64,000 nucleotides of DNA, from NCBI GenBank assembly GCA_963169045.1, contig CAUJDF010000003.1:124001-188000 (forward strand), written 5' to 3'. The translations under genes were made by a program, and so were the position numbers. Positions within the stretch are counted from its first letter, which is position 1; every line of letters starts with the position of its first letter. The DNA comes from Myxococcota bacterium. Its GTDB lineage: Bacteria; Myxococcota_A; Bradymonadia; UBA7976; UBA1532. This document shows positions 1 through 64,000 of the stretch, one piece after another. A model generated the notes under the pieces. It did no database searches, was not told the origin of the DNA, and saw nothing but the letters and a program-made list of their open reading frames with translations.

Positions 1-18
1 AAGGCCTGGGTGACGGTC

Positions 19-729
19 TCAGTGTGCCGCGGCAGCATGCTGCACTTCCTCGTCGGACACGACCTTGCCGTCCTGCATGCGGATGCGCCGGTCGGCCCAC
101 GCCGCGACCTTCTCGTCGTGGGTGACGACGATCAGCGTGACGCCCGTCTCGTCGTGGAGCTCGCGCAGCAGCGTCAGCACCTCGACGCCCGTCTTCGAGT
201 CGAGGGCGCCGGTGGGCTCGTCGGCCAGGATGATGCGCGGCCGGTTGACGATCGAGCGCGCGATGGCGACGCGCTGCCGCTGGCCGCCGGAGAGCTGGTT
301 GGGGCGGTGGTCCATGCGCTCGCCCAGGTCCAGCCGCCGCAGCGCGGCCTCCGCCTGCGCGAAGCGCTCCTTGCGGGGCACGCCCGCGTAGTAGAGCGGC
401 ATCGCCACGTTCTCGAGCGCGGTGGCATGGCCGATGAGGTGGAACGACTGGAAGATGAAGCCGAGGTAGCGCAGCCGCACCCACGCCTGCTCGGTGGGGC
501 TGAGCGTCGACACGTCGCGCCCGCCGAGGTGGTAGGTGCCCTGCGTCGGGCGGTCGAGGCAGCCCAGGATGTTGAGCAGCGTCGACTTGCCGGAGCCCGA
601 GGGGCCGAGCAGCGCCACGATCTCGCCGGCCCCGATGTCGAGGTCGACCCCGCGCAGGACCGGCACGTACATGCCGTTCTCGCCGTACACGCGGGTGACG
701 CCGCGGATGGCGACGACGGGCGTCGTCAC
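19..729 (-). CDS. ABC transporter ATP-binding protein, MacB/LolD type
   Basis: ATPase subunit of an ABC exporter of the MacB/LolD class, 236 residues, the usual length for a stand-alone nucleotide-binding subunit at the inner membrane. Visible motifs: Walker A GPSGSGKST (42-50), signature LSGGQ (146-150), Walker B IILADE (166-171) and the switch His in VVTHDE (204). The GTG start at 729 sits just after the TAG stop of the upstream adaptor gene (732-734), so the two are probably translated together. In MacAB-type loci a permease follows the ATPase; it would lie beyond the left edge. Substrate unknown. The family call is firm; whether it serves peptides, lipoproteins or drugs cannot be read from the sequence. 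Confidence 0.93.
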   Translation of the reverse strand: MTTPVVAIRGVTRVYGENGMYVPVLRGVDLDIGAGEIVALLGPSGSGKSTLLNILGCLDRPTQGTYHLGGRDVSTLSPTEQAWVRLRYLGFIFQSFHLIGHATALENVAMPLYYAGVPRKERFAQAEAALRRLDLGERMDHRPNQLSGGQRQRVAIARSIVNRPRIILADEPTGALDSKTGVEVLTLLRELHDETGVTLIVVTHDEKVAAWADRRIRMQDGKVVSDEEVQHAAAAH

Positions 730-731
730 GT

Positions 732-2000
732 CTACTTGCTCCCCAGGCTGATGCCGGCCTTGGGCTTCTCGCCGCCGGCGCCCCCGCGGGCGGTGCCGAC
801 CGCCAGCTCGTCGCCGGGGCCGAGCTTCGCGTCGCCGGCGACCTTGACCGCGGTGAACGCGCCGTCGGAGATGCCGGGCTCCACGGTGATCGCCTGCACC
901 GTGCGGGGCCCCGTCCGGAGGAACACGCGCGTGCGGGGCGGCGCGGCGGGCTGGTCCTCGGGGGTGAAGCGCAGCGCCGCTTCGGGCACCGAGAGCACGT
1001 CGTGCTCCTCGGCGACCTTCATGTGGACCGACGCGGTCATGCCCGGCAGCAGCAGGCCCTCGGTGTTCGTCGCCTGCAGGCCCACGGGATAGTAGACGAG
1101 CGCGCCGTCGCGGACCGGCTCGAGGCCGATGCCGACGACCTTCGCCGGGAAGCGCCGGCCGGGGTAGGCGAGCACCTCGAACTCGGCCTCCTGGCCGACC
1201 TGGACGGCGCCGATGTCGGCTTCGCCCACACGGGCCTCGACGCGCATCTCCTCGAGGGTCGAGCCGAGCACGAAGAGCGGCAGGCCGTCGGGGGCGACGG
1301 CGGCGCCCACGGCCTCGGGGGCGAGCATCACCACGCCGTCCTCGGGGGCGGTGATGTCGGTGAGGGCGGCGCCGAGGCGGGCCTGGGCGCGGCCCTGCTG
1401 GGCCACGGTGAGCGCGCCGCGGGCGGCGTCGACGGCGGCGATGGCCTGGCTCTCGCGCGTGCGGGCGGCGTCGGCCTCCTGCCGGCTGACGAGGCCGCGC
1501 TCGAGCAGGCGCTCGGCGCGCTCGCGCTCCCGCTTCGCCGCCTCGAGGGCGGCGCGGCTCTCGCGGACGCGGCCCTCGGCGGCGCCCACCTCGGCGTCGG
1601 CGGCGCCGGCGGCCAGCGTGGCGGCGCGCGCGTCGAGCTTGCCGAGCACCTGGCCCTGCTTCACCTGGTCGCGCACGCCGACGTTGATCTCGGTGAGCCG
1701 ACCCGGCACCGGCGCGGGGATGGCCACGCGGCGGCGCACGTCGAGGGAGCCGGTCGCGTCGACCATGCGCACGATGTCGCGCTTGTCGGCGGTGGCCGTG
1801 CGGTACTTCTCGCCGGGGACGACCTCTTCTTTCATGAAGAAGTAGGCGCCCGCGCCGCCGCCGGCGAGCAGCAGCACCACCAGCAGCCGCGTCCAGCGGG
1901 ACCGGCGTGGAATCGGCGGAATGGCCAGGCTCTCGGGTGCCGGCGGTGCGGGGCGCTCGCCCTGCGGGTCGGTACGCTGGGTGCTCGCGGTCATGGACAT
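732..2000 (-). CDS. Periplasmic adaptor (membrane fusion protein, HlyD/MacA type)
   Basis: Adaptor linking the inner-membrane ABC exporter to an outer-membrane channel, 422 residues. The start ATG at 2000 follows no strong Shine-Dalgarno; a second ATG lies two codons in. Order of parts: cytoplasmic Pro-rich head (1-35), one membrane segment (about 37-57, LLVVLLLAGGGAGAYFF), a biotinyl-lipoyl-like half (VAIPAPVPGRLTEI) with DQVKQGQVLGKLD, a long Ala/Glu/Arg coiled-coil hairpin, the second lipoyl half (ITAPEDGVV), then beta-barrel and membrane-proximal domains (DGALVYYPVG, LPGMTASVHMKV). It lies directly upstream of the ATPase gene with 2 nt between them, the usual macAB-like order. The 156 bp up to the divergent CoA-binding gene must hold promoters for both directions. 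Confidence 0.9.
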   Translation of the reverse strand: MSMTASTQRTDPQGERPAPPAPESLAIPPIPRRSRWTRLLVVLLLAGGGAGAYFFMKEEVVPGEKYRTATADKRDIVRMVDATGSLDVRRRVAIPAPVPGRLTEINVGVRDQVKQGQVLGKLDARAATLAAGAADAEVGAAEGRVRESRAALEAAKRERERAERLLERGLVSRQEADAARTRESQAIAAVDAARGALTVAQQGRAQARLGAALTDITAPEDGVVMLAPEAVGAAVAPDGLPLFVLGSTLEEMRVEARVGEADIGAVQVGQEAEFEVLAYPGRRFPAKVVGIGLEPVRDGALVYYPVGLQATNTEGLLLPGMTASVHMKVAEEHDVLSVPEAALRFTPEDQPAAPPRTRVFLRTGPRTVQAITVEPGISDGAFTAVKVAGDAKLGPGDELAVGTARGGAGGEKPKAGISLGSK

Positions 2001-2156
2001 CGGTGGTCGTCGCTCGATTCGTCGGTGTGGCCGGCGGGCGGCGGGCGCATTTGATGCAACGCGCCGCTCCGGGGCCGCTCTTCCTGAATTGCGCGCCGAT
2101 GGTATCGGATGACGCGGCCCTCCGGCGCAAGGCATCTGTCGGAATGGAGGTACACG

Positions 2157-2582
2157 ATGAACGGATCGGCCGACGTGGCGGGGATCCTGAGCGAGTCGAG
2201 GACGATCGCGGTCCTCGGCGCCCACGACGAGGAGTGGCGGCCCGCGTTCTACGTTCCGCAGTACCTGCACGAGCAGGGCTACCGCGTGATCGCCGTCAAC
2301 CCGCTGCTCGCCGGGCGCACGCTCTGGGACGAGCCCGTGCGCGCCCGGTTGGCCGACATCGGCGAGCCCGTCGACATGGTCGACGTCTTCCGGCGCGCCG
2401 AGCTGTTGCCCGACCACCTGCCGGACCTGCTGGCGATGCGGCCGGCGCCGCGCTTCGTGTGGTTCCAGCAGGGCATCCGCAACGACGCCGTGGCGCGCCG
2501 GCTGACGGAGGCCGGCATCGTCGTCGTCCAGGACCGCTGCACGATGGCGGACCACCGCCGCCTGGGTCTCGCGCGCGACTGA
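2157..2582 (+). CDS. CoA-binding domain protein (YccU-like)
   Basis: 141-residue protein matching the small stand-alone CoA-binding Rossmann family (YccU-like, related to the succinyl-CoA synthetase alpha N-terminus). Seen: TIAVLGAHDEEWRPAFYVP at the N-terminal beta-alpha-beta turn, YRVIAVNPLLAG, VDMVDVFRRAE, and the C-terminal VWFQQGIRNDAV followed by GIVVVQDRCTM, the order typical of this family. The start at 2157 is chosen over an upstream in-frame ATG at 2109 because GGAGG (2146-2150) stands six bases before it. It is a single gene divergent from the exporter and has no obvious partner here. Biological role unknown for most members; binding of CoA or an acyl-CoA is inferred from the fold. 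Confidence 0.88.
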   Translation: MNGSADVAGILSESRTIAVLGAHDEEWRPAFYVPQYLHEQGYRVIAVNPLLAGRTLWDEPVRARLADIGEPVDMVDVFRRAELLPDHLPDLLAMRPAPRFVWFQQGIRNDAVARRLTEAGIVVVQDRCTMADHRRLGLARD

Positions 2583-2600
2583 GGCGACGCCCTGTGGCGG

Positions 2601-3599
2601 TCAGGGGGCGGCGGCGAGCCCCGCGACCACCTCGGCGAGGCCGCGGGCCACGCGCGCCATGCGGTCGTAGTCGAGCGTGTCGGCGGCGTCGGTGGGCTCG
2701 TGGTAGCGCGGATTTCTGTAGAAGGCCGTGTCCGTCACCATGATCGCCGGGAAGCCCGCCTGTCGGAACGACCAGTGGTCGGAGAAGTCGACGCCGGGCA
2801 GGCGGGCGGGGCCGGCCAGGGCCTCGGACGGGAACCGGGCGTGCTCGCGGAAGAGGCGCGTCGCCTGCCGCACCAGGCCGCGGGCGCCGAGGTCGCCGAC
2901 GAAGGCCACGAAGTCGCCGGTGTCCGGGTAGAAGAGGCTGAGCGGCGCGGGGTACGCCTGGGAGCCGGGGCGGTCGTCGTAGCAGCCGAGCATCTCGAGC
3001 GAGAGCATGGCGACGATGTCGGTCTTCGCCGCGGCGGCGGCCCTCGCGTACACGAGGCTGCCCATCCCCTCGTCTTTGAAGAACGGGGCCTCCTCGTTGA
3101 CGAAGCCCACGAAGCGGACGGTGCGGTCGAGCGGGCGGTCGGCCAGCAGGCGCGCGAGCTCGAGCATGACGGCGACGCCGCTCGCGTTGTCGTCGGCGCC
3201 GGGCGTGCCCGGCATCGAGTCGTAGTGCGCGCCGACGACGACCACCTCGGCGGGGCGCTTCGTGCCCGCCTTCGTGGCCTCGAGGTTCTCGACGGGCCGG
3301 CCCAGCGCGTCGAAGGGCAGGCGTTGCACGGCGTAGCCGGCGGCGGTCAGCCCCGCGACCACGTGGTCGGCGGCGCGGCGCAGCTGCCGCGGGTGCGCGA
3401 GCAGGGTGCGCGAGCCGATGTGCGTGGCGAGCGCGTCGACGTCGGCGCGCAGGCGCTGCGCCGTCGCCTCGACGTCGGGGGTGGCGGGCGGCAGCGGCCC
3501 GCGGAAGCTCGTCCCGGGGGCGCGCGTCGCGAACCACACGGCCAGCGCCAGCGCCACCGCGAGGGCGACGAGGATGAGCACCACGCGCAGCGCCGTCAC
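2601..3599 (-). CDS. M28-family zinc aminopeptidase, membrane-anchored
   Basis: Metallopeptidase of family M28, 332 residues. A hydrophobic N-terminus (5-25) should act as an uncleaved anchor or signal, placing the catalytic domain outside the cytoplasm. Zinc ligands and catalytic residues expected for the family are present: H125-Y-D127, D137 in GADDNASG, the Glu pair in VNEEAPFF (169-170), and a late His in VDFSDHWSF. The chosen GTG at 3599 overlaps the TGA of the upstream epimerase gene (GTGA), so the two are coupled. Substrate unknown; M28 enzymes remove N-terminal residues from peptides or process extracellular proteins. Confidence 0.88.
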   Translation of the reverse strand: MTALRVVLILVALAVALALAVWFATRAPGTSFRGPLPPATPDVEATAQRLRADVDALATHIGSRTLLAHPRQLRRAADHVVAGLTAAGYAVQRLPFDALGRPVENLEATKAGTKRPAEVVVVGAHYDSMPGTPGADDNASGVAVMLELARLLADRPLDRTVRFVGFVNEEAPFFKDEGMGSLVYARAAAAAKTDIVAMLSLEMLGCYDDRPGSQAYPAPLSLFYPDTGDFVAFVGDLGARGLVRQATRLFREHARFPSEALAGPARLPGVDFSDHWSFRQAGFPAIMVTDTAFYRNPRYHEPTDAADTLDYDRMARVARGLAEVVAGLAAAP

Positions 3600-4543
3600 C
3601 GCCGGCGCCCGAAGCGCAGGTCGGTGGCGGGCCGGCGCTCCCCGGAGAGGACCGCGGCCAGGGCGCCGTCGAGGCGCGGAAAGGCGAAGGGCCACTCGAG
3701 GCCGCAAAGGCGCCCGGGGACGACGCGCTGGCTCGCCAGGAGCGCACCGGCGGCTTCGCCCAGCCCCAGGCGCAGGGCGCCGGCGGGCACCGCGAAGGGG
3801 GCGGCGCGGCCGACCGCGCGGGCGAGGGCGGCGGTCAGCTCGCGGTTGGTCACCGGGGCCGGGGCGACGGCGTTGAACGGGCCGCGGAAGCGGTCGTCGG
3901 CCACCGCCGTCGCCAGCAGCTCGACGAGATCGCGCCGGTGGATCCACGACATCCACTGCCGCCCGCCGCCGAGACGCCCGCCGAGGCCGGCACGGAAGAT
4001 CGGGAGCATCTTCGCGAGCGCGCCGCCCTCGGGGTCGAGGACGATCCCGATGCGGAAGGTCGCCACGCGGACGCCCAGATCCCCGGCGCGCAGGGCGGCG
4101 TCCTCCCAGTCGCGGCAGAGGCCGGCGAGGAAGTCGCCGCCCGGCGGGCTCTCCTCGTCGAGGACCTCGGCGCCGCGGTCGCCGTAGTAGCCGACGGCGC
4201 TGGCGGAGACGAGGGCCGCCGGCTGCCGCTCCACGGCGGCCATGGCGTGCACCAGCCGGCGGGTGAGGCCGACGCGGCTCTCGACGAGGTCCCGCTTGCG
4301 CTGCACCGTCCAGCGGCCCTCGAACAGGTTGGCGCCCGCGAGGTTCACGACCGCGTCGGCGCGCGCGACCGCGGCGCGCAGCGCGTCGTCGCCGCCGCCG
4401 GTCGCTTCGATCTCGGGGCCGAGGACACCCGCGACGCTCGAAGGCGAGCGCGACCACACCGCGACGCTGTGCCCGTCGCGGCGCAGGCGCTGCGCGAGGG
4501 CGCGGCCGACGAACCCGGTGCCTCCGGTCAGAAAGACGTGCAT
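3596..4543 (-). CDS. TIGR01777-family NAD-dependent epimerase/dehydratase-like protein
   Basis: Short-chain dehydrogenase-like protein of the extended SDR type, about 315 residues. The dinucleotide-binding glycine motif is TGGTGFVG near residue 8. VVNLAGANLFEGRW, SASAVGYYGDRG and the C-terminal DUF1731-like part (AAGALLASQRVVPGRL) are the hallmarks of the TIGR01777 (YfcH/SulA-like) family, whose substrate is generally unknown. The Tyr of SAVGYYG stands where SDRs carry the catalytic Tyr, but the Lys is not obvious. ATG 4543 is preferred to the in-frame GTG 4546; GGAGG lies four bases upstream of it. Followed with GTGA overlap by the M28 peptidase gene. Confidence 0.88.
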   Translation of the reverse strand: MHVFLTGGTGFVGRALAQRLRRDGHSVAVWSRSPSSVAGVLGPEIEATGGGDDALRAAVARADAVVNLAGANLFEGRWTVQRKRDLVESRVGLTRRLVHAMAAVERQPAALVSASAVGYYGDRGAEVLDEESPPGGDFLAGLCRDWEDAALRAGDLGVRVATFRIGIVLDPEGGALAKMLPIFRAGLGGRLGGGRQWMSWIHRRDLVELLATAVADDRFRGPFNAVAPAPVTNRELTAALARAVGRAAPFAVPAGALRLGLGEAAGALLASQRVVPGRLCGLEWPFAFPRLDGALAAVLSGERRPATDLRFGRRR

Positions 4544-4700
4544 CACCCTCCGTCGGAGCGCCGCGCGCCCCGAAGTGTGTAGCGTCTCGGGGACCGGGCC
4601 GCACGCGCTTCGGTGAGACGCGGCGCGCGTCCGTGGCGTCGCCGTTGTGGACGGCGGTCGTCGCCCCTATCCTGGCGCCCCTTTTCCGGGAGGTGGCGGG

Positions 4701-5684
4701 ATGAGGTGGGCGGCGATCGGGATCGCGACCCTGGGCGTCGCGGTGGCGCACGCGCAGGAGGCGGCGCCGGGGCGCGCGTCGCAGGAGACACCGCCGGCAG
4801 AGACGCCCGCGGCGGCCCCGGCGGCGGCGCCCGCGACGGAAGCGGCGCCCGCCGCGACGACGGAAGCGGCGCCCGCCGCGACGCCGGAGGCGCCGCCCGC
4901 GCCGCCACCGGCCGCGCCTTCTGAGCCGGCACCGGCGGCGCCGCCCGCGCCCGCACCCGCCGCGCCGCCCGCCACGTTGCCGGCGCCCGCCGCCGGGGCA
5001 CCCTCGCCGCCGGAGGCCCCCGAGGCGCCGCCGGTGCGCAAGCTCGACGACTGGTACCTGGGCGTCGGCGTCAACGTCGCGCTCGGATCGCCGCTCGGCG
5101 GTCTGCGGGGTGACGGCGCGGCGACGGACGAGGTGGGCCTCGCTTACGGCGGCGGCCTCGAGCTCGTCTTCGAGTGGACGCGGCGCCTGCAGCTCTCGCT
5201 CGAGGCGCAGGCCGGCCGGGGACCGCAGCGCGCCGAGTACGCGCGAGAGGCGTACGCCGCCGAGGGCGACGTCGGGCGCATCCACCGCCGCCTGGGCGGC
5301 ACGGCCCGCTGGCTGCTGCCGCTCGACCTCGGCCCCGTCCAGCCCTTCGTGTCGGCGGGCGTCCACCACGTGACGTGGGTGCTCGGCTTCCAGGGCGACG
5401 ACCCCGCATGCGCACCCGACGGCGACGGCCAGTGCGACGTCGGCTACACCGCGCTCGCCGTCGCGCCCGGCCTCGGCCTGCGCTACGCCACCGACACCGC
5501 GCCGGCGACCGGCACCGTGCGCGACGTCGTCGGCATCTACCTGCAGGCCGGCTACGCCCTGCACCTGCTCGGCGACTTCACCGTCGAGCCCGCTCGGGCC
5601 CTCGAGCCCCACGACGCCTTCCTCGGCGCCGACGACATGCCGGCCATGCTGCAGATCCAGCTCGGCGCCCACTACCTGTTCTGA
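4701..5684 (+). CDS. Secreted beta-barrel (OmpA-like N-terminal) outer-membrane protein
   Basis: 327-residue exported protein. A signal peptide (1-19, ending AVAHA-Q) is followed by a low-complexity Pro/Ala/Glu linker (about 20-115) and then a domain of alternating beta-strands: WYLGVGVNVALGSPLGG, LAYGGGLELVFEW, LQLSLEAQAGRGP, a Cys pair in DPACAPDGDGQCD, and a C-terminal IQLGAHYLF ending in Phe, a usual signature of outer-membrane barrels. GGGAGG (4688-4693) stands seven bases before the ATG. The long disordered linker before the barrel is unusual and may reach into the periplasm. Function unknown. The gene is monocistronic and convergent with the next lipoprotein gene. Confidence 0.8.
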   Translation: MRWAAIGIATLGVAVAHAQEAAPGRASQETPPAETPAAAPAAAPATEAAPAATTEAAPAATPEAPPAPPPAAPSEPAPAAPPAPAPAAPPATLPAPAAGAPSPPEAPEAPPVRKLDDWYLGVGVNVALGSPLGGLRGDGAATDEVGLAYGGGLELVFEWTRRLQLSLEAQAGRGPQRAEYAREAYAAEGDVGRIHRRLGGTARWLLPLDLGPVQPFVSAGVHHVTWVLGFQGDDPACAPDGDGQCDVGYTALAVAPGLGLRYATDTAPATGTVRDVVGIYLQAGYALHLLGDFTVEPARALEPHDAFLGADDMPAMLQIQLGAHYLF

Positions 5685-5708
5685 CCGACGTCTCCGGCGA
5701 CCGGTCAG
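5681..5708. terminator. Hairpin spanning two convergent stop codons
   Basis: CTGACCG (5681-5687) pairs with CGGTCAG (5702-5708) across a 14-base loop. The stem includes the stop codons of both convergent genes (5682-5684 forward, 5705-5707 reverse). No T-run follows on either side, so it is at best a weak or Rho-assisted bidirectional terminator. Confidence 0.35.
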
Positions 5709-7453
5709 GGGGCGAGGGGGCCGGTGGCGGGCGCCGGCACGAGGCGAACGTCGCGCGCGGCGCCGTCGGGCCCGCCGTCGGCGGGCCCCGCGACCGGGGC
5801 CGAGGTCTCGTGGGCGAAGCCGAGGAGGCCCTCGGCGCGCGCGGCGAGCAGGCCGGGGCGCGGGCCGACGGCGACGGTGGCCGTCCCGTCGCCGGTGGGG
5901 AGCGCGACGAAGCGCAGTTCGCTGCGGCGGTCGCGCAGCAACGTGTTCAGCAGGCCGACGACCGCCGTGACGTCGTAGGCCGTCCCGAGGTCCGCGGCGG
6001 CGGCCTCGTATCGGTAGCCGTCGATCCAGGCGCGCAGCCGGTACGGCCCGTCGTCGTCGGCCGGCGGCACCTCGTCGAAGGCCACGCCGGCGAGCCCCGG
6101 CCCGGCGAGCGACGCCAGCCGGCTCGCCAACCCCTCGTGCTCGCTCGGGAATTGGTTCGTGTCGATCGCGAAGTTGGCGGCGCGCCGGTGCGCGAGCAAC
6201 AGCTCCTCCGCGGTCAGCAGGAGCTGGCCGTCCCTCGAGGCGGCCGCGCCCGCCGGGAGCAGGCGCAGGTCGCCGAGGCGCCGCGCCTGCGCTTCGGGCT
6301 CGGGGAAGCGCGTGAGCGCCGCCGCCACCTGCGCCAGCGGCGGGCGCTCGGTCGCCGGCAGGGCGCGCGCGACCCGGGTCGCGTCGGCGCGGTCGAGGAT
6401 GGCGAGGCGCTCCAGGCAGTTGGCGCGGTCGACGGGCGGCAGCGCGGCGTCGGCGGCGCAGCGGCGCGCGACGGCGGCCACGCCCGCCCGGCCCTCGGGC
6501 GCGCGCGCGGCGAGGGCGTCCAGCTCGGCGTCGGGGCCGCGCACCGCCTCCTCCAGGCTCTCGGACGCGGGGACACCGGGGTCGCGCAGGCGGCAGAAGG
6601 GGTCGGCGGTCACGGCGCACGCCTCGTCGAACAGCGCGCGCGCTCGCGGATCGGCGTGCCCGACGAGGCCCACCGCCAGCTGCGCCCGCGCCACGCGGTC
6701 TCGCACGCCGGCCTGCAGTCGGGCGACGAGGTCCACGGCCTCCGGGTCGAGGAAGCGGCCGACGACGACGCCGATCTTGCGGAAGGTGCGCCGCTTGCCG
6801 GCCTTCACGAGGTTCTCGGCGGCGCGGGCCAGGCGCGGCGACCAGGCCGTCGGGCGCACGTCGTAACGCTCGTACCAGAGGTCGACGAGCACCTCGTCGG
6901 GCACGGCGTCGCCCTCGAGCGCCGCGGCCTGCGCCGGTCCGCGGCAGTGGGCGAGGCCGCGCCAGAAGACCTCGCGCACGGCCGGTGCGTTCGGGCGGGC
7001 GATGGCCTCGGCCGCCAGCCATCCGCAGAGCGCGTCGGTGCCGCAGTCGCCGAGGAGGTCGGCGTAGCGCAGCGAGAGGCGGGTGCCGAGGACCCCGCGG
7101 GCCGCGGCGGTGCGCACCGCGGCCAGCAAGCGCGCCTGCATCGAGCGGTCGCCGGCGCAGAGGGCCGCCTGGACGCCGGCCCGCGGAGGAAAGGCCGCCC
7201 AGTCGCCGTCGAACTCGTCCTCGCTCTCGGGCAGGCGCCCGAGGAAGCGCAGCGGCATCGGATCAGCGACGCGCTCCGCCTGCGCGTAGACGAACGGATC
7301 GGGCGGCGGCGCGGGCGCGTGCGTCGCCGGCGCCGGAGCGGGCGCAGGCGTCGCGGGCGCGCCAGCGGCGGCGAGGGGTTCGTGGTTCCGACAGGCGCCG
7401 AGAGGCGCCGACGCGACCGCCAGCGAGGCCACGAGGGCCCGCGAGAAGCGCAT
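5705..7453 (-). CDS. Large lipoprotein of unknown function
   Basis: 582 residues. A type II signal peptide with lipobox LGAC places Cys21 as the lipidated residue, and a Pro/Ala linker (about 30-52) separates it from a mostly alpha-helical, Ala/Arg-rich body. Several short Cys motifs appear (ALCAGD, GDCGTDALCG, HCRGP, CAVTADPFCR, RRCAADA, NCLERL). Their spacing suggests a helical-repeat (TPR/HEAT-like) scaffold with disulfides, but I do not recognise a family. The C-terminal 120 residues look like a separate alpha/beta domain (YRLRAWIDGYRYE, LRFVALPTGDGTATVAVG). No catalytic motif is evident. The start ATG lacks a strong Shine-Dalgarno. Confidence 0.75.
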   Translation of the reverse strand: MRFSRALVASLAVASAPLGACRNHEPLAAAGAPATPAPAPAPATHAPAPPPDPFVYAQAERVADPMPLRFLGRLPESEDEFDGDWAAFPPRAGVQAALCAGDRSMQARLLAAVRTAAARGVLGTRLSLRYADLLGDCGTDALCGWLAAEAIARPNAPAVREVFWRGLAHCRGPAQAAALEGDAVPDEVLVDLWYERYDVRPTAWSPRLARAAENLVKAGKRRTFRKIGVVVGRFLDPEAVDLVARLQAGVRDRVARAQLAVGLVGHADPRARALFDEACAVTADPFCRLRDPGVPASESLEEAVRGPDAELDALAARAPEGRAGVAAVARRCAADAALPPVDRANCLERLAILDRADATRVARALPATERPPLAQVAAALTRFPEPEAQARRLGDLRLLPAGAAASRDGQLLLTAEELLLAHRRAANFAIDTNQFPSEHEGLASRLASLAGPGLAGVAFDEVPPADDDGPYRLRAWIDGYRYEAAAADLGTAYDVTAVVGLLNTLLRDRRSELRFVALPTGDGTATVAVGPRPGLLAARAEGLLGFAHETSAPVAGPADGGPDGAARDVRLVPAPATGPLAP

Positions 7454-7488
7454 GTTCTTTCAATCCCGCGCGGGCGTGCAGGTCCTCG

Positions 7489-7576
7489 ATTTCTCGCAGC
7501 ACCGCGGCAGGGCGTCAAGGGGCGGCCGCGGCGCGGCGCAACGTCCCTTGACGCGCCGTCCCGGCGAGGCTACTCC
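7489..7576. promoter_or_regulatory. Divergent promoter region with inverted -35-like boxes
   Basis: A 10-base inverted repeat GCGTCAAGGG (7512-7521) / CCCTTGACGC (7545-7554) carries a TTGACG box in each direction. Rightward, TTGACG (7548-7553) is 17 bases from TACTCC (7571-7576). Leftward, TTGACG is about 18 bases from AGAAAT (reverse of 7489-7494), which is weak. The arrangement suits divergent sigma-70 promoters for the lipoprotein and phosphatase genes, or an operator covering both. Confidence 0.4.
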
Positions 7577-7597
7577 CGGCGCGAGGAGGCCCGGACG

Positions 7598-7636
7598 ATG
7601 ACCAGGCTCCACGGGGCCGCTGCGAAGAGTGCCTGA
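7598..7636 (+). other. 12-codon upstream ORF overlapping the phosphatase start
   Basis: ATG at 7598 has the best ribosome-binding site of this region (GAGGAGG, 7583-7589, eight bases away) but opens only 12 codons, MTRLHGAAAKSA, ending in TGA at 7634-7636. That stop lies inside the start region of the next gene, whose candidate GTG codons are at 7629, 7638 and 7644. It may be a coupling leader; a sequencing or annotation artefact is also possible. Confidence 0.35.
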
Positions 7637-7637
7637 C

Positions 7638-8567
7638 GTGCCGGTGACCGAGATCACGTTCGTTCGCCACGCGGAGTCGACCTACAACGTCGCCGGCCGC
7701 TGGCAGGGGCAGGGGGACGCGCCGTTGTCCGAGCGGGGACGCTCGCAGGCGGCCGCCCTGGGACGACGCCTGGCCGGCGAGGTCTTCGACCTGGTCGTCG
7801 CCTCGGACCTGACGCGCGCCGCCGACACCGCGCGGGCGCTGGGGCGGCCCGTCGAGCGCGACCGCGCCTGGCGCGAGCTCGACGTGGGCGCCTGGGAGGG
7901 CCTGACGCGCGAGGAGGTCGACCGTCGGTTCACCGACCAGGTGGCCGCGCTGCAGCGGGGCGAGCCGGTCCGCGTCGGCGGCGGCGAGTCCTGGGCCGAG
8001 CTGCGCGTGCGCGCGCTGGCCGCGCTCGAGCGGCTGCGGGCCCGCGCCGAGGGCCAGCGCGTGCTGGTGGTGTCCCACGGCGGCCTCGTCCTCACGCTCA
8101 CCGCGGCCCTGCTCGGTCTCGACGGCCGGCGTCCGCTGCCGCTCGGTCACCTCGACAACACCGCGATCACCCGGCTGCGCTTCGACGGCGACGACGTCGA
8201 GGTGCGCGTCTACAACGACGCGACCCACCTCGCGCCGATCGGCGAATGGACGTCGCGCCATCTCGCCGGCGGCGCCACCGTCGTGAGCCTGATCTGCGGC
8301 GCCGCAGCCGAAGATCCCGGGCCGCTCGCCGCCGTCTACCCCCTCGGCGACGACGAGCCGGCCGCCCGGCTGCGCGCGCTCGCGGATCGCCACCCCGGCG
8401 CTCACGTCGGCCTCGTGGCCGACGGCGACCGCATCGCCGCCACCGCCGCCGGCCTGCTCGGCAGACCCGGCGGCGCGCGCCTCGGCTGTCCCGACGGCGG
8501 CTGCGTCGCGCCGGTCGTCGTGTCCCGCGCCGGCGCGGCGCTCGCCGCGTGGAACGTCCCGCGCTGA
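7638..8567 (+). CDS. Histidine phosphatase (phosphoglycerate mutase-like) with C-terminal extension
   Basis: Histidine-phosphatase superfamily enzyme. The catalytic RHAES lies within the first 15 residues, the acid-base region is ELDVGAWEG, and the second His is in VVSHGG, all within the first 170 residues. Such proteins dephosphorylate small phosphorylated substrates or phosphoproteins. The open frame continues to about 309 residues, roughly 100 beyond the usual core. The extra part (from GGATVVSLICG to the end) has alpha/beta character but neither the RHG nor the second His, and may be a decayed duplicate of the domain. Start is uncertain: GTG 7629, 7638 or 7644, none with a strong Shine-Dalgarno. 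Convergent with the collagen-like gene. Confidence 0.85.
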   Translation: MPVTEITFVRHAESTYNVAGRWQGQGDAPLSERGRSQAAALGRRLAGEVFDLVVASDLTRAADTARALGRPVERDRAWRELDVGAWEGLTREEVDRRFTDQVAALQRGEPVRVGGGESWAELRVRALAALERLRARAEGQRVLVVSHGGLVLTLTAALLGLDGRRPLPLGHLDNTAITRLRFDGDDVEVRVYNDATHLAPIGEWTSRHLAGGATVVSLICGAAAEDPGPLAAVYPLGDDEPAARLRALADRHPGAHVGLVADGDRIAATAAGLLGRPGGARLGCPDGGCVAPVVVSRAGAALAAWNVPR

Positions 8568-8583
8568 CGGCGCCCGCCCTCGT

Positions 8584-9849
8584 TCAAGGCAGCTGGCCGC
8601 TGAAGATCTCGACGGTGGCGCTGCCGCTGCAGTCGTCGGCGGCGGCGCCGATCTCGTGGCGGACGAAGACGGAGAGGGCGGCCGACTCGCCGGCGGTGAC
8701 GGCGACGAGTCGCTCCGCGGTCCAGGGGATCTGGTGGTGGAGCGCCGTCGTCGCGGGGATGCGCATCACGCCCCAGCCGGAGACGCCCTGCGGATCGAAG
8801 GCCTCGACGTCGTTCGCGCCGATGGCGACGCCGACGCCGTTCTCGCTCTGGGCCTGACCCATCACGTTGCAGAATCCGCGGGCGCGCACGAGCGCCCAGC
8901 CGTTGGCCGGCGGCGTGAAAGTGAGCGTGGCCGCCGCGCGGGGCTGCTGACCGGCCGCCGGCACGTCCACGAACCGGAAGGCGGCCCACTGGAAGAGCGT
9001 CGGCCCGGGCGGTCCCTGCAGGCCCATCGGGCCGACGTCGCCCCGGGGGCCGGGCGGGCCCACCTCACCCTGCGGGCCCACGTCGCCGCGGGGGCCCTGG
9101 GCGCCGGCTTCGCCGCGGGGGCCCTGGGCGCCGGCTTCGCCGCGGGGGCCTTGGGCGCCGGCTTCCCCGCGGGGGCCCTGGGCGCCGGCTTCGCCGCGAG
9201 GGCCCTGGGCGCCGGCTTCCCCGCGGGGGCCCTGGGCGCCGGGCTCGCCGCGGGGGCCCTGGGCGCCGGGCTCGCCGCGGGGGCCCTGGGCGCCGGGCTC
9301 CCCGCGGGGGCCCTGGGCGCCGGGCTCGCCGCGGGGGCCCTGGGCGCCGGGCTCGCCGCGGGGGCCCTGGGCGCCGGGCTCGCCTCGCAGGCCGGTGACG
9401 TCGCCGACCCAGCGGCCGTCGCCGTCGATGACGAGCGCCCCGCCGATGCTGATCGAGGCGGCGTGCACGTCGCCCACCACGTCTTCGCAGACCAGCGCGT
9501 AGGGCACGCTGCCGACGGCGAGGCGCGGCGACATCTCCTCGTCGTCGCCCACGCGGATGCCGAGGTACCTCGCGCCGCCGGCGAGCGCCTCCCGCAGCGG
9601 CGCCTCCTCGCCGAGCGCGACCGCGAAGTAGCCGTCGTCGAAGGCGACGCCCTCGTGGCGCTCGGACCAGACGGCGCGGCCCCCGTCGGCGTCGTCGTAG
9701 AGCGTGAACTCGAGGTCGAGCGGCACGTTCACGGGCGCTCCCGCGGCGTCGTACAGGCGGCCCTCGTGGATCAGCGCCGAAGGGACCTCGGCCGCGGCGG
9801 GCGCGGCGGCGAGCGCGGCCAGCGCCGCGAGCGAAAGGAACGGCTTCAT
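8584..9849 (-). CDS. Secreted collagen-like protein
   Basis: 421 residues. A signal peptide (1-20, [20 protein letters not shown]) is followed by an N-terminal beta domain (about 21-150: [33 protein letters not shown]) of the kind seen in many exported myxobacterial proteins. Residues 154-285 are a Gly-X-Y collagen-like stalk with eleven near-identical nine-residue units (GEPGAQGPR six times, GEAGAQGPR five times) and then GPPGP-type triplets. A C-terminal globular domain of about 135 residues ([14 protein letters not shown] to EIFSGQLP) may be a jelly-roll, trimerising like C1q/TNF heads; that is inference. The ATG overlaps the TGA of the upstream lipoprotein gene (ATGA), so they form an operon. 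Probably a trimeric surface fibre. Confidence 0.85.
9088..9384 (-). repeat. Eleven 27-bp tandem repeats (collagen stalk)
   Basis: Eleven contiguous 27-base units encode GE(P/A)GAQGPR inside the collagen-like gene. The units are nearly identical at the DNA level: the first six in coding order carry the Pro codon, the last five the Ala codon, with a few silent changes. Such identity suggests recent unit duplication and likely length variation between strains. Confidence 0.95.
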
Positions 9850-10277
9850 CGCGAGCCTCCGGCCGCGCCGACGGGCCCGTCCTGCAGGCGGAAGCGCGGT
9901 GATGTGGCGGTGGAGCGCCCGGCCGCCGGGCGGCCGAGCGACGAGACCATGCGGTAGCGGTCGCTGCGGGTGACGCCGGCGGCGGCCGCGGGGCCCGTCG
10001 CGCTGCGCGGCGCCGCGGGCGAAGAACTGTCGGGGGCCGGCGTGTCGGCGTCGGTCGTCGAGGCGTCGATCGCCGGCGCGGCGTCGGGGGCCGAGGCATC
10101 GACGGCGGCGTCGGGGGCCGAGGCATCGACGGCCGCGTCGTCCGACGGTTCGTCGGGCCGGGCAGCGTCGACGTCGGTCGCTCCGCCGGCGGAACCCGCG
10201 TCACCGCCGCCGCACCCCGCGAGCAGCGCCGTCAGCAGCGTGACGGCCGCTCGCGGCCCCCATCGGAAAGTCCCCAC
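9846..10277 (-). CDS. Small Asp/Ala-rich lipoprotein
   Basis: 143 residues. The type II signal peptide has lipobox LAGC (Cys22). A disordered linker of repeated DAS/APDAA units (about 35-100) follows, then a short C-terminal segment [13 protein letters not shown] and [10 protein letters not shown] that resembles motifs preceding exported repeats in other myxobacterial proteins. The GTG start at 10277 is supported by GGGAGGGAGGGG just upstream. The stop overlaps the ATG of the collagen-like gene by ATGA, so the lipoprotein may anchor or accompany that fibre at the outer membrane (inference). Confidence 0.72.
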
Positions 10278-10340
10278 GCCCCTCCCTCCCCGGTGGCCTG
10301 TGTGCTCCCGAGGACGGCGGCGCCGCCGGATGCCCTGAGG

Positions 10341-10364
10341 GGGTGGGTCTGAGAGGGTCGGCGG
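10341..10364 (+). repeat. Dispersed intergenic repeat, copy A
   Basis: GGGTGGGTCTGAGAGGGTCG, continuing GCGG, lies directly beyond the stop of the next gene. It matches positions 55275-55297 except for one indel and one mismatch, and its core CAGAGGGTCGGC-like part recurs in reverse at 18051-18066. A perfect GC palindrome CGGCGGCGCCGCCG sits nearby at 10315-10328. Confidence 0.5.
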
Positions 10365-11246
10365 TCAGCGACAGTCGTCGGGACAGTTGCAGACGTTCTC
10401 GCCGGCGCCGCACGCGCCGTCGCCGCACTGGGCACAGATGCTCGCGCCGACACAGCCGCCCTGGCACCGGCCATCGGCGCCGGGGCGATCGCAGGAGATC
10501 GACGACAGGCCGGGGCAGCAGGACGGTGCGTTGGGCACGACGGGGATGGAGCCGCCGGCGCCGACACAGTCCGCCGCGGGCAGGCAACACATGCCGCTGC
10601 GCCCGAGCGGGCAGTCCATGGGGCCGCCGCCCTCGAACCCGGCGCGGCACACGTCCTGGAAGTGCGCGCAGTAGCCGCCCGCGGCCTCGCACGCGTTGGC
10701 CGGCGGGGGCTGGCAGGTGTCGCGCCGCACGCAGAGCCAGCACCCGTCCCGCACGACGGAGACCTGGTCCTCGGGGCAGTCCGGACGGGCCGCGTCGCAG
10801 GCGGGCTGCGGCTCGGTGGCGCAGCCGTGCGGGACACACGCGGCGATGCAGTCGTCACACTCCGGGCACGACGAGCGCGCGCACTCGTCGCACCACTCGC
10901 CCGGCCCGCACTCGGCGTCGCCGGCGCAGCGCGGCGGCGGCGGCAGGGCATCGGGCGGCGCCGCGTCCGGCGGCGTCGCGTCCGGGACGCGCGCGTCGGG
11001 CGGCGCGGCGTCGGGCGCGGCCGCGTCGGGCGCCGCAGCGTCGGGCGCGGCCGCGTCGGGCACCCGCGCGTCGGGCGTGGCCGCGTCTGCCACCCGGGCG
11101 TCGGACGGCGACGCGTCCGGCACCCGCGCGTCGGCGACCGCGCCGTCCGGGCGCGCGGCGTCCACCGTCTGCCCGTTCCCTCCGCCGTCGTCGTCACACG
11201 CGGCGATCCCCAGCACCAACACCCACGCCAACCTGCGTCCGCTCAC
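10365..11246 (-). CDS. Cys-rich lipoprotein with PDA repeat linker
   Basis: 293 residues. Lipobox GIAAC makes Cys17 the probable lipidated residue. A linker of PDA(A/R) repeats (about 30-110) separates it from a Cys-rich domain with many regularly spaced cysteines: CAGDAECGPGEWCDEC, CPECDDCIAAC, CSCC-type clusters, CQGGC and a C-terminal CGDGACGAGENVCNCPDDC. The last motif matches the C-G-D/N-G-x-C-x-x-x-E-x-C repeats common in exported myxobacterial proteins. Such proteins need oxidative folding in the periplasm, which is notable given the VKOR/thioredoxin operon downstream. GTG 11246 is chosen because GGGGAGG precedes it by five bases. Function unknown; surface exposure is likely. Confidence 0.78.
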   Translation of the reverse strand: MSGRRLAWVLVLGIAACDDDGGGNGQTVDAARPDGAVADARVPDASPSDARVADAATPDARVPDAAAPDAAAPDAAAPDAAPPDARVPDATPPDAAPPDALPPPPRCAGDAECGPGEWCDECARSSCPECDDCIAACVPHGCATEPQPACDAARPDCPEDQVSVVRDGCWLCVRRDTCQPPPANACEAAGGYCAHFQDVCRAGFEGGGPMDCPLGRSGMCCLPAADCVGAGGSIPVVPNAPSCCPGLSSISCDRPGADGRCQGGCVGASICAQCGDGACGAGENVCNCPDDCR

Positions 11247-11266
11247 GCGCACCTCCCCGGAAATCC

Positions 11267-12103
11267 TCACGAATCTGCACTGTTCTCGCTCGTCTCGATC
11301 TGTCCGCCCCGCTGCAGCCGCAGCGCCAGCGTCCAACACAAGAGCGCCCACGTCGCGCCCGCGCTCCAGCCGGCCAGCACGTCGGTGGGCCAGTGCACCC
11401 CCAGGTACACCCGGCTCAGCCCCACGAGCAGCGTCAGCAACAGCGCGATCAGCAGCACGTAGGCGCGCGTGATCCACCGCGGGCTCAGCCGGGTCAGCAG
11501 GGCGCCGAGCGTCAGGTACACCACCGCCGATCCCATGGCGTGGCCGCTCGGGAAGCTCTTGCTCAACACATGACTGCCGTGCGCCACCAGATCCGGGCGC
11601 GGCCGCCCGAAGCCGACCTTCAGCATCGAGCTCAGCGCCAGGCCGGTCAGCACCGAGACGAGGACGAACAGCGCCGCGCGCCGCCGGCCGTCGAGCGCGA
11701 GATAGCCCGTCACCGCCACCGTCAGGAAGGCGAGCCAGAACGTCCCGCCGAGGGCGGTGACATCGCGCACGACCTCCTCGAAGGCGGGCGGACCGAGCGG
11801 ATCGTTCGGGTCGCCGGGCGTGCGCAGCGCGAGCAGCACGCGCGTGTCGAACGCGTGCGTGTCGCCCTCGCCCATGTCGTCGGCGATCTCGATGAACGTC
11901 CACAGGCCGAGCGCGACGAGGGCGAGCGAGACGAGCACGCCGCGCTCGTGCCGCCCGAGCCAGACCGCCGCCCGGAGGATGCGCACCCACCAGGGGCCCG
12001 GCGCGCTCACGGCAGGCCCCGAGGCAGGCCCCGAGGCAGGTCCGACGCCCGGCGCCCGCGTCGTCGCGACGTGCCGATCGCCCGGTCCGCGTCGATGAGC
12101 CAC
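11267..12103 (-). CDS. PAP2-family membrane phosphatase
   Basis: Phosphatidic-acid phosphatase type 2 protein, up to 278 residues. The three catalytic motifs are visible: KVGFGRPRP (motif 1), SFPSGHAMGS (motif 2) and SRVYLGVHWPTD (motif 3). Around them are about six membrane helices, as in PgpB/BacA-like enzymes that dephosphorylate lipid phosphates such as undecaprenyl pyrophosphate or phosphatidic acid. The first 31 residues (Gly/Pro/Ala-rich, no hydrophobicity) look unlike the family; a GTG at 12010 would remove them and overlaps the stop of a short leader frame, so the protein may really be 247 residues. Confidence 0.88.
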   Translation of the reverse strand: MAHRRGPGDRHVATTRAPGVGPASGPASGPAVSAPGPWWVRILRAAVWLGRHERGVLVSLALVALGLWTFIEIADDMGEGDTHAFDTRVLLALRTPGDPNDPLGPPAFEEVVRDVTALGGTFWLAFLTVAVTGYLALDGRRRAALFVLVSVLTGLALSSMLKVGFGRPRPDLVAHGSHVLSKSFPSGHAMGSAVVYLTLGALLTRLSPRWITRAYVLLIALLLTLLVGLSRVYLGVHWPTDVLAGWSAGATWALLCWTLALRLQRGGQIETSENSADS

Positions 12104-12111
12104 GTCCCCAT
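12007..12111 (-). other. 34-codon leader frame before the PAP2 gene
   Basis: ATG 12111 has a good Shine-Dalgarno (GGAGG within 7 bases) and opens 34 codons whose TGA (12009-12007) overlaps an in-frame GTG (12010) of the PAP2 gene as GTGA. The encoded peptide (MGTWLIDADRAIG...) has no recognised feature. It may be a coupling leader, or the true start of PAP2 may be misplaced by a frameshift. Confidence 0.3.
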
Positions 12112-12192
12112 CAAGTTCCCTCCTCGCCGGCGCATGGTACTGGACCGAGCCATCGCGAGCGCACAGGATGGCCGCTCCTATCGGAGGCGCCC

Positions 12193-15186
12193 ATGAAACT
12201 GTCGCGCGGACCGGTGCTCCTCGCCGCCCTGCTCCTGGCCTGTCACGAAGACCCGCAACCCACGCCGCCGCCTGGGGCGGGCGCGTCCGCCGCGCAGGCG
12301 GCGCCGGCGTCGGAGGCCGCGAAGCGGGCGCCGGATCCCGGCCCGACGCTGAAGCGCACGACCGGCCCCATCGCCGCCGAGTCGCTGCCCGACGCGGCGG
12401 TCGACGCCAGCGCGAAGCAGGTATCGGCGGGCCACTTTCTCTTCGCGGCGCCGCTGCCCGCCGACATCGCCGCCGACGCGCCGCTCGACGTCACGCTCGA
12501 GGTGCAGGGCGACCGGCACGGCGTGGCGGTCGTCGAGGCGGCGCCGGGCCAGGACCCGCGGCTGCTCGTGCGCCTCACCGGCGACGCCGCGCCCGCCGAC
12601 GGCCTGACGTTGCAGGCGACGCGCGCCGCGCACCTGCCGACGAAGTGGTCGAAGGCGACGCCGGGGCGCCGCCAGAAGATCGCCGTGAAGGGCGCGGCCG
12701 GCGCGAAGGCCGAGCCGGCGCTCGCGCAGGCCTTCTTCACCGCGGCGGCGGCGCGCTTCGACCGGCTCGGGCGCGTCGACTGGCGCACCACGGTGCCGTT
12801 CTACCAGTTCGCCTCGGGGCGCCTCGCGCTGATGGCCGGCCAGGCCGGCGGACCCCGCGCGGTCGCCGTGACGCCGCCGTCGCGCACCGAGATCGCCGAG
12901 CTGATGTCGCTGTACTCGGGCATGCAGTCGGTCAACGAGGCCCTGCAGCACGACCGCGGCCTGCGCCTCGGCGCCGATACGGCGAAGGCGACCGTCCCGG
13001 TGGCCTCCATCGCCGGCGTGCCGCTGCCCGCGCACCCGTGGGACACCATGATCGCGGAGCTGAAGAAGGCGCCGGTCGTCGAGCCGCTGGCGTCCTTCGT
13101 CCCGCACGACGCGCTCTACGTGCACTTCCACGACCTGCGCTCGCTCGTGGCGTTCGCGCGCGAGATGGACGAGTGGATCACGCCGCTCGGCCGCGTCATC
13201 GAGGCCAGCGCGGGCGAGCGCCACTTCACGCAGGCCTACGAGCGGCAGATCATCATCGAGCGCACGATCCTGTCGGAGAAGCTCGGCCACCTCGCGGCGA
13301 AGGGGGTCGCGCTCGTCGCCGCCGACCCCTTCCTGCGCGAGGGCACCGGCCTGGCGCTGATGTTCCACGTGCGCGACCGCACGCTGCTCGAGACGACGCT
13401 CGGCGCGTTCGAGGCCAAGGCCCGCGCCGCCCACGCCGACCTGAAGGAGGAGACCTGGCGCGCCGGCGAGCGCGACGTGCGCCTGCTCGCCACGCCGGAC
13501 CGCGTCGTCCACCAGCACAAGGTCTGGCTGGCCGACGACGTGCTCGTCCTCGCCAACAGCAGGGCGCTCGTGGAGCAGCTCGCCGCCGTGAAGGACGGCA
13601 AGGCGACGCCGCTCGCGAACGCCGGTGATTTCAAGTACATGCGCGCCGTCTACCCCTTCGACGAGAAGGCCGAGGACGGTTTCGTCTTCGTCAGCGACGC
13701 GTTCGTGCAGAAGGTCACCGGGCCGCGCGCCAAGATCCTGGCCGCCCGTCGCATGGCCGCCGCCGCCGACCTCGCCGCCGTCGCCCACGCCGCGCTGCTG
13801 CACGGCTGGTTCGAGGGCCAGCGGCCGGCCGACGTCGCGGCGCTCGTGAAGAGCGGCTTCCTCGACGCCGCCGAGACGAAGCACGCCGACGGCGCGCCGA
13901 TCGCGCTGCACCCGGAGCGCGGGCCGTCCTCGGCCTGGGGCCGACCGGCGATGCTCGTGCCCATCGACGAGCACCCGCTCGACCGGGTCACCGAGGCCGA
14001 GAAGCTGGCCTACGAGCAGTTCCGCGAGAGCTACCAGCGCTACTGGCGGCAGTTCGTCGATCCCATCGGCGTGCGCGTGCGCCGCGTCGACGGCGGCCGC
14101 GCCCTCGCGCTCGACGCCCGCATACTCCCCATCATCGAGGGCACCGACTACGACGACGTCATCGGCCTCGTCGGCGACACGACCGTGGCGATGGCCTCCC
14201 CCGGCGACGGCCTGCGCTTCACCTTCGCCGTCGGCAAGGAGGCGAAGCTGCGCCGGGAGCTCGACCAGATGGGCCGCATGATGACCGGCCAGGACAAGGT
14301 CGGCCTCGGGTGGCTCGGCGACTGGGTGATGGTCGGCGTCGGCGACCACAGCGCGCTGTGGGACCTCGCGATCCTCGACGGCGACCTCCCCGGCGCCGCG
14401 CGGCCCGAGGACATGGACTCGCGGGGCGAGATGGCCGCGCTCGCGCGGTCGCCGTTCTACGCGGGCGTGCACGTGAAGGACAAGCTGTCGCTCGGCGCCG
14501 CGCTGACGGCGCTGCGCGCGTTCCAGCAGCAGGCGGCCCGCGACTTCATCGAGTGGACGGAGGACGCCGTCTACCGCGACGTCGGCGTCAGCGTCCTGCG
14601 CGAGAAGTCGGACGGGACGCGCCCCGCGAACCCGCTGGCGCTCTACTACGCGATGCCGAAGGACGCGCTCGTCCTCGCCATCAACCGGCCCACGATCGAG
14701 GCGATGATCGACGACGTGCTCGCCGGCCGCGTGCCGGGTGCCGCCGGCGGCGAGCCCGCGCAGGCGGCGTTCGAGGTCCGCCCGCTCGCCGGCGACGGCT
14801 GGCTCGTCAAGACGCTGCTCGGCCTGATCGAGAAGGGGGTCGCCGACGGCCACGCCGCCGCGGCGGACGCGGAGACGGCGCTGCGGCGCGGCCTCCCCGG
14901 CGCGAATCTCGACGGCGAGGCCCATCGCGACGCCGCCCTCGCCTGGCTCGGCGCCGAGCCGCGATCGCCCCACGGCGGCGCCTTCTCGACGAGCGACGAC
15001 GGCCTGACCCACTCGATCTACGGCAGCGAGCTTGCCCCGATCCTCCCGGAGATCCCGGTGCCGGGCGCCCCCATCGGCGAGATCGCCGCGAAGCTCGCCT
15101 CGCTGCGGATGGCCCTCGCCTTCGAGGGCGAGAAGAACCACCGCGCGCTCCATGCCACCGTCGCGTGGGAGAACCGCGCGAAGTAG
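12193..15186 (+). CDS. Very large lipoprotein of unknown function
   Basis: 997 residues. Lipobox LLLAC (Cys16) precedes a short Pro/Ala linker. The body is globular and charged, without evident repeats or membrane segments. It contains alternating alpha/beta stretches such as ALYVHFHDLRSLVAFAREMDEW, GVALVAADPFLREGTG, DVLVLANSRALVEQLA and LALYYAMPKDALVLAINRP. Phrases like SFVPHDALYVHF and MPKDALVLAIN recall DUF3352-like exported proteins and the secreted protein at 58573-59631 (MPEDTAIVVGVNFDRF); distant relationship is possible but unproved. Ends two bases from the convergent AmrS gene. No catalytic motif recognised. Confidence 0.75.
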   Translation: MKLSRGPVLLAALLLACHEDPQPTPPPGAGASAAQAAPASEAAKRAPDPGPTLKRTTGPIAAESLPDAAVDASAKQVSAGHFLFAAPLPADIAADAPLDVTLEVQGDRHGVAVVEAAPGQDPRLLVRLTGDAAPADGLTLQATRAAHLPTKWSKATPGRRQKIAVKGAAGAKAEPALAQAFFTAAAARFDRLGRVDWRTTVPFYQFASGRLALMAGQAGGPRAVAVTPPSRTEIAELMSLYSGMQSVNEALQHDRGLRLGADTAKATVPVASIAGVPLPAHPWDTMIAELKKAPVVEPLASFVPHDALYVHFHDLRSLVAFAREMDEWITPLGRVIEASAGERHFTQAYERQIIIERTILSEKLGHLAAKGVALVAADPFLREGTGLALMFHVRDRTLLETTLGAFEAKARAAHADLKEETWRAGERDVRLLATPDRVVHQHKVWLADDVLVLANSRALVEQLAAVKDGKATPLANAGDFKYMRAVYPFDEKAEDGFVFVSDAFVQKVTGPRAKILAARRMAAAADLAAVAHAALLHGWFEGQRPADVAALVKSGFLDAAETKHADGAPIALHPERGPSSAWGRPAMLVPIDEHPLDRVTEAEKLAYEQFRESYQRYWRQFVDPIGVRVRRVDGGRALALDARILPIIEGTDYDDVIGLVGDTTVAMASPGDGLRFTFAVGKEAKLRRELDQMGRMMTGQDKVGLGWLGDWVMVGVGDHSALWDLAILDGDLPGAARPEDMDSRGEMAALARSPFYAGVHVKDKLSLGAALTALRAFQQQAARDFIEWTEDAVYRDVGVSVLREKSDGTRPANPLALYYAMPKDALVLAINRPTIEAMIDDVLAGRVPGAAGGEPAQAAFEVRPLAGDGWLVKTLLGLIEKGVADGHAAAADAETALRRGLPGANLDGEAHRDAALAWLGAEPRSPHGGAFSTSDDGLTHSIYGSELAPILPEIPVPGAPIGEIAAKLASLRMALAFEGEKNHRALHATVAWENRAK

Positions 15187-15187
15187 C

Positions 15188-16237
15188 TCACCACAGGCCG
15201 GCGACGAGCGTCCCGCAGTCGGGGCAGGCGCCGTCGCGCACGTCGCATCGCAGCGTCTCGTAGTTCGCGCGCTTCACGAGCACGCGGCGGCACGCCGGAC
15301 AGCGCGTGTGCGACAGCTGCCGCACCTCGTCGGCCAGGTTGCCCACGTATACGTGCCGCAGGCCGAGCGCGTAGGCCGCGCCCGCCGCCGACACGAGGGT
15401 CATCGCGTCGGTGCGCGGGCGGTCGCTCATCTTGAAGCGCGGCTGGAACCCGTTGAGGTGCCAGGGCAGGTCCGGGTCGATCGCGGCCAGCTCGCCGGCG
15501 AGCTGCCGCAGGCCGTCGGCCTCGTCGTTGAAGCCGGGGACGACCAGCGTGACCGCCTCGACCCAGTAGCCGAGCCGCCGCGCCTCGCGGAGGCACGCGA
15601 GCGGCGTCTCCGCCCGTCCGCCGAGGACGCGGTACTGCGCCGCCGACCACCCCTTCAGGTCGACGCGGAAGACGTCGGTCACCGGCCGCATGTAGGCGAG
15701 CGCCTCGGGCGTGCTGTTGCCGTCGGAGACGAGCGCGGTCACGAGGTCGTGCCGGCGCGCCTCGGTGAAGATCGCGCGCGCCCACTCGGCGGTGATCATC
15801 GGCTCGTTGTAGGCCCCGACGACGGCCGCGCACCCGGCGGCGAGCGCCTCGGCGACGAGCGCCTCGGGCGTGATGTCGGTGGGCGACTCGCCGGCGGTGC
15901 CTTCGCGCAGCGCCTGCGAGATGCGCCAGTTGTGGCAGTACGGGCAGCGCAGATCGCAGCCGTACATGCCGAAGGTGAGCGCCGGCGCGCCGGGGCGCAC
16001 GTGGTAGATCGTGTTCGTCTCGATGGGGCGGACGTAGCGGCGCGCCACGTAGCCGAAGGGCACGCGCAGCGCGTCGCCGCGTCGGAAGCGCACGCCGCAC
16101 GCGCCGGCGCGGCCCTCGGTGAGCACGCAGCGGTGCGCGCAGGCCGTGCAGCGCATCCCGCCGTCGGCGTCGCGCTGCAGCAGATCGCCCGCCGCCGTCC
16201 GCGCCTCGAGCGCCCGCACCAGTTCCGTCGTCTCCAC
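15188..16237 (-). CDS. amrS: AmmeMemoRadiSam-system radical SAM enzyme AmrS
   Basis: 349-residue radical SAM protein of the AmrS type. The [4Fe-4S] motif is C94-x3-C98-x2-C101 in GCDLRCPYCHNW. An N-terminal Cys cluster (C30, C33, C37, C47: CTACAHRC...GACG) matches PflA/AmrS-like activases. TALVSDGNSTPEAL, FRVDLKGWS and TLVVPGFND are typical of the family. The C-terminus ends in a zinc-ribbon-like pair (RCPACRR...GACPDCG). In other genomes AmrS stands with AMMECR1 and MEMO proteins in a three-part system that modifies an unknown target; neither partner is in this window. Start GTG 16237 with GGAG nine bases upstream. Confidence 0.88.
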   Translation of the reverse strand: METTELVRALEARTAAGDLLQRDADGGMRCTACAHRCVLTEGRAGACGVRFRRGDALRVPFGYVARRYVRPIETNTIYHVRPGAPALTFGMYGCDLRCPYCHNWRISQALREGTAGESPTDITPEALVAEALAAGCAAVVGAYNEPMITAEWARAIFTEARRHDLVTALVSDGNSTPEALAYMRPVTDVFRVDLKGWSAAQYRVLGGRAETPLACLREARRLGYWVEAVTLVVPGFNDEADGLRQLAGELAAIDPDLPWHLNGFQPRFKMSDRPRTDAMTLVSAAGAAYALGLRHVYVGNLADEVRQLSHTRCPACRRVLVKRANYETLRCDVRDGACPDCGTLVAGLW

Positions 16238-16310
16238 GCCGCGCGCTCCGGTGGACGGAAGTCGCGTAGAGATGCGCGAACGCAGCGTCCGGTGGCAAGC
16301 CCCGCGGGCG

Positions 16311-17279
16311 TCAGCCCCGGCGCGAGCGGGGGCGGCGCGCCGCCAGGAGCGCGAGCAGGGCGAAGGCGCCGGCGCCGGTCCCGCCCGCGGGGGCCGCCTG
16401 GCAGCCGCTCTCCTCGACCTGGTCGTCCGGCGCGTCGCCGCCCGCGGCGTCGTCGCCCGCCTCGGACGGCGCGGGCTCGGCGTCCTCCGGGACCGGGACG
16501 ATCGTCGTCACGTCGTCGCCCGGGAGGCACGCCGACGGACTGGCCGCGGCCCAGGTCGGCGCCGGCGGCGGCAGGAACTCGGGCTCCCAGGCGTCGGTGC
16601 GCGTGCGGCACGGGGTGCACGTCCGCGTCGCCGGCCCGCGGTCGCCGGCCGCGTTCTCGACGAACGCCTCGACGCAGACCTCGGACGGCGCGTCCTCGCT
16701 CTTGAAGGTGAAGGCGTCCTCCCAGAGGATCACGCGGCCGTCGCGGACGCGCTCGCCGTTCACCGTGATCACCATCCACTCGGAGGCGGCGAGCGACGGC
16801 TCGTCGGTGCGGATCCAGAGCGTCGCGCCGCCGCCGACCGCGCAGGCGAACTCGGGCACGAAGCCGTGGTCGTACAGGTCGAACGCCAGCGTCGGCGCCG
16901 CGGCCACCATGCCGCCCGTCTCGGGCGGGCCCGCCGTCCACGCGGCGTCGAACGGCACGCACTCGTCGGCGGGATTGCACGGCGTGCCGGCGATCCGCAC
17001 GGCGGCGCCCTCCGCCGGCGCCGGGTCGAGGCGGAACGTGCGTCCGGCGGCGATCGGCTCGCCCTCGACGAGGCGCGCCGGCGCGCCGTCCACGGTGGCC
17101 GTCAGGCGCGCGGCGTCGAACAGATCGCCCTCGAGCACGATGCGGCCGTCGGCGGGCCAGACGGTGTCGTCGGGCCCGGGCAGGCTCGACACGACGCTGA
17201 AGTCGGGCGGCGCGGCGGCGAAGGCCGGGCCGGCGGCGAGGACGGACAGACAGGCGGCGCGCAGCGTGAAACGGAACAT
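16311..17279 (-). CDS. Secreted protein with MYXO-CTERM sorting tail
   Basis: 322 residues. A signal peptide (1-22, ending AGPAFA) is followed by two or more beta-rich domains of Ig/CNA-B-like character (VVSSLPGPDDTVWPADG, RIVLEGDLFDAARLTATVDG) and an Asp/Glu/Pro-rich linker. The C-terminus matches the MYXO-CTERM pattern: Gly-Cys at 292-293, a short hydrophobic helix (AGAFALLALLAA), then a basic cluster (RRPRSRRG). In Myxococcota this tail is processed to tether proteins to the cell surface through the Cys. Paired Cys motifs (CTPC, CNPADEC) suggest disulfides. This gene is good evidence for the phylum. Confidence 0.85.
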   Translation of the reverse strand: MFRFTLRAACLSVLAAGPAFAAAPPDFSVVSSLPGPDDTVWPADGRIVLEGDLFDAARLTATVDGAPARLVEGEPIAAGRTFRLDPAPAEGAAVRIAGTPCNPADECVPFDAAWTAGPPETGGMVAAAPTLAFDLYDHGFVPEFACAVGGGATLWIRTDEPSLAASEWMVITVNGERVRDGRVILWEDAFTFKSEDAPSEVCVEAFVENAAGDRGPATRTCTPCRTRTDAWEPEFLPPPAPTWAAASPSACLPGDDVTTIVPVPEDAEPAPSEAGDDAAGGDAPDDQVEESGCQAAPAGGTGAGAFALLALLAARRPRSRRG

Positions 17280-17389
17280 CGTGAAACCCCCACGTGAAAT
17301 CTGCGCCACCCGACGCGGCCCCCTCGGGGACCTTTCGTGCGTCCGGCGCGCGACGTACGCTTTTCCTCCACGACGCGGGGAGGGGAGCG

Positions 17390-17677
17390 GTGAGCGAGGC
17401 CGACGACGGCGCGATGGAGCGCGCGGCGCGCAAGGTGGGTCTGGAGTTCGTCCGTTTCGTCGGGCAGGCGTTCGACGACGCCTTCCGGCAGGCGCTGGTC
17501 TGGCCCGACGACACCGAGGTCTGGGTCGCCCGCAGCGACGGCCCGCTGCACGAGGAGGCGCAAATCGTCGGCCCGCTGCGCAGCCGCGCCGAGCTCGACG
17601 CCGCCACCGGCGACGGTCGCTGGTTCGTGATCGGGCCGGTGACGGTGGGTGAGATCCGCGCGCTGCTCGCCGAGTAG
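17390..17677 (+). CDS. Small hypothetical protein
   Basis: 95 residues, hydrophilic, no signal peptide. It has an N-terminal amphipathic helix (ERAARKVGLEFVRFVGQAF) and a compact beta-rich half (DDTEVWVARSDG, WFVIGPVTVGEIRALL). No family recognised. The GTG start at 17390 is preferred to an upstream in-frame ATG (17294) because GGGGAGGGGAG stands immediately before it. The last base of its TAG stop is the first base of the inverted-repeat element that follows, so its 3' end may have been shaped by that insertion. Confidence 0.65.
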   Translation: MSEADDGAMERAARKVGLEFVRFVGQAFDDAFRQALVWPDDTEVWVARSDGPLHEEAQIVGPLRSRAELDAATGDGRWFVIGPVTVGEIRALLAE

Positions 17678-17853
17678 AGCGTGTCATGCACCGCCCGCCG
17701 TCACGAGCGGCGCCGATGGCCGTCGCGAGCCGGCGGCGACGACCAAGGCCGGCCGCAGGCGTGCTCGAAGCGCGTCGAGGCCGGCCGACCGGGGAGCCGC
17801 TGGCGCAGCAGGCCAGCGGACCGCGCAGTCGGCGGAGGGTGCATGACACGCTC
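17677..17853. mobile_element. MITE-like element with 16-24 bp terminal inverted repeats
   Basis: GAGCGTGTCATGCACC (17677-17692) is repeated perfectly in inverse at 17838-17853. The match extends to 24 bases with a two-base mismatch (CCGCCG inside both ends). The 177-bp unit has no credible gene and contains further inverted segments. Flanks share CGAG but not a clean target duplication. Size and ends fit a miniature inverted-repeat transposable element; no related transposase is in the window. Confidence 0.5.
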
Positions 17854-17855
17854 CG

Positions 17856-18062
17856 AGAGGGTCGCAATGGTTCGCCTGCTGCGCATCCCGCAGCGCGCTC
17901 CCCGCAAGACTGGGAGCGCGCTGCCCGCCCGCCTTCGTCGCGGGGCCCACGACCCCTGGGGCGGTACGCCCGGTACAGCCACCAGGGATTGTGCACCCCC
18001 ACTCCTTGGCGGGCGGGCGCATCGGGCTGCTCGCGACGGCGACCCATTTCGGCCGACCCTCT
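17856..18062. repeat. Hairpin-rich 207-bp inverted-repeat element, possible structured RNA
   Basis: The outer ends AGAGGGTCG (17856-17864) and CGACCCTCT (18054-18062) are inverse, followed inside by AATGGTTCGCC (17866-17876) and GGCGACCCATT (18038-18048), 10 of 11 paired. Within lie a perfect 13-bp stem with 9-base loop (17890-17902/17912-17924), an 11-bp stem GCCCGCCCGCC (17923-17933/18008-18018), and CCCTGG/CCAGGG (17954-17959/17982-17987) enclosing GGGCG-GTA-CGCCC. No frame looks coding. A second miniature element or a structured transcript are both possible. The right end carries copy C of the dispersed repeat (18051-18066). Confidence 0.5.
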
Positions 18063-18067
18063 GAGGC

Positions 18068-19192
18068 TCACGGCGCCGGCATGAAGTCCATGCAGCCGGG
18101 CGCGTCGCCGCACTCCGCCGCCGCGATGCATGCGTCCAGCTCATCGCACGGCCGCTCCAGGCATGCCCCGATGCGCGCCTTCACGACGTCGCCCAGGCAA
18201 CCCCAGGCGTGGGTCGTCCCGGTGCCGAGCCACCCGAGGCACCGCGTCGCGGCCGCGTGGCTCGCCTCGAGCAGGGCGCCGGCGTCGCACTCGAGCGCGG
18301 CGGCGCACCGGCGGATGGGATCGTTGCCGTATCCCGCCGCGCACTCGGTGTCGGCGGCGCATGCCTCGAGCGCGCGCAGGTGCTCGGCGGAGATCACGCG
18401 CGCGGCGGCGTGGCAGGCGCGGTAGCACTCGCCGGCCTGTGAGCGGTCGCACGTCCAGGAGGCGTCGCAGATGCGATGGCAGTCGACGACGAGGCTGGTG
18501 GCGGCGAGCTGCCGGCACCACGGCTCGCCGGCGCACGCGGCGTTCGACAGGCAGGGCTCCATCTGACCGCACATCTGTCCCCAGAGGCAGGCCTCGACCG
18601 CGTCGCGCCGCGGCGCCGAGAGACACGCCCAGACGCCGGCCTCTTCGTACGGATTCTCCCGGCATGCCGCTTCGTCGAACCAGCCGCGGCCGTCGTTGCC
18701 GCAGCGTGCGATGGCGTCGCACTGCGCGCCGACGAACCGCTCGCCGTCGGCGCAGCGCAGCCCGAGCAGGCAGCGGCGGCCGAGCGCCTCCGCGTTCTCC
18801 GCCGGCCCGGCAGCGAGGCAGTCGCGCCACGCCGTGTGGGCGTCCGCGTCGAGGGCGCCGGCCATCGCGAGGCACATCTCGAGACACGCGGCATGCGCCT
18901 CGCCCGGCGCGCAGGCCGCCTCGCAGGCGCCCTCGGGCGGCGGCGGCGCGGCGTCCGGCGGCGCCTGCGCCGCGTCCGGGACCAACGCGGCGTCGGGCGG
19001 TGGCGCGGTGTCGCCGGCGTCCGCGTCCTCCGGCGGCGCCGCGTCCTCCGGCGGCGCCCCGGCGTCCGCACCGGGCACCCCGTCGGCGGCGGGCGCCGCG
19101 TCGGGCGCCACCGCCTCCGGCGCGTCCCGCCCGCACGCCGCGAGCGTGCCGGCCAACATCCACACGACCCACTTCCCGACATTCGCGCGCAT
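18068..19192 (-). CDS. Cys-rich lipoprotein
   Basis: 374 residues. Lipobox LAAC places Cys20 as the lipid site. A linker rich in Asp-Ala-Pro units (about 25-85) leads to an all-helical domain with more than 25 cysteines in helix-spaced patterns: CEAACAPGEAHAACLEMC, CRQLAATSLVVDCHRIC, CYRACHAAARV, CAADTEC and RPCDELDACIAAAEC. The repeated C-x3-C / C-x9-12-C spacing suggests stacked disulfide-linked helical hairpins. The linker-plus-Cys-domain design resembles 10365-11246 without sequence identity. Start ATG 19192 with GGAGGGG seven bases upstream. Divergent from the VKOR/AAA operon; an obvious candidate client of oxidative folding, though that is only inference. Confidence 0.78.
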   Translation of the reverse strand: MRANVGKWVVWMLAGTLAACGRDAPEAVAPDAAPAADGVPGADAGAPPEDAAPPEDADAGDTAPPPDAALVPDAAQAPPDAAPPPPEGACEAACAPGEAHAACLEMCLAMAGALDADAHTAWRDCLAAGPAENAEALGRRCLLGLRCADGERFVGAQCDAIARCGNDGRGWFDEAACRENPYEEAGVWACLSAPRRDAVEACLWGQMCGQMEPCLSNAACAGEPWCRQLAATSLVVDCHRICDASWTCDRSQAGECYRACHAAARVISAEHLRALEACAADTECAAGYGNDPIRRCAAALECDAGALLEASHAAATRCLGWLGTGTTHAWGCLGDVVKARIGACLERPCDELDACIAAAECGDAPGCMDFMPAP

Positions 19193-19254
19193 CGTCCCCT
19201 CCGTCTCGTGGAGGCAACGTACGGACGTCGGGCGGGCGACGGGAGACGATGCCT

Positions 19255-19291
19255 CGATCACCCGAACGGGGGTGATCGCCCGTTCACCCCC
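19255..19291. promoter_or_regulatory. Overlapping inverted repeats upstream of the Cys-rich lipoprotein gene
   Basis: CGATCACCC (19255-19263) is the exact inverse of GGGTGATCG (19270-19278). GGGGGTGA (19268-19275) is in turn inverse to TCACCCCC (19284-19291). The two hairpins exclude each other, and the cluster is about 65 bases from the reverse-strand start codon, so it may be an operator or an alternative-structure leader. Confidence 0.4.
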
Positions 19292-19314
19292 GCGGCGCCC
19301 GGTTGCACGCCCAG

Positions 19315-19378
19315 GATCGACTGCGGCAGTCGATCGCCGCGCGCGAGCGGCACCGCGGATCGACTGCGGGCGTCGATC
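19315..19378. promoter_or_regulatory. Two near-identical 21-bp palindromes, 43 bp apart
   Basis: GATCGACTGC-G-GCAGTCGATC (19315-19335) is a perfect palindrome with a one-base centre. A second copy, 19358-19378, differs at two central bases. The following CGCCGCG is shared too, so 26 of the flanked 28 bases agree. The 43-base repeat distance is about four helical turns, placing both on one DNA face, as expected for a dimeric regulator. They lie between the divergent Cys-rich lipoprotein gene and the seven-gene operon. Confidence 0.5.
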
Positions 19379-19500
19379 GCCGCGTTCGTGCGGCCCCTCT
19401 CGCTTCGCATGTCTCGCGCCGCACTGGCGAAGGGCGTCGCGGGCCGCCAGCCGGCGCCGCGTGGAGCCACGGTGCGTCGTCTCGACGGCACACGGCGAGG

Positions 19501-19529
19501 TTGACTCCGCTCGGGATGCGGGATACGCC
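19501..19529 (+). promoter_or_regulatory. Putative sigma-70 promoter of the seven-gene operon
   Basis: TTGACT (19501-19506), a 17-base spacer and TACGCC (19524-19529) lie about 77 bases before the first ATG of the operon. The -35 is good and the -10 poor. An ACGCC...GGCGT hairpin covers the expected start-site region. Confidence 0.4.
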
Positions 19530-19605
19530 TCTCTGGCGTGTAGCCGGCAGTCGTCGCGATCACCGAGGCCGGACGCCGGGGGGCGTCGTGCGAAGAGACG
19601 GGGGC

Positions 19606-20889
19606 ATGTACTTTCGGCTGTTGCACTTCGGCCTGGTCGCGGTGCTGTGCGCCCCCTTCGCGGCCCGGGCCCAGTCGTCCTCGGCGGGCGAGGCGACCTT
19701 CGAGCGGGCGAACGAGCTCTATGAGCTCGCCCAGGACGAGTCCGACCCCGAGAAGGCACGCGCGTTGTACGCGCAAGCCGCCGAGATGCTCGGTCGCCTC
19801 GCCGAGGCCGCGGCGAAGCAGGGCGAAAGCCCGTGCAGGCATGCCAACAACTCGGCACTCGCCTGGGACAACGCGGGCTACGGGGCGCACGCCATCGCCG
19901 CCTTTCGGCGCTGTCTCGACGACACCATCCCCGCCGCCGACGAGAAGCAACGCCGCCGCAAGGAGCAGGCCGCCGAGGGACTCGACAAGAGCCGCCCGAC
20001 CGTCCACCCGCTGACGGTCCAGGTCGACGCCACCCTCCGCCAGCGAGCGAAGACGCTCGTCGCCCAGCGCCTCGAGAACGACGCGTCCGACGGACCGCCG
20101 ATCGTCGTCGAGCTCCGCGGCGAGCAGACGGTCGTCGTCCTCGACGCCGCGCCGTGGCGCCTGTCGCTCCCCGGCGCCGACACGGCGCCGCGCGACGTGC
20201 AGGTGTCGGCGGAGCCGCAGGTCGTCCGTTTCGCCGCGCCCGTCGTCACCGTCCTCCCCAGGGGCGACGACCGCCCGCGCAAGCAGGAGCCGAGCCCGCC
20301 CCACGTCATCGCGAAGGCGACGGAGCCCGCGCGGATGCACATCGCCTGGAGCTGGGTCGCCGGCTCGGCGGCGGCGGTCGGCTGCGGCCTCTGGGTCGCC
20401 GGCGAGCTCGAGTTCCAGAAGGAGCTCTGGACGTCCAAGGGCCACTCCGCGCCGCCGAAGACCGACGCCACGAACGAAGAGAACCTCGAGGCCGGCCTCG
20501 CGTACCGCGGCGCCGGCGTCGCGTTGCTCGGCATGGGCGCCGGGCTCGCGGTGAGCGGCCTCGTGACCGATCCGCTGTGGGGCGCGTCCGACGCGGCCTG
20601 GTACACGCAGATGGGCGTCGGCGCGGCGGTGGCCGTCGGCGGCGTGCTCGCCAGGTCCGGCGCCCGCGACGACATCGATGCCGAGCTCAGGGCGCAGCGC
20701 CCGAACTTCATGGAGATCAACCAATCGTCGACGAAGGTGCACTCGGTGGGCACCGCGCTCGTCGGCCTCGGCGCCGGCCTCGTCGGCGGCGGCGTGTGGG
20801 GGCTCCTGACCGACCGCCACGAGGCGCCGCGCGTCATGCTGACGCCGGGGCCCGAAGGCGCCGGTCTCGGAGCCGCCGGGTCATGGTGA
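19606..20889 (+). CDS. Exported TPR-like protein with C-terminal membrane segments
   Basis: 427 residues, first gene of the operon. A signal peptide (1-22, ending ARA-Q) precedes helical repeats of TPR type (ANELYELAQDESDPEKARALYAQAAEMLGRLAEAA; WDNAGYGAHAIAAFRRCLDD). A beta-rich middle resembling a PEGA-like domain follows (IVVELRGEQTVVVLDAAPWRLSLPG), then three or four Gly/Ala-rich hydrophobic segments (about 250-275, 305-325, 340-360, 385-405). The TPR-PEGA-membrane design is common in Myxococcota beside Ser/Thr kinases. It overlaps the next gene by seven bases. Function unknown; a scaffold in the inner-membrane complex encoded downstream is my inference. Confidence 0.8.
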   Translation: MYFRLLHFGLVAVLCAPFAARAQSSSAGEATFERANELYELAQDESDPEKARALYAQAAEMLGRLAEAAAKQGESPCRHANNSALAWDNAGYGAHAIAAFRRCLDDTIPAADEKQRRRKEQAAEGLDKSRPTVHPLTVQVDATLRQRAKTLVAQRLENDASDGPPIVVELRGEQTVVVLDAAPWRLSLPGADTAPRDVQVSAEPQVVRFAAPVVTVLPRGDDRPRKQEPSPPHVIAKATEPARMHIAWSWVAGSAAAVGCGLWVAGELEFQKELWTSKGHSAPPKTDATNEENLEAGLAYRGAGVALLGMGAGLAVSGLVTDPLWGASDAAWYTQMGVGAAVAVGGVLARSGARDDIDAELRAQRPNFMEINQSSTKVHSVGTALVGLGAGLVGGGVWGLLTDRHEAPRVMLTPGPEGAGLGAAGSW

Positions 20890-22400
20890 CGCGGCGGCGG
20901 TGTCGTTCGCGCGGTGCGCGGCACGCCGCCGTGCTCCTCCTCCTCGCGACGTGGGTCGCGTCGGCGACAGCCCACGCCGAGGACGGCACGATCCAGCTCA
21001 CGCTCGACGCCGTCGATGGCGCCGAGGCGAAGCAGGGGCGCCTGACCGTCTTCACGACGCTGACCTCCGGCGCCGCCGACGTCGTCACCGTCCACGAGCC
21101 GCGCGCCTGGACGGTCACGGTGGACGGCGAGCCCGCGGGCGCCGTGGCCGGCGTCCGTTCGCTCTCGCAGAGCGGGCACGCCCTGGCGCTGGCGATCGTC
21201 GTCGCCGCCGACGACACCATGCTCGGCCAGGAGCAGGCGACGCGCGCCGGCCTGCTGCGGCTGACGGGCGCGCTCGGCCCGCACGACGCGACGACGCTCG
21301 TCTTCGCGCACGACGCGACGTCGGTGGAGAGCCGGGGCGTCTTCGGGCGCAACCGCTACGACCTGGCCAACCGGGTCCGGGCCTTCGCGCCCGGCGGCGA
21401 CCAGCCGCGGCTGCTCTCGGGGCTCTCGTTCGCGCTCGACCGGTTCGCCGACGCGAGCGCGTTGCTCGGGCCCAACCGCGCGGTGCTCGTCGTCACCACG
21501 ACCGACGCCATCGAGCAGGGGCGCGGCCTCGAGACCGTGCTCGGCAAGATCCGCAAGCGCGTCTCCGAGCTCGGCCTGCGCGTCGACACCGTCGCCCTCC
21601 AGGGGACGCGTCCCTCGACGGCGCTCAAGCCGCTGAGCGACCTCGCCCGCGTCTCGGGCGGCCGCTTCTTCCTGACGTCCGAGCCGCTCGACGTCGCCCT
21701 CGGCCGCTACGCCGAGGTGGTCGCCGGGCAGCACGTGCTGACGGTCGACGACTTCCGCGGCGGCGAGGGACGCGACGCGACCGTCCGCGTCGGCCTGTCG
21801 ATGGGCGCCGGCCGCATCGAGGCCGTGCGGCTCGCCTTCGTGCCCGAGAGCGGCGGCCTGTCGCGGACGCTGCTGCTGGGGGTCCTGATCGTCGCCTCGA
21901 TCGCGCTGGCGATCGCCTGGATCCTGCTGTACCGCCACCGGGTGCGGCGGCGGCCCGCGCCGGCCGAGCCCGCGGCGCCGGCGCCGCCCGCGCCCGCGCC
22001 GCCCGCGCCCACGGTGCCCGCGGGCGTGGCGCGCGGCGCGATGGTCGTGTTGCACCCGCCGATCTTGAACGGCCTGCGCTTCGACCTCTTCGACGGCGAC
22101 AACCTGATCGGGCGCGATCCGGCGCGCAGCCGCATCGTGCTCGACGACGCCAGCGTGTCGAAGCTGCACGCCGGTCTGCACATCGACGCCGAGGGGCGCT
22201 TCCGGCTCGCCGATCTCGGCAGCAACAACGGGACGTGGGCGGACGGCGTGCTGCTCGCCGCCGGGCAGAGCGCGCTGGTCGGGCGGGAGACGCCGATCCG
22301 CGTCGGCGAGGTCCGGCTGAAGCTCGACCTCGGCTATCGCGCCGCGCCCGCGGAGACGCGCAAGACGAAGAGAATCCAGCCGCACTCGGCCGGCGGGTGA
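20883..22400 (+). CDS. Membrane protein with vWA-like exported domain and cytoplasmic FHA domain
   Basis: 505 residues. Signal peptide (1-32), then an exported domain of about 290 residues with a von Willebrand A-like core (ALAIVVAADDTMLG, AVLVVTTTDAIEQG, SGGRFFLTSEPLD); the DxSxS metal site is not intact. One membrane helix (330-350) is followed by an Ala/Pro linker and a C-terminal FHA domain (about 395-485) with the phosphothreonine-binding signature GRDP (410-413), SKLHA (426-430) and GSNNGT (446-451). FHA domains bind pThr peptides, so this protein should recruit a phosphorylated partner to the membrane. The kinase encoded at the end of the same operon (27949-29205) is the obvious source of the phosphate. 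Confidence 0.87.
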   Translation: MVTRRRCRSRGARHAAVLLLLATWVASATAHAEDGTIQLTLDAVDGAEAKQGRLTVFTTLTSGAADVVTVHEPRAWTVTVDGEPAGAVAGVRSLSQSGHALALAIVVAADDTMLGQEQATRAGLLRLTGALGPHDATTLVFAHDATSVESRGVFGRNRYDLANRVRAFAPGGDQPRLLSGLSFALDRFADASALLGPNRAVLVVTTTDAIEQGRGLETVLGKIRKRVSELGLRVDTVALQGTRPSTALKPLSDLARVSGGRFFLTSEPLDVALGRYAEVVAGQHVLTVDDFRGGEGRDATVRVGLSMGAGRIEAVRLAFVPESGGLSRTLLLGVLIVASIALAIAWILLYRHRVRRRPAPAEPAAPAPPAPAPPAPTVPAGVARGAMVVLHPPILNGLRFDLFDGDNLIGRDPARSRIVLDDASVSKLHAGLHIDAEGRFRLADLGSNNGTWADGVLLAAGQSALVGRETPIRVGEVRLKLDLGYRAAPAETRKTKRIQPHSAGG

Positions 22401-22431
22401 GGCCGGCGCGGAGCGGGGCGAGAAGGCGAAC

Positions 22432-23724
22432 ATGACGGTCCATCGAGACGACCAATGGGTTCGCGCCATCGGGATGGCGGGCGCGGCCGTGGCGCTGTTC
22501 GGCATCGTCGTCAGCGCGGCGCTGACCTATCTGAAGTTCTCGAGCGACTTCCTCTGCAACAGCTCGGCGTTCAGCGCGTGCAGCGGCGAGGGCTGCGAAG
22601 TGGCGATGAGCAGCGCCTGGTCGACGTGGGGCGGCCTGCCCGTCACCGTCTACGGCGCCGCCTACTACGTGGTCGCCCTCTTCGCCGCCACCGACGTCGC
22701 CGCCGGTCGGCGCATGTTCCACGGCGTCGGCTCGCACGTCGTCATCGCGCTGGGGCTGGTGACGCCCCTCGTCAGCATCGCCATGGCGCTGTATGCCAAG
22801 GTCTGGCTCGACACCTTCTGCAAGTACTGCGCGCTGCTCTACCTGGTCAGCGCCCTCTCGCTGGTCGTGGCCGTCGCCTGCCTCTTCAAGGTGCGTCGGC
22901 CACGGCTCCGCGATCTGGTGCGGCGGGGCGCGCTGCGCACCGGGGCGCGCAACGGAGCGATCCTCGCGGCGTCGCTGTTCGCCGTCGCGACGACGGGGCA
23001 GGGGTTCGCGTACCAGGCGGCGCAGCGGATGGCCGATCCGCCCGAGGAGTGCATCGGCCTCGACGAGCCGCCGCCCGAGACGACCCTCGTCCAGGGCAGC
23101 AAGGACCCGAGTTGGGTGTTCGCCGTCTTCGTCGACCCGGCGTGCAACTACTGCCGCAGCCTGCACGCGCAGCTGGGCGAGCTGATCGCGAACGCGGCCT
23201 ACGGCTCGAAGTTGCAGCTGCGCTACTACTACGTGCCGCGCGACCAGGAGTGCTATCCGCAGTTCCCGATCCAGAGCGAGTTCTCGAGGAAGCACTCCGC
23301 CTGCCGGGCCGCGCGCGCGATCGAGTGCGTCGAGCGTCGCAGTCCGGGGGCGGGCGTCCGCATGCTCGACGCGCTCTTCGTGCACGCCTACCGCACCGAG
23401 AAGCCCATCTACGACGCGGCGGGCCTGGTGAGCCAGGCCGGACGGGCCGGGGTCGTCGCCCGAGACGACGCGTCCGACCCGTTCTTCAAGTGCATCCACG
23501 ACGATGAGCAGGTCGCGATCCGCATCAAGACCCACATGCGTTACGCCATCAACCACGGCATGCGGGTCACCCCCTGGATGCAGGCCGCGCCTGTCGGCAA
23601 GGACGGTACGCCCGTCTGGAAGTGCGCCATCAAGTTCGAGGGCAACAAGAGCCGCACGGTCTTCGAGGAGCTGCTCGAGGGCGACATGCCACCTCGGGTC
23701 GCACGATGCATGGGAGGGGAGTGA
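22432..23724 (+). CDS. VKOR-thioredoxin fusion (membrane disulfide-bond-forming enzyme)
   Basis: 430 residues. The N-terminal half is a vitamin K epoxide reductase (VKOR) domain with four or five membrane helices: loop cysteines CSGEGC (50-55), the family hallmark WGGLPVTVYG, and the quinone-side active site C130-K-Y-C133. After a further helix (about 176-196) comes a DsbA/G-like thioredoxin domain with active site C238-N-Y-C241 in VFVDPACNYCRSLH and a later cis-Pro region RVTPWMQ. In other bacteria VKOR passes electrons from a DsbA-like partner to quinone, replacing DsbB; the fusion links both. More Cys occur in the C-terminal half (QECYP, KHSACRAARAIEC, FKCIHD). It should oxidise Cys-rich exported proteins. 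Its TGA shares one base with the next ATG. Confidence 0.92.
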   Translation: MTVHRDDQWVRAIGMAGAAVALFGIVVSAALTYLKFSSDFLCNSSAFSACSGEGCEVAMSSAWSTWGGLPVTVYGAAYYVVALFAATDVAAGRRMFHGVGSHVVIALGLVTPLVSIAMALYAKVWLDTFCKYCALLYLVSALSLVVAVACLFKVRRPRLRDLVRRGALRTGARNGAILAASLFAVATTGQGFAYQAAQRMADPPEECIGLDEPPPETTLVQGSKDPSWVFAVFVDPACNYCRSLHAQLGELIANAAYGSKLQLRYYYVPRDQECYPQFPIQSEFSRKHSACRAARAIECVERRSPGAGVRMLDALFVHAYRTEKPIYDAAGLVSQAGRAGVVARDDASDPFFKCIHDDEQVAIRIKTHMRYAINHGMRVTPWMQAAPVGKDGTPVWKCAIKFEGNKSRTVFEELLEGDMPPRVARCMGGE

Positions 23725-24731
23725 TGGACGCGGTCAAGGCTTTTCTCATCGGCATCGGCGTGCTCCTCGTCGGGCTGGTCGGGGTGACCATCTATCTGTT
23801 CATTCCCAAGGAACCGGACCCGGTCGAGACGAAGTCCGCGGGCGGGGGGATCGTGCTGCCGCCGGAGTGCGAGGATGGCACCCGGCCGTGCGGCCGGGGG
23901 CAGCAGTGCGTCGAAGGCTTCTGCATGCGGTGGGATCCGCCCGCCTGCGGCAAGGACCAGCCCTGCTCCGACAAGTGCACCTGCGAAGGCAACTTCAAGT
24001 GCGACGCCGAGCGCGTCTGTCGCGTGCAGGCCCCCTCGGCCGACGAGGTCTGCAAGGACCCCCGCGTCGTCGCCGCCGTCAAGCGGCTGGCCGAGGAGTG
24101 TCCCGGTGGCGACCTGAAGGCCTGCAAGCCCGACGAGTGGGCGAAGTTCGTCATGAAGGAGGGGCGGTTCGACGAGCTGATCGCCAACTTCCCCGACAAG
24201 ATCACCATCCACTTCGACATCGGGTTCCCGCGGACCGACACGTCCTGGCCGCCCGACCGCGACATCGAGGCCCACTACCTCGAGGGGCTCCGCAAGCACC
24301 GCGCTGCGCTCGAGCGGGCCGAGGTCATCTTCGTGATCGGCCGCGCCTCCCCCATCGGCAATTGGCACATGAACCGCGACCTGGCTTTCCGGCGCATGAA
24401 CGCGGCCGACCTCCTGATCGCGCAGGCGCTCCAGCCCGAGAACGCGGGCGGCATCAAGCAGTCGGAGCTGGACGCCAAGCTCAAGGCCATCAACGACAAG
24501 CTGAAGCACGCCGCCCTCGGGCAGGACCGTCCGCTGAACCTCGGCTTCTTCACGCAGCACTATGGCAAGAACATCGTTCTCTGGAGCCAGGAACAGCAGG
24601 AGCGCCTGGGCCGGGCGCTCGCGCTCGGCGAGCAGGGCGACGTCATCGCCGAGAAGGAGAAGGCGTGGGCGTTCGCCACGCTGAACCAGGTGGCGATCGT
24701 CGTGCCGGTGCCCTGCGGGGGCGCTCGATGA
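23724..24731 (+). CDS. Membrane-anchored Cys-rich protein with OmpA-like C-terminus
   Basis: 335 residues. One N-terminal membrane helix (6-27) is followed by a Cys-rich segment (49-110) with eleven cysteines, including CGRGQQCVEGFC and CGKDQPCSDKCTC. The C-terminal half (about 150-320) looks like a diverged OmpA-like peptidoglycan-binding domain: ITIHFDIGFP, ALERAEVIFVIGRASPIGNW, then NRDLAFRRMNAADLLI in place of the usual N-x2-LS-x2-RA. It may therefore tie the complex to the cell wall. GGGAGGGGAG precedes the ATG, which overlaps the previous stop by one base; the stop overlaps the next ATG by four. No family assigned to the whole protein. Confidence 0.82.
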   Translation: MDAVKAFLIGIGVLLVGLVGVTIYLFIPKEPDPVETKSAGGGIVLPPECEDGTRPCGRGQQCVEGFCMRWDPPACGKDQPCSDKCTCEGNFKCDAERVCRVQAPSADEVCKDPRVVAAVKRLAEECPGGDLKACKPDEWAKFVMKEGRFDELIANFPDKITIHFDIGFPRTDTSWPPDRDIEAHYLEGLRKHRAALERAEVIFVIGRASPIGNWHMNRDLAFRRMNAADLLIAQALQPENAGGIKQSELDAKLKAINDKLKHAALGQDRPLNLGFFTQHYGKNIVLWSQEQQERLGRALALGEQGDVIAEKEKAWAFATLNQVAIVVPVPCGGAR

Positions 24732-24928
24732 CCACCGCGACCCGGCCGTCGCGGCCCCTGCTCGGGATTGCGCTCCTCGTCTCGTCGATGCTCGCCGCCG
24801 TCACGTCGCTCGGCTGGGGCCTCCTCGCCTGGCGTGTCCACTCGCTCGAGACCGAGAACCAGCGCGTCGCCGCGAGCTGCACCTGCTGCGGCGTGCCGGC
24901 GGTCGCGGTGCCCGTGGGGGGGGACTGA
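24728..24928 (+). CDS. Small single-pass membrane protein with CTCC motif
   Basis: 66 residues: one long hydrophobic helix (about 12-35), a short helical stretch (RVHSLETENQRVAA) and a CTCCG cluster near the C-terminus. It is held in place by ATGA overlap with the upstream gene and one base to the downstream gene, which argues that it is real. The clustered cysteines next to thioredoxin-domain proteins suggest a redox-active or metal-binding accessory subunit (inference). Confidence 0.75.
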   Translation: MTTATRPSRPLLGIALLVSSMLAAVTSLGWGLLAWRVHSLETENQRVAASCTCCGVPAVAVPVGGD

Positions 24929-24929
24929 G

Positions 24930-27900
24930 ATGGCGGGCCGACCGTCGATGGCCGACGCCGTCCTCGCCACGAGCGAGGCGCTGGCGCGGTCGCGGGACGA
25001 GGCGCACGGCAGCAGCCATCTCGTCCACGCGCTCCTCGATCACTTCCAGCGTCATGGCACCGCCGCCATGCGCGAGGTCCAGAAGACGAAGGCCGCGCTG
25101 TCCGACGCGATGGCCGAGGGCGACGAGCCCGGCGCCTTCGACGAGATGCTGCAGCGCGCGAGCTGGCAGACGCCGATGCAGGGCGAGCCGCGCCTGACGC
25201 CCGAGAGCCTGCTGATGGCGGTGCTCCATACCCCGGGGTGCGCCGCCTGGCGGCTCTTCGCGCCCGACGAACGGGAGTACCTGCTGGCGCACCTGCCGAG
25301 CGGCTGGCCGCGGTCGCGCGCCGACCTCGAGCCGGAAGGCGAGACCATCGAGCCGCTGCTGTCTCGCATCGAGGCATTGCTCGCCCGCAACGAGCCGCTG
25401 ATGCTGGTCGGCGAGCCGGGCGTCGGCAAGCGCCTCCTCGTTCGCACGGCGCTGCAGCGGGCCCGGCGATACATGCTGGCCGACTGGCTCGAGTGCGGCC
25501 GGCTGTGGGGCGATTCTCGGAAGCCGTATCGATTGCAGCAGGAGTGCAAGCGCCTCATCAGTCTGCGCCTGCAGCAGCCGCAGGACGGTGCGGTGCTGGT
25601 GCTCGTCGAGCCCGGCGACGGGCCGCGCGCACATCACCGGGAGCTGCTGGCGGCCCTGCGCCAGGGGCAGCGCGCGGCGGGGGTGAGCCTCGTCACGACG
25701 AGCCGCTGGTCCCCCGGCGAGCTCGAACGCAGCCGGCGCCTGAGCAGCGAGCTGGCCCGCTTCCTCGGGACGAACACCGTCGAGGTGCCGGCGCTGCGCA
25801 AGCGGCCCCAGGACATCGCGCCGCTCGCCACCTACTTCCTCGCGCGCGTGCGCGAGCAGGCGCGGGCCGAGGGGCTGGACCTCGAGATCCCGGCCGGCCT
25901 CGACGGGGCGTCGCGCGCGCTGCTCGAGGCCCACCACTGGCCCGGCAACGTCACCGAGCTGCGGGACGTCGTCGAGGGGGCGGCGCTGAACTGCCGCGAT
26001 GGGCGCCTGCGCCTGATCGTGCCCGGAGCCCACCTGACGCCCGGCGCCACCGAGCCGCACGCGGCGCTCGGCCCGGGCGACATCGACGACCGGTTCGTGG
26101 CGACCGCGCGCGACACCCGGTCCGGGCCGCCCGTCCCGGCGGCGCCTCCGGTCGAGGACGACACCGCCGAGCGGGGCACCGCCCTGACCGTGCCCCTCGA
26201 CGCCGTGCCGGAGCTCGCGGCGACGACGCCGGAGTGGGAGCGGCCGACGGTGGTCGCGCGCCGGCCGGAACGCCGGCCCGCCGTGCCGGCGGCGCTGCTG
26301 GTGGACGACGACGACTCGAGCGCGCCGGCGGCGCTGCCCCCGCCGGCGGCGCAGCCGGCGGCGGCCGCGACGCCCGCGGCGGCCGCGACGCCCGCGGCGG
26401 CCTCGACGCCCGCGGCCGCGGCGAAGCCCGTCGCCGCCGCGAAGTCGCCGCCCGTGCCGGCCGCGCCGCCCCTGCCGGCGGTGGTGCCGGCCCGCGCCGA
26501 GCCGGTCCCACAGGCGAGCGAGCCCCGTCGCTCCCGGCCGATCGCCGAGGACGCGGGTGCGCCCACGCCGCCCGACGCCGATGACGGCGAGCCGCCCGCG
26601 CGCACGACGCGGCGACTCGACGGCGGCCGCCGGAGCAGCTGGCTCGGCGTGGTCTTCTCCGTCGCCTTCCTGGCCTGGTCCGGCTACGCGATCACCCAGA
26701 TCGTCGACCTGCTGAAGCTGGCCGGCGAGCAGTCGGACCGCCGGACGGCGTTGGCGGAGACGGCGGCGCGGTGTCCGCCCCCCGCGGCCGGGGGCGAGCA
26801 GCCGCCACCACCCGATCCGGTGGAAGTCACGGCCGAGCCGGTCGTCGAAGACGTGGCCCAGTCGGGCGTCACGATGCAGACGTTCCAGCGCGGCATCCGC
26901 CTCGTCGACTTCGACGACCACCGCCTCGAGCGCGTCGAGAGCGCCGCCCGCATGAGCGCGTCGATGCCGCTGTCGTCGGTGCTGCAGGACCGGCGCGTCT
27001 ACGTCGTCAATCTCTGGGCGGTCTGGTGCAAGGACTGCAAGTTGGAGCTGCCGCTCTTCCGCGACCTCTTCGCGCAGCGGCGGCCCGACTGGGGCGACAA
27101 GGTCGCCTTCGTGCCGATCAACGTCGAGGACGAGAGCAACCCCAACGCCAAGAAGCTCGAGTTCCGGGGGGTCATGCCGCCGACCGACCGCTTCATGGTC
27201 GACCTGCGCAAGCCTTCGCTGCCGACCCGCCTCGAGTCCAAGAACCTCTACTTCGGCGACCTGCCCCTCACGCTGGTCGTCGACGAGCGGCGCCGCGTCC
27301 GCTGGCTGCTCAGCGGCGCGCTCAACGACGAACGCATCGCCGCCATGGGCGCGGCCATCGACGGCCTGCTCAAGCAGCCCGCCCCGGCGCCGGCCGCCGC
27401 CGCGTGCCCCAACGGCGTCTGCTCCCCCCAGGAGCGCGAGAAGGGGACGTGCGCGAAGGATTGCTGCGTCTGCAACGACAACTACTGCGATCGCCAGGCC
27501 CCGTGCACCGAGAACGTCCCCGGCACCGAGTACTACTGCGCCGTCGACTGCCACTGCGGCAACGGCGTGTGCGAGGACCTGGACCTGCGGTCGCCCAAGG
27601 AGGAGTGCAAGCTCGACTGCGACGGATGCAACGACGGCGTCTGCGCCAAGGGTGACGCCGAGCGGTGCCGCGGCAGCGACGAGTGCGACGGCTGCGGCAA
27701 CCGCAAGTGCGATCCCACCGACAAGACGCGGTGCCCCCAGGAGTGCAACTCGAAGCCGCGCACGTGCCTTGACGCGCCCGATGAGTTCACGTGCGTGCGG
27801 TGCCTGGACAAGGGGGGCTGCTGCGGCGACGGCAGGGTCGACGCCGCGGGCGGCGAGAACTGCAGGACGTGCAAGGAGGACGCGCGCTGCGCGTCCGACG

Positions 27901-27944
27901 AGCGCTGTGACAAACTCGGGAACTGCGTCCGAAGGCTGGAGTGA
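24930..27944 (+). CDS. AAA+ / transmembrane / thioredoxin / Cys-rich fusion protein
   Basis: 1004 residues with an unusual order of domains. Residues 1-125 are helical and resemble a Clp N-terminal repeat (SEALARSRDEAHGSSHLVHALL). 135-355 form an AAA+ module: Walker A GEPGVGKR (161-168), Walker B-like VLVLVEPGD (222-230), and a sigma-54-activator-like lid HHWPGNVTELRDVVEGA (335-351); the sigma-54 contact loop GAFTGA is absent. 390-570 are a Pro/Ala linker. 571-595 is a membrane helix. 690-815 is a TlpA/ResA-like thioredoxin domain with W699-C700-K-D-C703 in VVNLWAVWCKDCKLEL. 826-999 hold 32 cysteines in motifs such as CGNGVCEDLD and CNDGVCAKGD. The topology puts the ATPase in the cytoplasm and the thioredoxin and Cys tail in the periplasm. 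I know no described family with this architecture. Confidence 0.88.
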   Translation: MAGRPSMADAVLATSEALARSRDEAHGSSHLVHALLDHFQRHGTAAMREVQKTKAALSDAMAEGDEPGAFDEMLQRASWQTPMQGEPRLTPESLLMAVLHTPGCAAWRLFAPDEREYLLAHLPSGWPRSRADLEPEGETIEPLLSRIEALLARNEPLMLVGEPGVGKRLLVRTALQRARRYMLADWLECGRLWGDSRKPYRLQQECKRLISLRLQQPQDGAVLVLVEPGDGPRAHHRELLAALRQGQRAAGVSLVTTSRWSPGELERSRRLSSELARFLGTNTVEVPALRKRPQDIAPLATYFLARVREQARAEGLDLEIPAGLDGASRALLEAHHWPGNVTELRDVVEGAALNCRDGRLRLIVPGAHLTPGATEPHAALGPGDIDDRFVATARDTRSGPPVPAAPPVEDDTAERGTALTVPLDAVPELAATTPEWERPTVVARRPERRPAVPAALLVDDDDSSAPAALPPPAAQPAAAATPAAAATPAAASTPAAAAKPVAAAKSPPVPAAPPLPAVVPARAEPVPQASEPRRSRPIAEDAGAPTPPDADDGEPPARTTRRLDGGRRSSWLGVVFSVAFLAWSGYAITQIVDLLKLAGEQSDRRTALAETAARCPPPAAGGEQPPPPDPVEVTAEPVVEDVAQSGVTMQTFQRGIRLVDFDDHRLERVESAARMSASMPLSSVLQDRRVYVVNLWAVWCKDCKLELPLFRDLFAQRRPDWGDKVAFVPINVEDESNPNAKKLEFRGVMPPTDRFMVDLRKPSLPTRLESKNLYFGDLPLTLVVDERRRVRWLLSGALNDERIAAMGAAIDGLLKQPAPAPAAAACPNGVCSPQEREKGTCAKDCCVCNDNYCDRQAPCTENVPGTEYYCAVDCHCGNGVCEDLDLRSPKEECKLDCDGCNDGVCAKGDAERCRGSDECDGCGNRKCDPTDKTRCPQECNSKPRTCLDAPDEFTCVRCLDKGGCCGDGRVDAAGGENCRTCKEDARCASDERCDKLGNCVRRLE

Positions 27945-27948
27945 TGCC

Positions 27949-29205
27949 ATGAGCACCCGCATGCTCGGCGACGATGTGGTGCGGCCGTCGGCCTACCACT
28001 TCTGCCCGCTCTGCCACGTCAAGGTCGACCGGCAGGCGACGCTCTGCCCCTCCCGCGAGTGCGGGCAGCGGCCGCCCGACGACGGCTGGCCGTCGCTGCC
28101 GTACGTCCTCGACGGCCGGTACCGCCTCGTCGAACAGATTGGCCGCGGTGGCATGGGGGTCGTCTACAAGGCGCAGCCGCTCCAGAACGGCAACGTCGTC
28201 AACGAGTGGGTGGCGGTGAAGCTGCCGCTCAGCGAGGCCCACTGGCGCCTGCTCGTCCGCAAGGTGGATCGCGAGCTCAAGGTCGCGCCGTTCCTCGGCA
28301 TGCTCGGCGGCTTCGTCGACGTCCGCGAGGCCCAGCGCGCCCACTGGCCCCTCTACTACGTGATGGAGTACGTGGCCGACCCGACGCTCGAACGCATCCT
28401 GTTCGATCGCCGCGGTCCGCTCGAGGTGGGACGCGCGTGCGCCATCGCGCGGGCCATCGCCGTCGCGTTGTCGCGGGCGCACGCCCGCGGGCTCGTCCAT
28501 TGCGACGTCAAGCCGGCCAACATCTTCGTCGGCGAGGCCGAAGGCCACCCGCCCCGCGTCCTGATCTGCGATCTCGGCAACGCCCGGATCCTGCGCGAGG
28601 ACGACGACGAGCAGGCGAAGGGCCGCCTGCGCGCCACCCATCCGTTCGGGACGACGCGCTACCTCGCGCCCGAGCAGGTCGACCCCAACGCCCAGGTCGA
28701 CGGCCGCGCGGACATCTACTCCCTGGGCGTCGTCTTCTACGAGATGTTGACGGGGCAGTGGCCCTACCCCGAGACCGAGGACGCAGGCGAACAGATCCGT
28801 CACCACCTGCAGACGGGCGCCCAGCGCGCGGTCCCCAACGTGCCGGCGCCCGTCCTCAACACGGTGCTGCGGTGCCTCGAGAAGGACCCCGCGGACCGCT
28901 TCGCGCGCATGGAGGAGCTCGTCCAGACGCTCGACCTGGCGCTGCAGTCGGCGGCGACGCTCGATCCGCAGTTCAACACGCTCGACCAGACCCGCCCGCT
29001 CCGCCGCCGGACGCAGCACATCGCCGACGTGCCCGCCCCGCCCGCGCCGTCCGAGCGGCCGCGAGACGCCGACGGGCTCGAGGAGACGATCCGCCTCGAG
29101 AAGGACCTCCCGATCGAAGAGCCGCAAGGGTCGGGCTGGTGGAGGGTCTGGGTGGCCGTCGCCGCCGGGATGACAGTCGCCTACACCTTCACGTTCGGCT
29201 GGTAG
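27949..29205 (+). CDS. Hanks-type Ser/Thr protein kinase with zinc-ribbon N-terminus and C-terminal TM
   Basis: 418 residues, last gene of the operon. The N-terminus carries CPLCHVKVDRQATLCPSREC (19-38), a probable zinc ribbon. Kinase motifs: G-loop IGRGGMGVVY (64-73), VAVK Lys91, catalytic loop HCDVKPAN (184-191, Cys replacing the usual Arg of HRD), DLG in place of DFG (208-210), and APE in YLAPEQ (238-243). After a Pro-rich tail with Thr residues a C-terminal hydrophobic segment (about 397-418) should anchor it. HCD instead of HRD suggests no activation-loop phosphorylation dependence. GGAG precedes the ATG and four bases separate it from the fusion gene. Likely phosphorylates partners read by the operon's FHA protein. 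Confidence 0.92.
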   Translation: MSTRMLGDDVVRPSAYHFCPLCHVKVDRQATLCPSRECGQRPPDDGWPSLPYVLDGRYRLVEQIGRGGMGVVYKAQPLQNGNVVNEWVAVKLPLSEAHWRLLVRKVDRELKVAPFLGMLGGFVDVREAQRAHWPLYYVMEYVADPTLERILFDRRGPLEVGRACAIARAIAVALSRAHARGLVHCDVKPANIFVGEAEGHPPRVLICDLGNARILREDDDEQAKGRLRATHPFGTTRYLAPEQVDPNAQVDGRADIYSLGVVFYEMLTGQWPYPETEDAGEQIRHHLQTGAQRAVPNVPAPVLNTVLRCLEKDPADRFARMEELVQTLDLALQSAATLDPQFNTLDQTRPLRRRTQHIADVPAPPAPSERPRDADGLEETIRLEKDLPIEEPQGSGWWRVWVAVAAGMTVAYTFTFGW

Positions 29206-29208
29206 TCG

Positions 29209-29574
29209 TCAGCGGCCGTTCTCGGCGCGCAGGCGCCGCTCGAGGCGCTCCACGTGCAGGAGCGCTTCGTTCTGCCGCGGGCCGCGGCCGGTGTCTGCGA
29301 AGCGCTTGAACTCGGCGATCGCCTCTTCGTAGCTCCCTTCGGCCTCGTGACACAGGGCGATGTAGTAGAGGAAGTCGGCGCTGCCCGTCTCCTCCCATCC
29401 CTCGGCGAACACACGACGGGCCTTCGCGTACTCGCTCTGGTCGTAGTGCCGTTTGCCGGCCTTGAACCAGGTGCTGCGCTGGGGCCGGGCGCTCGGGGTC
29501 GACCCGCACGCCGTCGAGAAGGTCAGGCCGGCCAGGAGGGTGAGGCGAAGGGCGGTGCGGTTCGCGCTGCGCAT
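29209..29574 (-). CDS. Small TPR-like lipoprotein
   Basis: 121 residues from ATG 29574 (a GTG at 29589 is the alternative). The type II signal peptide ends in FSTAC; two TPR-like helix pairs follow: AGKRHYDQSEYAKARRVFAEGW and IALCHEAEGSYEEAIAEFKRFAD. It is convergent with the kinase gene, four bases between the stops. Small TPR lipoproteins often assist outer-membrane assembly or secretion, but this one cannot be assigned. A fair promoter lies upstream (29609-29638). Confidence 0.75.
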   Translation of the reverse strand: MRSANRTALRLTLLAGLTFSTACGSTPSARPQRSTWFKAGKRHYDQSEYAKARRVFAEGWEETGSADFLYYIALCHEAEGSYEEAIAEFKRFADTGRGPRQNEALLHVERLERRLRAENGR

Positions 29575-29608
29575 GGAGGACCGTGGCACGCCGATGCTCG
29601 TAGCGGTG

Positions 29609-29638
29609 AGACTATTCGAGACAACGCGACGCGGTCAA
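29609..29638 (-). promoter_or_regulatory. Putative sigma-70 promoter for the TPR-like lipoprotein gene
   Basis: On the reverse strand TTGACC (29638-29633) and TAGTCT (29614-29609) are separated by 18 bases, with the start codon 35 bases beyond the -10. It is one of the more AT-containing stretches of the window. Confidence 0.45.
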
Positions 29639-29646
29639 TCGTCGGG

Positions 29647-29958
29647 TCAACCGCCGGCGAGCGGCGCGAGCAGATACACCTGGTCGCCGTCGCGCAGCGC
29701 GCGCTCGAGGTGCTCGTCGACGGGGCAGCGTTCGCCGTTGAGCATCAGCGTGTGCCGCAGGTGCGGGCTGTGCTCGATGGCATCGCGGAGCGCCACGCCC
29801 TCGCGGTCCGCCGCGTCCAGCAGGTCGCGCAGCACGGCGCCCGGCGCCAGCGCGAAGGTGCGGTCGACGTCGCGCCATCCGTCGCCGATGCGTCCCTTGA
29901 TGATCACGCGCACCCGCACGCGGTCCGCCCGCCCGAACAGGCGGTCCCTGAGGCTCAC
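29647..29958 (-). CDS. ThiS/MoaD-like ubiquitin-fold protein
   Basis: 103 residues with a beta-grasp pattern ([66 protein letters not shown]) and the terminal Gly-Gly required for sulfur transfer by adenylation and thiocarboxylation. ThiS/MoaD proteins donate sulfur in thiamine or pyranopterin synthesis. Its GTG overlaps the stop of the upstream aldehyde:ferredoxin oxidoreductase gene (GTGA), so it probably serves the tungsto- or molybdopterin of that enzyme. The first 20 residues are an extra basic lead not usual for MoaD. Confidence 0.85.
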
Positions 29959-31979
29959 TCCTCGACCCAGCCGTCGAGCAGCGCCGTCAGGCCGAGCTCG
30001 TCGGCGCGGCGGCGTGCGAGCCGGCCGGTCTCCGGGTTCCAGTGCATGTGATGGAAGTAATCGTCGCGCAGCGCGGGCAGCGGCACGCGCACGCCCTTCA
30101 GCGGTCCGCTGCGCAGCAGGCCGTCGCCTTCGCCCATCATGCGCGGATGCGGCTGGAAGTGTGAAGGCAGCAGCCCCTCGCGCCGGTTGAACGCGGACCG
30201 CAGGTTCTGGATGCGCTCGCCGCACTCGAGCAGGTCCTTCTCGGTCAGCGTCCAGCCGGTGAGCGAGTGCACGAGGTCGAGCCAGGGCAGCCCGCCGGTC
30301 AGCGAGGTGAACATGCACAGCCCCAGGCCGTTCATGACCTGGTGCGCGTTGCTGTGGTGCGCCTGGGCGCGGCCTTTGCCGTCGGTGCCCTTCCAGGAGA
30401 CGGTCGTCTCCGCGGCGGGCGCGGCGTCGCGCAGGGGGAACTTCGCGCCGAAGGTCTCGTTCCACGAGGCCGAGCCGGCGGTGTGCCGCCCCGGGGTGGG
30501 ATCGGCGATGTAGGTCACGCCCATCAGCGAGGTGAAGCGCGGGTCGTGGTACGCCGGCTCCTGCCCGCCCACGTGCACGGCGAAGCGCTCGCTGCCTCGG
30601 CCGACGTGCGCCGCGGCGCGCTTCACGCCATGGCACAGCCACGCGCCGCAGCCGTCGCCGCGGCCCATCTTCTCGGTGAGCGCGAGCGCCCCTTCGCCGT
30701 TGCCCCACCGCATGTCGATGCCATCGAGATCGGCCGCCGTCAGGATGCCTTCTTCGACCGCCTCGCATACCCAGCCGAGGGTCGCGCTCGAGCTGACCGC
30801 GTCGATGCCATACCGGTTGCAGGCGTCGTGGCACGCGGTCACCAGCTCGAGGTCGTCGTTGAGCAGCGACGCGCCGAAGCCGCAGATGGTCTCGTAGTCC
30901 GGGCGGCGGACGTCGCGCAGGCCGCGGCCCTTCACGGCCACCACGCCCTTGCACGGCGCCGGGCAGTCGCCGCAGCTCAGCTTTTTCGTGACGTACTTGT
31001 CGACCTGCGCCCCGTCGAGCTTCCAGCTGCGCGTCGCGAGCGGAAAGTCCGTGGAGCCGACGCCCTTCCAGTTCTTCACCGGCGCGTCGCCGTTCTCGAC
31101 GCTGAGCGACACGGCGGCGGTGGTGCCGCGGTCGCTCCACAGCTGCCTCATCGCCGGCTGCGGCGCCTCGATCTTGATGCCGAAGCGCGAGAAGGCCCGG
31201 TACAGCCAGCCGAGCCGGCGCTTCGGCTTCGACAGCCAGACCATCAGCCGCATGAGCGGGCCGATGTCGCGCTTGTACTCGCCCGTGACCTGCTTGCAGA
31301 GCGCCCGGAAGCGCGCCTCGTGCTTCACGGGGACGTCGCCGGTGCCGCCGACGACGATCGCCTTGAGGTGCTTGCTGCCGTAGATCGCGCCGAAGCCCTG
31401 CCGGCCGAAGGCGTGATAGCGGTCGTTCATCACCGAGGCGATGCTCGCCCGGCCCTCGCCCGCCGGACCGATCGCCGAGACGCCCACCTCGCTCTTGCCG
31501 CCGTAGCGCGCCCGCAGCGCGTCGAACGTCTCCGGGATCTGCAGCCCCCACAGGTCGCCGGCGGGCTCGATCAGCACCTCGCCGTCGCGCACGACGAGCA
31601 CGGACGGCGCCGGCGCGCGTCCGGTGACCAGCAGCGCGTCGTAGCCGGCGTGCCGGAGCTGGCTGGCGACGCTGCCGCCGGAGTTGCTGTCGGCCCAGCC
31701 GCCGGTGAGCGGCGACTTGCCCACGATCTGGATGCGGCCGGAGAACGGCGTGCGCGTCCCCGTCAGCAGGCCCGACACGATGGCGAAGCACGCCTCGGGC
31801 GCGAGCGGGTCGGCGCCGGGCGGGAAGTGTTTCCAGAGCAGCCACGCGCCGAGGCCGTAGCCGCCGAGGAACTGCCGGTACACGGCTTCGTCGACGGTCT
31901 CGACGCGGTGCGCGCCGCTCGTCAGATCGACCACGAGCACGCGGCCGTGCGTGCCGAACCGGGTGGGCGTGCCGGCCAT
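29955..31979 (-). CDS. Aldehyde:ferredoxin oxidoreductase (AOR) family enzyme
   Basis: 674 residues, normal AOR length (a second ATG at 31982 would add one residue). N-terminal [26 protein letters not shown] and [20 protein letters not shown] fit the bis-pyranopterin-binding domain. The [4Fe-4S] ligands C336-x2-C339-x3-C343 ([12 protein letters not shown]) and a late Cys in NGLGLCMF are conserved. The enzyme oxidises aldehydes to acids with ferredoxin, using tungsten (or Mo) pyranopterin; the true substrate of this subfamily is unknown. The ThiS/MoaD-like gene follows with GTGA overlap. GGAGG lies four to seven bases before the tandem ATGs. Suggests low-potential metabolism at least part of the time. 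Confidence 0.92.
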
Positions 31980-32069
31980 CATCGAACCTCCGCGGATGGA
32001 CGGAGCGCACGGTAGCACGGCGGCTGCGCCCGAGATGCCGGTCTTCCTTCGCGATCCGCCGAAGTGCCG

Positions 32070-32402
32070 ATGCCGGACGACGACGCGGCCCCGCAGGCGT
32101 GGCTCGGCGACGTCGGGGCGGACGACGAGCGCGGCGGCGACGACTGCACGACCCGCCGCAATGCCTGCATCGCGTCGTTCAACCGGATGTAGGCCGACCC
32201 GAACCGCGAGGCGGCGGTCGACGGCAGATTGGCCGCGCGCGATCGCTGCGAGGCCGCCTGCGCGGACGGCGAGACCCGCTGCGTCGCCTACTGCCGGGAG
32301 CAGTGCGCGCCCGCGCCCCAGCCGTCGGCCCACCCCCGCGCCGCGCCCGCGGCCCGCGTCGGCCCGACGCCATCCCTGGCCGCGCCGTGTGGGCTTTGTT
32401 AG
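32070..32402 (+). pseudogene. Possible interrupted Cys-rich gene
   Basis: In one frame, ATG 32070 opens 40 codons to TAG 32190-32192, and the same frame then continues for 69 codons to TAG 32400-32402. The parts before ([14 protein letters not shown]) and after ([22 protein letters not shown], first six Cys residues) share the C-x(3-7)-C spacing of the Cys-rich exported proteins elsewhere here and end in a Pro/Ala tail. This looks like one small gene split by a nonsense codon. No clear ribosome-binding site or signal peptide is visible, so it may be a decayed remnant. It fills most of the 430-base gap between the AOR and cyclase genes. Confidence 0.35.
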
Positions 32403-32413
32403 AGTCGCGCCCC

Positions 32414-34153
32414 ATGCAGCAAGCGAACGAGCGGCCGGCGCAGCGCCCGCGCAGCCTCCGCGGGCGGATGTTGCGCGCGGTGGCCGTCCTCGTCGCGTGT
32501 CTGTTCGCGCTGCTCGCGCTGCCGCTCCACTTCCTCTTCCTCGGCAGCTTTCGCCGCCTCGAGGCGCGCGACGCCGAGCGCGACGTGCAGCGCGCGCTCA
32601 ACGCCGTCGACGACGACGTCGCCGATCTGACGCGCATCGCCCGCGACTACTCGGTGTGGGACGCGACGTACGAGTTCATCGAGTCCGGCGATCCCACCTA
32701 CCTCGAAGAGAACTACCCGGACCTGACGCTGTATCACAACCGCCTGAGCTTCATCGCCCTCGTCGACGGCGAGCGCAAGGTGCGCTTCGCCAAGGCGGCG
32801 GACCTGGCGGCGCGGGCGCCGGCCCTGCCGCCCGGCGAGCTCGATCCGCCATCGGGTGCCATCGCCGGCCTGCTGCGGGGGCCCGGCGAGCACACGCCGA
32901 TCGCGGGGACGGCGCTCCTGCGCAGCGGGCCGCTGCTCGTCGCCGCCCATCCCATCGTGCGCAGCAACGGCGAGGGACCCGCGCGCGGCACGCTGATCAT
33001 GGGACGCTGGCTCGACGCTCACGAGAGCGCGCGCCTCGGCGAGATGGCGCGCCTGCGCATCGAGGTGCATCCGCTCGAGGGCGCGACCCTCGCGCCCGAC
33101 GTGGTCGCCGCCCGCGCGCGCGTCACGGCGTGGAACCGCACGAGCACCGCCCCCATCGACGACGAGACGCTGGCGGGTTACGGCCTCGTGACGGGCCTCG
33201 ACGGCGCGCCGCTGTTGATGTTGCGGGTGCCGATCGTCCGCGACATCTGGGCCGAGGGCCAGAAGGCGACGCTCTACCTCGCGCTGGCGCTGCTCGTCAT
33301 CGGCATCGCCTTCGCGGTGTTGCTGGTCATCGCGCTCGAGAGGCTCGTGCTCGCTCGGCTCTCCACGCTGGACCGCGAGGTGGGCGAGATCGGCGCGCGC
33401 GGCGACCTGTCGCGGCGCATCCCGGCGCTGGGCGACGACGAGATCGGCCGCCTTGGCAAGCGCATCAACGACATGGTCGGCGCGGTCGAGCGCCTCAACC
33501 GCGAGCTCGTCGTCGAGCAGGAGCAGTCGGAGCGCCTGCTGCTCAATGTGCTGCCGCGTACGGTGGCGCGCCGACTCAAGCAGGACGGCGGCACGATCGC
33601 CGACGGCTTCGACGAGGTGAGCGTGCTCTTCGCCGACCTCGTCGACTTCACGAAGCTGTCGACGCGCGTCTCCGCCGGCGACCTCGTCGGCATGCTCGAC
33701 GCCATCTTCACGCGCTTCGACGAGCTCGCCGACCGCCACGGCCTCGAGAAGATCAAGACGATCGGCGACGCCTACATGGTCGTCGCCGGCCTGCCCGAGC
33801 GCCGCCCGGACCACGCCCGCGCCGCGGCGCGCATGGCGCTCGACATGCGCAACGCGCTCTTCGACTTCAACGCCGAGCACGGCACGACGCTGAACCTGCG
33901 CATCGGCATCCACTGCGGCCCGGTCGTGGCCGGTGTCATCGGCCGCCGCAAGTTCATCTACGACATCTGGGGCGACACGGTGAACACCGCGAGCCGCATG
34001 GAGTCCCACGGCGCCTCCGGTGGCATCCAGGTGAGCGCCGACTTCCGCGACCGCGTCGCCGACGAGTTCGCGTTCGACGACCGCCGCACCATCCAGGTCA
34101 AGGGCAAGGGCGAGATGGCGGTCTACTTCCTGACGGGGCGCAAGGCTGGCTGA
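32414..34153 (+). CDS. CHASE4-HAMP class III adenylate/guanylate cyclase
   Basis: 579 residues. Two membrane helices (about 20-42 and 283-310) bracket an extracytoplasmic domain of about 240 residues whose start ([17 protein letters not shown]) is typical of CHASE4. A HAMP segment follows ([21 protein letters not shown]). The class III catalytic domain (about 395-575) has [11 protein letters not shown] with the first metal Asp, [11 protein letters not shown] with the Lys and second Asp, and [13 protein letters not shown]; these residues support cAMP rather than cGMP production. A coiled segment ([22 protein letters not shown]) joins HAMP to the catalyst. The 3' end overlaps the convergent kinase gene by 31 bases. 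Confidence 0.92.
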
Positions 34154-35064
34154 CAGCGCCGCAGCGCCTCGACGTCGGCCGCGAACGCGGCGCCGAGCGC
34201 GCTCCGCAGGGCCGGCGTCTTCGGCTCCGGGACGAGCGCCGCCTCGAGCGCCGCGGCCATCGCCGCCGCCGTCGCGAACCGCCGCTCCGGGTGCTTCTCG
34301 AGCGCCCGCGCCACCGCGGCCTGCAGCGGGACGGGCACGTCGAGCGACCGCGCGAGCGGCGGCGGGCGCTGGTGCACCTGCGCGTCGAGGGCGTCGAACA
34401 CCGACGGCGAGTCGAACGCGGCATGCCCGGCCAGCAGCGCATAGGCGACGAGGCCCAGGGAGTAGACGTCGGCGCGGCCGTCCACCGGCTCGCCGCGCAC
34501 CTGTTCAGGCGCCATGTACTTCGGGGTGCCGACGAGCGCCCCCAGACCCGTGGTGTCCGGATCCGGGTCCGGCTCGCGCGCGACGCCGAAGTCGAGCAGC
34601 TTCAGGCGCTCGCCGTCGTCGTCACACACCAACATCAGGTTGGCCGGCTTGACGTCGCGGTGGACGATGCCTGCGGCGTGCGCCTCGTCCAGCGCGCCGA
34701 GCACCGGGACGAGCAGCGAGACCACGCGCGCCGGCGGCATCGGCCCGTCGAGCAGGACGTCGGCGAGCGTGCGCCCGTAGAGCCGCTCGAACGCCATCCA
34801 GGCGACGCCGTCGGGCGTCTCGCCGGCCTCGTACAGGCGCACGATGGCGGGGTGGGTCAACCGCGAGACGACGCGGCCCTCGCGCCGGAAGCGGACGCGC
34901 GCCACCTCCGCCACCCCGGGAGCGGAGTCGAGCACCTTCAGCGCGACCGGCAGGCCGTCGGCGCGACGCACCGCGTCATAGACGACGCTCGCCGCCCCGC
35001 CGCCGAGCACCGCGACGAGCCGAAACCGCTCCGCGAGCGCGGGACCGAACGGCTGCACGAACAT
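34123..35064 (-). CDS. Cytosolic Hanks-type Ser/Thr protein kinase
   Basis: 313 residues, almost only kinase domain. Motifs: Gly-loop VLGGGAASVVYDA (with a Gly/Ala-rich loop), ALKVLD Lys43, HRDVKPAN, LLDFGVAR, KYMAPEQ and DVYSLGLVAYALLAG. The C-terminal 35 residues carry no sensor or membrane helix, so it should be soluble. AGGAGG lies four bases before ATG 35064. Convergent with the cyclase gene, with which its last codons overlap. Substrate unknown. Confidence 0.9.
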   Translation of the reverse strand: MFVQPFGPALAERFRLVAVLGGGAASVVYDAVRRADGLPVALKVLDSAPGVAEVARVRFRREGRVVSRLTHPAIVRLYEAGETPDGVAWMAFERLYGRTLADVLLDGPMPPARVVSLLVPVLGALDEAHAAGIVHRDVKPANLMLVCDDDGERLKLLDFGVAREPDPDPDTTGLGALVGTPKYMAPEQVRGEPVDGRADVYSLGLVAYALLAGHAAFDSPSVFDALDAQVHQRPPPLARSLDVPVPLQAAVARALEKHPERRFATAAAMAAALEAALVPEPKTPALRSALGAAFAADVEALRRCQPALRPVRK

Positions 35065-35185
35065 GAGACCTCCTCCCGGGACGTCCCCGAGAGGGGCAAC
35101 GAACGTGCCACGCCTCCGGAACGCACGGCCTCACGCCGGGTGTTGCCGCCGCGCTACGCGAAGTCGCGCGGAGGTGACGGGCCGC

Positions 35186-36148
35186 TCAGCGCAGGCGGAT
35201 GACGCGGGTCGTCCAGTTGGCGCCGCCGCGGTCGTCGCGGTAGACGACCCACAGCCGCACCTCGGGCACGTCGTCGGGCGCCTCGAACGACGTCTTCAGC
35301 TCGTCGTCCTCGACCTCGCCGGTGGGGTTGCGCGTCTCGATCGAGTGGCTGCCGAGGCTGCCGGCGGTGGCGTAGAACTCAAACTGCAGCTTCTCCTCGA
35401 GCACGCGGTAGCCGGGCTGGCCCGACTCGTCGGGGAACGTCGCGACGGGGTAGGTCTCGGTCTGCTTCTCGCGGTCGAAAATCGGGAAGAGGTCGTACTC
35501 GCGGCCGCGCTCGAGGGTGACCGTCTCGCCGTCGCCCATCGTCTCCTCGTCGTCGAAGCGCAGGCCCTCGATGACCGGGTTGAGGTTGGGCGTCTTCGGC
35601 GGCGGCGGCTCCTGCCCCTCGCGCACGGGGACGAACGGCACGTTGTAGGTCACGATCTTGTTGGCGCGCAGCGTCTCGCCGGCACCGTCGCGGATCGTGA
35701 CGTCGAGCATCACGAACAGGCCGCCGTATCCCTGGAACGGATCGGCCTCGATCCATGTGTTGAGCTGCGCCGCCGTCGGCGCGAACCGGAACGTCAGCAC
35801 CTCGGGCCGGCCGGTGCCGCGCTCGACGACGCGCACGCGCTGCTCGGCCGGCGCCGCGTCGCAGCGGCCCTCCTCGTCCTGCAGGCACGCCTCCACCGAG
35901 AAGGTGAGCTCTTTCGCGGGGTTGCGCGGGTCCACCACCAGCACCCGCACGTCGACCGGCAGCGGGTCCTCGGTCACGGTGAAGAGCGGCGCGTCTTCGT
36001 CCTCGCCCGCGTCGTTCAGCTCGACCGCCACGAACACCTCGGGCGCCGAGATCTGCAGGCCGAGGACGCGCAGGTCCTTCACCTCGGTGACCTCGTCGAA
36101 GTCGAAGCAGCCCGTCAGCAAGAGGCAGGCGAGCATCAGGCGGCGCAT
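35186..36148 (-). CDS. Lipoprotein partner of the TonB-dependent receptor
   Basis: 320 residues. The type II signal peptide ends in LLLTGC (Cys14). The mature part is acidic and rich in beta-strands (VTEVKDLRVLGLQISAPEVFV, VDVRVLVVDPRNPAKELTFSVEACL, VIEGLRFDDEETM), consistent with Ig-like domains. It overlaps the receptor stop by one base (TGATG), and the pair looks like a receptor with its surface lipoprotein, in the manner of SusD-like or other cargo-binding partners, although it has no SusD helical repeats. Cargo unknown. Confidence 0.78.
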   Translation of the reverse strand: MRRLMLACLLLTGCFDFDEVTEVKDLRVLGLQISAPEVFVAVELNDAGEDEDAPLFTVTEDPLPVDVRVLVVDPRNPAKELTFSVEACLQDEEGRCDAAPAEQRVRVVERGTGRPEVLTFRFAPTAAQLNTWIEADPFQGYGGLFVMLDVTIRDGAGETLRANKIVTYNVPFVPVREGQEPPPPKTPNLNPVIEGLRFDDEETMGDGETVTLERGREYDLFPIFDREKQTETYPVATFPDESGQPGYRVLEEKLQFEFYATAGSLGSHSIETRNPTGEVEDDELKTSFEAPDDVPEVRLWVVYRDDRGGANWTTRVIRLR

Positions 36149-38766
36149 CAGAACCTCCCCTGGGCGCCGAACGTCGGCAGGATGGGGATGCCGGGTACCG
36201 GCGCCTTCTCGCGGAAGCGATAGTCGTACGCCGTGAACTCCGGGTTGTTGGCGTTGTACACGTTCTGCACGTCGAGGTAGGCGGCCAGCTGCCAGGCGGT
36301 GAACTTCCACGTCTTCTCGATGCGCAGGTCGAGCTGGTGGAACGTCGTCTGGCGCGCCGAGTTGATCTCGCCCCGCAGCGGCTCGTAGTCGCCCTCGTCG
36401 CCCTCGAAGGTCGCGCCCTCGATGGGCGTCGTCGGGTTGCCGGTCACGAGCCGGAAGCGCGCGCCCGCCTCCCAGCCGCTGCCGAGCTTGTAGCTCGCCA
36501 CCGCCGTCAGGATGTGCGTCTGGTCGAACAGCGTCAGCTCGAAGGGATCCTCGGGCCGCTCCTTCGACTCGGATCGCGACAGCGTGTACGAGATCCAGCC
36601 GTAGAAATCGCTCGTCACCTCGTGCTTCAGCAGCAGCTCGAGGCCGTACGCGCGGCCCTCGCCGGTGTTCTCGAAGCGCTTCAGATCGACCTCGACCTCG
36701 CCGAGGTCCTCGCCGTCGCCCGCCGACACGCTCACGTCCTCGGACCGCTCCGCCATGTCGTGCCGCGCGATGTAGAAGCCCTCCACGTCGAGCGACAGCG
36801 CCTCGTCGATCTGCCACTCGAAGCCGGCGCCGTAGTGTTCGGCCCACTCCGGGTCGAGCTCCGGGTTGCCGAACTCCTCGTCGATGCGCCACTCCGGCGG
36901 CGGCTGGTTGAACAGACCGGCGCCGGCCTTGAGCACCCACGCAGGCGTCAGCTGGTAGCGCACGTTCAGGCGCGGGTCCGCGGCCCACTTGAGACGACCG
37001 AACCATGAGTACGAGTCGAGGCGCGCGCCGGGGATGAGCGTCACGGGGCCGTCGGCCGGCCGCCACTCCGCCTCGGCATAGACCGCCGCCGAGATCAGGT
37101 CGACGCGCCGCTCCACCGGCTGCGTCTCGCGGTCGCCGGTGTTCGTGCCGGGGTACGGCCGGTAGTCGGGGATGCGCAGCGGCACCTCCGCCTCGAGGAA
37201 CGCCGCGCGCCCCAGCGTGTCGAGGCCGGTGCGCAGCGTCAGCGTCTTCGCGGGGTCGAGCCGCAGGTCGAAGCGCAGGCCGTACTCGATCACCGTGCCG
37301 TCGACGCTCGTCTCGCCGGCGTCGAACGTCGTGAAGTCGGCGCCGATCACCGGCGACATCGTCCACTGGATGCCATCGGAAGGCTTCGCGTGCCAGTCCA
37401 GCTTCACCCGGTGGAAGGCGATGCGCGCCCCGATCTCGTCGGTGCCCGTGCCGCCGGGATCGCCGAGCAGCGTCAGGTGGTCTTCGGATCCGAACACGAG
37501 CAGCGAAAGGCGGTGCCTCTTGGAGAGGATGTGATCGACGCGCGTCTGATAGTCGTAGTAGGACGGCAGCACCGAAGAGACCCCGGCGTCGGTCACCGCG
37601 TCGATGCCCGCGAGCACGCCGTCGATGTAGCTGCGCCGCGCCGCCACCGAGATCACCCAGTCGTCGCCGATGGGACCCTCGACGTAGCCGCCGGCGTCGA
37701 ACAGATCGACGTCCACGCTGCCGTGCCACTTCTTCGGCTCGCCCCGCCGCGTGCCCACGTCGATGATGCCGCCGATGGCGCGCCCGAACCGCGCGCTGAA
37801 GTTGCCGGGGTAGAAGTCGATGCGCTCGAGCATCTCCGGCGGCAGCACCGACGGCCCGCCGAGGAAGTGATACGCGATCGGGATCTCGTGGCCGTCGACG
37901 AACACGGCGGAGTCGCCGGGCGACGAGCCGCGCACGAGCAGCACGCCGAGCACGTACGGCGAGCGCTGGATACCGGGCAGGTTCTGGATGGCGCGCAGCG
38001 GGTCGCCGAACGAGCCGGGCACGGTGCGCAGCACGTCGCCCTCGAGCGTGCGCCGCGTCAGGCTCGTCTTGTCGCGCGGCGCGCGGACGACGATCTCCGC
38101 CGAGGCCGGCAGCGGCTCGAGCGCGACGTCGAGCGTCGCGTCGGCGCCCTCGGCGAGCGTCAGCTGCCGCGTCGCCACCTCGTGCACCGGCCCGACGATC
38201 GTCACCTCGACCGGACCGGCGGGCAGGCCCTCGATCACGAAGCGGCCCTGGTCGTCCGTCTCCGCGGCGGCGCCGCCGGCGTCGACCACCACGCCCTGCA
38301 GCGGGCGGCCCGAGTCGCGGTCGAGGATGCGGCCCACGAGGCGCCCCGGGGGCGGGGGCGGCGGCGGGAGCGTGAACTTGTAGGTGAACGGCACGCGCAC
38401 CGTCGCCGGCTGGCCGTCGATCTCGGCGGGCGAGAACCGGAAGGCCCGCGCCGCCGCCGTCGCCGCCTCCTCGAGGCCGTGCCCGAGCGGCGCCGACGTC
38501 ACCTCGACCTCGGTCACGGCGCCCGTGGCGTCGACGGTCAGCACCATCGCCACGTCGCCCTCGACGCGCGCGCTCAGCGCGGCCTCGGGGTAGGGCGCCG
38601 GCGCGCCCACGAGCAGCGCCGGCGCCTTCGTGAGCACGCCCGCGGGCGCCGACGGGGGCGGCGGCGGCGGCGGCAGCTCCTCGTCGGAGAGCGGCCGCAT
38701 GCCCTCGCCCTGTCCCCAGACCCCGCACGGCGCCAACAGGAGCGCCCAGATCGCCAACCAACGCAT
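36148..38766 (-). CDS. TonB-dependent receptor with built-in TonB C-terminal-like domain
   Basis: 872 residues. Signal peptide (1-18), Pro-rich stretch (PPPPPPP), a TonB C-terminal-like domain (about 57-131: [38 protein letters not shown]), a second Pro run, a carboxypeptidase-regulatory-like domain (141-225), the plug (about 230-345: [38 protein letters not shown]) and a 22-strand type barrel ending in FGAQGRF. TonB_C normally belongs to the inner-membrane energiser; its presence inside the receptor recurs in Myxococcota but is odd mechanistically. Followed by its lipoprotein gene. The divergent AAA ATPase gene starts 68 bases upstream. Confidence 0.9.
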
Positions 38767-38834
38767 CGCGGCAAGATAACGAGTCGGCGCGGTGCCGTGC
38801 ACCTCCACGGCGCATCGGAATCGGAGGAGGCCCG

Positions 38835-39935
38835 ATGATCGACCGCGTCGCCATTCAGAACTTCAAGTCATTACGAGATGTTACGTTCGGCATGGGCCGG
38901 ATGACGGCCGTCGTGGGGGCCAACGCCGGCGGCAAGACGAGCATCCTCCAGGCGCTGCGCTTCCTCGACGCGATGATGCGCGGCCCGCACCCGGGCGAGG
39001 AGGCGCACGTCCGCGGCCGCCCCGGCGCGTTCTTCAGCGGCCGCCGCGCGCTCGAGCGCTTCGCCAGCCGCCCCGACGACGGCCGGATCTGCCTCGCCGC
39101 CGCCAGCGGCAAGGACCGCTTCTCGTTCGAGGCGACGCTGGAGGGCCCCAACGCGCCCATCTTCCGCTTCACGGCGACCCTCGGCGGCGAGGACAGCGCG
39201 CTCACGATCCCCGACGAGCACGGCATGGAGGCGCGCTTCTTCGGCCAGCCCGGCCTCGGCGCCTTCGGCCCCGCCGCGCTCCTGCGCCTCGACGCGCGCG
39301 TCCTGGCCGAGCCGGCCTACGCCACCGGCCTCGCGCCCATGCTCGGCCCCGCCGGTGAGCACCTGCCCGTCGTGCTCGCCGACCTGGCCGCGGTCAACCC
39401 GGACCACATCGGCTTCCTCGTGTCCGAGCTGCGCCGCGTCATCCCCACCGTGCGCCGCATCCGCATGCCGCGCGCGGAGGTGGTGCACACCATCGTGGAG
39501 CCGGTCACCATCGGCGGCGAGGTCTACTCGCGCACCACCGAGCGTCGCGAGTGGGGCCACGGCCTCGAGGTGGAGATGGGCGACCTCGGCTTCCTGCCGG
39601 CGGACCTCGTCGGCGAGGGCGTGCTGCTGACGCTCGGCCTGTTGACGGTGCTGCACGGCCCGGGCGCGCCGCGGGTCGTGCTGTTCGACGACCTCGAGCG
39701 CGGCCTGCATCCGCGCGCGCTCGCCGAGGTCGTCGGCTGCATGCGCCGGGCGCTCGACGCGCGCTCCGACCTGCAGATCGTCTGCACGAGCCACTCGCCG
39801 GCGGTGCTGCGCCTGTTCTCCGAGGACGAGGTGCGCGTGGTGCGGCCCGGCGACGACGGATACGCGCGCGTGCTGCCGCTCGCGAGCGACCCGGAGTGGC
39901 TGCGCTGGCGCCGCCTGCCTTCCGACGAAGCCTGA
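38835..39935 (+). CDS. AAA-family ATPase (RecF/SMC-like, AbiEii/OLD-type ATPase)
   Basis: 366 residues. N-terminal [14 protein letters not shown] and Walker [10 protein letters not shown] (about 29-37), then a variable middle, and a C-terminal half with Walker [17 protein letters not shown] and the D-loop/His region [15 protein letters not shown]. This is the layout of the AAA_15/AAA_21 ATPases related to OLD and RecF. No nuclease (Toprim) domain follows, and no toxin or methylase partner is next to it. GGAGGAGG lies five bases before the ATG. It might be a lone defence or repair ATPase, but the sequence alone does not decide. Confidence 0.85.
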
Positions 39936-39955
39936 AGCGCGCCGCCGATCCGGAT

Positions 39956-40102
39956 TCAGGCTCGGCGCGAGCGTCGGATGCAGGGCCAGAGGGCGAGGAC
40001 GAGGAGCCAGGGAGCGGCCGAGCGGTCGCCGGCGGCGCTGCAGGCGCAGCCACCGTCGGCGCCGTCCGAGGTCGCGCCGGGGCCGGCGTCCGGTCGTGCC
40101 AT
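39956..40102 (-). pseudogene. Orphan MYXO-CTERM tail (48 codons)
   Basis: On the reverse strand ATG 40102 opens 48 codons ending at TGA 39956-39958. Residues 17-48 read as a full MYXO-CTERM tail: GGCACSAAGDRSAAPW, the hydrophobic run LLVLALWPCI, and the basic end RRSRRA. No signal peptide or body precedes it; the frame is closed upstream by TGA 40136-40138 and the next gene begins at 40183. This is either the remnant of a lost surface-protein gene or a very small tail-only protein. The region otherwise has no gene on the forward strand. Confidence 0.55.
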
Positions 40103-40182
40103 GGCATCCGTGGATGGGCGAAGCGTCGCGTGTCGTCAACGAAGCGGCCGCGGCGCGCGCGTCTCGTGTTAGGTTCCGCCCG

Positions 40183-41835
40183 ATGACCGACATCGCAGGC
40201 GCGGTGGGGCCGATCGCCCCCGACACGGTGGAGCGGATGCTGGGCGGCGAGACGGCCGCGACGCCCGGCGCGACGTTCGGGCGCAAGGCGCGGCCGGGCC
40301 GCCCCGGGGCGCTGCACCGCGAGGGCGCGTTGTTCGCCTGCGCCGGCCACGCGCTCGGCGACGACCTCGACGCGCGCCTCGCCCGCGACGACTTCGCCGG
40401 CCTCGACGGCGCGTTCGCCGCCGCGCGGTGGGACGGCACGACGCTCACGCTGATCCGCGATCCGTTCGGACAGCGCGCCCTCTTCTGGACGGTCGTCGGC
40501 GGGACGTTCTACTTCGCCAGCGAGCTCGCCACGCTGCTCGCCGCGCCCGGGGTGAAGGTCGAGCTCGACCCCATCGCCGTCCACAAGTACCTCACGTTCT
40601 CGTTCGTGCCGGGCGAGGCGACGCCGATCGCCGGCGTCCGGCGCGTGGCGCCGGGCCACGTGCTCACCTGGCGCGACGGCCGCGTCGAGACGCGCCCGTG
40701 GTTCGTGCTCGAGGAGCACATCGCGCCCGTCGAGCAGGGCGCGGCGTCGAAGACCCTGTGGCGCCTGGCGCTCGAGGCGGTCGGGCGCCGCCTGCGCCCC
40801 GGTCGCGCCGGCCTGTACCTCTCGGGCGGCATCGACTCCTCGGCGGTCGGCCTGTGGCTGAAGGACGCCGGCGCCGACGTCACCGCCTTCACGCTGGACT
40901 TCGGGGCGGCCTCCGTCGAGCGCGAGGAGGCCATCGAGGTGGCTCGGCACCTCGGCCTGAGACACACGCTCGTCCCGGTGCAGCCCGCCGAGCTGGGGAC
41001 GCACCTCGACGCCATCGCCGGCGGGCTCGAGATGCCGTTCGGCGACCCGGTGACCGGGCCGCACTGGCTGCTCGGCCGCGCGGCGCGCGCCGCGGGCTTC
41101 GACACGGTGTGGAACGGCGAGGGCGGCGACCAGCTCTTCGGCGGCTGGACGAGCAAGCCGATGATCGCCGCGGCGATCTACGGCGGCGAGTCGGAGACGC
41201 CGGCGCAGCAGTATCTGCGCAGCTACCACCGCTTCTACGGCCTCGAGGCCGAGCTGTACGCGCCGGCGCTGGCCGCCGCGGTGACGCCGGGCGAGCGGCG
41301 CGCGACCATCGCCCGCTTCCTCGAGAGCGACCGCGCGCACACGTTCCTCAACCGCGTGCGCCTGACCGACATCTCGCTGAAGGGATCCCACAACATCCTG
41401 CCGCGCGCCGAGCGCATGGCCGCCGCCCACGGCCTCGACCTGCAGATGCCATTGTTCGACCGGCGGCTCGCGGAGTGGAGCTTCACGCTGCCCACCGACC
41501 TCAAGCTCCACGGCGCGTGCGAGAAGTACGTGCTGAAGCTGGCGCTGCAGAAGCGGCTGCCGGAGGCCATCGTCTGGCGGCGCAAGTTCGGCATGAGCGT
41601 GCCGGTGACCGACTGGGTCCTGGGGCCGCTGCGGCCGGTCGTCGAGACCCTGCTGTCCGACGAGGCGGTGCGGCGGCGTGGGCTTCTCCGCCCCGAGTTC
41701 GTGCGGGCGCTGCGCGAGGGCCACGACGTCGCCGGCGAGACGCGCCGCCGCCGCCTCGGCGAGCGCCTCTGGGCGCTGCTGATGCTCGAGGCGTGGTGCC
41801 GTCGGTTCCTCGACGGCCGGGGGCGCCCCGCATGA
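40183..41835 (+). CDS. Asparagine-synthetase-like ligase without catalytic Cys (I)
   Basis: 550 residues. It has the two-domain layout of class B asparagine synthetase. The N-terminal glutaminase domain begins MTDIAGAVG where active enzymes begin MCGI; without the Cys nucleophile it cannot use glutamine. The synthetase domain keeps the ATP pyrophosphatase loop SGGIDSS (214-220) and NGEGGDQLFGGW. Such Cys-less enzymes include beta-lactam synthetase, carbapenam synthetase and lasso-peptide cyclases, which adenylate a carboxylate and close an amide. First of five genes joined by ATGA/GTGA overlaps. Its substrate is unknown. Confidence 0.87.
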   Translation: MTDIAGAVGPIAPDTVERMLGGETAATPGATFGRKARPGRPGALHREGALFACAGHALGDDLDARLARDDFAGLDGAFAAARWDGTTLTLIRDPFGQRALFWTVVGGTFYFASELATLLAAPGVKVELDPIAVHKYLTFSFVPGEATPIAGVRRVAPGHVLTWRDGRVETRPWFVLEEHIAPVEQGAASKTLWRLALEAVGRRLRPGRAGLYLSGGIDSSAVGLWLKDAGADVTAFTLDFGAASVEREEAIEVARHLGLRHTLVPVQPAELGTHLDAIAGGLEMPFGDPVTGPHWLLGRAARAAGFDTVWNGEGGDQLFGGWTSKPMIAAAIYGGESETPAQQYLRSYHRFYGLEAELYAPALAAAVTPGERRATIARFLESDRAHTFLNRVRLTDISLKGSHNILPRAERMAAAHGLDLQMPLFDRRLAEWSFTLPTDLKLHGACEKYVLKLALQKRLPEAIVWRRKFGMSVPVTDWVLGPLRPVVETLLSDEAVRRRGLLRPEFVRALREGHDVAGETRRRRLGERLWALLMLEAWCRRFLDGRGRPA

Positions 41836-42890
41836 AGTGCGCGCGCTGCGGCCACGACTCCAAGTACCCCGAGCGCGCGGGCCGAAAGTGTCCCGGTTGC
41901 GGCGGACGCTTCGCGTTCGAGCCGCGCGAGGGCGATCCCATCAACGACGTGGCCTTCGACAAGGCCCTGGACTGGGTCAGCTCCGGCGGCACGGTCGCGT
42001 TCACCATGGGCAACCTGCACCACGCCGTCGCGCGCCGCATCGCGCCGAAGAGCTTCGGCTGCCTCCTGTACGCCCCGTTCGTCGTCGGCATCCTCGGCGG
42101 GATGGTCGCCGTCGGCGCCGGCCGGCCCGGGCTCGCCGCCACGCTGCTGCTCGGCTTCTTCGGCCTCGGCGCCGCGCTGCTCGTCGGCAACAAGCGGCGC
42201 CCGCTGGGGCTGACGGTCCCCGCGTTCCAGGCGCTCTACCGGCGCTGGGTCGACGCCCACGGCCGGCCGCCGAAGCTCATCCCGCCGCCCGCCGACAGAC
42301 CGGCGCAGCTCGATCCGGCGCTGACGAGCGAGCTTGCGAGCTACTCGTTCGACCGCGCGGTGATCTGCGATCGGGCCGAGACGGTCGATCTTTTGCTGGC
42401 CAACGACTTCCACTTCGAGAACAACTGCGCGGTGCTGTCCTTCGACGGCCACCCGCGCCATGTGTTCGCGACGGTCCGCGCGATGCTGCGCCACAACCCG
42501 CGGCTCGAGGTGTTCGCGCTGCACGACGCGACGCCCTTCGGATGCAAGCTGGCGTGGCTCCTGCGCCACCAGCCGGATTGGTTCGAGGGCACCGAGGTGC
42601 GGGTCTTCGACGTGGCGCTGCGGCCCGGCCAGGCGGCGCGGCAGCCGCGGCTCCTGTGGCGGACGCGCGAAGACGTCGAGAAGCATCCGGCCCTCACCGA
42701 TCGGGAACGGCACTGGCTCGGCCGGTACCGGATGGAGCTCGCGGCCTTCCGGCCCGAACAGCTCGTCAAGCGACTGTTCCGCGCCATGAATCACATGCCC
42801 GAGGCGGCGAGCGGCGACGGCGGCGGGGGCGATCTGATCTGGACGTCCGAGGCGACGGCTTCCGATGGCGGCGCCGACAGCTTCGGTTGA
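41832..42890 (+). CDS. Zinc-ribbon membrane protein of unknown function
   Basis: 352 residues. N-terminal zinc ribbon CARCGHDSK...KCPGCGG (3-24), then two membrane helices (about 75-95 and 97-118, LLYAPFVVGILGGMVAVG and LLLGFFGLGAALLVG). The C-terminal 220 residues are an alpha/beta domain: AVICDRAETVDLLLAND, NCAVLSFDGHPRHVFATVRAML, LEVFALHDATPFGCKLAWLL. The last phrases recall the Toprim fold of topoisomerase VI A (DxDPxG), but with changed residues, so this is only a resemblance. Overlaps both flanking synthetase genes (ATGA upstream, 26 bases downstream), which ties its role to theirs. Confidence 0.75.
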   Translation: MKCARCGHDSKYPERAGRKCPGCGGRFAFEPREGDPINDVAFDKALDWVSSGGTVAFTMGNLHHAVARRIAPKSFGCLLYAPFVVGILGGMVAVGAGRPGLAATLLLGFFGLGAALLVGNKRRPLGLTVPAFQALYRRWVDAHGRPPKLIPPPADRPAQLDPALTSELASYSFDRAVICDRAETVDLLLANDFHFENNCAVLSFDGHPRHVFATVRAMLRHNPRLEVFALHDATPFGCKLAWLLRHQPDWFEGTEVRVFDVALRPGQAARQPRLLWRTREDVEKHPALTDRERHWLGRYRMELAAFRPEQLVKRLFRAMNHMPEAASGDGGGGDLIWTSEATASDGGADSFG

Positions 42891-44394
42891 CCTCCTGACG
42901 CTCGACGCCGACGCCTGCAGCCGCGACGACGGGGCGCCGCTGGCCTGGGCGGAGGCGGTCGGCGATCTGGCGCGCGTGCGCGGCGCGTTCGCGGTCGCGT
43001 GGCAGGACGCGGACGGCCGCGTGCACCTCGCGCGCGATCCCATCGGCCACCGCTCGATGTATTGGGGCGTTCGGCCGGATGGGACGCCGGTGTGGGGCCT
43101 GCGGCTGCACGACGTGCTGCGGGCCGGGGTGCCGCGTGCGCTCGACCCGGTGGGCATCGCGGCGTTCCTGTCGACGGCGTACGTGCCCGGCGAGCGCACG
43201 CTGGTGCGGGGCGTGCGCGCGGTACCGGCGGGCGTCGAGCTGGTGTTCGAGCGCGACGGGCGCGTCGCGCGGCGCCCGTTCGCCGCGCTGCCGGCGAGCC
43301 CGCCCGCGTTCGACGACGAGGAGACGCTGCGCGCCCGGCTGCGCGCGACGCTCGAGGACGCCGTGGAGCGGCTGCTGCCCGACGGTCCCGTCGCGGCGAC
43401 GTTGTCGGGCGGCATCGACTCGAGCCTCGTCGTGGCGCTGGCGCGGCGCGCGCGGCCGGTCCACGCCTTCTCGATCACGTTCGGCCCCGAGCATCGCGAC
43501 GAGCTCGAGTGGAGCCGGCTCGTGGCGCGACACACCGGCGCCACCCATGAGGAGATCCTCGTCCGGCCCGCGGATGTCATGCGTCTGCTCGACCTCACGG
43601 TCGGCGCGCTCTCCGTGCCCAACGGCGACCCGCTCACGGTGCCGAACACCATGCTGTTCGAGGCCGCGCGGGCCCGCGGGCTCGACGTGGTGCTGAACGG
43701 GGAGGGCGGCGATCCGTGCTGGGGCGGTCCCAAGAACGCGCCGCTGCTGCTCTCCGAGCTGTACGGCGGGCACGACGCCCGCGAGGACGCCTATCTGCGA
43801 TCGCACCTGAAGCTGTGGGACGAGCTGGGCGCCGTGCTGACACCCGAGCTGCGGGCGGCGCTCGACGAGGACGCGCTGCGGGCGCTCGTGCGCCCGTGGC
43901 TCGAGGACGCGCGCTGGCCGAGCTTCCTCGACCGTCTGATGGCGATCAACGTCGCCTGGAAGGGCGCGGGCCACATCCTGCCCAAGGTGGAGCACCTCGG
44001 GCTGCGCGCCGGCGTGCGGCCGCGCTCGCCGCTGTTCGATCGCGACGTCGTGCGGCTGGCCTTCGCGGTGCCGCCGGACCTGAAACGGCACGGTTCGACA
44101 GAGAAGTACTTATTGAAGCGCGCCGTGGCCGACCTGCTGCCCGAGGCGATCGTCGATCGGCCGAAGAGCGGGATGATGGTGCCCGTCGAGGCGTGGTTCC
44201 AGGGACCGCTGGCGCGGTTCGCGCGCGACCGGCTGCTCGGCGGCCTCGCGCGGCGCGGGCTCGTCGAGCGGGCGTGGCTGGAGCGCCTGCTCGACGCGCG
44301 GCTCGGCGGGCTGCGGCCGCGGCGCGGGGTGAAGATCTGGCTCCTGCTCACGCTGGAAAGCTGGCTGCGCCGCGTGTATGACACGGCCCCGTGA
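42865..44394 (+). CDS. Asparagine-synthetase-like ligase without catalytic Cys (II)
   Basis: 509 residues, paralogous to 40183-41835 but clearly diverged. The N-terminal domain is shorter and starts MAAPTASVDLLTLDADAC, again with no MCGI. ARDPIGHRSMYWG and AVPAGVELVF still show the Ntn-like fold. The ligase half keeps SGGIDSS (181-187) and NGEGGDPCWGG. The 5' end overlaps the preceding gene by 26 bases and the stop overlaps the next start (GTGA). Two different Cys-less synthetases in one operon suggest two amide-forming steps or a heterodimer. Confidence 0.87.
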   Translation: MAAPTASVDLLTLDADACSRDDGAPLAWAEAVGDLARVRGAFAVAWQDADGRVHLARDPIGHRSMYWGVRPDGTPVWGLRLHDVLRAGVPRALDPVGIAAFLSTAYVPGERTLVRGVRAVPAGVELVFERDGRVARRPFAALPASPPAFDDEETLRARLRATLEDAVERLLPDGPVAATLSGGIDSSLVVALARRARPVHAFSITFGPEHRDELEWSRLVARHTGATHEEILVRPADVMRLLDLTVGALSVPNGDPLTVPNTMLFEAARARGLDVVLNGEGGDPCWGGPKNAPLLLSELYGGHDAREDAYLRSHLKLWDELGAVLTPELRAALDEDALRALVRPWLEDARWPSFLDRLMAINVAWKGAGHILPKVEHLGLRAGVRPRSPLFDRDVVRLAFAVPPDLKRHGSTEKYLLKRAVADLLPEAIVDRPKSGMMVPVEAWFQGPLARFARDRLLGGLARRGLVERAWLERLLDARLGGLRPRRGVKIWLLLTLESWLRRVYDTAP

Positions 44395-45149
44395 ACGCGC
44401 GACGTCCCAGCCGTGACGAGATCCTGGCGCTCGCCATCGCGATGCACGCCCGCGACGAGGCGGCGGCACCGGTGCCGGGCGGCGACCCGGAGAGCGTCGC
44501 CGCCGAGCTCGGCGTCCCGCCCGAGTACCTCGAGCGCGCCGAGGCCCAGCTCCGCCACCGTGCGTGGGCGCGCGCGCGCCGCCGGCGCCTCGCGCTGGGC
44601 GTCGGCGGCGTCGCCGTGGCCGTCGCGCTGACGTTCGCGGTCGTGCGCGCGCTCGCGCCCGCGCCCTGGTCGGCGAGCGCCGAGGTGCGCCGCGAACGGA
44701 CGCTCGAGGTGAGCCCGGGCACGCTCGCCGGCGTGCGCTTCGAGGACGACGCCGCGCGCGGCCCCGTCGCCGTCGTCGAGGTGAGCCGCGCCGCGCCGCG
44801 CCCCGACGGCACGTGGTTCGTCAACCTGGACGGCCCCGACGCGCCCGTCGAGTCCGGCCACGGGGCGCTCGTGATCGAGCTGGCCGGCACGCTGCCGAAC
44901 GCGCGCGTCTACCTCGAGGCCGGCGCCGACGAGCGCTGGCGCTCGCCGCCCATCGCCGTCCAGCCCGAGTGGACGACGCACCGCCTGCGCCTTGCCACGT
45001 TCGAGCGCCAGCGCCGGGTCGGCGGCAAGTGGCAGGCGGCGGAGGGCCCGCCCCGCGGCCCCGTGACCGTCTCCGTGAAGCTCGGCCACTTCGTGAACGA
45101 TGCCGCGGCGACGGGTGTGGTGCGCGTGGCGGGCGTGGCCCTCGAATGA
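44391..45149 (+). CDS. Single-pass membrane protein with exported beta domain
   Basis: 252 residues. A cytoplasmic helical part (1-65, resembling the start of an anti-sigma or HTH-like segment: SRDEILALAIAMHARD, VAAELGVPPEYLERAEAQL), a basic anchor (RARRRR), one membrane helix (about 69-90) and an exported beta-rich domain (SPGTLAGVRFEDD, GTWFVNLDGPDAP, LVIELAGTLPNARVYLEAG). GTG start overlaps the previous stop as GTGA, and the stop overlaps the next ATG as ATGA. The layout could suit membrane signalling, but no family is recognised. Confidence 0.68.
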   Translation: MNARRPSRDEILALAIAMHARDEAAAPVPGGDPESVAAELGVPPEYLERAEAQLRHRAWARARRRRLALGVGGVAVAVALTFAVVRALAPAPWSASAEVRRERTLEVSPGTLAGVRFEDDAARGPVAVVEVSRAAPRPDGTWFVNLDGPDAPVESGHGALVIELAGTLPNARVYLEAGADERWRSPPIAVQPEWTTHRLRLATFERQRRVGGKWQAAEGPPRGPVTVSVKLGHFVNDAAATGVVRVAGVALE

Positions 45150-45778
45150 GCGGCTTCGTCGCCATCCCGCTCGCCGACGGCGGGCGCCTGCGCCTCGATG
45201 GCCTCGAGGTGCGCACGTGGGCCGGCGCCGTCGCCGAGCTCGACGGCGGCACCGTGTTCGGGTGCGTCGACCGCCCGACCGAGGTGGTGATCGACGGCGA
45301 CCGCTTCCGGCTGCGCGCGGCGACGTACTTCGTGGCGCCCGACGGCGCGCGCGTCGAGGGCGGCCGCGGCATCGCCGTCGTGCTGCCCGGCTACCGCGGC
45401 CTGCGCCAGATCGGCGGCCCGCTCGAGCCGACCGGACGCCTGCGCTACATCGACGGCTGCACCGACACGCTGCTCGTCGGTCCGCCACGCCGCGGCGAGC
45501 CCTGCCTCAACCACCTCCACGTGCCGCCGGGCACGATCCAGAGCGCGCACACCCATCCCAGCCTGCGCGCCGGCCTGATCGTCGCCGGGCGCGGCGTGTG
45601 CGTCGCCGGCGCGGAGCGCCATACGCTCGAGCCGGGGCTGGGGTGGCTCATCCCGGCGGGGCTGCGGCACGCGTTCCACACCGCCGGCGACGCGCTCGAT
45701 GTGTTGACGTGGCATCCCGACAGCGACGTCGGGCCGACCGACGAGGACCATCCCATGCTGAATCGCACCGTGCGGTGA
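45146..45778 (+). CDS. Cupin-domain protein
   Basis: 210 residues. The second half is a cupin beta-barrel: NHLHVPPGTIQSAHTHPSL with two or three His in metal-binding positions, GLIVAGRGVCVAG, LIPAGLRHAFHT with a later His, and LTWHPDSDVG. The first half (AELDGGTVFGCVDRPTEVV, GDRFRLRAATYFVAP) may be a second, metal-free cupin fold. Cupins of this type act as isomerases, oxygenases or binding proteins. Last of the five overlapping genes with the two Cys-less synthetases. Confidence 0.82.
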   Translation: MSGFVAIPLADGGRLRLDGLEVRTWAGAVAELDGGTVFGCVDRPTEVVIDGDRFRLRAATYFVAPDGARVEGGRGIAVVLPGYRGLRQIGGPLEPTGRLRYIDGCTDTLLVGPPRRGEPCLNHLHVPPGTIQSAHTHPSLRAGLIVAGRGVCVAGAERHTLEPGLGWLIPAGLRHAFHTAGDALDVLTWHPDSDVGPTDEDHPMLNRTVR

Positions 45779-45782
45779 GGCG

Positions 45783-45801
45783 CGCCGCGCCCGGCGCGGC
45801 G
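45783..45801. terminator. GC-rich hairpin after the ligase/cupin operon
   Basis: CGCCGCGCC-C-GGCGCGGCG is a perfect inverted repeat starting five bases after the cupin stop. A second small hairpin GTCTG/CAGAC follows at 45801-45816. No T-run, so Rho-independent function is uncertain. Confidence 0.4.
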
Positions 45802-45863
45802 TCTGCCACTCCAGACACCGGTGCGAGCCGATGTCCAGGCCGCTGTCTCGACGGACGCCCCGA

Positions 45864-49007
<3,144 letters not shown>

Positions 49008-49058
49008 CGTCTTCCCCCGCAAGGTGCGGCCATCTTCGCACCGACGGGGTGGCGGAGA

Positions 49059-50753
49059 CTATTCGGTCATGGCCTCGAGGCGCGCCTCGAGCTGCCGGAA
49101 GGCCCCGGCGAGGCGCGGATGGGCGTGCGGCGAGCCGGCGGCAACGGAGGCCAGCTCCACCAGGGCCCGGTGGACGTAGGCGACGCCACGCAGCGCGCCC
49201 TTGCGCGCGTTGAGCTCGGCGGACTCCGCGAGCAGCTGCAGGGCCTCCTCGAAGCGCCCGACGGCGCCCAGGAGCCGCGCCTGGGCCTCGGCCGTGCACG
49301 CGAGCCCGAGGCTGTCGCCGACATCACGCTGCACATCGGCGGCCCAGCGGAGCCAGTGGTCGGCCTGGGCGTGGTTGCCGCGACGCAGCTCGAGGCGGCC
49401 GAGCGTCTCCCAGGCGCGCCCCGCCTCGCGCGGCAGGTGCAGCTGCCAGAAGGCGCGCACCGCCGCCGAGGCGTGCCGGATCGCCGACTCGAGCTGCGCG
49501 GCGTCGCGCCCCGGGGCCGCCGTGAAGTGGAGCGGCAGGCGCGCGAGGAGCAAGTCCGTCTCTGCCAGCTCGCGCGCCGCCACCGGGTCGGCGGCGTCCA
49601 TCCGGGCGAAGGCCCGGCGCGACGCGGCGAGCAGCGCCTGCGCGCGCGCCGGCTCCCCCAGGCGCACCCAGACGGCGGCCTGGTCGTTGAGCAGCCGCGC
49701 CGACCCGCGCTCGTCGCCTGCCTCGCCGAGGGCGCGCTCGGCCGCGGCGAGAACGCGCGCCGCCTCGTGCAGCGACCGCGGATCGCCGAGGTCGTACAGG
49801 ACGCGCGCGTAGAGCGTGAACACCTCGAAGGCGAGGGCCGGCGAGGCGTCCACCTCGACGAGGGCCGCCGCCTCGCGCGCCGTCGCCTGCGCGTCGGCCA
49901 GCGTGAGGCCCGGCTGCGAGGCCACGGCTTCCCATTGAAGCCGGGCCAGGTCGAGGAGCAGCCGGACGCGCAGCCCGCGGGACGGCGGACCCTCGGCGCG
50001 CGTGTTCAGGTGGGCGAGGGCCTCGCGCAGGTGGACGACGGCCTGCCCGAGGCGACCGGCGGCGGCGTCGGCCTCCGCGGCGCGCAGCAGGCGGGCGGTG
50101 TGCGCGTCGAGCCCGCCCGCCGGCGACGGCGTGGCGCCGAAGCCCACCGGGCCCGTCTCGGCGCGCCCGCCCGGCGGCCGGGGCCAGTCGCCGGTCGGCG
50201 CCTGGTCGACCGGCGCCGCGAGCCACTCGTCGGCGGCGTCGCGGTCGAGGAGCGGTCGCTCGTACCCGTCCTCCCCGAGCGGATCGAAGTCCGGCGACTG
50301 CGCGCCGCCGTCCCAGACGGCGGGACCGCGGGCCGGCTCGGCAGACCGCGGCCACGGTTCGCTCGGACCCGGCGGCCACTCGAAGTCCTCGGGGAGCGCG
50401 GCGGGCGCGGGCGGCGCGAACAGCTCCACCGCCGGGCCGGGCACCGGGCGGGGCGGGGCGGTGACCGGCAGCTCGCCGCGCAGCGCCTCGACGCGCGCGC
50501 GCCAGCCCGCCGCGAGCGACGGCAGGACCTCGTCGCGGAGCGCCGCGCCGACGTCGTCCGGCAGCGCGAACGTCCCGTCCCCGCGGTCCTCGACGGGCAC
50601 GCCGGCGTCGCGCGCCATCTGGAGCCGCCGCAGCACCTCGATCACCGTCACGTCGAGCAGGGCCGTCAGCACGGCCGGCTCGAACGTCGGCCCGGCGATC
50701 GCCGCCGCCTGCAGCGCCAGTCGTACCTCGGGCGTCAGTTCGCGATGTCCCAT
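49059..50753 (-). CDS. TPR protein with winged-helix-like N-terminus
   Basis: 564 residues, no signal peptide. The first 95 residues (LTPEVRLALQAAAIAGPTFEPAVLTALLDVTVIEVLRRLQMARDAGV) look like the winged-helix segment that follows the ATPase in MalT/adenylyl-cyclase-type STAND proteins, but the ATPase is missing. A Pro/Asp/Glu-rich linker (about 95-205) precedes TPR-like helices to the C-terminus (EADAAAGRLGQAVVHLREAL, VLAAAERALGEAGD, LGRLELRRGNHAQADHWL). ATG 50753 is preferred to GTG 50759/50762 because GGAGG is nine bases upstream. Role unknown; protein-protein scaffold. Confidence 0.75.
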   Translation of the reverse strand: MGHRELTPEVRLALQAAAIAGPTFEPAVLTALLDVTVIEVLRRLQMARDAGVPVEDRGDGTFALPDDVGAALRDEVLPSLAAGWRARVEALRGELPVTAPPRPVPGPAVELFAPPAPAALPEDFEWPPGPSEPWPRSAEPARGPAVWDGGAQSPDFDPLGEDGYERPLLDRDAADEWLAAPVDQAPTGDWPRPPGGRAETGPVGFGATPSPAGGLDAHTARLLRAAEADAAAGRLGQAVVHLREALAHLNTRAEGPPSRGLRVRLLLDLARLQWEAVASQPGLTLADAQATAREAAALVEVDASPALAFEVFTLYARVLYDLGDPRSLHEAARVLAAAERALGEAGDERGSARLLNDQAAVWVRLGEPARAQALLAASRRAFARMDAADPVAARELAETDLLLARLPLHFTAAPGRDAAQLESAIRHASAAVRAFWQLHLPREAGRAWETLGRLELRRGNHAQADHWLRWAADVQRDVGDSLGLACTAEAQARLLGAVGRFEEALQLLAESAELNARKGALRGVAYVHRALVELASVAAGSPHAHPRLAGAFRQLEARLEAMTE

Positions 50754-50865
50754 CGTCACCACCTCCGCGGCTCGCCGCCGAAGAAGTGCAAGGGGTGGGC
50801 CGCGCCGCGGATCCCCGCGGGGCGCGGACCGGACGCGCGTCGCGGGCCGCGTCGGTGACGCTGCA

Positions 50866-50883
50866 GGTCACCGCGCGGTGACC
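50866..50883. promoter_or_regulatory. 18-bp perfect palindrome in divergent promoter region
   Basis: GGTCACCGCGCGGTGACC reads the same on both strands and lies 113 bases before the TPR gene (reverse) and 88 bases before ppa (forward). At this base composition about one such palindrome would be expected by chance in the window (rough estimate), so its value rests on its position. Confidence 0.35.
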
Positions 50884-50970
50884 CGCCGTCGCGCACGCGC
50901 GCCGCGGCGCTTGCAATCGGACGCGCGCTCGGCCATCACGCAGCGCGAACTCAGTCAGCAAGGAGGAGCC

Positions 50971-51510
50971 GTGCACCCCTGGCACGACCTGCCCATCGAC
51001 CTCGACAGCATCGAGGCCGGTTTTCCCGCCGTCATCGAGATCCCCGCCGGCAGCAAGAACAAGTACGAGCTCGACAAGACGTCGGGGCTGCTGCGCCTCG
51101 ACCGCGTGCTCTACAGCGCCGTGCACTATCCCGCCGATTACGGATTCATTCCGCGCACTTATGCCGAGGATGGCGATCCGCTCGACGTGCTGGTGCTCGG
51201 ACAGGAGCCGGTCTTCCCGCTGTGCATCGTCGAGGCGCGGGCCATCGGCCTGATGCGCATGCGCGACGAGAAGGGCGTCGACGAGAAGCTGCTCGCGGTG
51301 AGCATCCGCGACCCGGCCTTCGCGCACTACACCAGCCACACCCAGCTGCCGGTGCACGTGCTCAAGGAGATCAAGCGCTTCTTCCTGGACTACAAGGTGC
51401 TCGAGGAGAAGGAGGTGCTCGTCGAGGACTTCCTCGGACCCGACGAGGCGCTGCGCGTCCTGCGCGAGTGCGCCGCGCGCTACTGGCAGCAGATCGCGCC
51501 GCGGCGGTAG
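50971..51510 (+). CDS. ppa: Inorganic pyrophosphatase (family I)
   Basis: Cytosolic enzyme that hydrolyses pyrophosphate and so drives biosynthetic reactions; 179 residues, the normal length for the bacterial family I. Metal-binding signature DGDPLDVLV with its three Asp, plus YGFIPRTY and the Lys-containing GSKNKYELDK; EKLLAV and HVLKEIKRFF also fit. The GTG start is supported by AAGGAGGAG six bases upstream. Transcribed alone, divergent from the TPR gene. Confidence 0.95.
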   Translation: MHPWHDLPIDLDSIEAGFPAVIEIPAGSKNKYELDKTSGLLRLDRVLYSAVHYPADYGFIPRTYAEDGDPLDVLVLGQEPVFPLCIVEARAIGLMRMRDEKGVDEKLLAVSIRDPAFAHYTSHTQLPVHVLKEIKRFFLDYKVLEEKEVLVEDFLGPDEALRVLRECAARYWQQIAPRR

Positions 51511-51541
51511 TCGGCTGAAGGGGGGGTGTTCGGGAGGGAGG

Positions 51542-51631
51542 CTAGCGGCTCATGGACGGCTTCACGCCGTGGCTCGCCTTCTTGGAGCGCCACTTCTTGC
51601 GCCGCTTCTGCTTCTTCATGTTCGAGGCCAT
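51542..51631 (-). CDS. 29-residue very basic protein
   Basis: ATG 51631 has an excellent ribosome-binding site (GGGAGGAG, seven bases away) and encodes 29 residues of which about twelve are Lys or Arg: MASNMKKQKRRKKWRSKK, then ASHGVKPSMSR. The composition and size recall small ribosome-associated proteins such as the COX24/AURKAIP1-like and Thx families, without a clear match. It lies between ppa and the DMT transporter, 62 bases from the latter. Real by its Shine-Dalgarno and absence of an alternative; function inferred only from charge. Confidence 0.65.
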   Translation of the reverse strand: MASNMKKQKRRKKWRSKKASHGVKPSMSR

Positions 51632-51693
51632 CGTGCTCTCCTCCCTGCCAGGAAAATCGGGTCGCGCGAGTGTATGGAGGTCCGGCGCCGTGA

Positions 51694-52536
51694 TCAAGCC
51701 GGCCGCGGCGGGGAGGCGTCGGCGGCCACCACCACGCCGGCGGCGAGGATGAGCGCCGCCCCGAACGGCGCCAGCGGCGCCATGGGCTCGCCGAGCACCA
51801 GGACGCCGATGAGCACGCCCACGAGCGGCTCGAGGTAGGTCAGCACGCTCGCCCGCGCCGCCGTCACGCGCTCGAGGCCCCAAAGAAAGAGCAGGCCGGC
51901 GACCATGCCGCTCAGCACGGCGGCGCCGACGATCGTGCCGGCGCCGCGCAGCGTCGGCGTCGGGAACGTCAGCGCCAGCGGCAGCACCAGCGGCACCGCG
52001 ATGAGCGAATGCCAGACCAGCAGCTCGGACGGGGCGAGCCGCTCCCCGAAGCGCTTGGAGATCAAGACGTTGGCGCCGTAGAAGAGCGCCGACGCGGCCC
52101 CGAGCAGCGCGGTGACGAGGTCGGCGTCCGTGGCGCCGCCGAGCAGCAGCGCGAGGCCGCCGAGCGAGACACCCATCGCCACCCACGTGCGCGCGCGGGG
52201 GCGCACGCCGAGCGCCCATGGCGACAGCGCGGCCACGACGAGCGGCGCGAGGTAGTGCGTCAGCACGGCAGTGGCGACGGGCCCGCGCTGCAGGGCTGCG
52301 AAGAAGAACACCGCGTTGCCGGCGTCGGCGACGCCGCTGCCGGCGAGGGCGAGCCAGAGGCGGCGCTCGCGGGGGAGGCGGCGCGGCAGCAGCGGCAGGC
52401 CGGCGACACCCATCGTCGCCAGGGTCAGCGTCGCGGCCCACGGCCCGGTGACGCCGCTGCTCTGGATGAACAGGCCCCAGAGTCCCCAACAGCAGGCGGC
52501 GAATGCGATGGCGGCGGCGCCCAGGTGGCTGCTCAT
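51694..52536 (-). CDS. EamA/DMT-family transporter
   Basis: 280 residues with ten predicted membrane helices in two five-helix EamA repeats: FAACCWGLWGLFIQSSGVTGPW and GAASALFYGANVLISKRFGERL begin the halves; AALQRGPVATAVLTHYLAPL and ERVTAARASVLTYLEPLVGVL show the repeated GP/AxxAxxLxYLxPL motif; VLGEP follows. Members export metabolites, amino acids or drugs; substrate unknown. The ATG overlaps the stop of a doubtful upstream frame (52533-52859) as ATGA. Confidence 0.9.
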   Translation of the reverse strand: MSSHLGAAAIAFAACCWGLWGLFIQSSGVTGPWAATLTLATMGVAGLPLLPRRLPRERRLWLALAGSGVADAGNAVFFFAALQRGPVATAVLTHYLAPLVVAALSPWALGVRPRARTWVAMGVSLGGLALLLGGATDADLVTALLGAASALFYGANVLISKRFGERLAPSELLVWHSLIAVPLVLPLALTFPTPTLRGAGTIVGAAVLSGMVAGLLFLWGLERVTAARASVLTYLEPLVGVLIGVLVLGEPMAPLAPFGAALILAAGVVVAADASPPRPA

Positions 52537-52859
52537 CCGGCGTCGTCGCGCTCCGCGGAGAGGCCGCCGTGCCCTCGCTCGCCCTGCTTCGGGGCGAACA
52601 CGATGGCCGCGGCGACGCAGACGGCGGGCGCCGTCGAAGTCTCGAGGGCGGCGAGCAGGCCGAGCGCGACGAGCGGCGGCCGGTCGGGGCCGGCGGCAGG
52701 CAGCCGAGGACGGCGAGACGCGAGGCTGGTCGCCGAGCGAGGCGGCGCTGCCGCGGAGACGCGGCGTGACGCTCTCGGGGCGATCGCGAACGCCACCACG
52801 GCGCGTGTGATCGGCCGCAGCCTGTCGGGGGCGGGCGCCGGCGTCGTCATCGCCGGCAT
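52533..52859 (-). CDS. Small hypothetical protein, doubtful
   Basis: 108 residues with strongly G/C-biased third positions, ending in ATGA overlap with the transporter start, which speaks for it. The N-terminal half is disordered and basic, and a hydrophobic stretch (about 62-90, LVALGLLAALETSTAPAVCVAAAIVFAP) could be one or two membrane helices. There is no ribosome-binding site at ATG 52859 and no family recognised. Forward frames here are equally open, so it may be non-coding. Confidence 0.35.
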   Translation of the reverse strand: MPAMTTPAPAPDRLRPITRAVVAFAIAPRASRRVSAAAPPRSATSLASRRPRLPAAGPDRPPLVALGLLAALETSTAPAVCVAAAIVFAPKQGERGHGGLSAERDDAG

Positions 52860-52911
52860 CTTGGCTCAGGCCGCGCCGCCCGACCAGGGGGTCGGGCAGC
52901 GCCGCCGGTGA

Positions 52912-54312
52912 TCAGGAGCGGAGCGGGGTGCCGCCGAGCAGGTTCGACAGCAGGTCGCTGCCGAAGACACCGCCGCCGGTGGGCGTCTGCTCGCTGGCGA
53001 AGCTGCGGACGGTGTCGTTCACCTTGTCGCGCAGCTCCGTCCGGACCTTGTCGCGCAGGGCACGCGCCACGCGCTCGCGGACGTGCTCGGCGATGCGGTC
53101 GCGCACGTACTCGGCGACGCGCTCCGGGTCGTTGCCGGCCTGCGCCATGGCGGTGCGCAGCGACTCGACGATGCGGTCGCGCAGGCCCTCGACGATGCGC
53201 TCGCGCACCGTCTCGGCCACGCGCTCCGGCAGCTCCTCGGCCACACGCTCGCGGAGCCGGTTGCCGAGGCGCTCGAAGATCGCGCCGTAGCCCTGGGCGC
53301 CGCCGAGGTTCTGCATGCCGCCGAAGCCCTGCATGCCGCCGAAGCCCGGCATGCCGGCGTAACCCTGCATGCCGCCGAGGTTCTGCATGCCGCCGTAGCC
53401 CTGCATGCCACCGAGGTTCTGCATGCCGCCGAAGCCTTGCGTGCCGCCGAAGCCCTGCGTGCCGCCGAAGCCCTGGCCCACGTTCTGCCACTGCTGCCAG
53501 CCGCCGGTCGCGAGGACGTTGCGCACCGCCTCGCCGACCCGCTCGCGCACCGTGGTCGTCAGGCGCTCGCGCAGCGCCTCGCGGGCGCGCTCGCGCAGCC
53601 CTTCGCCCACCTTCTCGTAGATGGCGTCGGCGATCCGGTTCTGGAGCACCTCCGGCCCGAGGCCGATGCCACCGAAGCTGGTCTGCATCTGCGACATCGC
53701 GACGCGGATGCCTTCGGCGACGCGGTACCGGATGCCTTCGAGCACGCGCTCGCGGATGTTGTCGGCGATGCGGCCGTAGACCGCGCGGTCGCCGAGCCGC
53801 TCGCGCACTTCGTCGGCGATGCGCTCCGTCAGCGGGCCGACGTCGCCCAGGGTGCTGCGCAGCGTCGACACGACCCGCTCGCGCAGGCCCTCGCGAATGC
53901 GCACGCGGATCTCTTCGGGCAGCTCCTCGTCGAACTGCTCCTGGATGCGGCTGCGGACCGATTCGATGATCCGCTCCGCCACCTGGCCGCCGCCCCAGTG
54001 CGTGCCATGACCCGCCACGAACGCGTTGCGCACGCCCTCGCGGATGCGGGTGCGCAGGCGCTCGGCGAAGCGCTCGCGCAACGCGTCGGCCAGCCGCTCC
54101 TCGAGCTCCTCACGGATGCGCTGGTGCAGCGTGTCGGTGAGGCGCTCGACGTTCGGCTGACCGCCCCACGTGCCCTGCTGGCCGAGACCCATCAGGCCGG
54201 ACACTCCGGCCTGCTGCGGCGTGAAGCGGCGCATCGCGTCCTGGGTCATCGAGATGAGCTCGTTGAGTCGCTGCAGCTCCTGGGGGCTGACGCTCCCGTG
54301 TTCGGTCGCCAT
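52912..54312 (-). CDS. Charged helical-repeat protein with FG/YG-rich centre
   Basis: 466 residues, no signal peptide. Residues 55-265 and 343-440 are made of Arg/Glu-rich amphipathic repeats of the type RIREELEERLADAL, VRERIVEGLRDRI and RVGEAVRN (11-residue periodicity), recalling LEA proteins, phasins or apolipoprotein helices. Between them (280-343) lie about ten six-residue units GFGGMQ / NLGGMQ / GYGGMQ, a low-complexity Phe/Tyr-Gly-Gln-Met region such as drives self-association. N- and C-terminal ends are Gly/Gln-rich. It stands next to an Hsp20-like gene (100 bases downstream of it). I do not recognise a family; an assembly or condensate-forming scaffold is inference. Confidence 0.8.
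   Translation of the reverse strand: MATEHGSVSPQELQRLNELISMTQDAMRRFTPQQAGVSGLMGLGQQGTWGGQPNVERLTDTLHQRIREELEERLADALRERFAERLRTRIREGVRNAFVAGHGTHWGGGQVAERIIESVRSRIQEQFDEELPEEIRVRIREGLRERVVSTLRSTLGDVGPLTERIADEVRERLGDRAVYGRIADNIRERVLEGIRYRVAEGIRVAMSQMQTSFGGIGLGPEVLQNRIADAIYEKVGEGLRERAREALRERLTTTVRERVGEAVRNVLATGGWQQWQNVGQGFGGTQGFGGTQGFGGMQNLGGMQGYGGMQNLGGMQGYAGMPGFGGMQGFGGMQNLGGAQGYGAIFERLGNRLRERVAEELPERVAETVRERIVEGLRDRIVESLRTAMAQAGNDPERVAEYVRDRIAEHVRERVARALRDKVRTELRDKVNDTVRSFASEQTPTGGGVFGSDLLSNLLGGTPLRS
53284..53475 (-). repeat. 18-bp repeats encoding GFGGMQ-type units
   Basis: About ten degenerate 18-base units encode the Phe/Tyr/Leu-Gly-Gly-Met/Thr-Gln hexapeptides of the preceding protein. Variation is mostly in the first two codons (GGCTTC, GGCTAC, AACCTC), suggesting expansion followed by drift. 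Confidence 0.9.
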
Positions 54313-54412
54313 CCTCGGCTCTCCTTCGTCTGTCGCCTCGCGGCGTGGGAAGCGCGGGCCCGTGCCCGAGCAGGGTCCGCGCGAATGACACGAATGACTG
54401 GGCAGTCGGGGG

Positions 54413-54997
54413 CTAACGCTTCGACGCTCGCTTCGCCGCGGCGCGCGGACGCGGCCGGCGCTTCGCCTGCGTCTCGGTCTTGCCTTCGTCCGGCTGGACG
54501 CCGTCGGCCTGCCGGCGCAGCGCGACGCGCGCCAGGCCGCCGTAGGTCGTCACCTGCGGCTCGCCCGTGACCGGGAAGGGCAGCGCCACCACGCGGCGGA
54601 ACGGCCCCCGGGGGATCTCGGCGTGGACATAGCGGCGCCCGTTGCCGGCGGGCTCGCCGCGGCGGACGCCGGACACCCACAGGCTGCCATCGATGACACC
54701 GACCTCGAGCTCCTCGTCCTCGAGCCCGGGCACGGCCACCTCGACGACCAGCTCGTTCCCCTCCTCGAACACGTCGACGGCCGGCGTGAACGCGAAGGGC
54801 GGGATGCGCTCGGCGATCCCGGGGACGGCGCGCACGGTGGCTTCGACGTCGGCGAAGCGGCGCTCCACGTCGACGTCGGAGACGGGGCCGGCCGGCGTGG
54901 CGCCCGCCGTCTCGTCGACCGGCGCGTCGCTGCCGGTCACCGCGCGGTAGATCGAACGGAGCTGGTCCTCGATCAGATCGTAGATGACGCGATCCAT
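54413..54997 (-). CDS. Hsp20/alpha-crystallin-like small heat-shock protein
   Basis: 194 residues. The central alpha-crystallin-type domain (about 70-160) shows FTPAVDVFEEGNELVVEVAVPGL, EELEVGVIDGSLWVSGVRRG and RRVVALPFPV. The N-terminus is a helix (MDRVIYDLIEDQLRSIYRAV) instead of the usual aromatic arm. The usual C-terminal I-x-I/V motif is not evident; a basic tail (KRRPRPRAAAKRASKR) stands in its place and could bind nucleic acid. Family proteins hold unfolded clients. Only 100 bases from the helical-repeat gene on the same strand, so possibly co-transcribed. Confidence 0.82.
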   Translation of the reverse strand: MDRVIYDLIEDQLRSIYRAVTGSDAPVDETAGATPAGPVSDVDVERRFADVEATVRAVPGIAERIPPFAFTPAVDVFEEGNELVVEVAVPGLEDEELEVGVIDGSLWVSGVRRGEPAGNGRRYVHAEIPRGPFRRVVALPFPVTGEPQVTTYGGLARVALRRQADGVQPDEGKTETQAKRRPRPRAAAKRASKR

Positions 54998-55274
54998 TTC
55001 CCTGGGTCCCCCGCCACTTTCGGACGGGCGGCGCTCTGAGCAATTGCCGGGCCAGACCGAGGGATGGGAGATGTCATCGCGGCGCACGGCGCAGGCGTGG
55101 CGAAATGCCCGCCGGCCGTGGGCTCCGAGCGCTGCGAAACCGCGTCGCAGAAGGGCCGTCACCGGCGTGGAGAACTGCCCCGCAGCGTGTCTCGTGAGGC
55201 GAATCGCCTCGGAGGTGATGCGACCCGATGTCTCATCGGGGCGCTCCCCGAGGGTGTGTCGGGTGTGTTCCGAG

Positions 55275-55297
55275 GGGTGGGCTCAGAGGGTCGGCGG
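55275..55297 (+). repeat. Dispersed intergenic repeat, copy B
   Basis: GGGTGGGCTCAGAGGGTCGG, continuing CGG, matches copy A at 10341-10364 with one indel and one mismatch. The following GAAGT also resembles the inner part of the element end at 18038-18066 (reverse strand). No inverted partner end is found nearby. Confidence 0.5.
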
Positions 55298-55388
55298 AAG
55301 TCGACACCGAGCGAGAGGCCGTCAGCCGGGAGCGCAGGGAGCCGAAGGCGACCGGTCCACGGCGCGGCACCGGAGAGACGAGCGAAGG

Positions 55389-55404
55389 CGGGCCAAGAGG
55401 CCCG
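55389..55404 (-). terminator. Hairpin downstream of the PutA-type gene
   Basis: On the reverse strand CGGGCC-TCTT-GGCCCG forms a six-base stem with a four-base loop, 47 bases after the stop codon. No T-run follows. Confidence 0.35.
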
Positions 55405-55450
55405 TCGAGCTCGTCTCGAGGAGCCCCGGCGGGGATCGACCCGCAGGGTC

Positions 55451-58438
55451 TCAGTTGTCCTCGGGGCTCGAAGGCGCGAAGCCGCGGCGCTGTGTGTTCT
55501 CGGTGACGACGCGCGCGTCGAGGAAGTGCAGCAGGTAGTCGGGGCCGCCGGCCTTGGTGCCTCCGCCACTCATGCCGAAGCCGCCGAACGGCTGGCGCTG
55601 GACCATGGCGCCGGTGATGCCGCGGTTCACATAGAGATTGCCGACGCGGAACTTCTCTTTTGCTTTCGCGATGTTGGCGGGCGAGCGGCTGAAGACGCCG
55701 CCGGTCAGCGCGTAGCGGGTGCCGTTGGCGATCTCGAGCGCCTCGTCGAGGTGGCGCGCGCGGATGACCGCCAGCACGGGCCCGAAGATCTCCTCCTGGG
55801 CGATGGGATCGTCCGGCGGCACGTCGGCGAAGATCGTGGGCGGCACGAACCAGCCGGGGCCGGGGTGCTCGCCGCCGAGGACGAGGCGCAGGCCGCGGGC
55901 GCGGGCGTCGGCGATGGTGCGCAGGATGCGCTGGTGCGCGTCGGCGTCGATGACCGGGCCGACGCTGCTGCCGGGGTCGGTGGCGGGCGCGACGACGAGG
56001 CTGCGCGTCGCCTCGACGAGGCGCTGCACGAAGGCGTCGTAGTGGTCGGCGACGACGATGGCGCGCGAGCAGGCGCTGCACTTCTGGCCGGCATAGCCGA
56101 AGGCGGAGTGCAGGACGCCGAGCACCGCCTCGTCGAGGTCGGCGTCGCCGTCGACGACGATGGCGTTCTTGCCGCCCATCTCACAGACGACGCGGCGCAG
56201 CAGCGCCTGGCCGGGGGCGGTGGCGGCGGCGTCGCGCCAGATCTGCAGGCCCACCTGCAGGCTGCCGGTGAAGGCCACCGTGCTCACGTCCGGGTGGCTC
56301 ACGAGGCGCGGCCCGATCTCCTCGCCGACGCCGGGGACGAACTGCAGGACGCCCGGCGGCGCGCCCGCCTGCTGGAAGATCTCCATCAGCCAGGCGGCGA
56401 GCACCGTGGATTGCTCCGCCGGCTTCATGACGACGGTGTTGCCGGCCGCGAGCGCCGCCGCCGCCATGCCGGTGAGGATGGCGACGGGGAAGTTCCACGG
56501 CGCGATGACCACCGACACGCCGCGGCCCTGGTAGACGAGGTGGTTCGTCTCGCCGGGGACGTGCTGGGTGAGGCGGGGCTCCGAAAGCCGAAGCATCTCG
56601 CGGCCGTAGAACTCGCAGAAGTCGATCGCCTCCGCCACGTCGCCGTCGCACATGCGCCAGGGCTTGCCGACCTCGCGCACCATGAGCGCCGAGAGCTCGT
56701 CGCGGCGGGCGCGCAGGCGCGCGGCGACGCGGAAGAGCAGCCCGGCCCGGTCGCGGACGGGCGGGTCGCGCCACGCCGGGAAGGCCGCGCGCGCGCCGGC
56801 GACGGCCCGATCGGCCTCGGCGACGCCGGCGAGGTGGAACGTGCCGACGCGTGTCCGGCCGTCGTTCGGGTCGAGGCGCTCCATCGTGCGCCCGGTCTGC
56901 ACGGGCTTGCCGTCGATGATGGGCGCGTACGTGCGGCCGAGGACCCGCTCGACGTTGCGCACGGCGGCGGTGAAGGCCTCGCGCCGGGCGGGATCGGTGA
57001 AGTCGCGCAGCGGCTCGTTGGCGAAGGGCGGGGGGCGGTCCGCAGGCGTCTCGGCCGGCGGGCGCGGGCGCAGATAGGGGTCGCGGTTCACGGGGCGGGG
57101 CGGGGCCAGCAGCTCCTCCTGCCCCTTGCCCTCGACGAAGCCGAGGCGCAGCCAGCTCTGGTTGCTGGTGTTCTCGAGCAGGCGGCGCACCAGGTAGGCC
57201 ATGCCCGGCAGCAGCTGGCCGATGGGCGCGTAGACCCGGACGCGGTGGCCGCGCGCCACGCACGCCGCCTTGATCGGCTCGGCCATGCCGTACAGGCACT
57301 GGATCTCGTAGCCGCTCTGCGGGATGCCCATCTTCTCGGCCGTCGCCAGCGCGAAGGCGAGGCTGCGCACGTTGTGGCTGCCGAGCGCGGTGCGCACGTG
57401 CTTGTGGTTGTCGAGCAGCAGCTCCGCGCAGCGCTCGTACGTGACGTCGGAGTCGGCCTTGTCGAGCCATACCGGGCAGCGCCAGCCCTCCTGCGCGGCG
57501 CGCACGGTCTCGTAGTCCCAGTAGGCACCCTTGACGAGGCGCACGGTCACCCGGCGGCGAGCCTTCTTGGCCCACTTGACGAGCTCGCGGACGTCGGCCT
57601 CGCAGTCGCGGTGGTAGGCCTGCATGGCGATGCCGGCGTGCTCCCAGCCCTCGAGCGAAGGGTCCTCGAGCACGCGGCGGAACAGCGCCAGCGTCAGGTC
57701 CTTGTAGGCGTGCTGCTCCATGTCGACGTTGAGGAAGACCCCGCGCTCCCGGGCCCGGCGGAAGATGGGCAGCAGGCGGCGCGCCGCCGCCTCCACCGTG
57801 CGGTCGAAGGGCAGGGGATCGAACTGGCTGTACATCGCGCTGGCCTTGACCGAGACGTTGACCCGCGGGATGGGGCCCTGGTCGTCGCGGTCGAGGCGCT
57901 CGTCGGGCGACCACCCGGCGCACTCGCGGGCGAGGCCGTCGATGAGGTCGACGTAGCGGGCGGCGAACGCCTCGGCCTCGGGCTCGCTGACGACCGCCTC
58001 GCCGAGCAGGTCCACCGTGAAGGCCTGCTTCTGCTGCCGCAGCTCGCGCAGCGCTGCGACGGCGCTCGCGGCGTCGGTGCCGGCGATGAAGCGCTTCGCC
58101 ATGCCCTCGAGGTTCTTGGCGATCTGCCCGGTCGCCATGCGCGTGGCGATGCTGCCGAGGCCCGCGCCCTTGAGCGCCATCTTGATGACGGCGGGCGCCT
58201 CGAGGCCGGGCCGCAGCAGGTACTCCTGGATGTGGCGCGCCACCTCGTCGGGGGTCGTCAGCACGGGGAAGACGTCGACGAAGCGGAACATCTCCGTCTT
58301 GAAGGCTTCGTCCCGCATCGCCCACTCGAGGATCTGCCCGCTCCACCACGCCTTGTCGAACAGGCCGGGCTTCTCGCCGCGCATCCGGGCGAAGAGGTCC
58401 TCGCCGATCGCGCGTACCTTGCGTTCGTCGGTCGCCAC
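55451..58438 (-). CDS. putA: Bifunctional proline dehydrogenase / glutamate-semialdehyde dehydrogenase
   Basis: 995 residues. The N-terminal proline dehydrogenase domain (about 120-440) is an FAD TIM barrel: NVSVKASAMYSQFDP, RGVFLNVDMEQHAYKD, VTVRLVKGAYWDYE and LGSHNVRSLAFAL. The C-terminal aldehyde dehydrogenase (about 510-985) has catalytic Cys in GQKCSACSR, the NAD-binding AFTGSLQVG and CEMGGKNAIVVDGDAD. It converts proline to glutamate in two steps with substrate channelling. No DNA-binding N-terminal domain is present, so it is a non-regulatory PutA/RocA-type fusion. GTG start with GAGGTG close upstream. Confidence 0.93.
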   Translation of the reverse strand: MATDERKVRAIGEDLFARMRGEKPGLFDKAWWSGQILEWAMRDEAFKTEMFRFVDVFPVLTTPDEVARHIQEYLLRPGLEAPAVIKMALKGAGLGSIATRMATGQIAKNLEGMAKRFIAGTDAASAVAALRELRQQKQAFTVDLLGEAVVSEPEAEAFAARYVDLIDGLARECAGWSPDERLDRDDQGPIPRVNVSVKASAMYSQFDPLPFDRTVEAAARRLLPIFRRARERGVFLNVDMEQHAYKDLTLALFRRVLEDPSLEGWEHAGIAMQAYHRDCEADVRELVKWAKKARRRVTVRLVKGAYWDYETVRAAQEGWRCPVWLDKADSDVTYERCAELLLDNHKHVRTALGSHNVRSLAFALATAEKMGIPQSGYEIQCLYGMAEPIKAACVARGHRVRVYAPIGQLLPGMAYLVRRLLENTSNQSWLRLGFVEGKGQEELLAPPRPVNRDPYLRPRPPAETPADRPPPFANEPLRDFTDPARREAFTAAVRNVERVLGRTYAPIIDGKPVQTGRTMERLDPNDGRTRVGTFHLAGVAEADRAVAGARAAFPAWRDPPVRDRAGLLFRVAARLRARRDELSALMVREVGKPWRMCDGDVAEAIDFCEFYGREMLRLSEPRLTQHVPGETNHLVYQGRGVSVVIAPWNFPVAILTGMAAAALAAGNTVVMKPAEQSTVLAAWLMEIFQQAGAPPGVLQFVPGVGEEIGPRLVSHPDVSTVAFTGSLQVGLQIWRDAAATAPGQALLRRVVCEMGGKNAIVVDGDADLDEAVLGVLHSAFGYAGQKCSACSRAIVVADHYDAFVQRLVEATRSLVVAPATDPGSSVGPVIDADAHQRILRTIADARARGLRLVLGGEHPGPGWFVPPTIFADVPPDDPIAQEEIFGPVLAVIRARHLDEALEIANGTRYALTGGVFSRSPANIAKAKEKFRVGNLYVNRGITGAMVQRQPFGGFGMSGGGTKAGGPDYLLHFLDARVVTENTQRRGFAPSSPEDN

Positions 58439-58572
58439 GCGTCACCTCACGTTTCGTCGAGACATTAGGCCGAAGGTGAATCGTCCGCCATCCCCGGGCG
58501 TCGGCCTTGACGATGCGCCGGGCGCTCCCGATGCTGCGGCGCCTCGAAATGGCCTCGCAAAGGACGTCAGGA

Positions 58573-59631
58573 ATGTTGAAGCAGAAGATGAGGACGGGCG
58601 TGGCGCTGGTGCTGCTCACGCTGCTCGCCGCGCCCGCCGCCGCCGCCGACGTCGACGCGGCGCTGGGCCTCATGCCCGAAGACACCGCGATCGTCGTCGG
58701 CGTCAACTTCGATCGGTTTCGCAAGTCCTCGTTCTTCAAGGACATCTCGAAGGCGATGGAGAGCAGCCCGGGCGCGAACGGCGAGCTCGAGAAGCTGAAG
58801 GACGCCGGCCTCGACCCACGCGCCAACCTCGACGCGGTGTTCGTGGCGGTGCCCGCCGATCTCGGCGCGTCGAGGGGCCCGCTGTTCGTGTTCCCGGGGC
58901 AGCGGAAGCTCGCGAAGGTCCAGGCGCTCTTCCTGGTCGACCCGGGCGCGAAGGTCACGCCGGCGAAGCACGGCGGCGTCGACACCCTGCAGCTCGGCGT
59001 CGCCCCGGTGCCGGTCGTGGTGGCGGCGCTCGAGAAGCACCTCGTGATGGGGCCAGAGGCCCTCGTCCACGCGGCGATCGACGCCGAGAAGGGCGGCAAG
59101 AAGGGCGGGGCGAAGCGCGACCGCGTCCGGCAGCTCCTCGGGAAGACCGACACCGGCAAGGACTTCTGGGCGGTCAGCGTCGACGGCCAGCTGGGCACGC
59201 TCTTCGGCCGTCGGACGTCGCCCGAGGCGCAGAAGCTCACGGGCGGCCGCGCGAGCCTCGACTTCGCCAGCGGCCTCGGGCTGCGCCTCGCCCTGGACTT
59301 CGCGGACGCTGCGGCGGCGAAGACGGTCGCCGGTCGCATCTCGGCGGAGGTCGGCCAGTTCGCCGCGCTGCCCCAGCTGGCGCTCACGGGCCTCGGCGGC
59401 GCGGTGAAGAAGACGAACGTCGCGAGCAAGGACAAGGAAGTGACGGTGGCCCTCGACCTGACCAACGCCGAGCTCGACCAGGTGAAGAACATCGCCATGG
59501 CGATGATCCCGATGCTGATCGGCGCCCCGCCCCCGGCCATCGCGGCGCCGCCGCCCGCGAAGGCCGCGCCCGCCCCGGTGCAGCCGGCGCCCGCCCCCGT
59601 ACAGCCGGCGCCCGCCCCCGCGAAGCCCTGA
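58573..59631 (+). CDS. Secreted protein of unknown function
   Basis: 352 residues from ATG 58573 (58588 possible). The signal peptide ends at APAAAA-DVD. The body alternates alpha/beta (LMPEDTAIVVGVNFDRFRKSSFF, DLGASRGPLFVFPGQRKLAKV, VVVAALEKHLVMGPEALVHAAID) and ends in a repeated Pro/Ala/Gln tail (APAPVQPAPAPVQPAPAP). The phrase PEDTAIVVGVNFDRF is similar in kind to parts of the 997-residue lipoprotein at 12193-15186. No catalytic residues recognised; the upstream ATG 58507 is less likely because it would put 22 basic residues before the signal. Confidence 0.72.
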   Translation: MLKQKMRTGVALVLLTLLAAPAAAADVDAALGLMPEDTAIVVGVNFDRFRKSSFFKDISKAMESSPGANGELEKLKDAGLDPRANLDAVFVAVPADLGASRGPLFVFPGQRKLAKVQALFLVDPGAKVTPAKHGGVDTLQLGVAPVPVVVAALEKHLVMGPEALVHAAIDAEKGGKKGGAKRDRVRQLLGKTDTGKDFWAVSVDGQLGTLFGRRTSPEAQKLTGGRASLDFASGLGLRLALDFADAAAAKTVAGRISAEVGQFAALPQLALTGLGGAVKKTNVASKDKEVTVALDLTNAELDQVKNIAMAMIPMLIGAPPPAIAAPPPAKAAPAPVQPAPAPVQPAPAPAKP

Positions 59632-59673
59632 GCGCGCGCCCCCCGGCGCCGGCAGGGCGGTCCCGGCGGGCCG

Positions 59674-60309
59674 TCAGAGGGCGCGGAACAGGGCGAAGGC
59701 GAAGACAGCGGCGAGCGCCAGCACACCGAGGCCCATCGCCCGCGTGAGCAGCCGGACGGTCTCGGGCCGGAAGGCCCGCCCGAAGCGCCGCAACAGCGCC
59801 ATCAGCGCGGCGAACCACGCGGCGACGCCGGCGGCGACGGCCACGGCGAAGACCGGGGCGAGGCGCGGCGCGAAGGGCACGAGCCCCGTGGAGAACAAGA
59901 CGGTGGTCGCCGCCGTCCAGGTGCCGATGAGCGTCGGGTTGAGCGCCGTGAGCGTGAAGCCCAGCGCCAGGCTCGGGAGCGCGCGGTCGTCGCCCTCGCC
60001 GGGTGCCGGCTCGGCGCTCGCCGGCGCCGGCGCGCGCAGGAACACGATGCCCAGGCCGGCGAGCAGGATCACCGCCGCGATCCGGGCCCCGGTCACGATC
60101 TCGGGGTGGCCGTCGAGCCACGTGGAAAGACCGAACCAGGCGAGGCACGCGTAGATACCCTCCGCGAGCGCGGCGCCCAGCCCGAGGAAGGCGCCGCCGC
60201 GATAGCGCCGCGCGAGGCCGCGCCCCAGCACGAGGAACGCGATGGGACCCGCGAGCGGGACCGATCCGAAGAAGCCGAAGACGAAGCCGAGCAGGGCGGT
60301 CGCGAGCAT
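59674..60309 (-). CDS. LysE-family exporter
   Basis: 211 residues with six membrane helices. N-terminal FVFGFFGSVPLAGPIAFLVLGRGL contains the conserved P-x-G-P of LysE/RhtB-type transporters; GFTLTALNPTLIGTWTAAT matches the second conserved Asn-Pro motif. Exports amino acids or related metabolites; substrate unknown. It is a single gene, 93 bases from the divergent hybrid kinase. Confidence 0.87.
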   Translation of the reverse strand: MLATALLGFVFGFFGSVPLAGPIAFLVLGRGLARRYRGGAFLGLGAALAEGIYACLAWFGLSTWLDGHPEIVTGARIAAVILLAGLGIVFLRAPAPASAEPAPGEGDDRALPSLALGFTLTALNPTLIGTWTAATTVLFSTGLVPFAPRLAPVFAVAVAAGVAAWFAALMALLRRFGRAFRPETVRLLTRAMGLGVLALAAVFAFALFRAL

Positions 60310-60402
60310 CGGGGCCGGCACGGTAGTCGAGGCCGCGCGCCGCGTCGACCGCGACCGCGCGCGGCGCCGGTTCATCCTTTCCCTGATCGCGATCGGGAGA
60401 TG

Positions 60403-62859
60403 ATGGACAGCGCCGCGAGCGGGGTTCGCCCCTACGACGAGGTGGTCGCCGAAGCCGTCCTCGCACGCACCCGCCGGGTGTTGACCGTCGGGATCTGCTT
60501 GTATTTCGCCTTCACGGCGCTCGATCACATCGTCTATCCGCAGCTCGCCGGCACCTTCCTGACCGTGCGCGTCGTCGTCAGCGCCGTGCTCGCCGCGGGC
60601 ATCGGCCTCACGTACGTGCCGGCCCTGCGCCGGGTCGCCGCGTGGCTGGCCGACGCGATGGTGCTCTCGGCGAGCGCCGGCATCTGCCTGATGATCCGCC
60701 TGGCCGACGGGCCGGCGAGCGCCTATCACCAAGGCCTGAACCTGGTGATCCTCGCCACGTTCGCCATGAACGCGTTCCATCCGGCGCACGTGGCGGCGAC
60801 GGGCGCGGCCACGCTCGGGCTCTACCTGCTGGCCGTGTCGGGGCCGGGCCTGGACGCCCACGCGGCCCAGGTCGTGGTGGCCGCGTTCTTCATCGCGTCG
60901 ACGGTCGTGCTCGTCACGCTCATGACGCGGCTGTACCGCGACCAGCACCGCCGCGAGCACGCGACGACGATGGCCCTGGCGGACACGGCGCGGGCGCTCG
61001 CGGACGCCAACCGCCTCAAGGACGACTTCCTCGCCAATGTCTCCCACGAGCTGCGCACTCCGCTGACGCTGGTGCTGGCGCCGCTCGAGTCGCTGCTCGC
61101 CGGCGAGTCGGGCACCCTGCCGGAGGCGGCGCGGCGACACCTCGAGACCATGCACAACAACGCAGTGCGGCTGCTCCAGATGGTGGTCGCGCTGCTCGAC
61201 TTCTCGCGGATCGAGGCGGGGCGGGTGCAGATCCGCCGCGAGCCGGTCGAGATCGTGGGCACGACGCGGGCCATCGTCGCCGACCTCGAGCCGGCGGCGC
61301 GGCGCAAGCGCATCGACCTCGGGGTGCGCGCGCCGGCGGGCGAGGTGCCCGTCGAAATGGACCGCTACGCGTACGAGCGCATCCTGTTCAATCTGCTGTC
61401 GAACGCGCTCAAGTTCACGCCCGAGGGCGGCCGCGTCGACGTCGAGATCGCGTGGAGCGACGGGCGGTTGCGCGTGGCGGTGCGCGACACGGGCATCGGC
61501 ATCGCGCCCGAGGACGTCCCCCGGGTGTTCGAGCGCTTCCGGCAGGTCGAGGGCTCGGCGACGCGGCGCTTCGAGGGCAGCGGCCTCGGCCTGGCGCTCG
61601 TCGACGAGTTCGCGCGCCTCCTCGACGGCCGCGTCGCCGTGACGAGCGAGCCGGGCCGCGGCAGCACGTTCACCGCCGACTTGTCGGCGCCGGCGGCCAC
61701 CGGGCCGACCTCGGTCTCGCGCCCGACCGCCGTGGTCCAGCGCTTCGAGGCGCCCACGACCGCCGCCGAGCGCGGCGCCGAGGGCCCGAAGGTGCTGGTC
61801 GCCGAGGACAACCTGGAGCTTGCGTCCTACGTGCTCGGGCTCTTGGCCGAGGGCCACCGGACGCGGCACGTCCGCGACGGCGAGGCGGCGCTGCAGGCGG
61901 TCCGGCAGTGGCAGCCGGACCTCGTCGTCTCCGATGTGATGATGCCCCGCATGGACGGGCTCGCCCTCTGTCGTGCCATCAAGGCCGAAGCGACCACCGA
62001 AGCCATCCCCGTGCTGCTGCTCACGGCGCTGACCCAGCGCGGTCGCCTGCTCGAGGGATGGCAGGCCGGGGCCGACGACTATCTGTTCAAGCCGTTCCAC
62101 CCGCGGGAGCTCGTGGCGCGCGTCCGCACGCTGCTCGCGGCGGGCGAGGCGCGCCGACGGGCGGAATCGGTGAAGGTGGCGGCGGCGCGAACCGCCGAAG
62201 AACTGCAGCAGCTCGAGCTCTTCGCGCGCGTCACGTCCCACGACCTGCAGGAGCCGTTGCGCAAGATCGGCATCCTGAGCGACCTGCTCGTCACCGAGTG
62301 CGAGCCGCTGCTCGACGAGGCCGCCCGCGACTACCTGGCGCGGCTCCAGGCCAACGCGCGGCGCATGGCGCGCATGATCGAGCGCCTGCGCGAGTTCTCG
62401 ACCGTGACCGAGACCCCCACGCCGTTCGGCACGGTCAGCACGGAGCGCCTCGTGGCGCGGGTGGTGGCCTCGCGGGAGGCGGGCATCGCCGCGGCGGGCA
62501 TCCGCGTCGACGTCGGCGCGTTGCCGCCCGTCCACGGGGACGCGCAGCAGATCGAGCAGCTGTTCGGCCACCTGGTCGACAACGCCATCGCCGCCGCGCC
62601 CAAGCGCATCGGCATCGCCGGGCGCGCCGCCGACGGGCAGGTCGAGCTGGTGGTCGAGGACGACGGCGTCGGCTTCGATCCGCGCCACGCCGACCGCCTG
62701 TTCGAGCCCTTCGCGCGCGTCCGCCACGCCGAGGACGCCGGCGTCGGCATGGGCCTCGCGATCTGCCGGAAGATCGTGCTGCGGCACGGCGGCGCCATCG
62801 CCGCCGACGGACGGCCCGGCGAGGGGGCGCGCTTCCGGGTGACGCTGGCCGCGGCCTGA
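60403..62859 (+). CDS. Hybrid histidine kinase with receiver between two kinase modules
   Basis: 818 residues (an ATG three bases earlier is equal). Six membrane helices (about 25-185) form a sensor. The first kinase module has H-box FLANVSHELRTPL (about 210-220) and N/G boxes NLLSNALKFTPEGG, DTGIGIAPEDV and GSGLGLALVDEF. A receiver (about 465-580) follows with VLVAEDN, phospho-acceptor Asp in DLVVSDVMMPRMDG, Thr in LLLTALT and Lys in YLFKPF. A second kinase module (about 600-818) carries a phytochrome-type H-box TSHDLQEPLRKIG with DNAIAAAPKRI, DDGVGFDPRHAD and GVGMGLAICRKI. Such HK-REC-HK chains can pass phosphate or signal in cis. No cognate regulator is adjacent. Confidence 0.9.
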   Translation: MDSAASGVRPYDEVVAEAVLARTRRVLTVGICLYFAFTALDHIVYPQLAGTFLTVRVVVSAVLAAGIGLTYVPALRRVAAWLADAMVLSASAGICLMIRLADGPASAYHQGLNLVILATFAMNAFHPAHVAATGAATLGLYLLAVSGPGLDAHAAQVVVAAFFIASTVVLVTLMTRLYRDQHRREHATTMALADTARALADANRLKDDFLANVSHELRTPLTLVLAPLESLLAGESGTLPEAARRHLETMHNNAVRLLQMVVALLDFSRIEAGRVQIRREPVEIVGTTRAIVADLEPAARRKRIDLGVRAPAGEVPVEMDRYAYERILFNLLSNALKFTPEGGRVDVEIAWSDGRLRVAVRDTGIGIAPEDVPRVFERFRQVEGSATRRFEGSGLGLALVDEFARLLDGRVAVTSEPGRGSTFTADLSAPAATGPTSVSRPTAVVQRFEAPTTAAERGAEGPKVLVAEDNLELASYVLGLLAEGHRTRHVRDGEAALQAVRQWQPDLVVSDVMMPRMDGLALCRAIKAEATTEAIPVLLLTALTQRGRLLEGWQAGADDYLFKPFHPRELVARVRTLLAAGEARRRAESVKVAAARTAEELQQLELFARVTSHDLQEPLRKIGILSDLLVTECEPLLDEAARDYLARLQANARRMARMIERLREFSTVTETPTPFGTVSTERLVARVVASREAGIAAAGIRVDVGALPPVHGDAQQIEQLFGHLVDNAIAAAPKRIGIAGRAADGQVELVVEDDGVGFDPRHADRLFEPFARVRHAEDAGVGMGLAICRKIVLRHGGAIAADGRPGEGARFRVTLAAA

Positions 62860-62932
62860 GTCCCAGGCTCGAAAGGGCCGTCCCGCCCGCGTGCTCGCGG
62901 GTCTGGATCTGCGCCCGCCGATCCTGCGATAA

Positions 62933-64000
<1,068 letters not shown>

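Follow-up and report, generated by a model that had tools for sequence, protein, structure and literature searches.

We propose that a seven-gene operon in a Myxococcota genome encodes cell-envelope machinery dedicated to the oxidative folding of Cys-rich exported lipoproteins, a reading to which we assign a probability of about 0.58. The original prediction had already placed disulfide formation in exported Cys-rich proteins at the centre, and at the level of sequence comparison this role is now well supported, because the operon has a VKOR-OmpA-thioredoxin core, because CxxC motifs are intact (both motifs in 24 of 25 homologues of the VKOR-DsbA fusion g3 at module loci, and the thioredoxin motif in 24 of 24 homologues of the conserved portion of g6), and because modules in another family, f34, are linked to genes for Cys-rich lipoproteins.

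In our model, g3 would insert disulfides into Cys-rich exported lipoproteins and pass the electrons to quinone, while the membrane-anchored TlpA-like thioredoxin of g6 would reduce or reshuffle wrong bonds. The OmpA-like domain of g4 may anchor or position these enzymes, and the Cys-rich region of g4, the CxCC protein g5 and the tail of g6 could serve in redox relay or as docking parts that resemble clients. Phosphorylation of cytoplasmic parts by the tail-anchored kinase g7 would tune the module and, in the family to which the window belongs, the FHA protein g2 might read the g7 phospho-mark, with the TPR protein g1 as a scaffold. We infer the identity of the client here, the direction of the thiol chemistry and the roles in relay, docking, anchoring and kinase regulation, as well as the assembly of the operon products into a single physical complex.

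The Dsb and VKOR systems described so far serve exported proteins at large. Here the enzyme genes are tied to those for an OmpA-like anchor, a TlpA-like editor, a CxCC membrane protein and a Ser/Thr kinase and, in one family, to arrays of genes for Cys-rich surface lipoproteins. The parts of this module are known individually. What appears to be new is that the combination is conserved, has multiplied and is linked to Cys-rich lipoproteins; no description of this was found in the openly accessible literature, in line with the original prediction, which knew of no system with this gene set. If the model is correct, it would add a client-dedicated, possibly phosphorylation-controlled system for oxidative folding, and would account for the maturation of the many myxobacterial proteins that contain dozens of Cys, such as TraA-like stalk receptors.

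The operon and its redox proteins

The window, by which we mean the whole 64-kb stretch of DNA that was analysed, corresponds to G000:C3:124001-188000 of a 9.0 Mb genome and has a GC content of ~74%. An ORF check gave exact coordinates for the seven operon genes, g1 to g7, all on the (+) strand; the junctions have overlaps of 7, 1 and 4 bases and gaps of 31, 1 and 4 bases, exactly as first described. Pfam recognized FHA in g2, VKOR and thioredoxin in g3, a sigma54-type AAA lid and thioredoxin in g6, and a protein kinase in g7, with no family above cut-off in g1, g4 or g5, and NCBIfam added only sub-threshold names for the operon genes. If the usual topology rules hold, a hydropathy scan places the FHA domain of g2 in the cytoplasm, and the g6 thioredoxin, most of g4 and the CxCC terminus of g5 outside it. 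Downstream of the operon, a gene at 29955-32333 (-) encodes an aldehyde ferredoxin oxidoreductase (AFOR), probably tungsten- or molybdenum-dependent, with the end of a MoaD-like ORF just downstream of it.

Known VKOR-DsbA fusions oxidize thiols and pass the electrons to quinone. In g3 (22432..23724, (+)), a VKOR domain (22483-22872; PF07884, 45.1 bits against a cut-off of 27.5, E 1.4e-11) is fused to a DsbA/DsbC-like thioredoxin domain, with one CxxC in the VKOR part (CKYC) and another in the thioredoxin domain (CNYC), and a profile search against the PDB matches VKOR-Trx fusions. Such a fusion, the VKORC1/thioredoxin domain protein (PDB 3kp9, 4nv5), shares with g3 the VKOR with its CxxC, the loop Cys and the fused thioredoxin with a CxxC, but the partner domain of g3 is nearer to the DsbC/DsbG/DsbA types and the gene is set in an operon with OmpA-like, TlpA-like, CxCC and kinase genes. 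One homologue, at L071:10916-12223 (-) in genome G232, has lost the catalytic Cys of both domains, with the rest of the module kept.

Pal and OmpA use an Asp for binding to peptidoglycan (diaminopimelate). The g4 protein (23724..24731, (+); 14 Cys) has an N-terminal TM, a Cys-rich domain (~23868-24053) and an OmpA-like domain (~24171-24716). Its AlphaFold model (pLDDT 88) shows a TM helix at the N-terminus, a small Cys-rich domain built as a beta-hairpin and, at the C-terminus, an OmpA-like domain for which the best PDB matches in Foldseek are PorE, YfiB, OprF, Pal and OmpA (E ~1e-3 to 1e-2, probability near 1), and a g4 profile searched against the PDB agrees (4b5c, E 0.0016). Compared with Pal and other proteins with an OmpA C-terminal domain, g4 has the same fold and, in the alignment, keeps the diaminopimelate-binding Arg, but it adds the TM anchor and the Cys-rich domain and has Ser in place of the binding Asp, leaving the Asp-Arg pair incomplete, so that peptidoglycan binding by g4 is uncertain. 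C126 and C134 of g4 are invariant in 18 sequences drawn from both groups that were compared. A 1293-aa ORF at L131, considered as a Rosetta-stone fusion of g4 to the conserved portion of g6, was rejected; it has frame jumps and reads through into a downstream TPR protein, and is most likely a frameshift artefact.

The adjoining g5 gene (24728..24928, (+)) encodes a 66-aa single-TM protein with a CxCC motif at its end (SCTCC, 24875-24889). A small TM gene with C-x-C-C or C-x-x-C-C lies between g4 and the conserved portion of g6 at 12 of 23 loci counted by script, to which reading added CxCC small-TM genes at L071 and L072; the counterpart in genome G002 was assigned by position and weak similarity. 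An invariant SCNCCP has been reported in the stalk of the TraA receptor of Myxococcus (PMC12045341), and the SCTCC of g5 resembles it, which may be coincidence. TraA-TraB outer-membrane exchange likewise pairs a Cys-rich stalk receptor with an OmpA-domain protein, but TraAB is the receptor pair itself, with no VKOR, thioredoxin or kinase described (PMC12045341). The resemblance may serve as a lead, the homology being putative.

The largest protein, g6 (24930..27944, (+)), joins a cytoplasmic sigma54-type AAA region (25341-26009) to a TM (26649-26705), a periplasmic TlpA-like thioredoxin domain with the motif WCKDC (~26976-27299) and a Cys-rich tail (27405-27926). The conserved portion, which we call g6C, runs from the TM through the thioredoxin to the Cys-rich part. 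With the TlpA, ResA and StoA oxidoreductases g6 shares the TM anchor and the periplasmic WCxxC thioredoxin; it differs from them in its Cys-rich tail, in having no cytochrome-maturation neighbours that we saw and, in the window's genome, in its fusion to the cytoplasmic AAA region. At L132:10627-12510, the thioredoxin gene of the module is shortened and adjoins two IS3-like transposase genes.

Sco and PcuC proteins deliver copper, and by analogy the CxCC motif of g5 and the TlpA-like domain of g6 could point to the handling of copper or another metal, with the CxCC and Cys-rich regions binding Cu(I) or Zn and the thioredoxin keeping these sites reduced. We regard this as quite improbable, given that no oxidase, Sco or copper gene was found among the genes scanned, that VKOR oxidizes thiols, which is the wrong direction, and that the linkage is to disulfide-repeat lipoproteins.

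Recurrence and ancestry of the module

When 96 relatives were searched with g3, one strong match besides itself was obtained (33% identity), on contig C54 of G002 (JAKLJY010000149.1, Myxococcota bacterium MAG.78), which is of the same family but another genus; a scan of genome contigs with this g3 pair matched only that contig and one Bacteroidaceae VKOR. Homologues of all seven operon genes lie on the G002 contig, in an order that differs from that of the window. The cluster runs in one direction, starting with the VKOR-DsbA fusion, the OmpA-like Cys-rich protein, the small TM protein and a TM-thioredoxin-Cys-rich protein without AAA, and continuing with a kinase-like protein (HLDLTPGS), a second kinase, the TPR protein, the vWA-like/FHA protein and a caspase-like peptidase. 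The last of these, at L031:6676-7962 (-) directly after the FHA gene, is of the EACC1-associated type with an AgmX/PglI tail. Since all seven genes have homologues together elsewhere, the gene set is not due to chance.

Full-length g4, sought with a two-sequence profile in 379 genomes of the phylum, was found in G000 (the window's genome), G002, G232, G365 (two copies) and G105, and a better profile applied to the family of G232 showed that genomes of genus g240 carry up to ~six full-length copies each, with further copies in G382 and G383. The operon order in family f34 is kinase, VKOR-DsbA, g4, small TM gene and g6C, with the TPR gene divergent or adjacent; the core order kinase-VKOR-g4-g5-g6C is seen in G232, G365, G382 and genus g240. 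Pairwise distance matrices of g3, g4, g6C and g7 over the module loci correlate with r 0.90-0.98, and thus the kinase and the redox genes diverged as a unit. The search for joint conservation, which had been suggested as the check on the original prediction, therefore came out in its favour, with seven genes together in G002 and a core that recurs in a second family. The operon might instead consist of unrelated genes under one promoter, in favour of which neither the AAA part nor the gene for the FHA protein is conserved with the rest outside the window's family, but the joint conservation with rearranged order in G002, the duplication of the unit in f34 and the correlated distances make this explanation highly improbable. 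Next to the second module copy of G365, at L073:9806-17087 (+), lie genes for an FHA-sigma54 regulator and a kinase.

A simpler arrangement is far more widespread. A shorter g4 relative, consisting of a TM or lipoprotein start and the OmpA-like domain with no Cys-rich part, was detected in 117 of the 379 phylum genomes (E <=1e-6). Among the 30 best g4-like loci, a VKOR-DsbA gene is adjacent in 26 and a thioredoxin gene in 29, typically as an overlapping VKOR / OmpA-like / thioredoxin triad in the same order as g3-g4-g6 (for example, L075 and L076). The window's genome itself has such a triad on contig C47, as well as a pair of g4-like and thioredoxin genes on contig C8. Given the phylum-wide triad and the C47 copy, the operon in the window is best read, from these sequence comparisons, as a paralogous, elaborated descendant of the triad. 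The triad itself, an uncharacterised conserved operon in much of the phylum, is testable in culturable species.

Divergent VKOR-kinase pairs of family f1 were also considered as possible modules and were rejected as a different, PII-like-linked VKOR locus. The window's family has a second VKOR-DsbA locus (L032:5144-10708, L033, L040-L044), with a divergent kinase, a PII-like gene and VKOR.

Kinase, FHA and AAA parts

The kinase g7 (27949..29205, (+)) has an N-terminal CxxC..C..C ribbon, a Ser/Thr kinase domain (28120-28923; Pfam Pkinase, E 4.7e-35) and a hydrophobic C-terminal tail, and is of the Hanks type by its kinase fold, VAVK, HCDVKPAN (HxDxKPxN) and DLG (DxG). Its homologues are the first gene of the operon in family f34. 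Control of the disulfide module by the kinase is plausible, because the kinase is co-conserved across module loci, usually with active motifs. The G002 homologue, with HLDLTPGS, is probably an inactive pseudokinase, and the same cluster encodes a second kinase with intact motifs.

The FHA protein g2 (20883..22400, (+)) has an exported vWA-like region, a TM at residues 330-348 and a cytoplasmic FHA domain (aa 408-466, 22104-22280; Pfam E 1.4e-11). Its periplasmic part gave no Pfam match for vWA and has no clear MIDAS motif. A full-length vWA-like/FHA homologue was found in G002 only, which makes just two loci, both in the window's family; outside this family, the FHA proteins near modules are different or missing. 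This protein therefore cannot be counted in the conserved set, where the original prediction had put it, and of the kinase-FHA signalling proposed there it is the co-conserved and co-diverging kinase that stands.

For g1 (19606..20889, (+)), the features are a signal peptide, a TPR-like helical solenoid, a beta domain and ~four membrane helices; the AlphaFold model (pLDDT 77) shows the solenoid, the beta domain and four long helices, and gave only weak structure matches, TPR structures among them. A g1 homologue is present in G002, and in most f34 loci it is divergent from the module. Among the original domain assignments, those for g3, g4, g6 and g7 were borne out, whereas TPR in g1 comes from these weak structure matches and the vWA likeness of g2 is by eye only.

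The AAA region of g6 is NtrC/PspF-like by sequence but lacks what marks a sigma-54 activator: there is no match to a GAFTGA-like loop, the Asp of Walker B is replaced by Val (the region reads VLVLVEPGDGP), and no HTH family was matched by Pfam, NCBIfam or profile search in the portion examined. The region looks degenerate, and it was found in none of the relatives aligned, only in the window's genome. On these grounds we set aside ATP hydrolysis as a core element, which it had been in the original prediction. The AAA part and the FHA protein appear to be additions of the window's lineage and should not be central to the model.

It is also conceivable that the operon is a piece of a named locus, either a T6SS (FHA, PpkA, TssL-OmpA) or a Ccm/Res locus with a TlpA-like thioredoxin. 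FHA, kinase and OmpA-like genes occur in T6SS too, and the FHA protein of G002 has a weak TagH score (19.9 bits against a cut-off of 120). However, the FHA scores lie far under the TagH and YscD cut-offs, and among the operon genes and flanking genes scanned there was no Tss, Ccm, Res or cytochrome family, with TssB/C/J/K/M, ClpV, CcmF/H and ResB/C all absent. A match of this kind had been named at the outset as grounds for giving up the prediction; as things stand, it is the reading of the operon as a secretion or cytochrome-maturation locus that is refuted, and we give it hardly any probability.

The kinase also lends itself to another reading, with the module sensing redox state or envelope stress. 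The kinase would then be controlled by the state of the thiols in g3, g4, g5 and g6, or by the binding of Cys-rich surface proteins, the FHA protein and other cytoplasmic targets would be the output, and disulfide formation would be the signal and not the product. Consistent with a sensor, the kinase shares the operon and co-diverges with the redox genes, an FHA gene, FHA-sigma54 regulator or PP2C-like gene lies near some modules (L031, L073, L074), and a module was kept even though its VKOR had lost the catalytic Cys. We nevertheless consider a sensor rather unlikely. The ancestor seen across the phylum is made up of VKOR, OmpA-like and thioredoxin genes, so that the redox triad also occurs without this kinase arrangement. 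In addition, hardly any of the kinase sequence is periplasmic, and the enrichment of Cys-rich lipoprotein arrays would be left unexplained.

Cys-rich lipoproteins near modules

Modules of genus g240 adjoin tandem genes for Cys-rich lipoproteins of 400-530 aa with 6-10% Cys. In those examined, an export signal at the N-terminus, which usually includes a lipobox-like Cys, is combined with DUF4215/TIGR02232 myxo_disulf_rpt Cys-rich repeats and a DUF1554 endostatin-like head. Across six g240 genomes, 23 of 99 listed DUF1554 genes lie <=10 kb from a g4 copy (0.78 expected), and 13 of 28 g4 copies have a DUF1554 gene <=10 kb away (0.77 expected); these counts are not all independent, since tandem copies and loci shared by sister species are among them. 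In the same genus, 400 kb of evenly placed background holds 5 Cys-rich genes, versus >30 in the ~380 kb of 19 f34 module loci. The 11 f34 genomes with full-length g4 have 4-26 DUF1554 genes each, versus 0-5 in the 18 without. A Cys-rich neighbour is also present at several module subtypes and in G232, another genus, and there is no Cys-rich gene within the 20 kb module neighbourhood of L072, L073, L074, L129 and L133. We raise, tentatively and as a doubtful extension of the model, the idea that Myxococcota have client-dedicated disulfide machines, in which each paralogous kinase-VKOR-OmpA-CxCC-thioredoxin module would serve a family of Cys-rich stalk lipoproteins of its own, encoded next to it, with the kinase gating when these are matured. 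One DUF1554 head, encoded at L118:15001-16215 (-), weakly resembles the Leptospira LenA/LenB endostatin-like outer-membrane proteins.

DUF1554 was rejected as the client in the family to which the window belongs, as the protein is absent from both G000 and G002, and the client in the window must therefore be of another Cys-rich family. The nearest candidate is the Cys-rich (8.8%) lipoprotein encoded at 18068..19192 (-), divergent from g1, which has the lipobox LAAC and no Pfam or NCBIfam match. With ~6 genes of this kind per 280 kb of the genome, its position beside the operon is by itself not significant. The original remark that the window has several Cys-rich proteins is true yet describes something ordinary, with 2 Cys-rich genes outside the operon in the 64-kb window and 6 in 280 kb of the same genome, and a local enrichment is not significant against that genome. 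Also in the window are a 1047-aa lipoprotein with 10.4% Cys and MXAN_6577-like Cys-rich repeats (45864-49007, (-)) and a 997-aa lipoprotein-like ORF with no Pfam family (12193-15186, (+)). At the second VKOR-DsbA locus of the window's genome, the gene for a 650-aa Cys-rich (6.8%) lipoprotein ends 1 base before VKOR.
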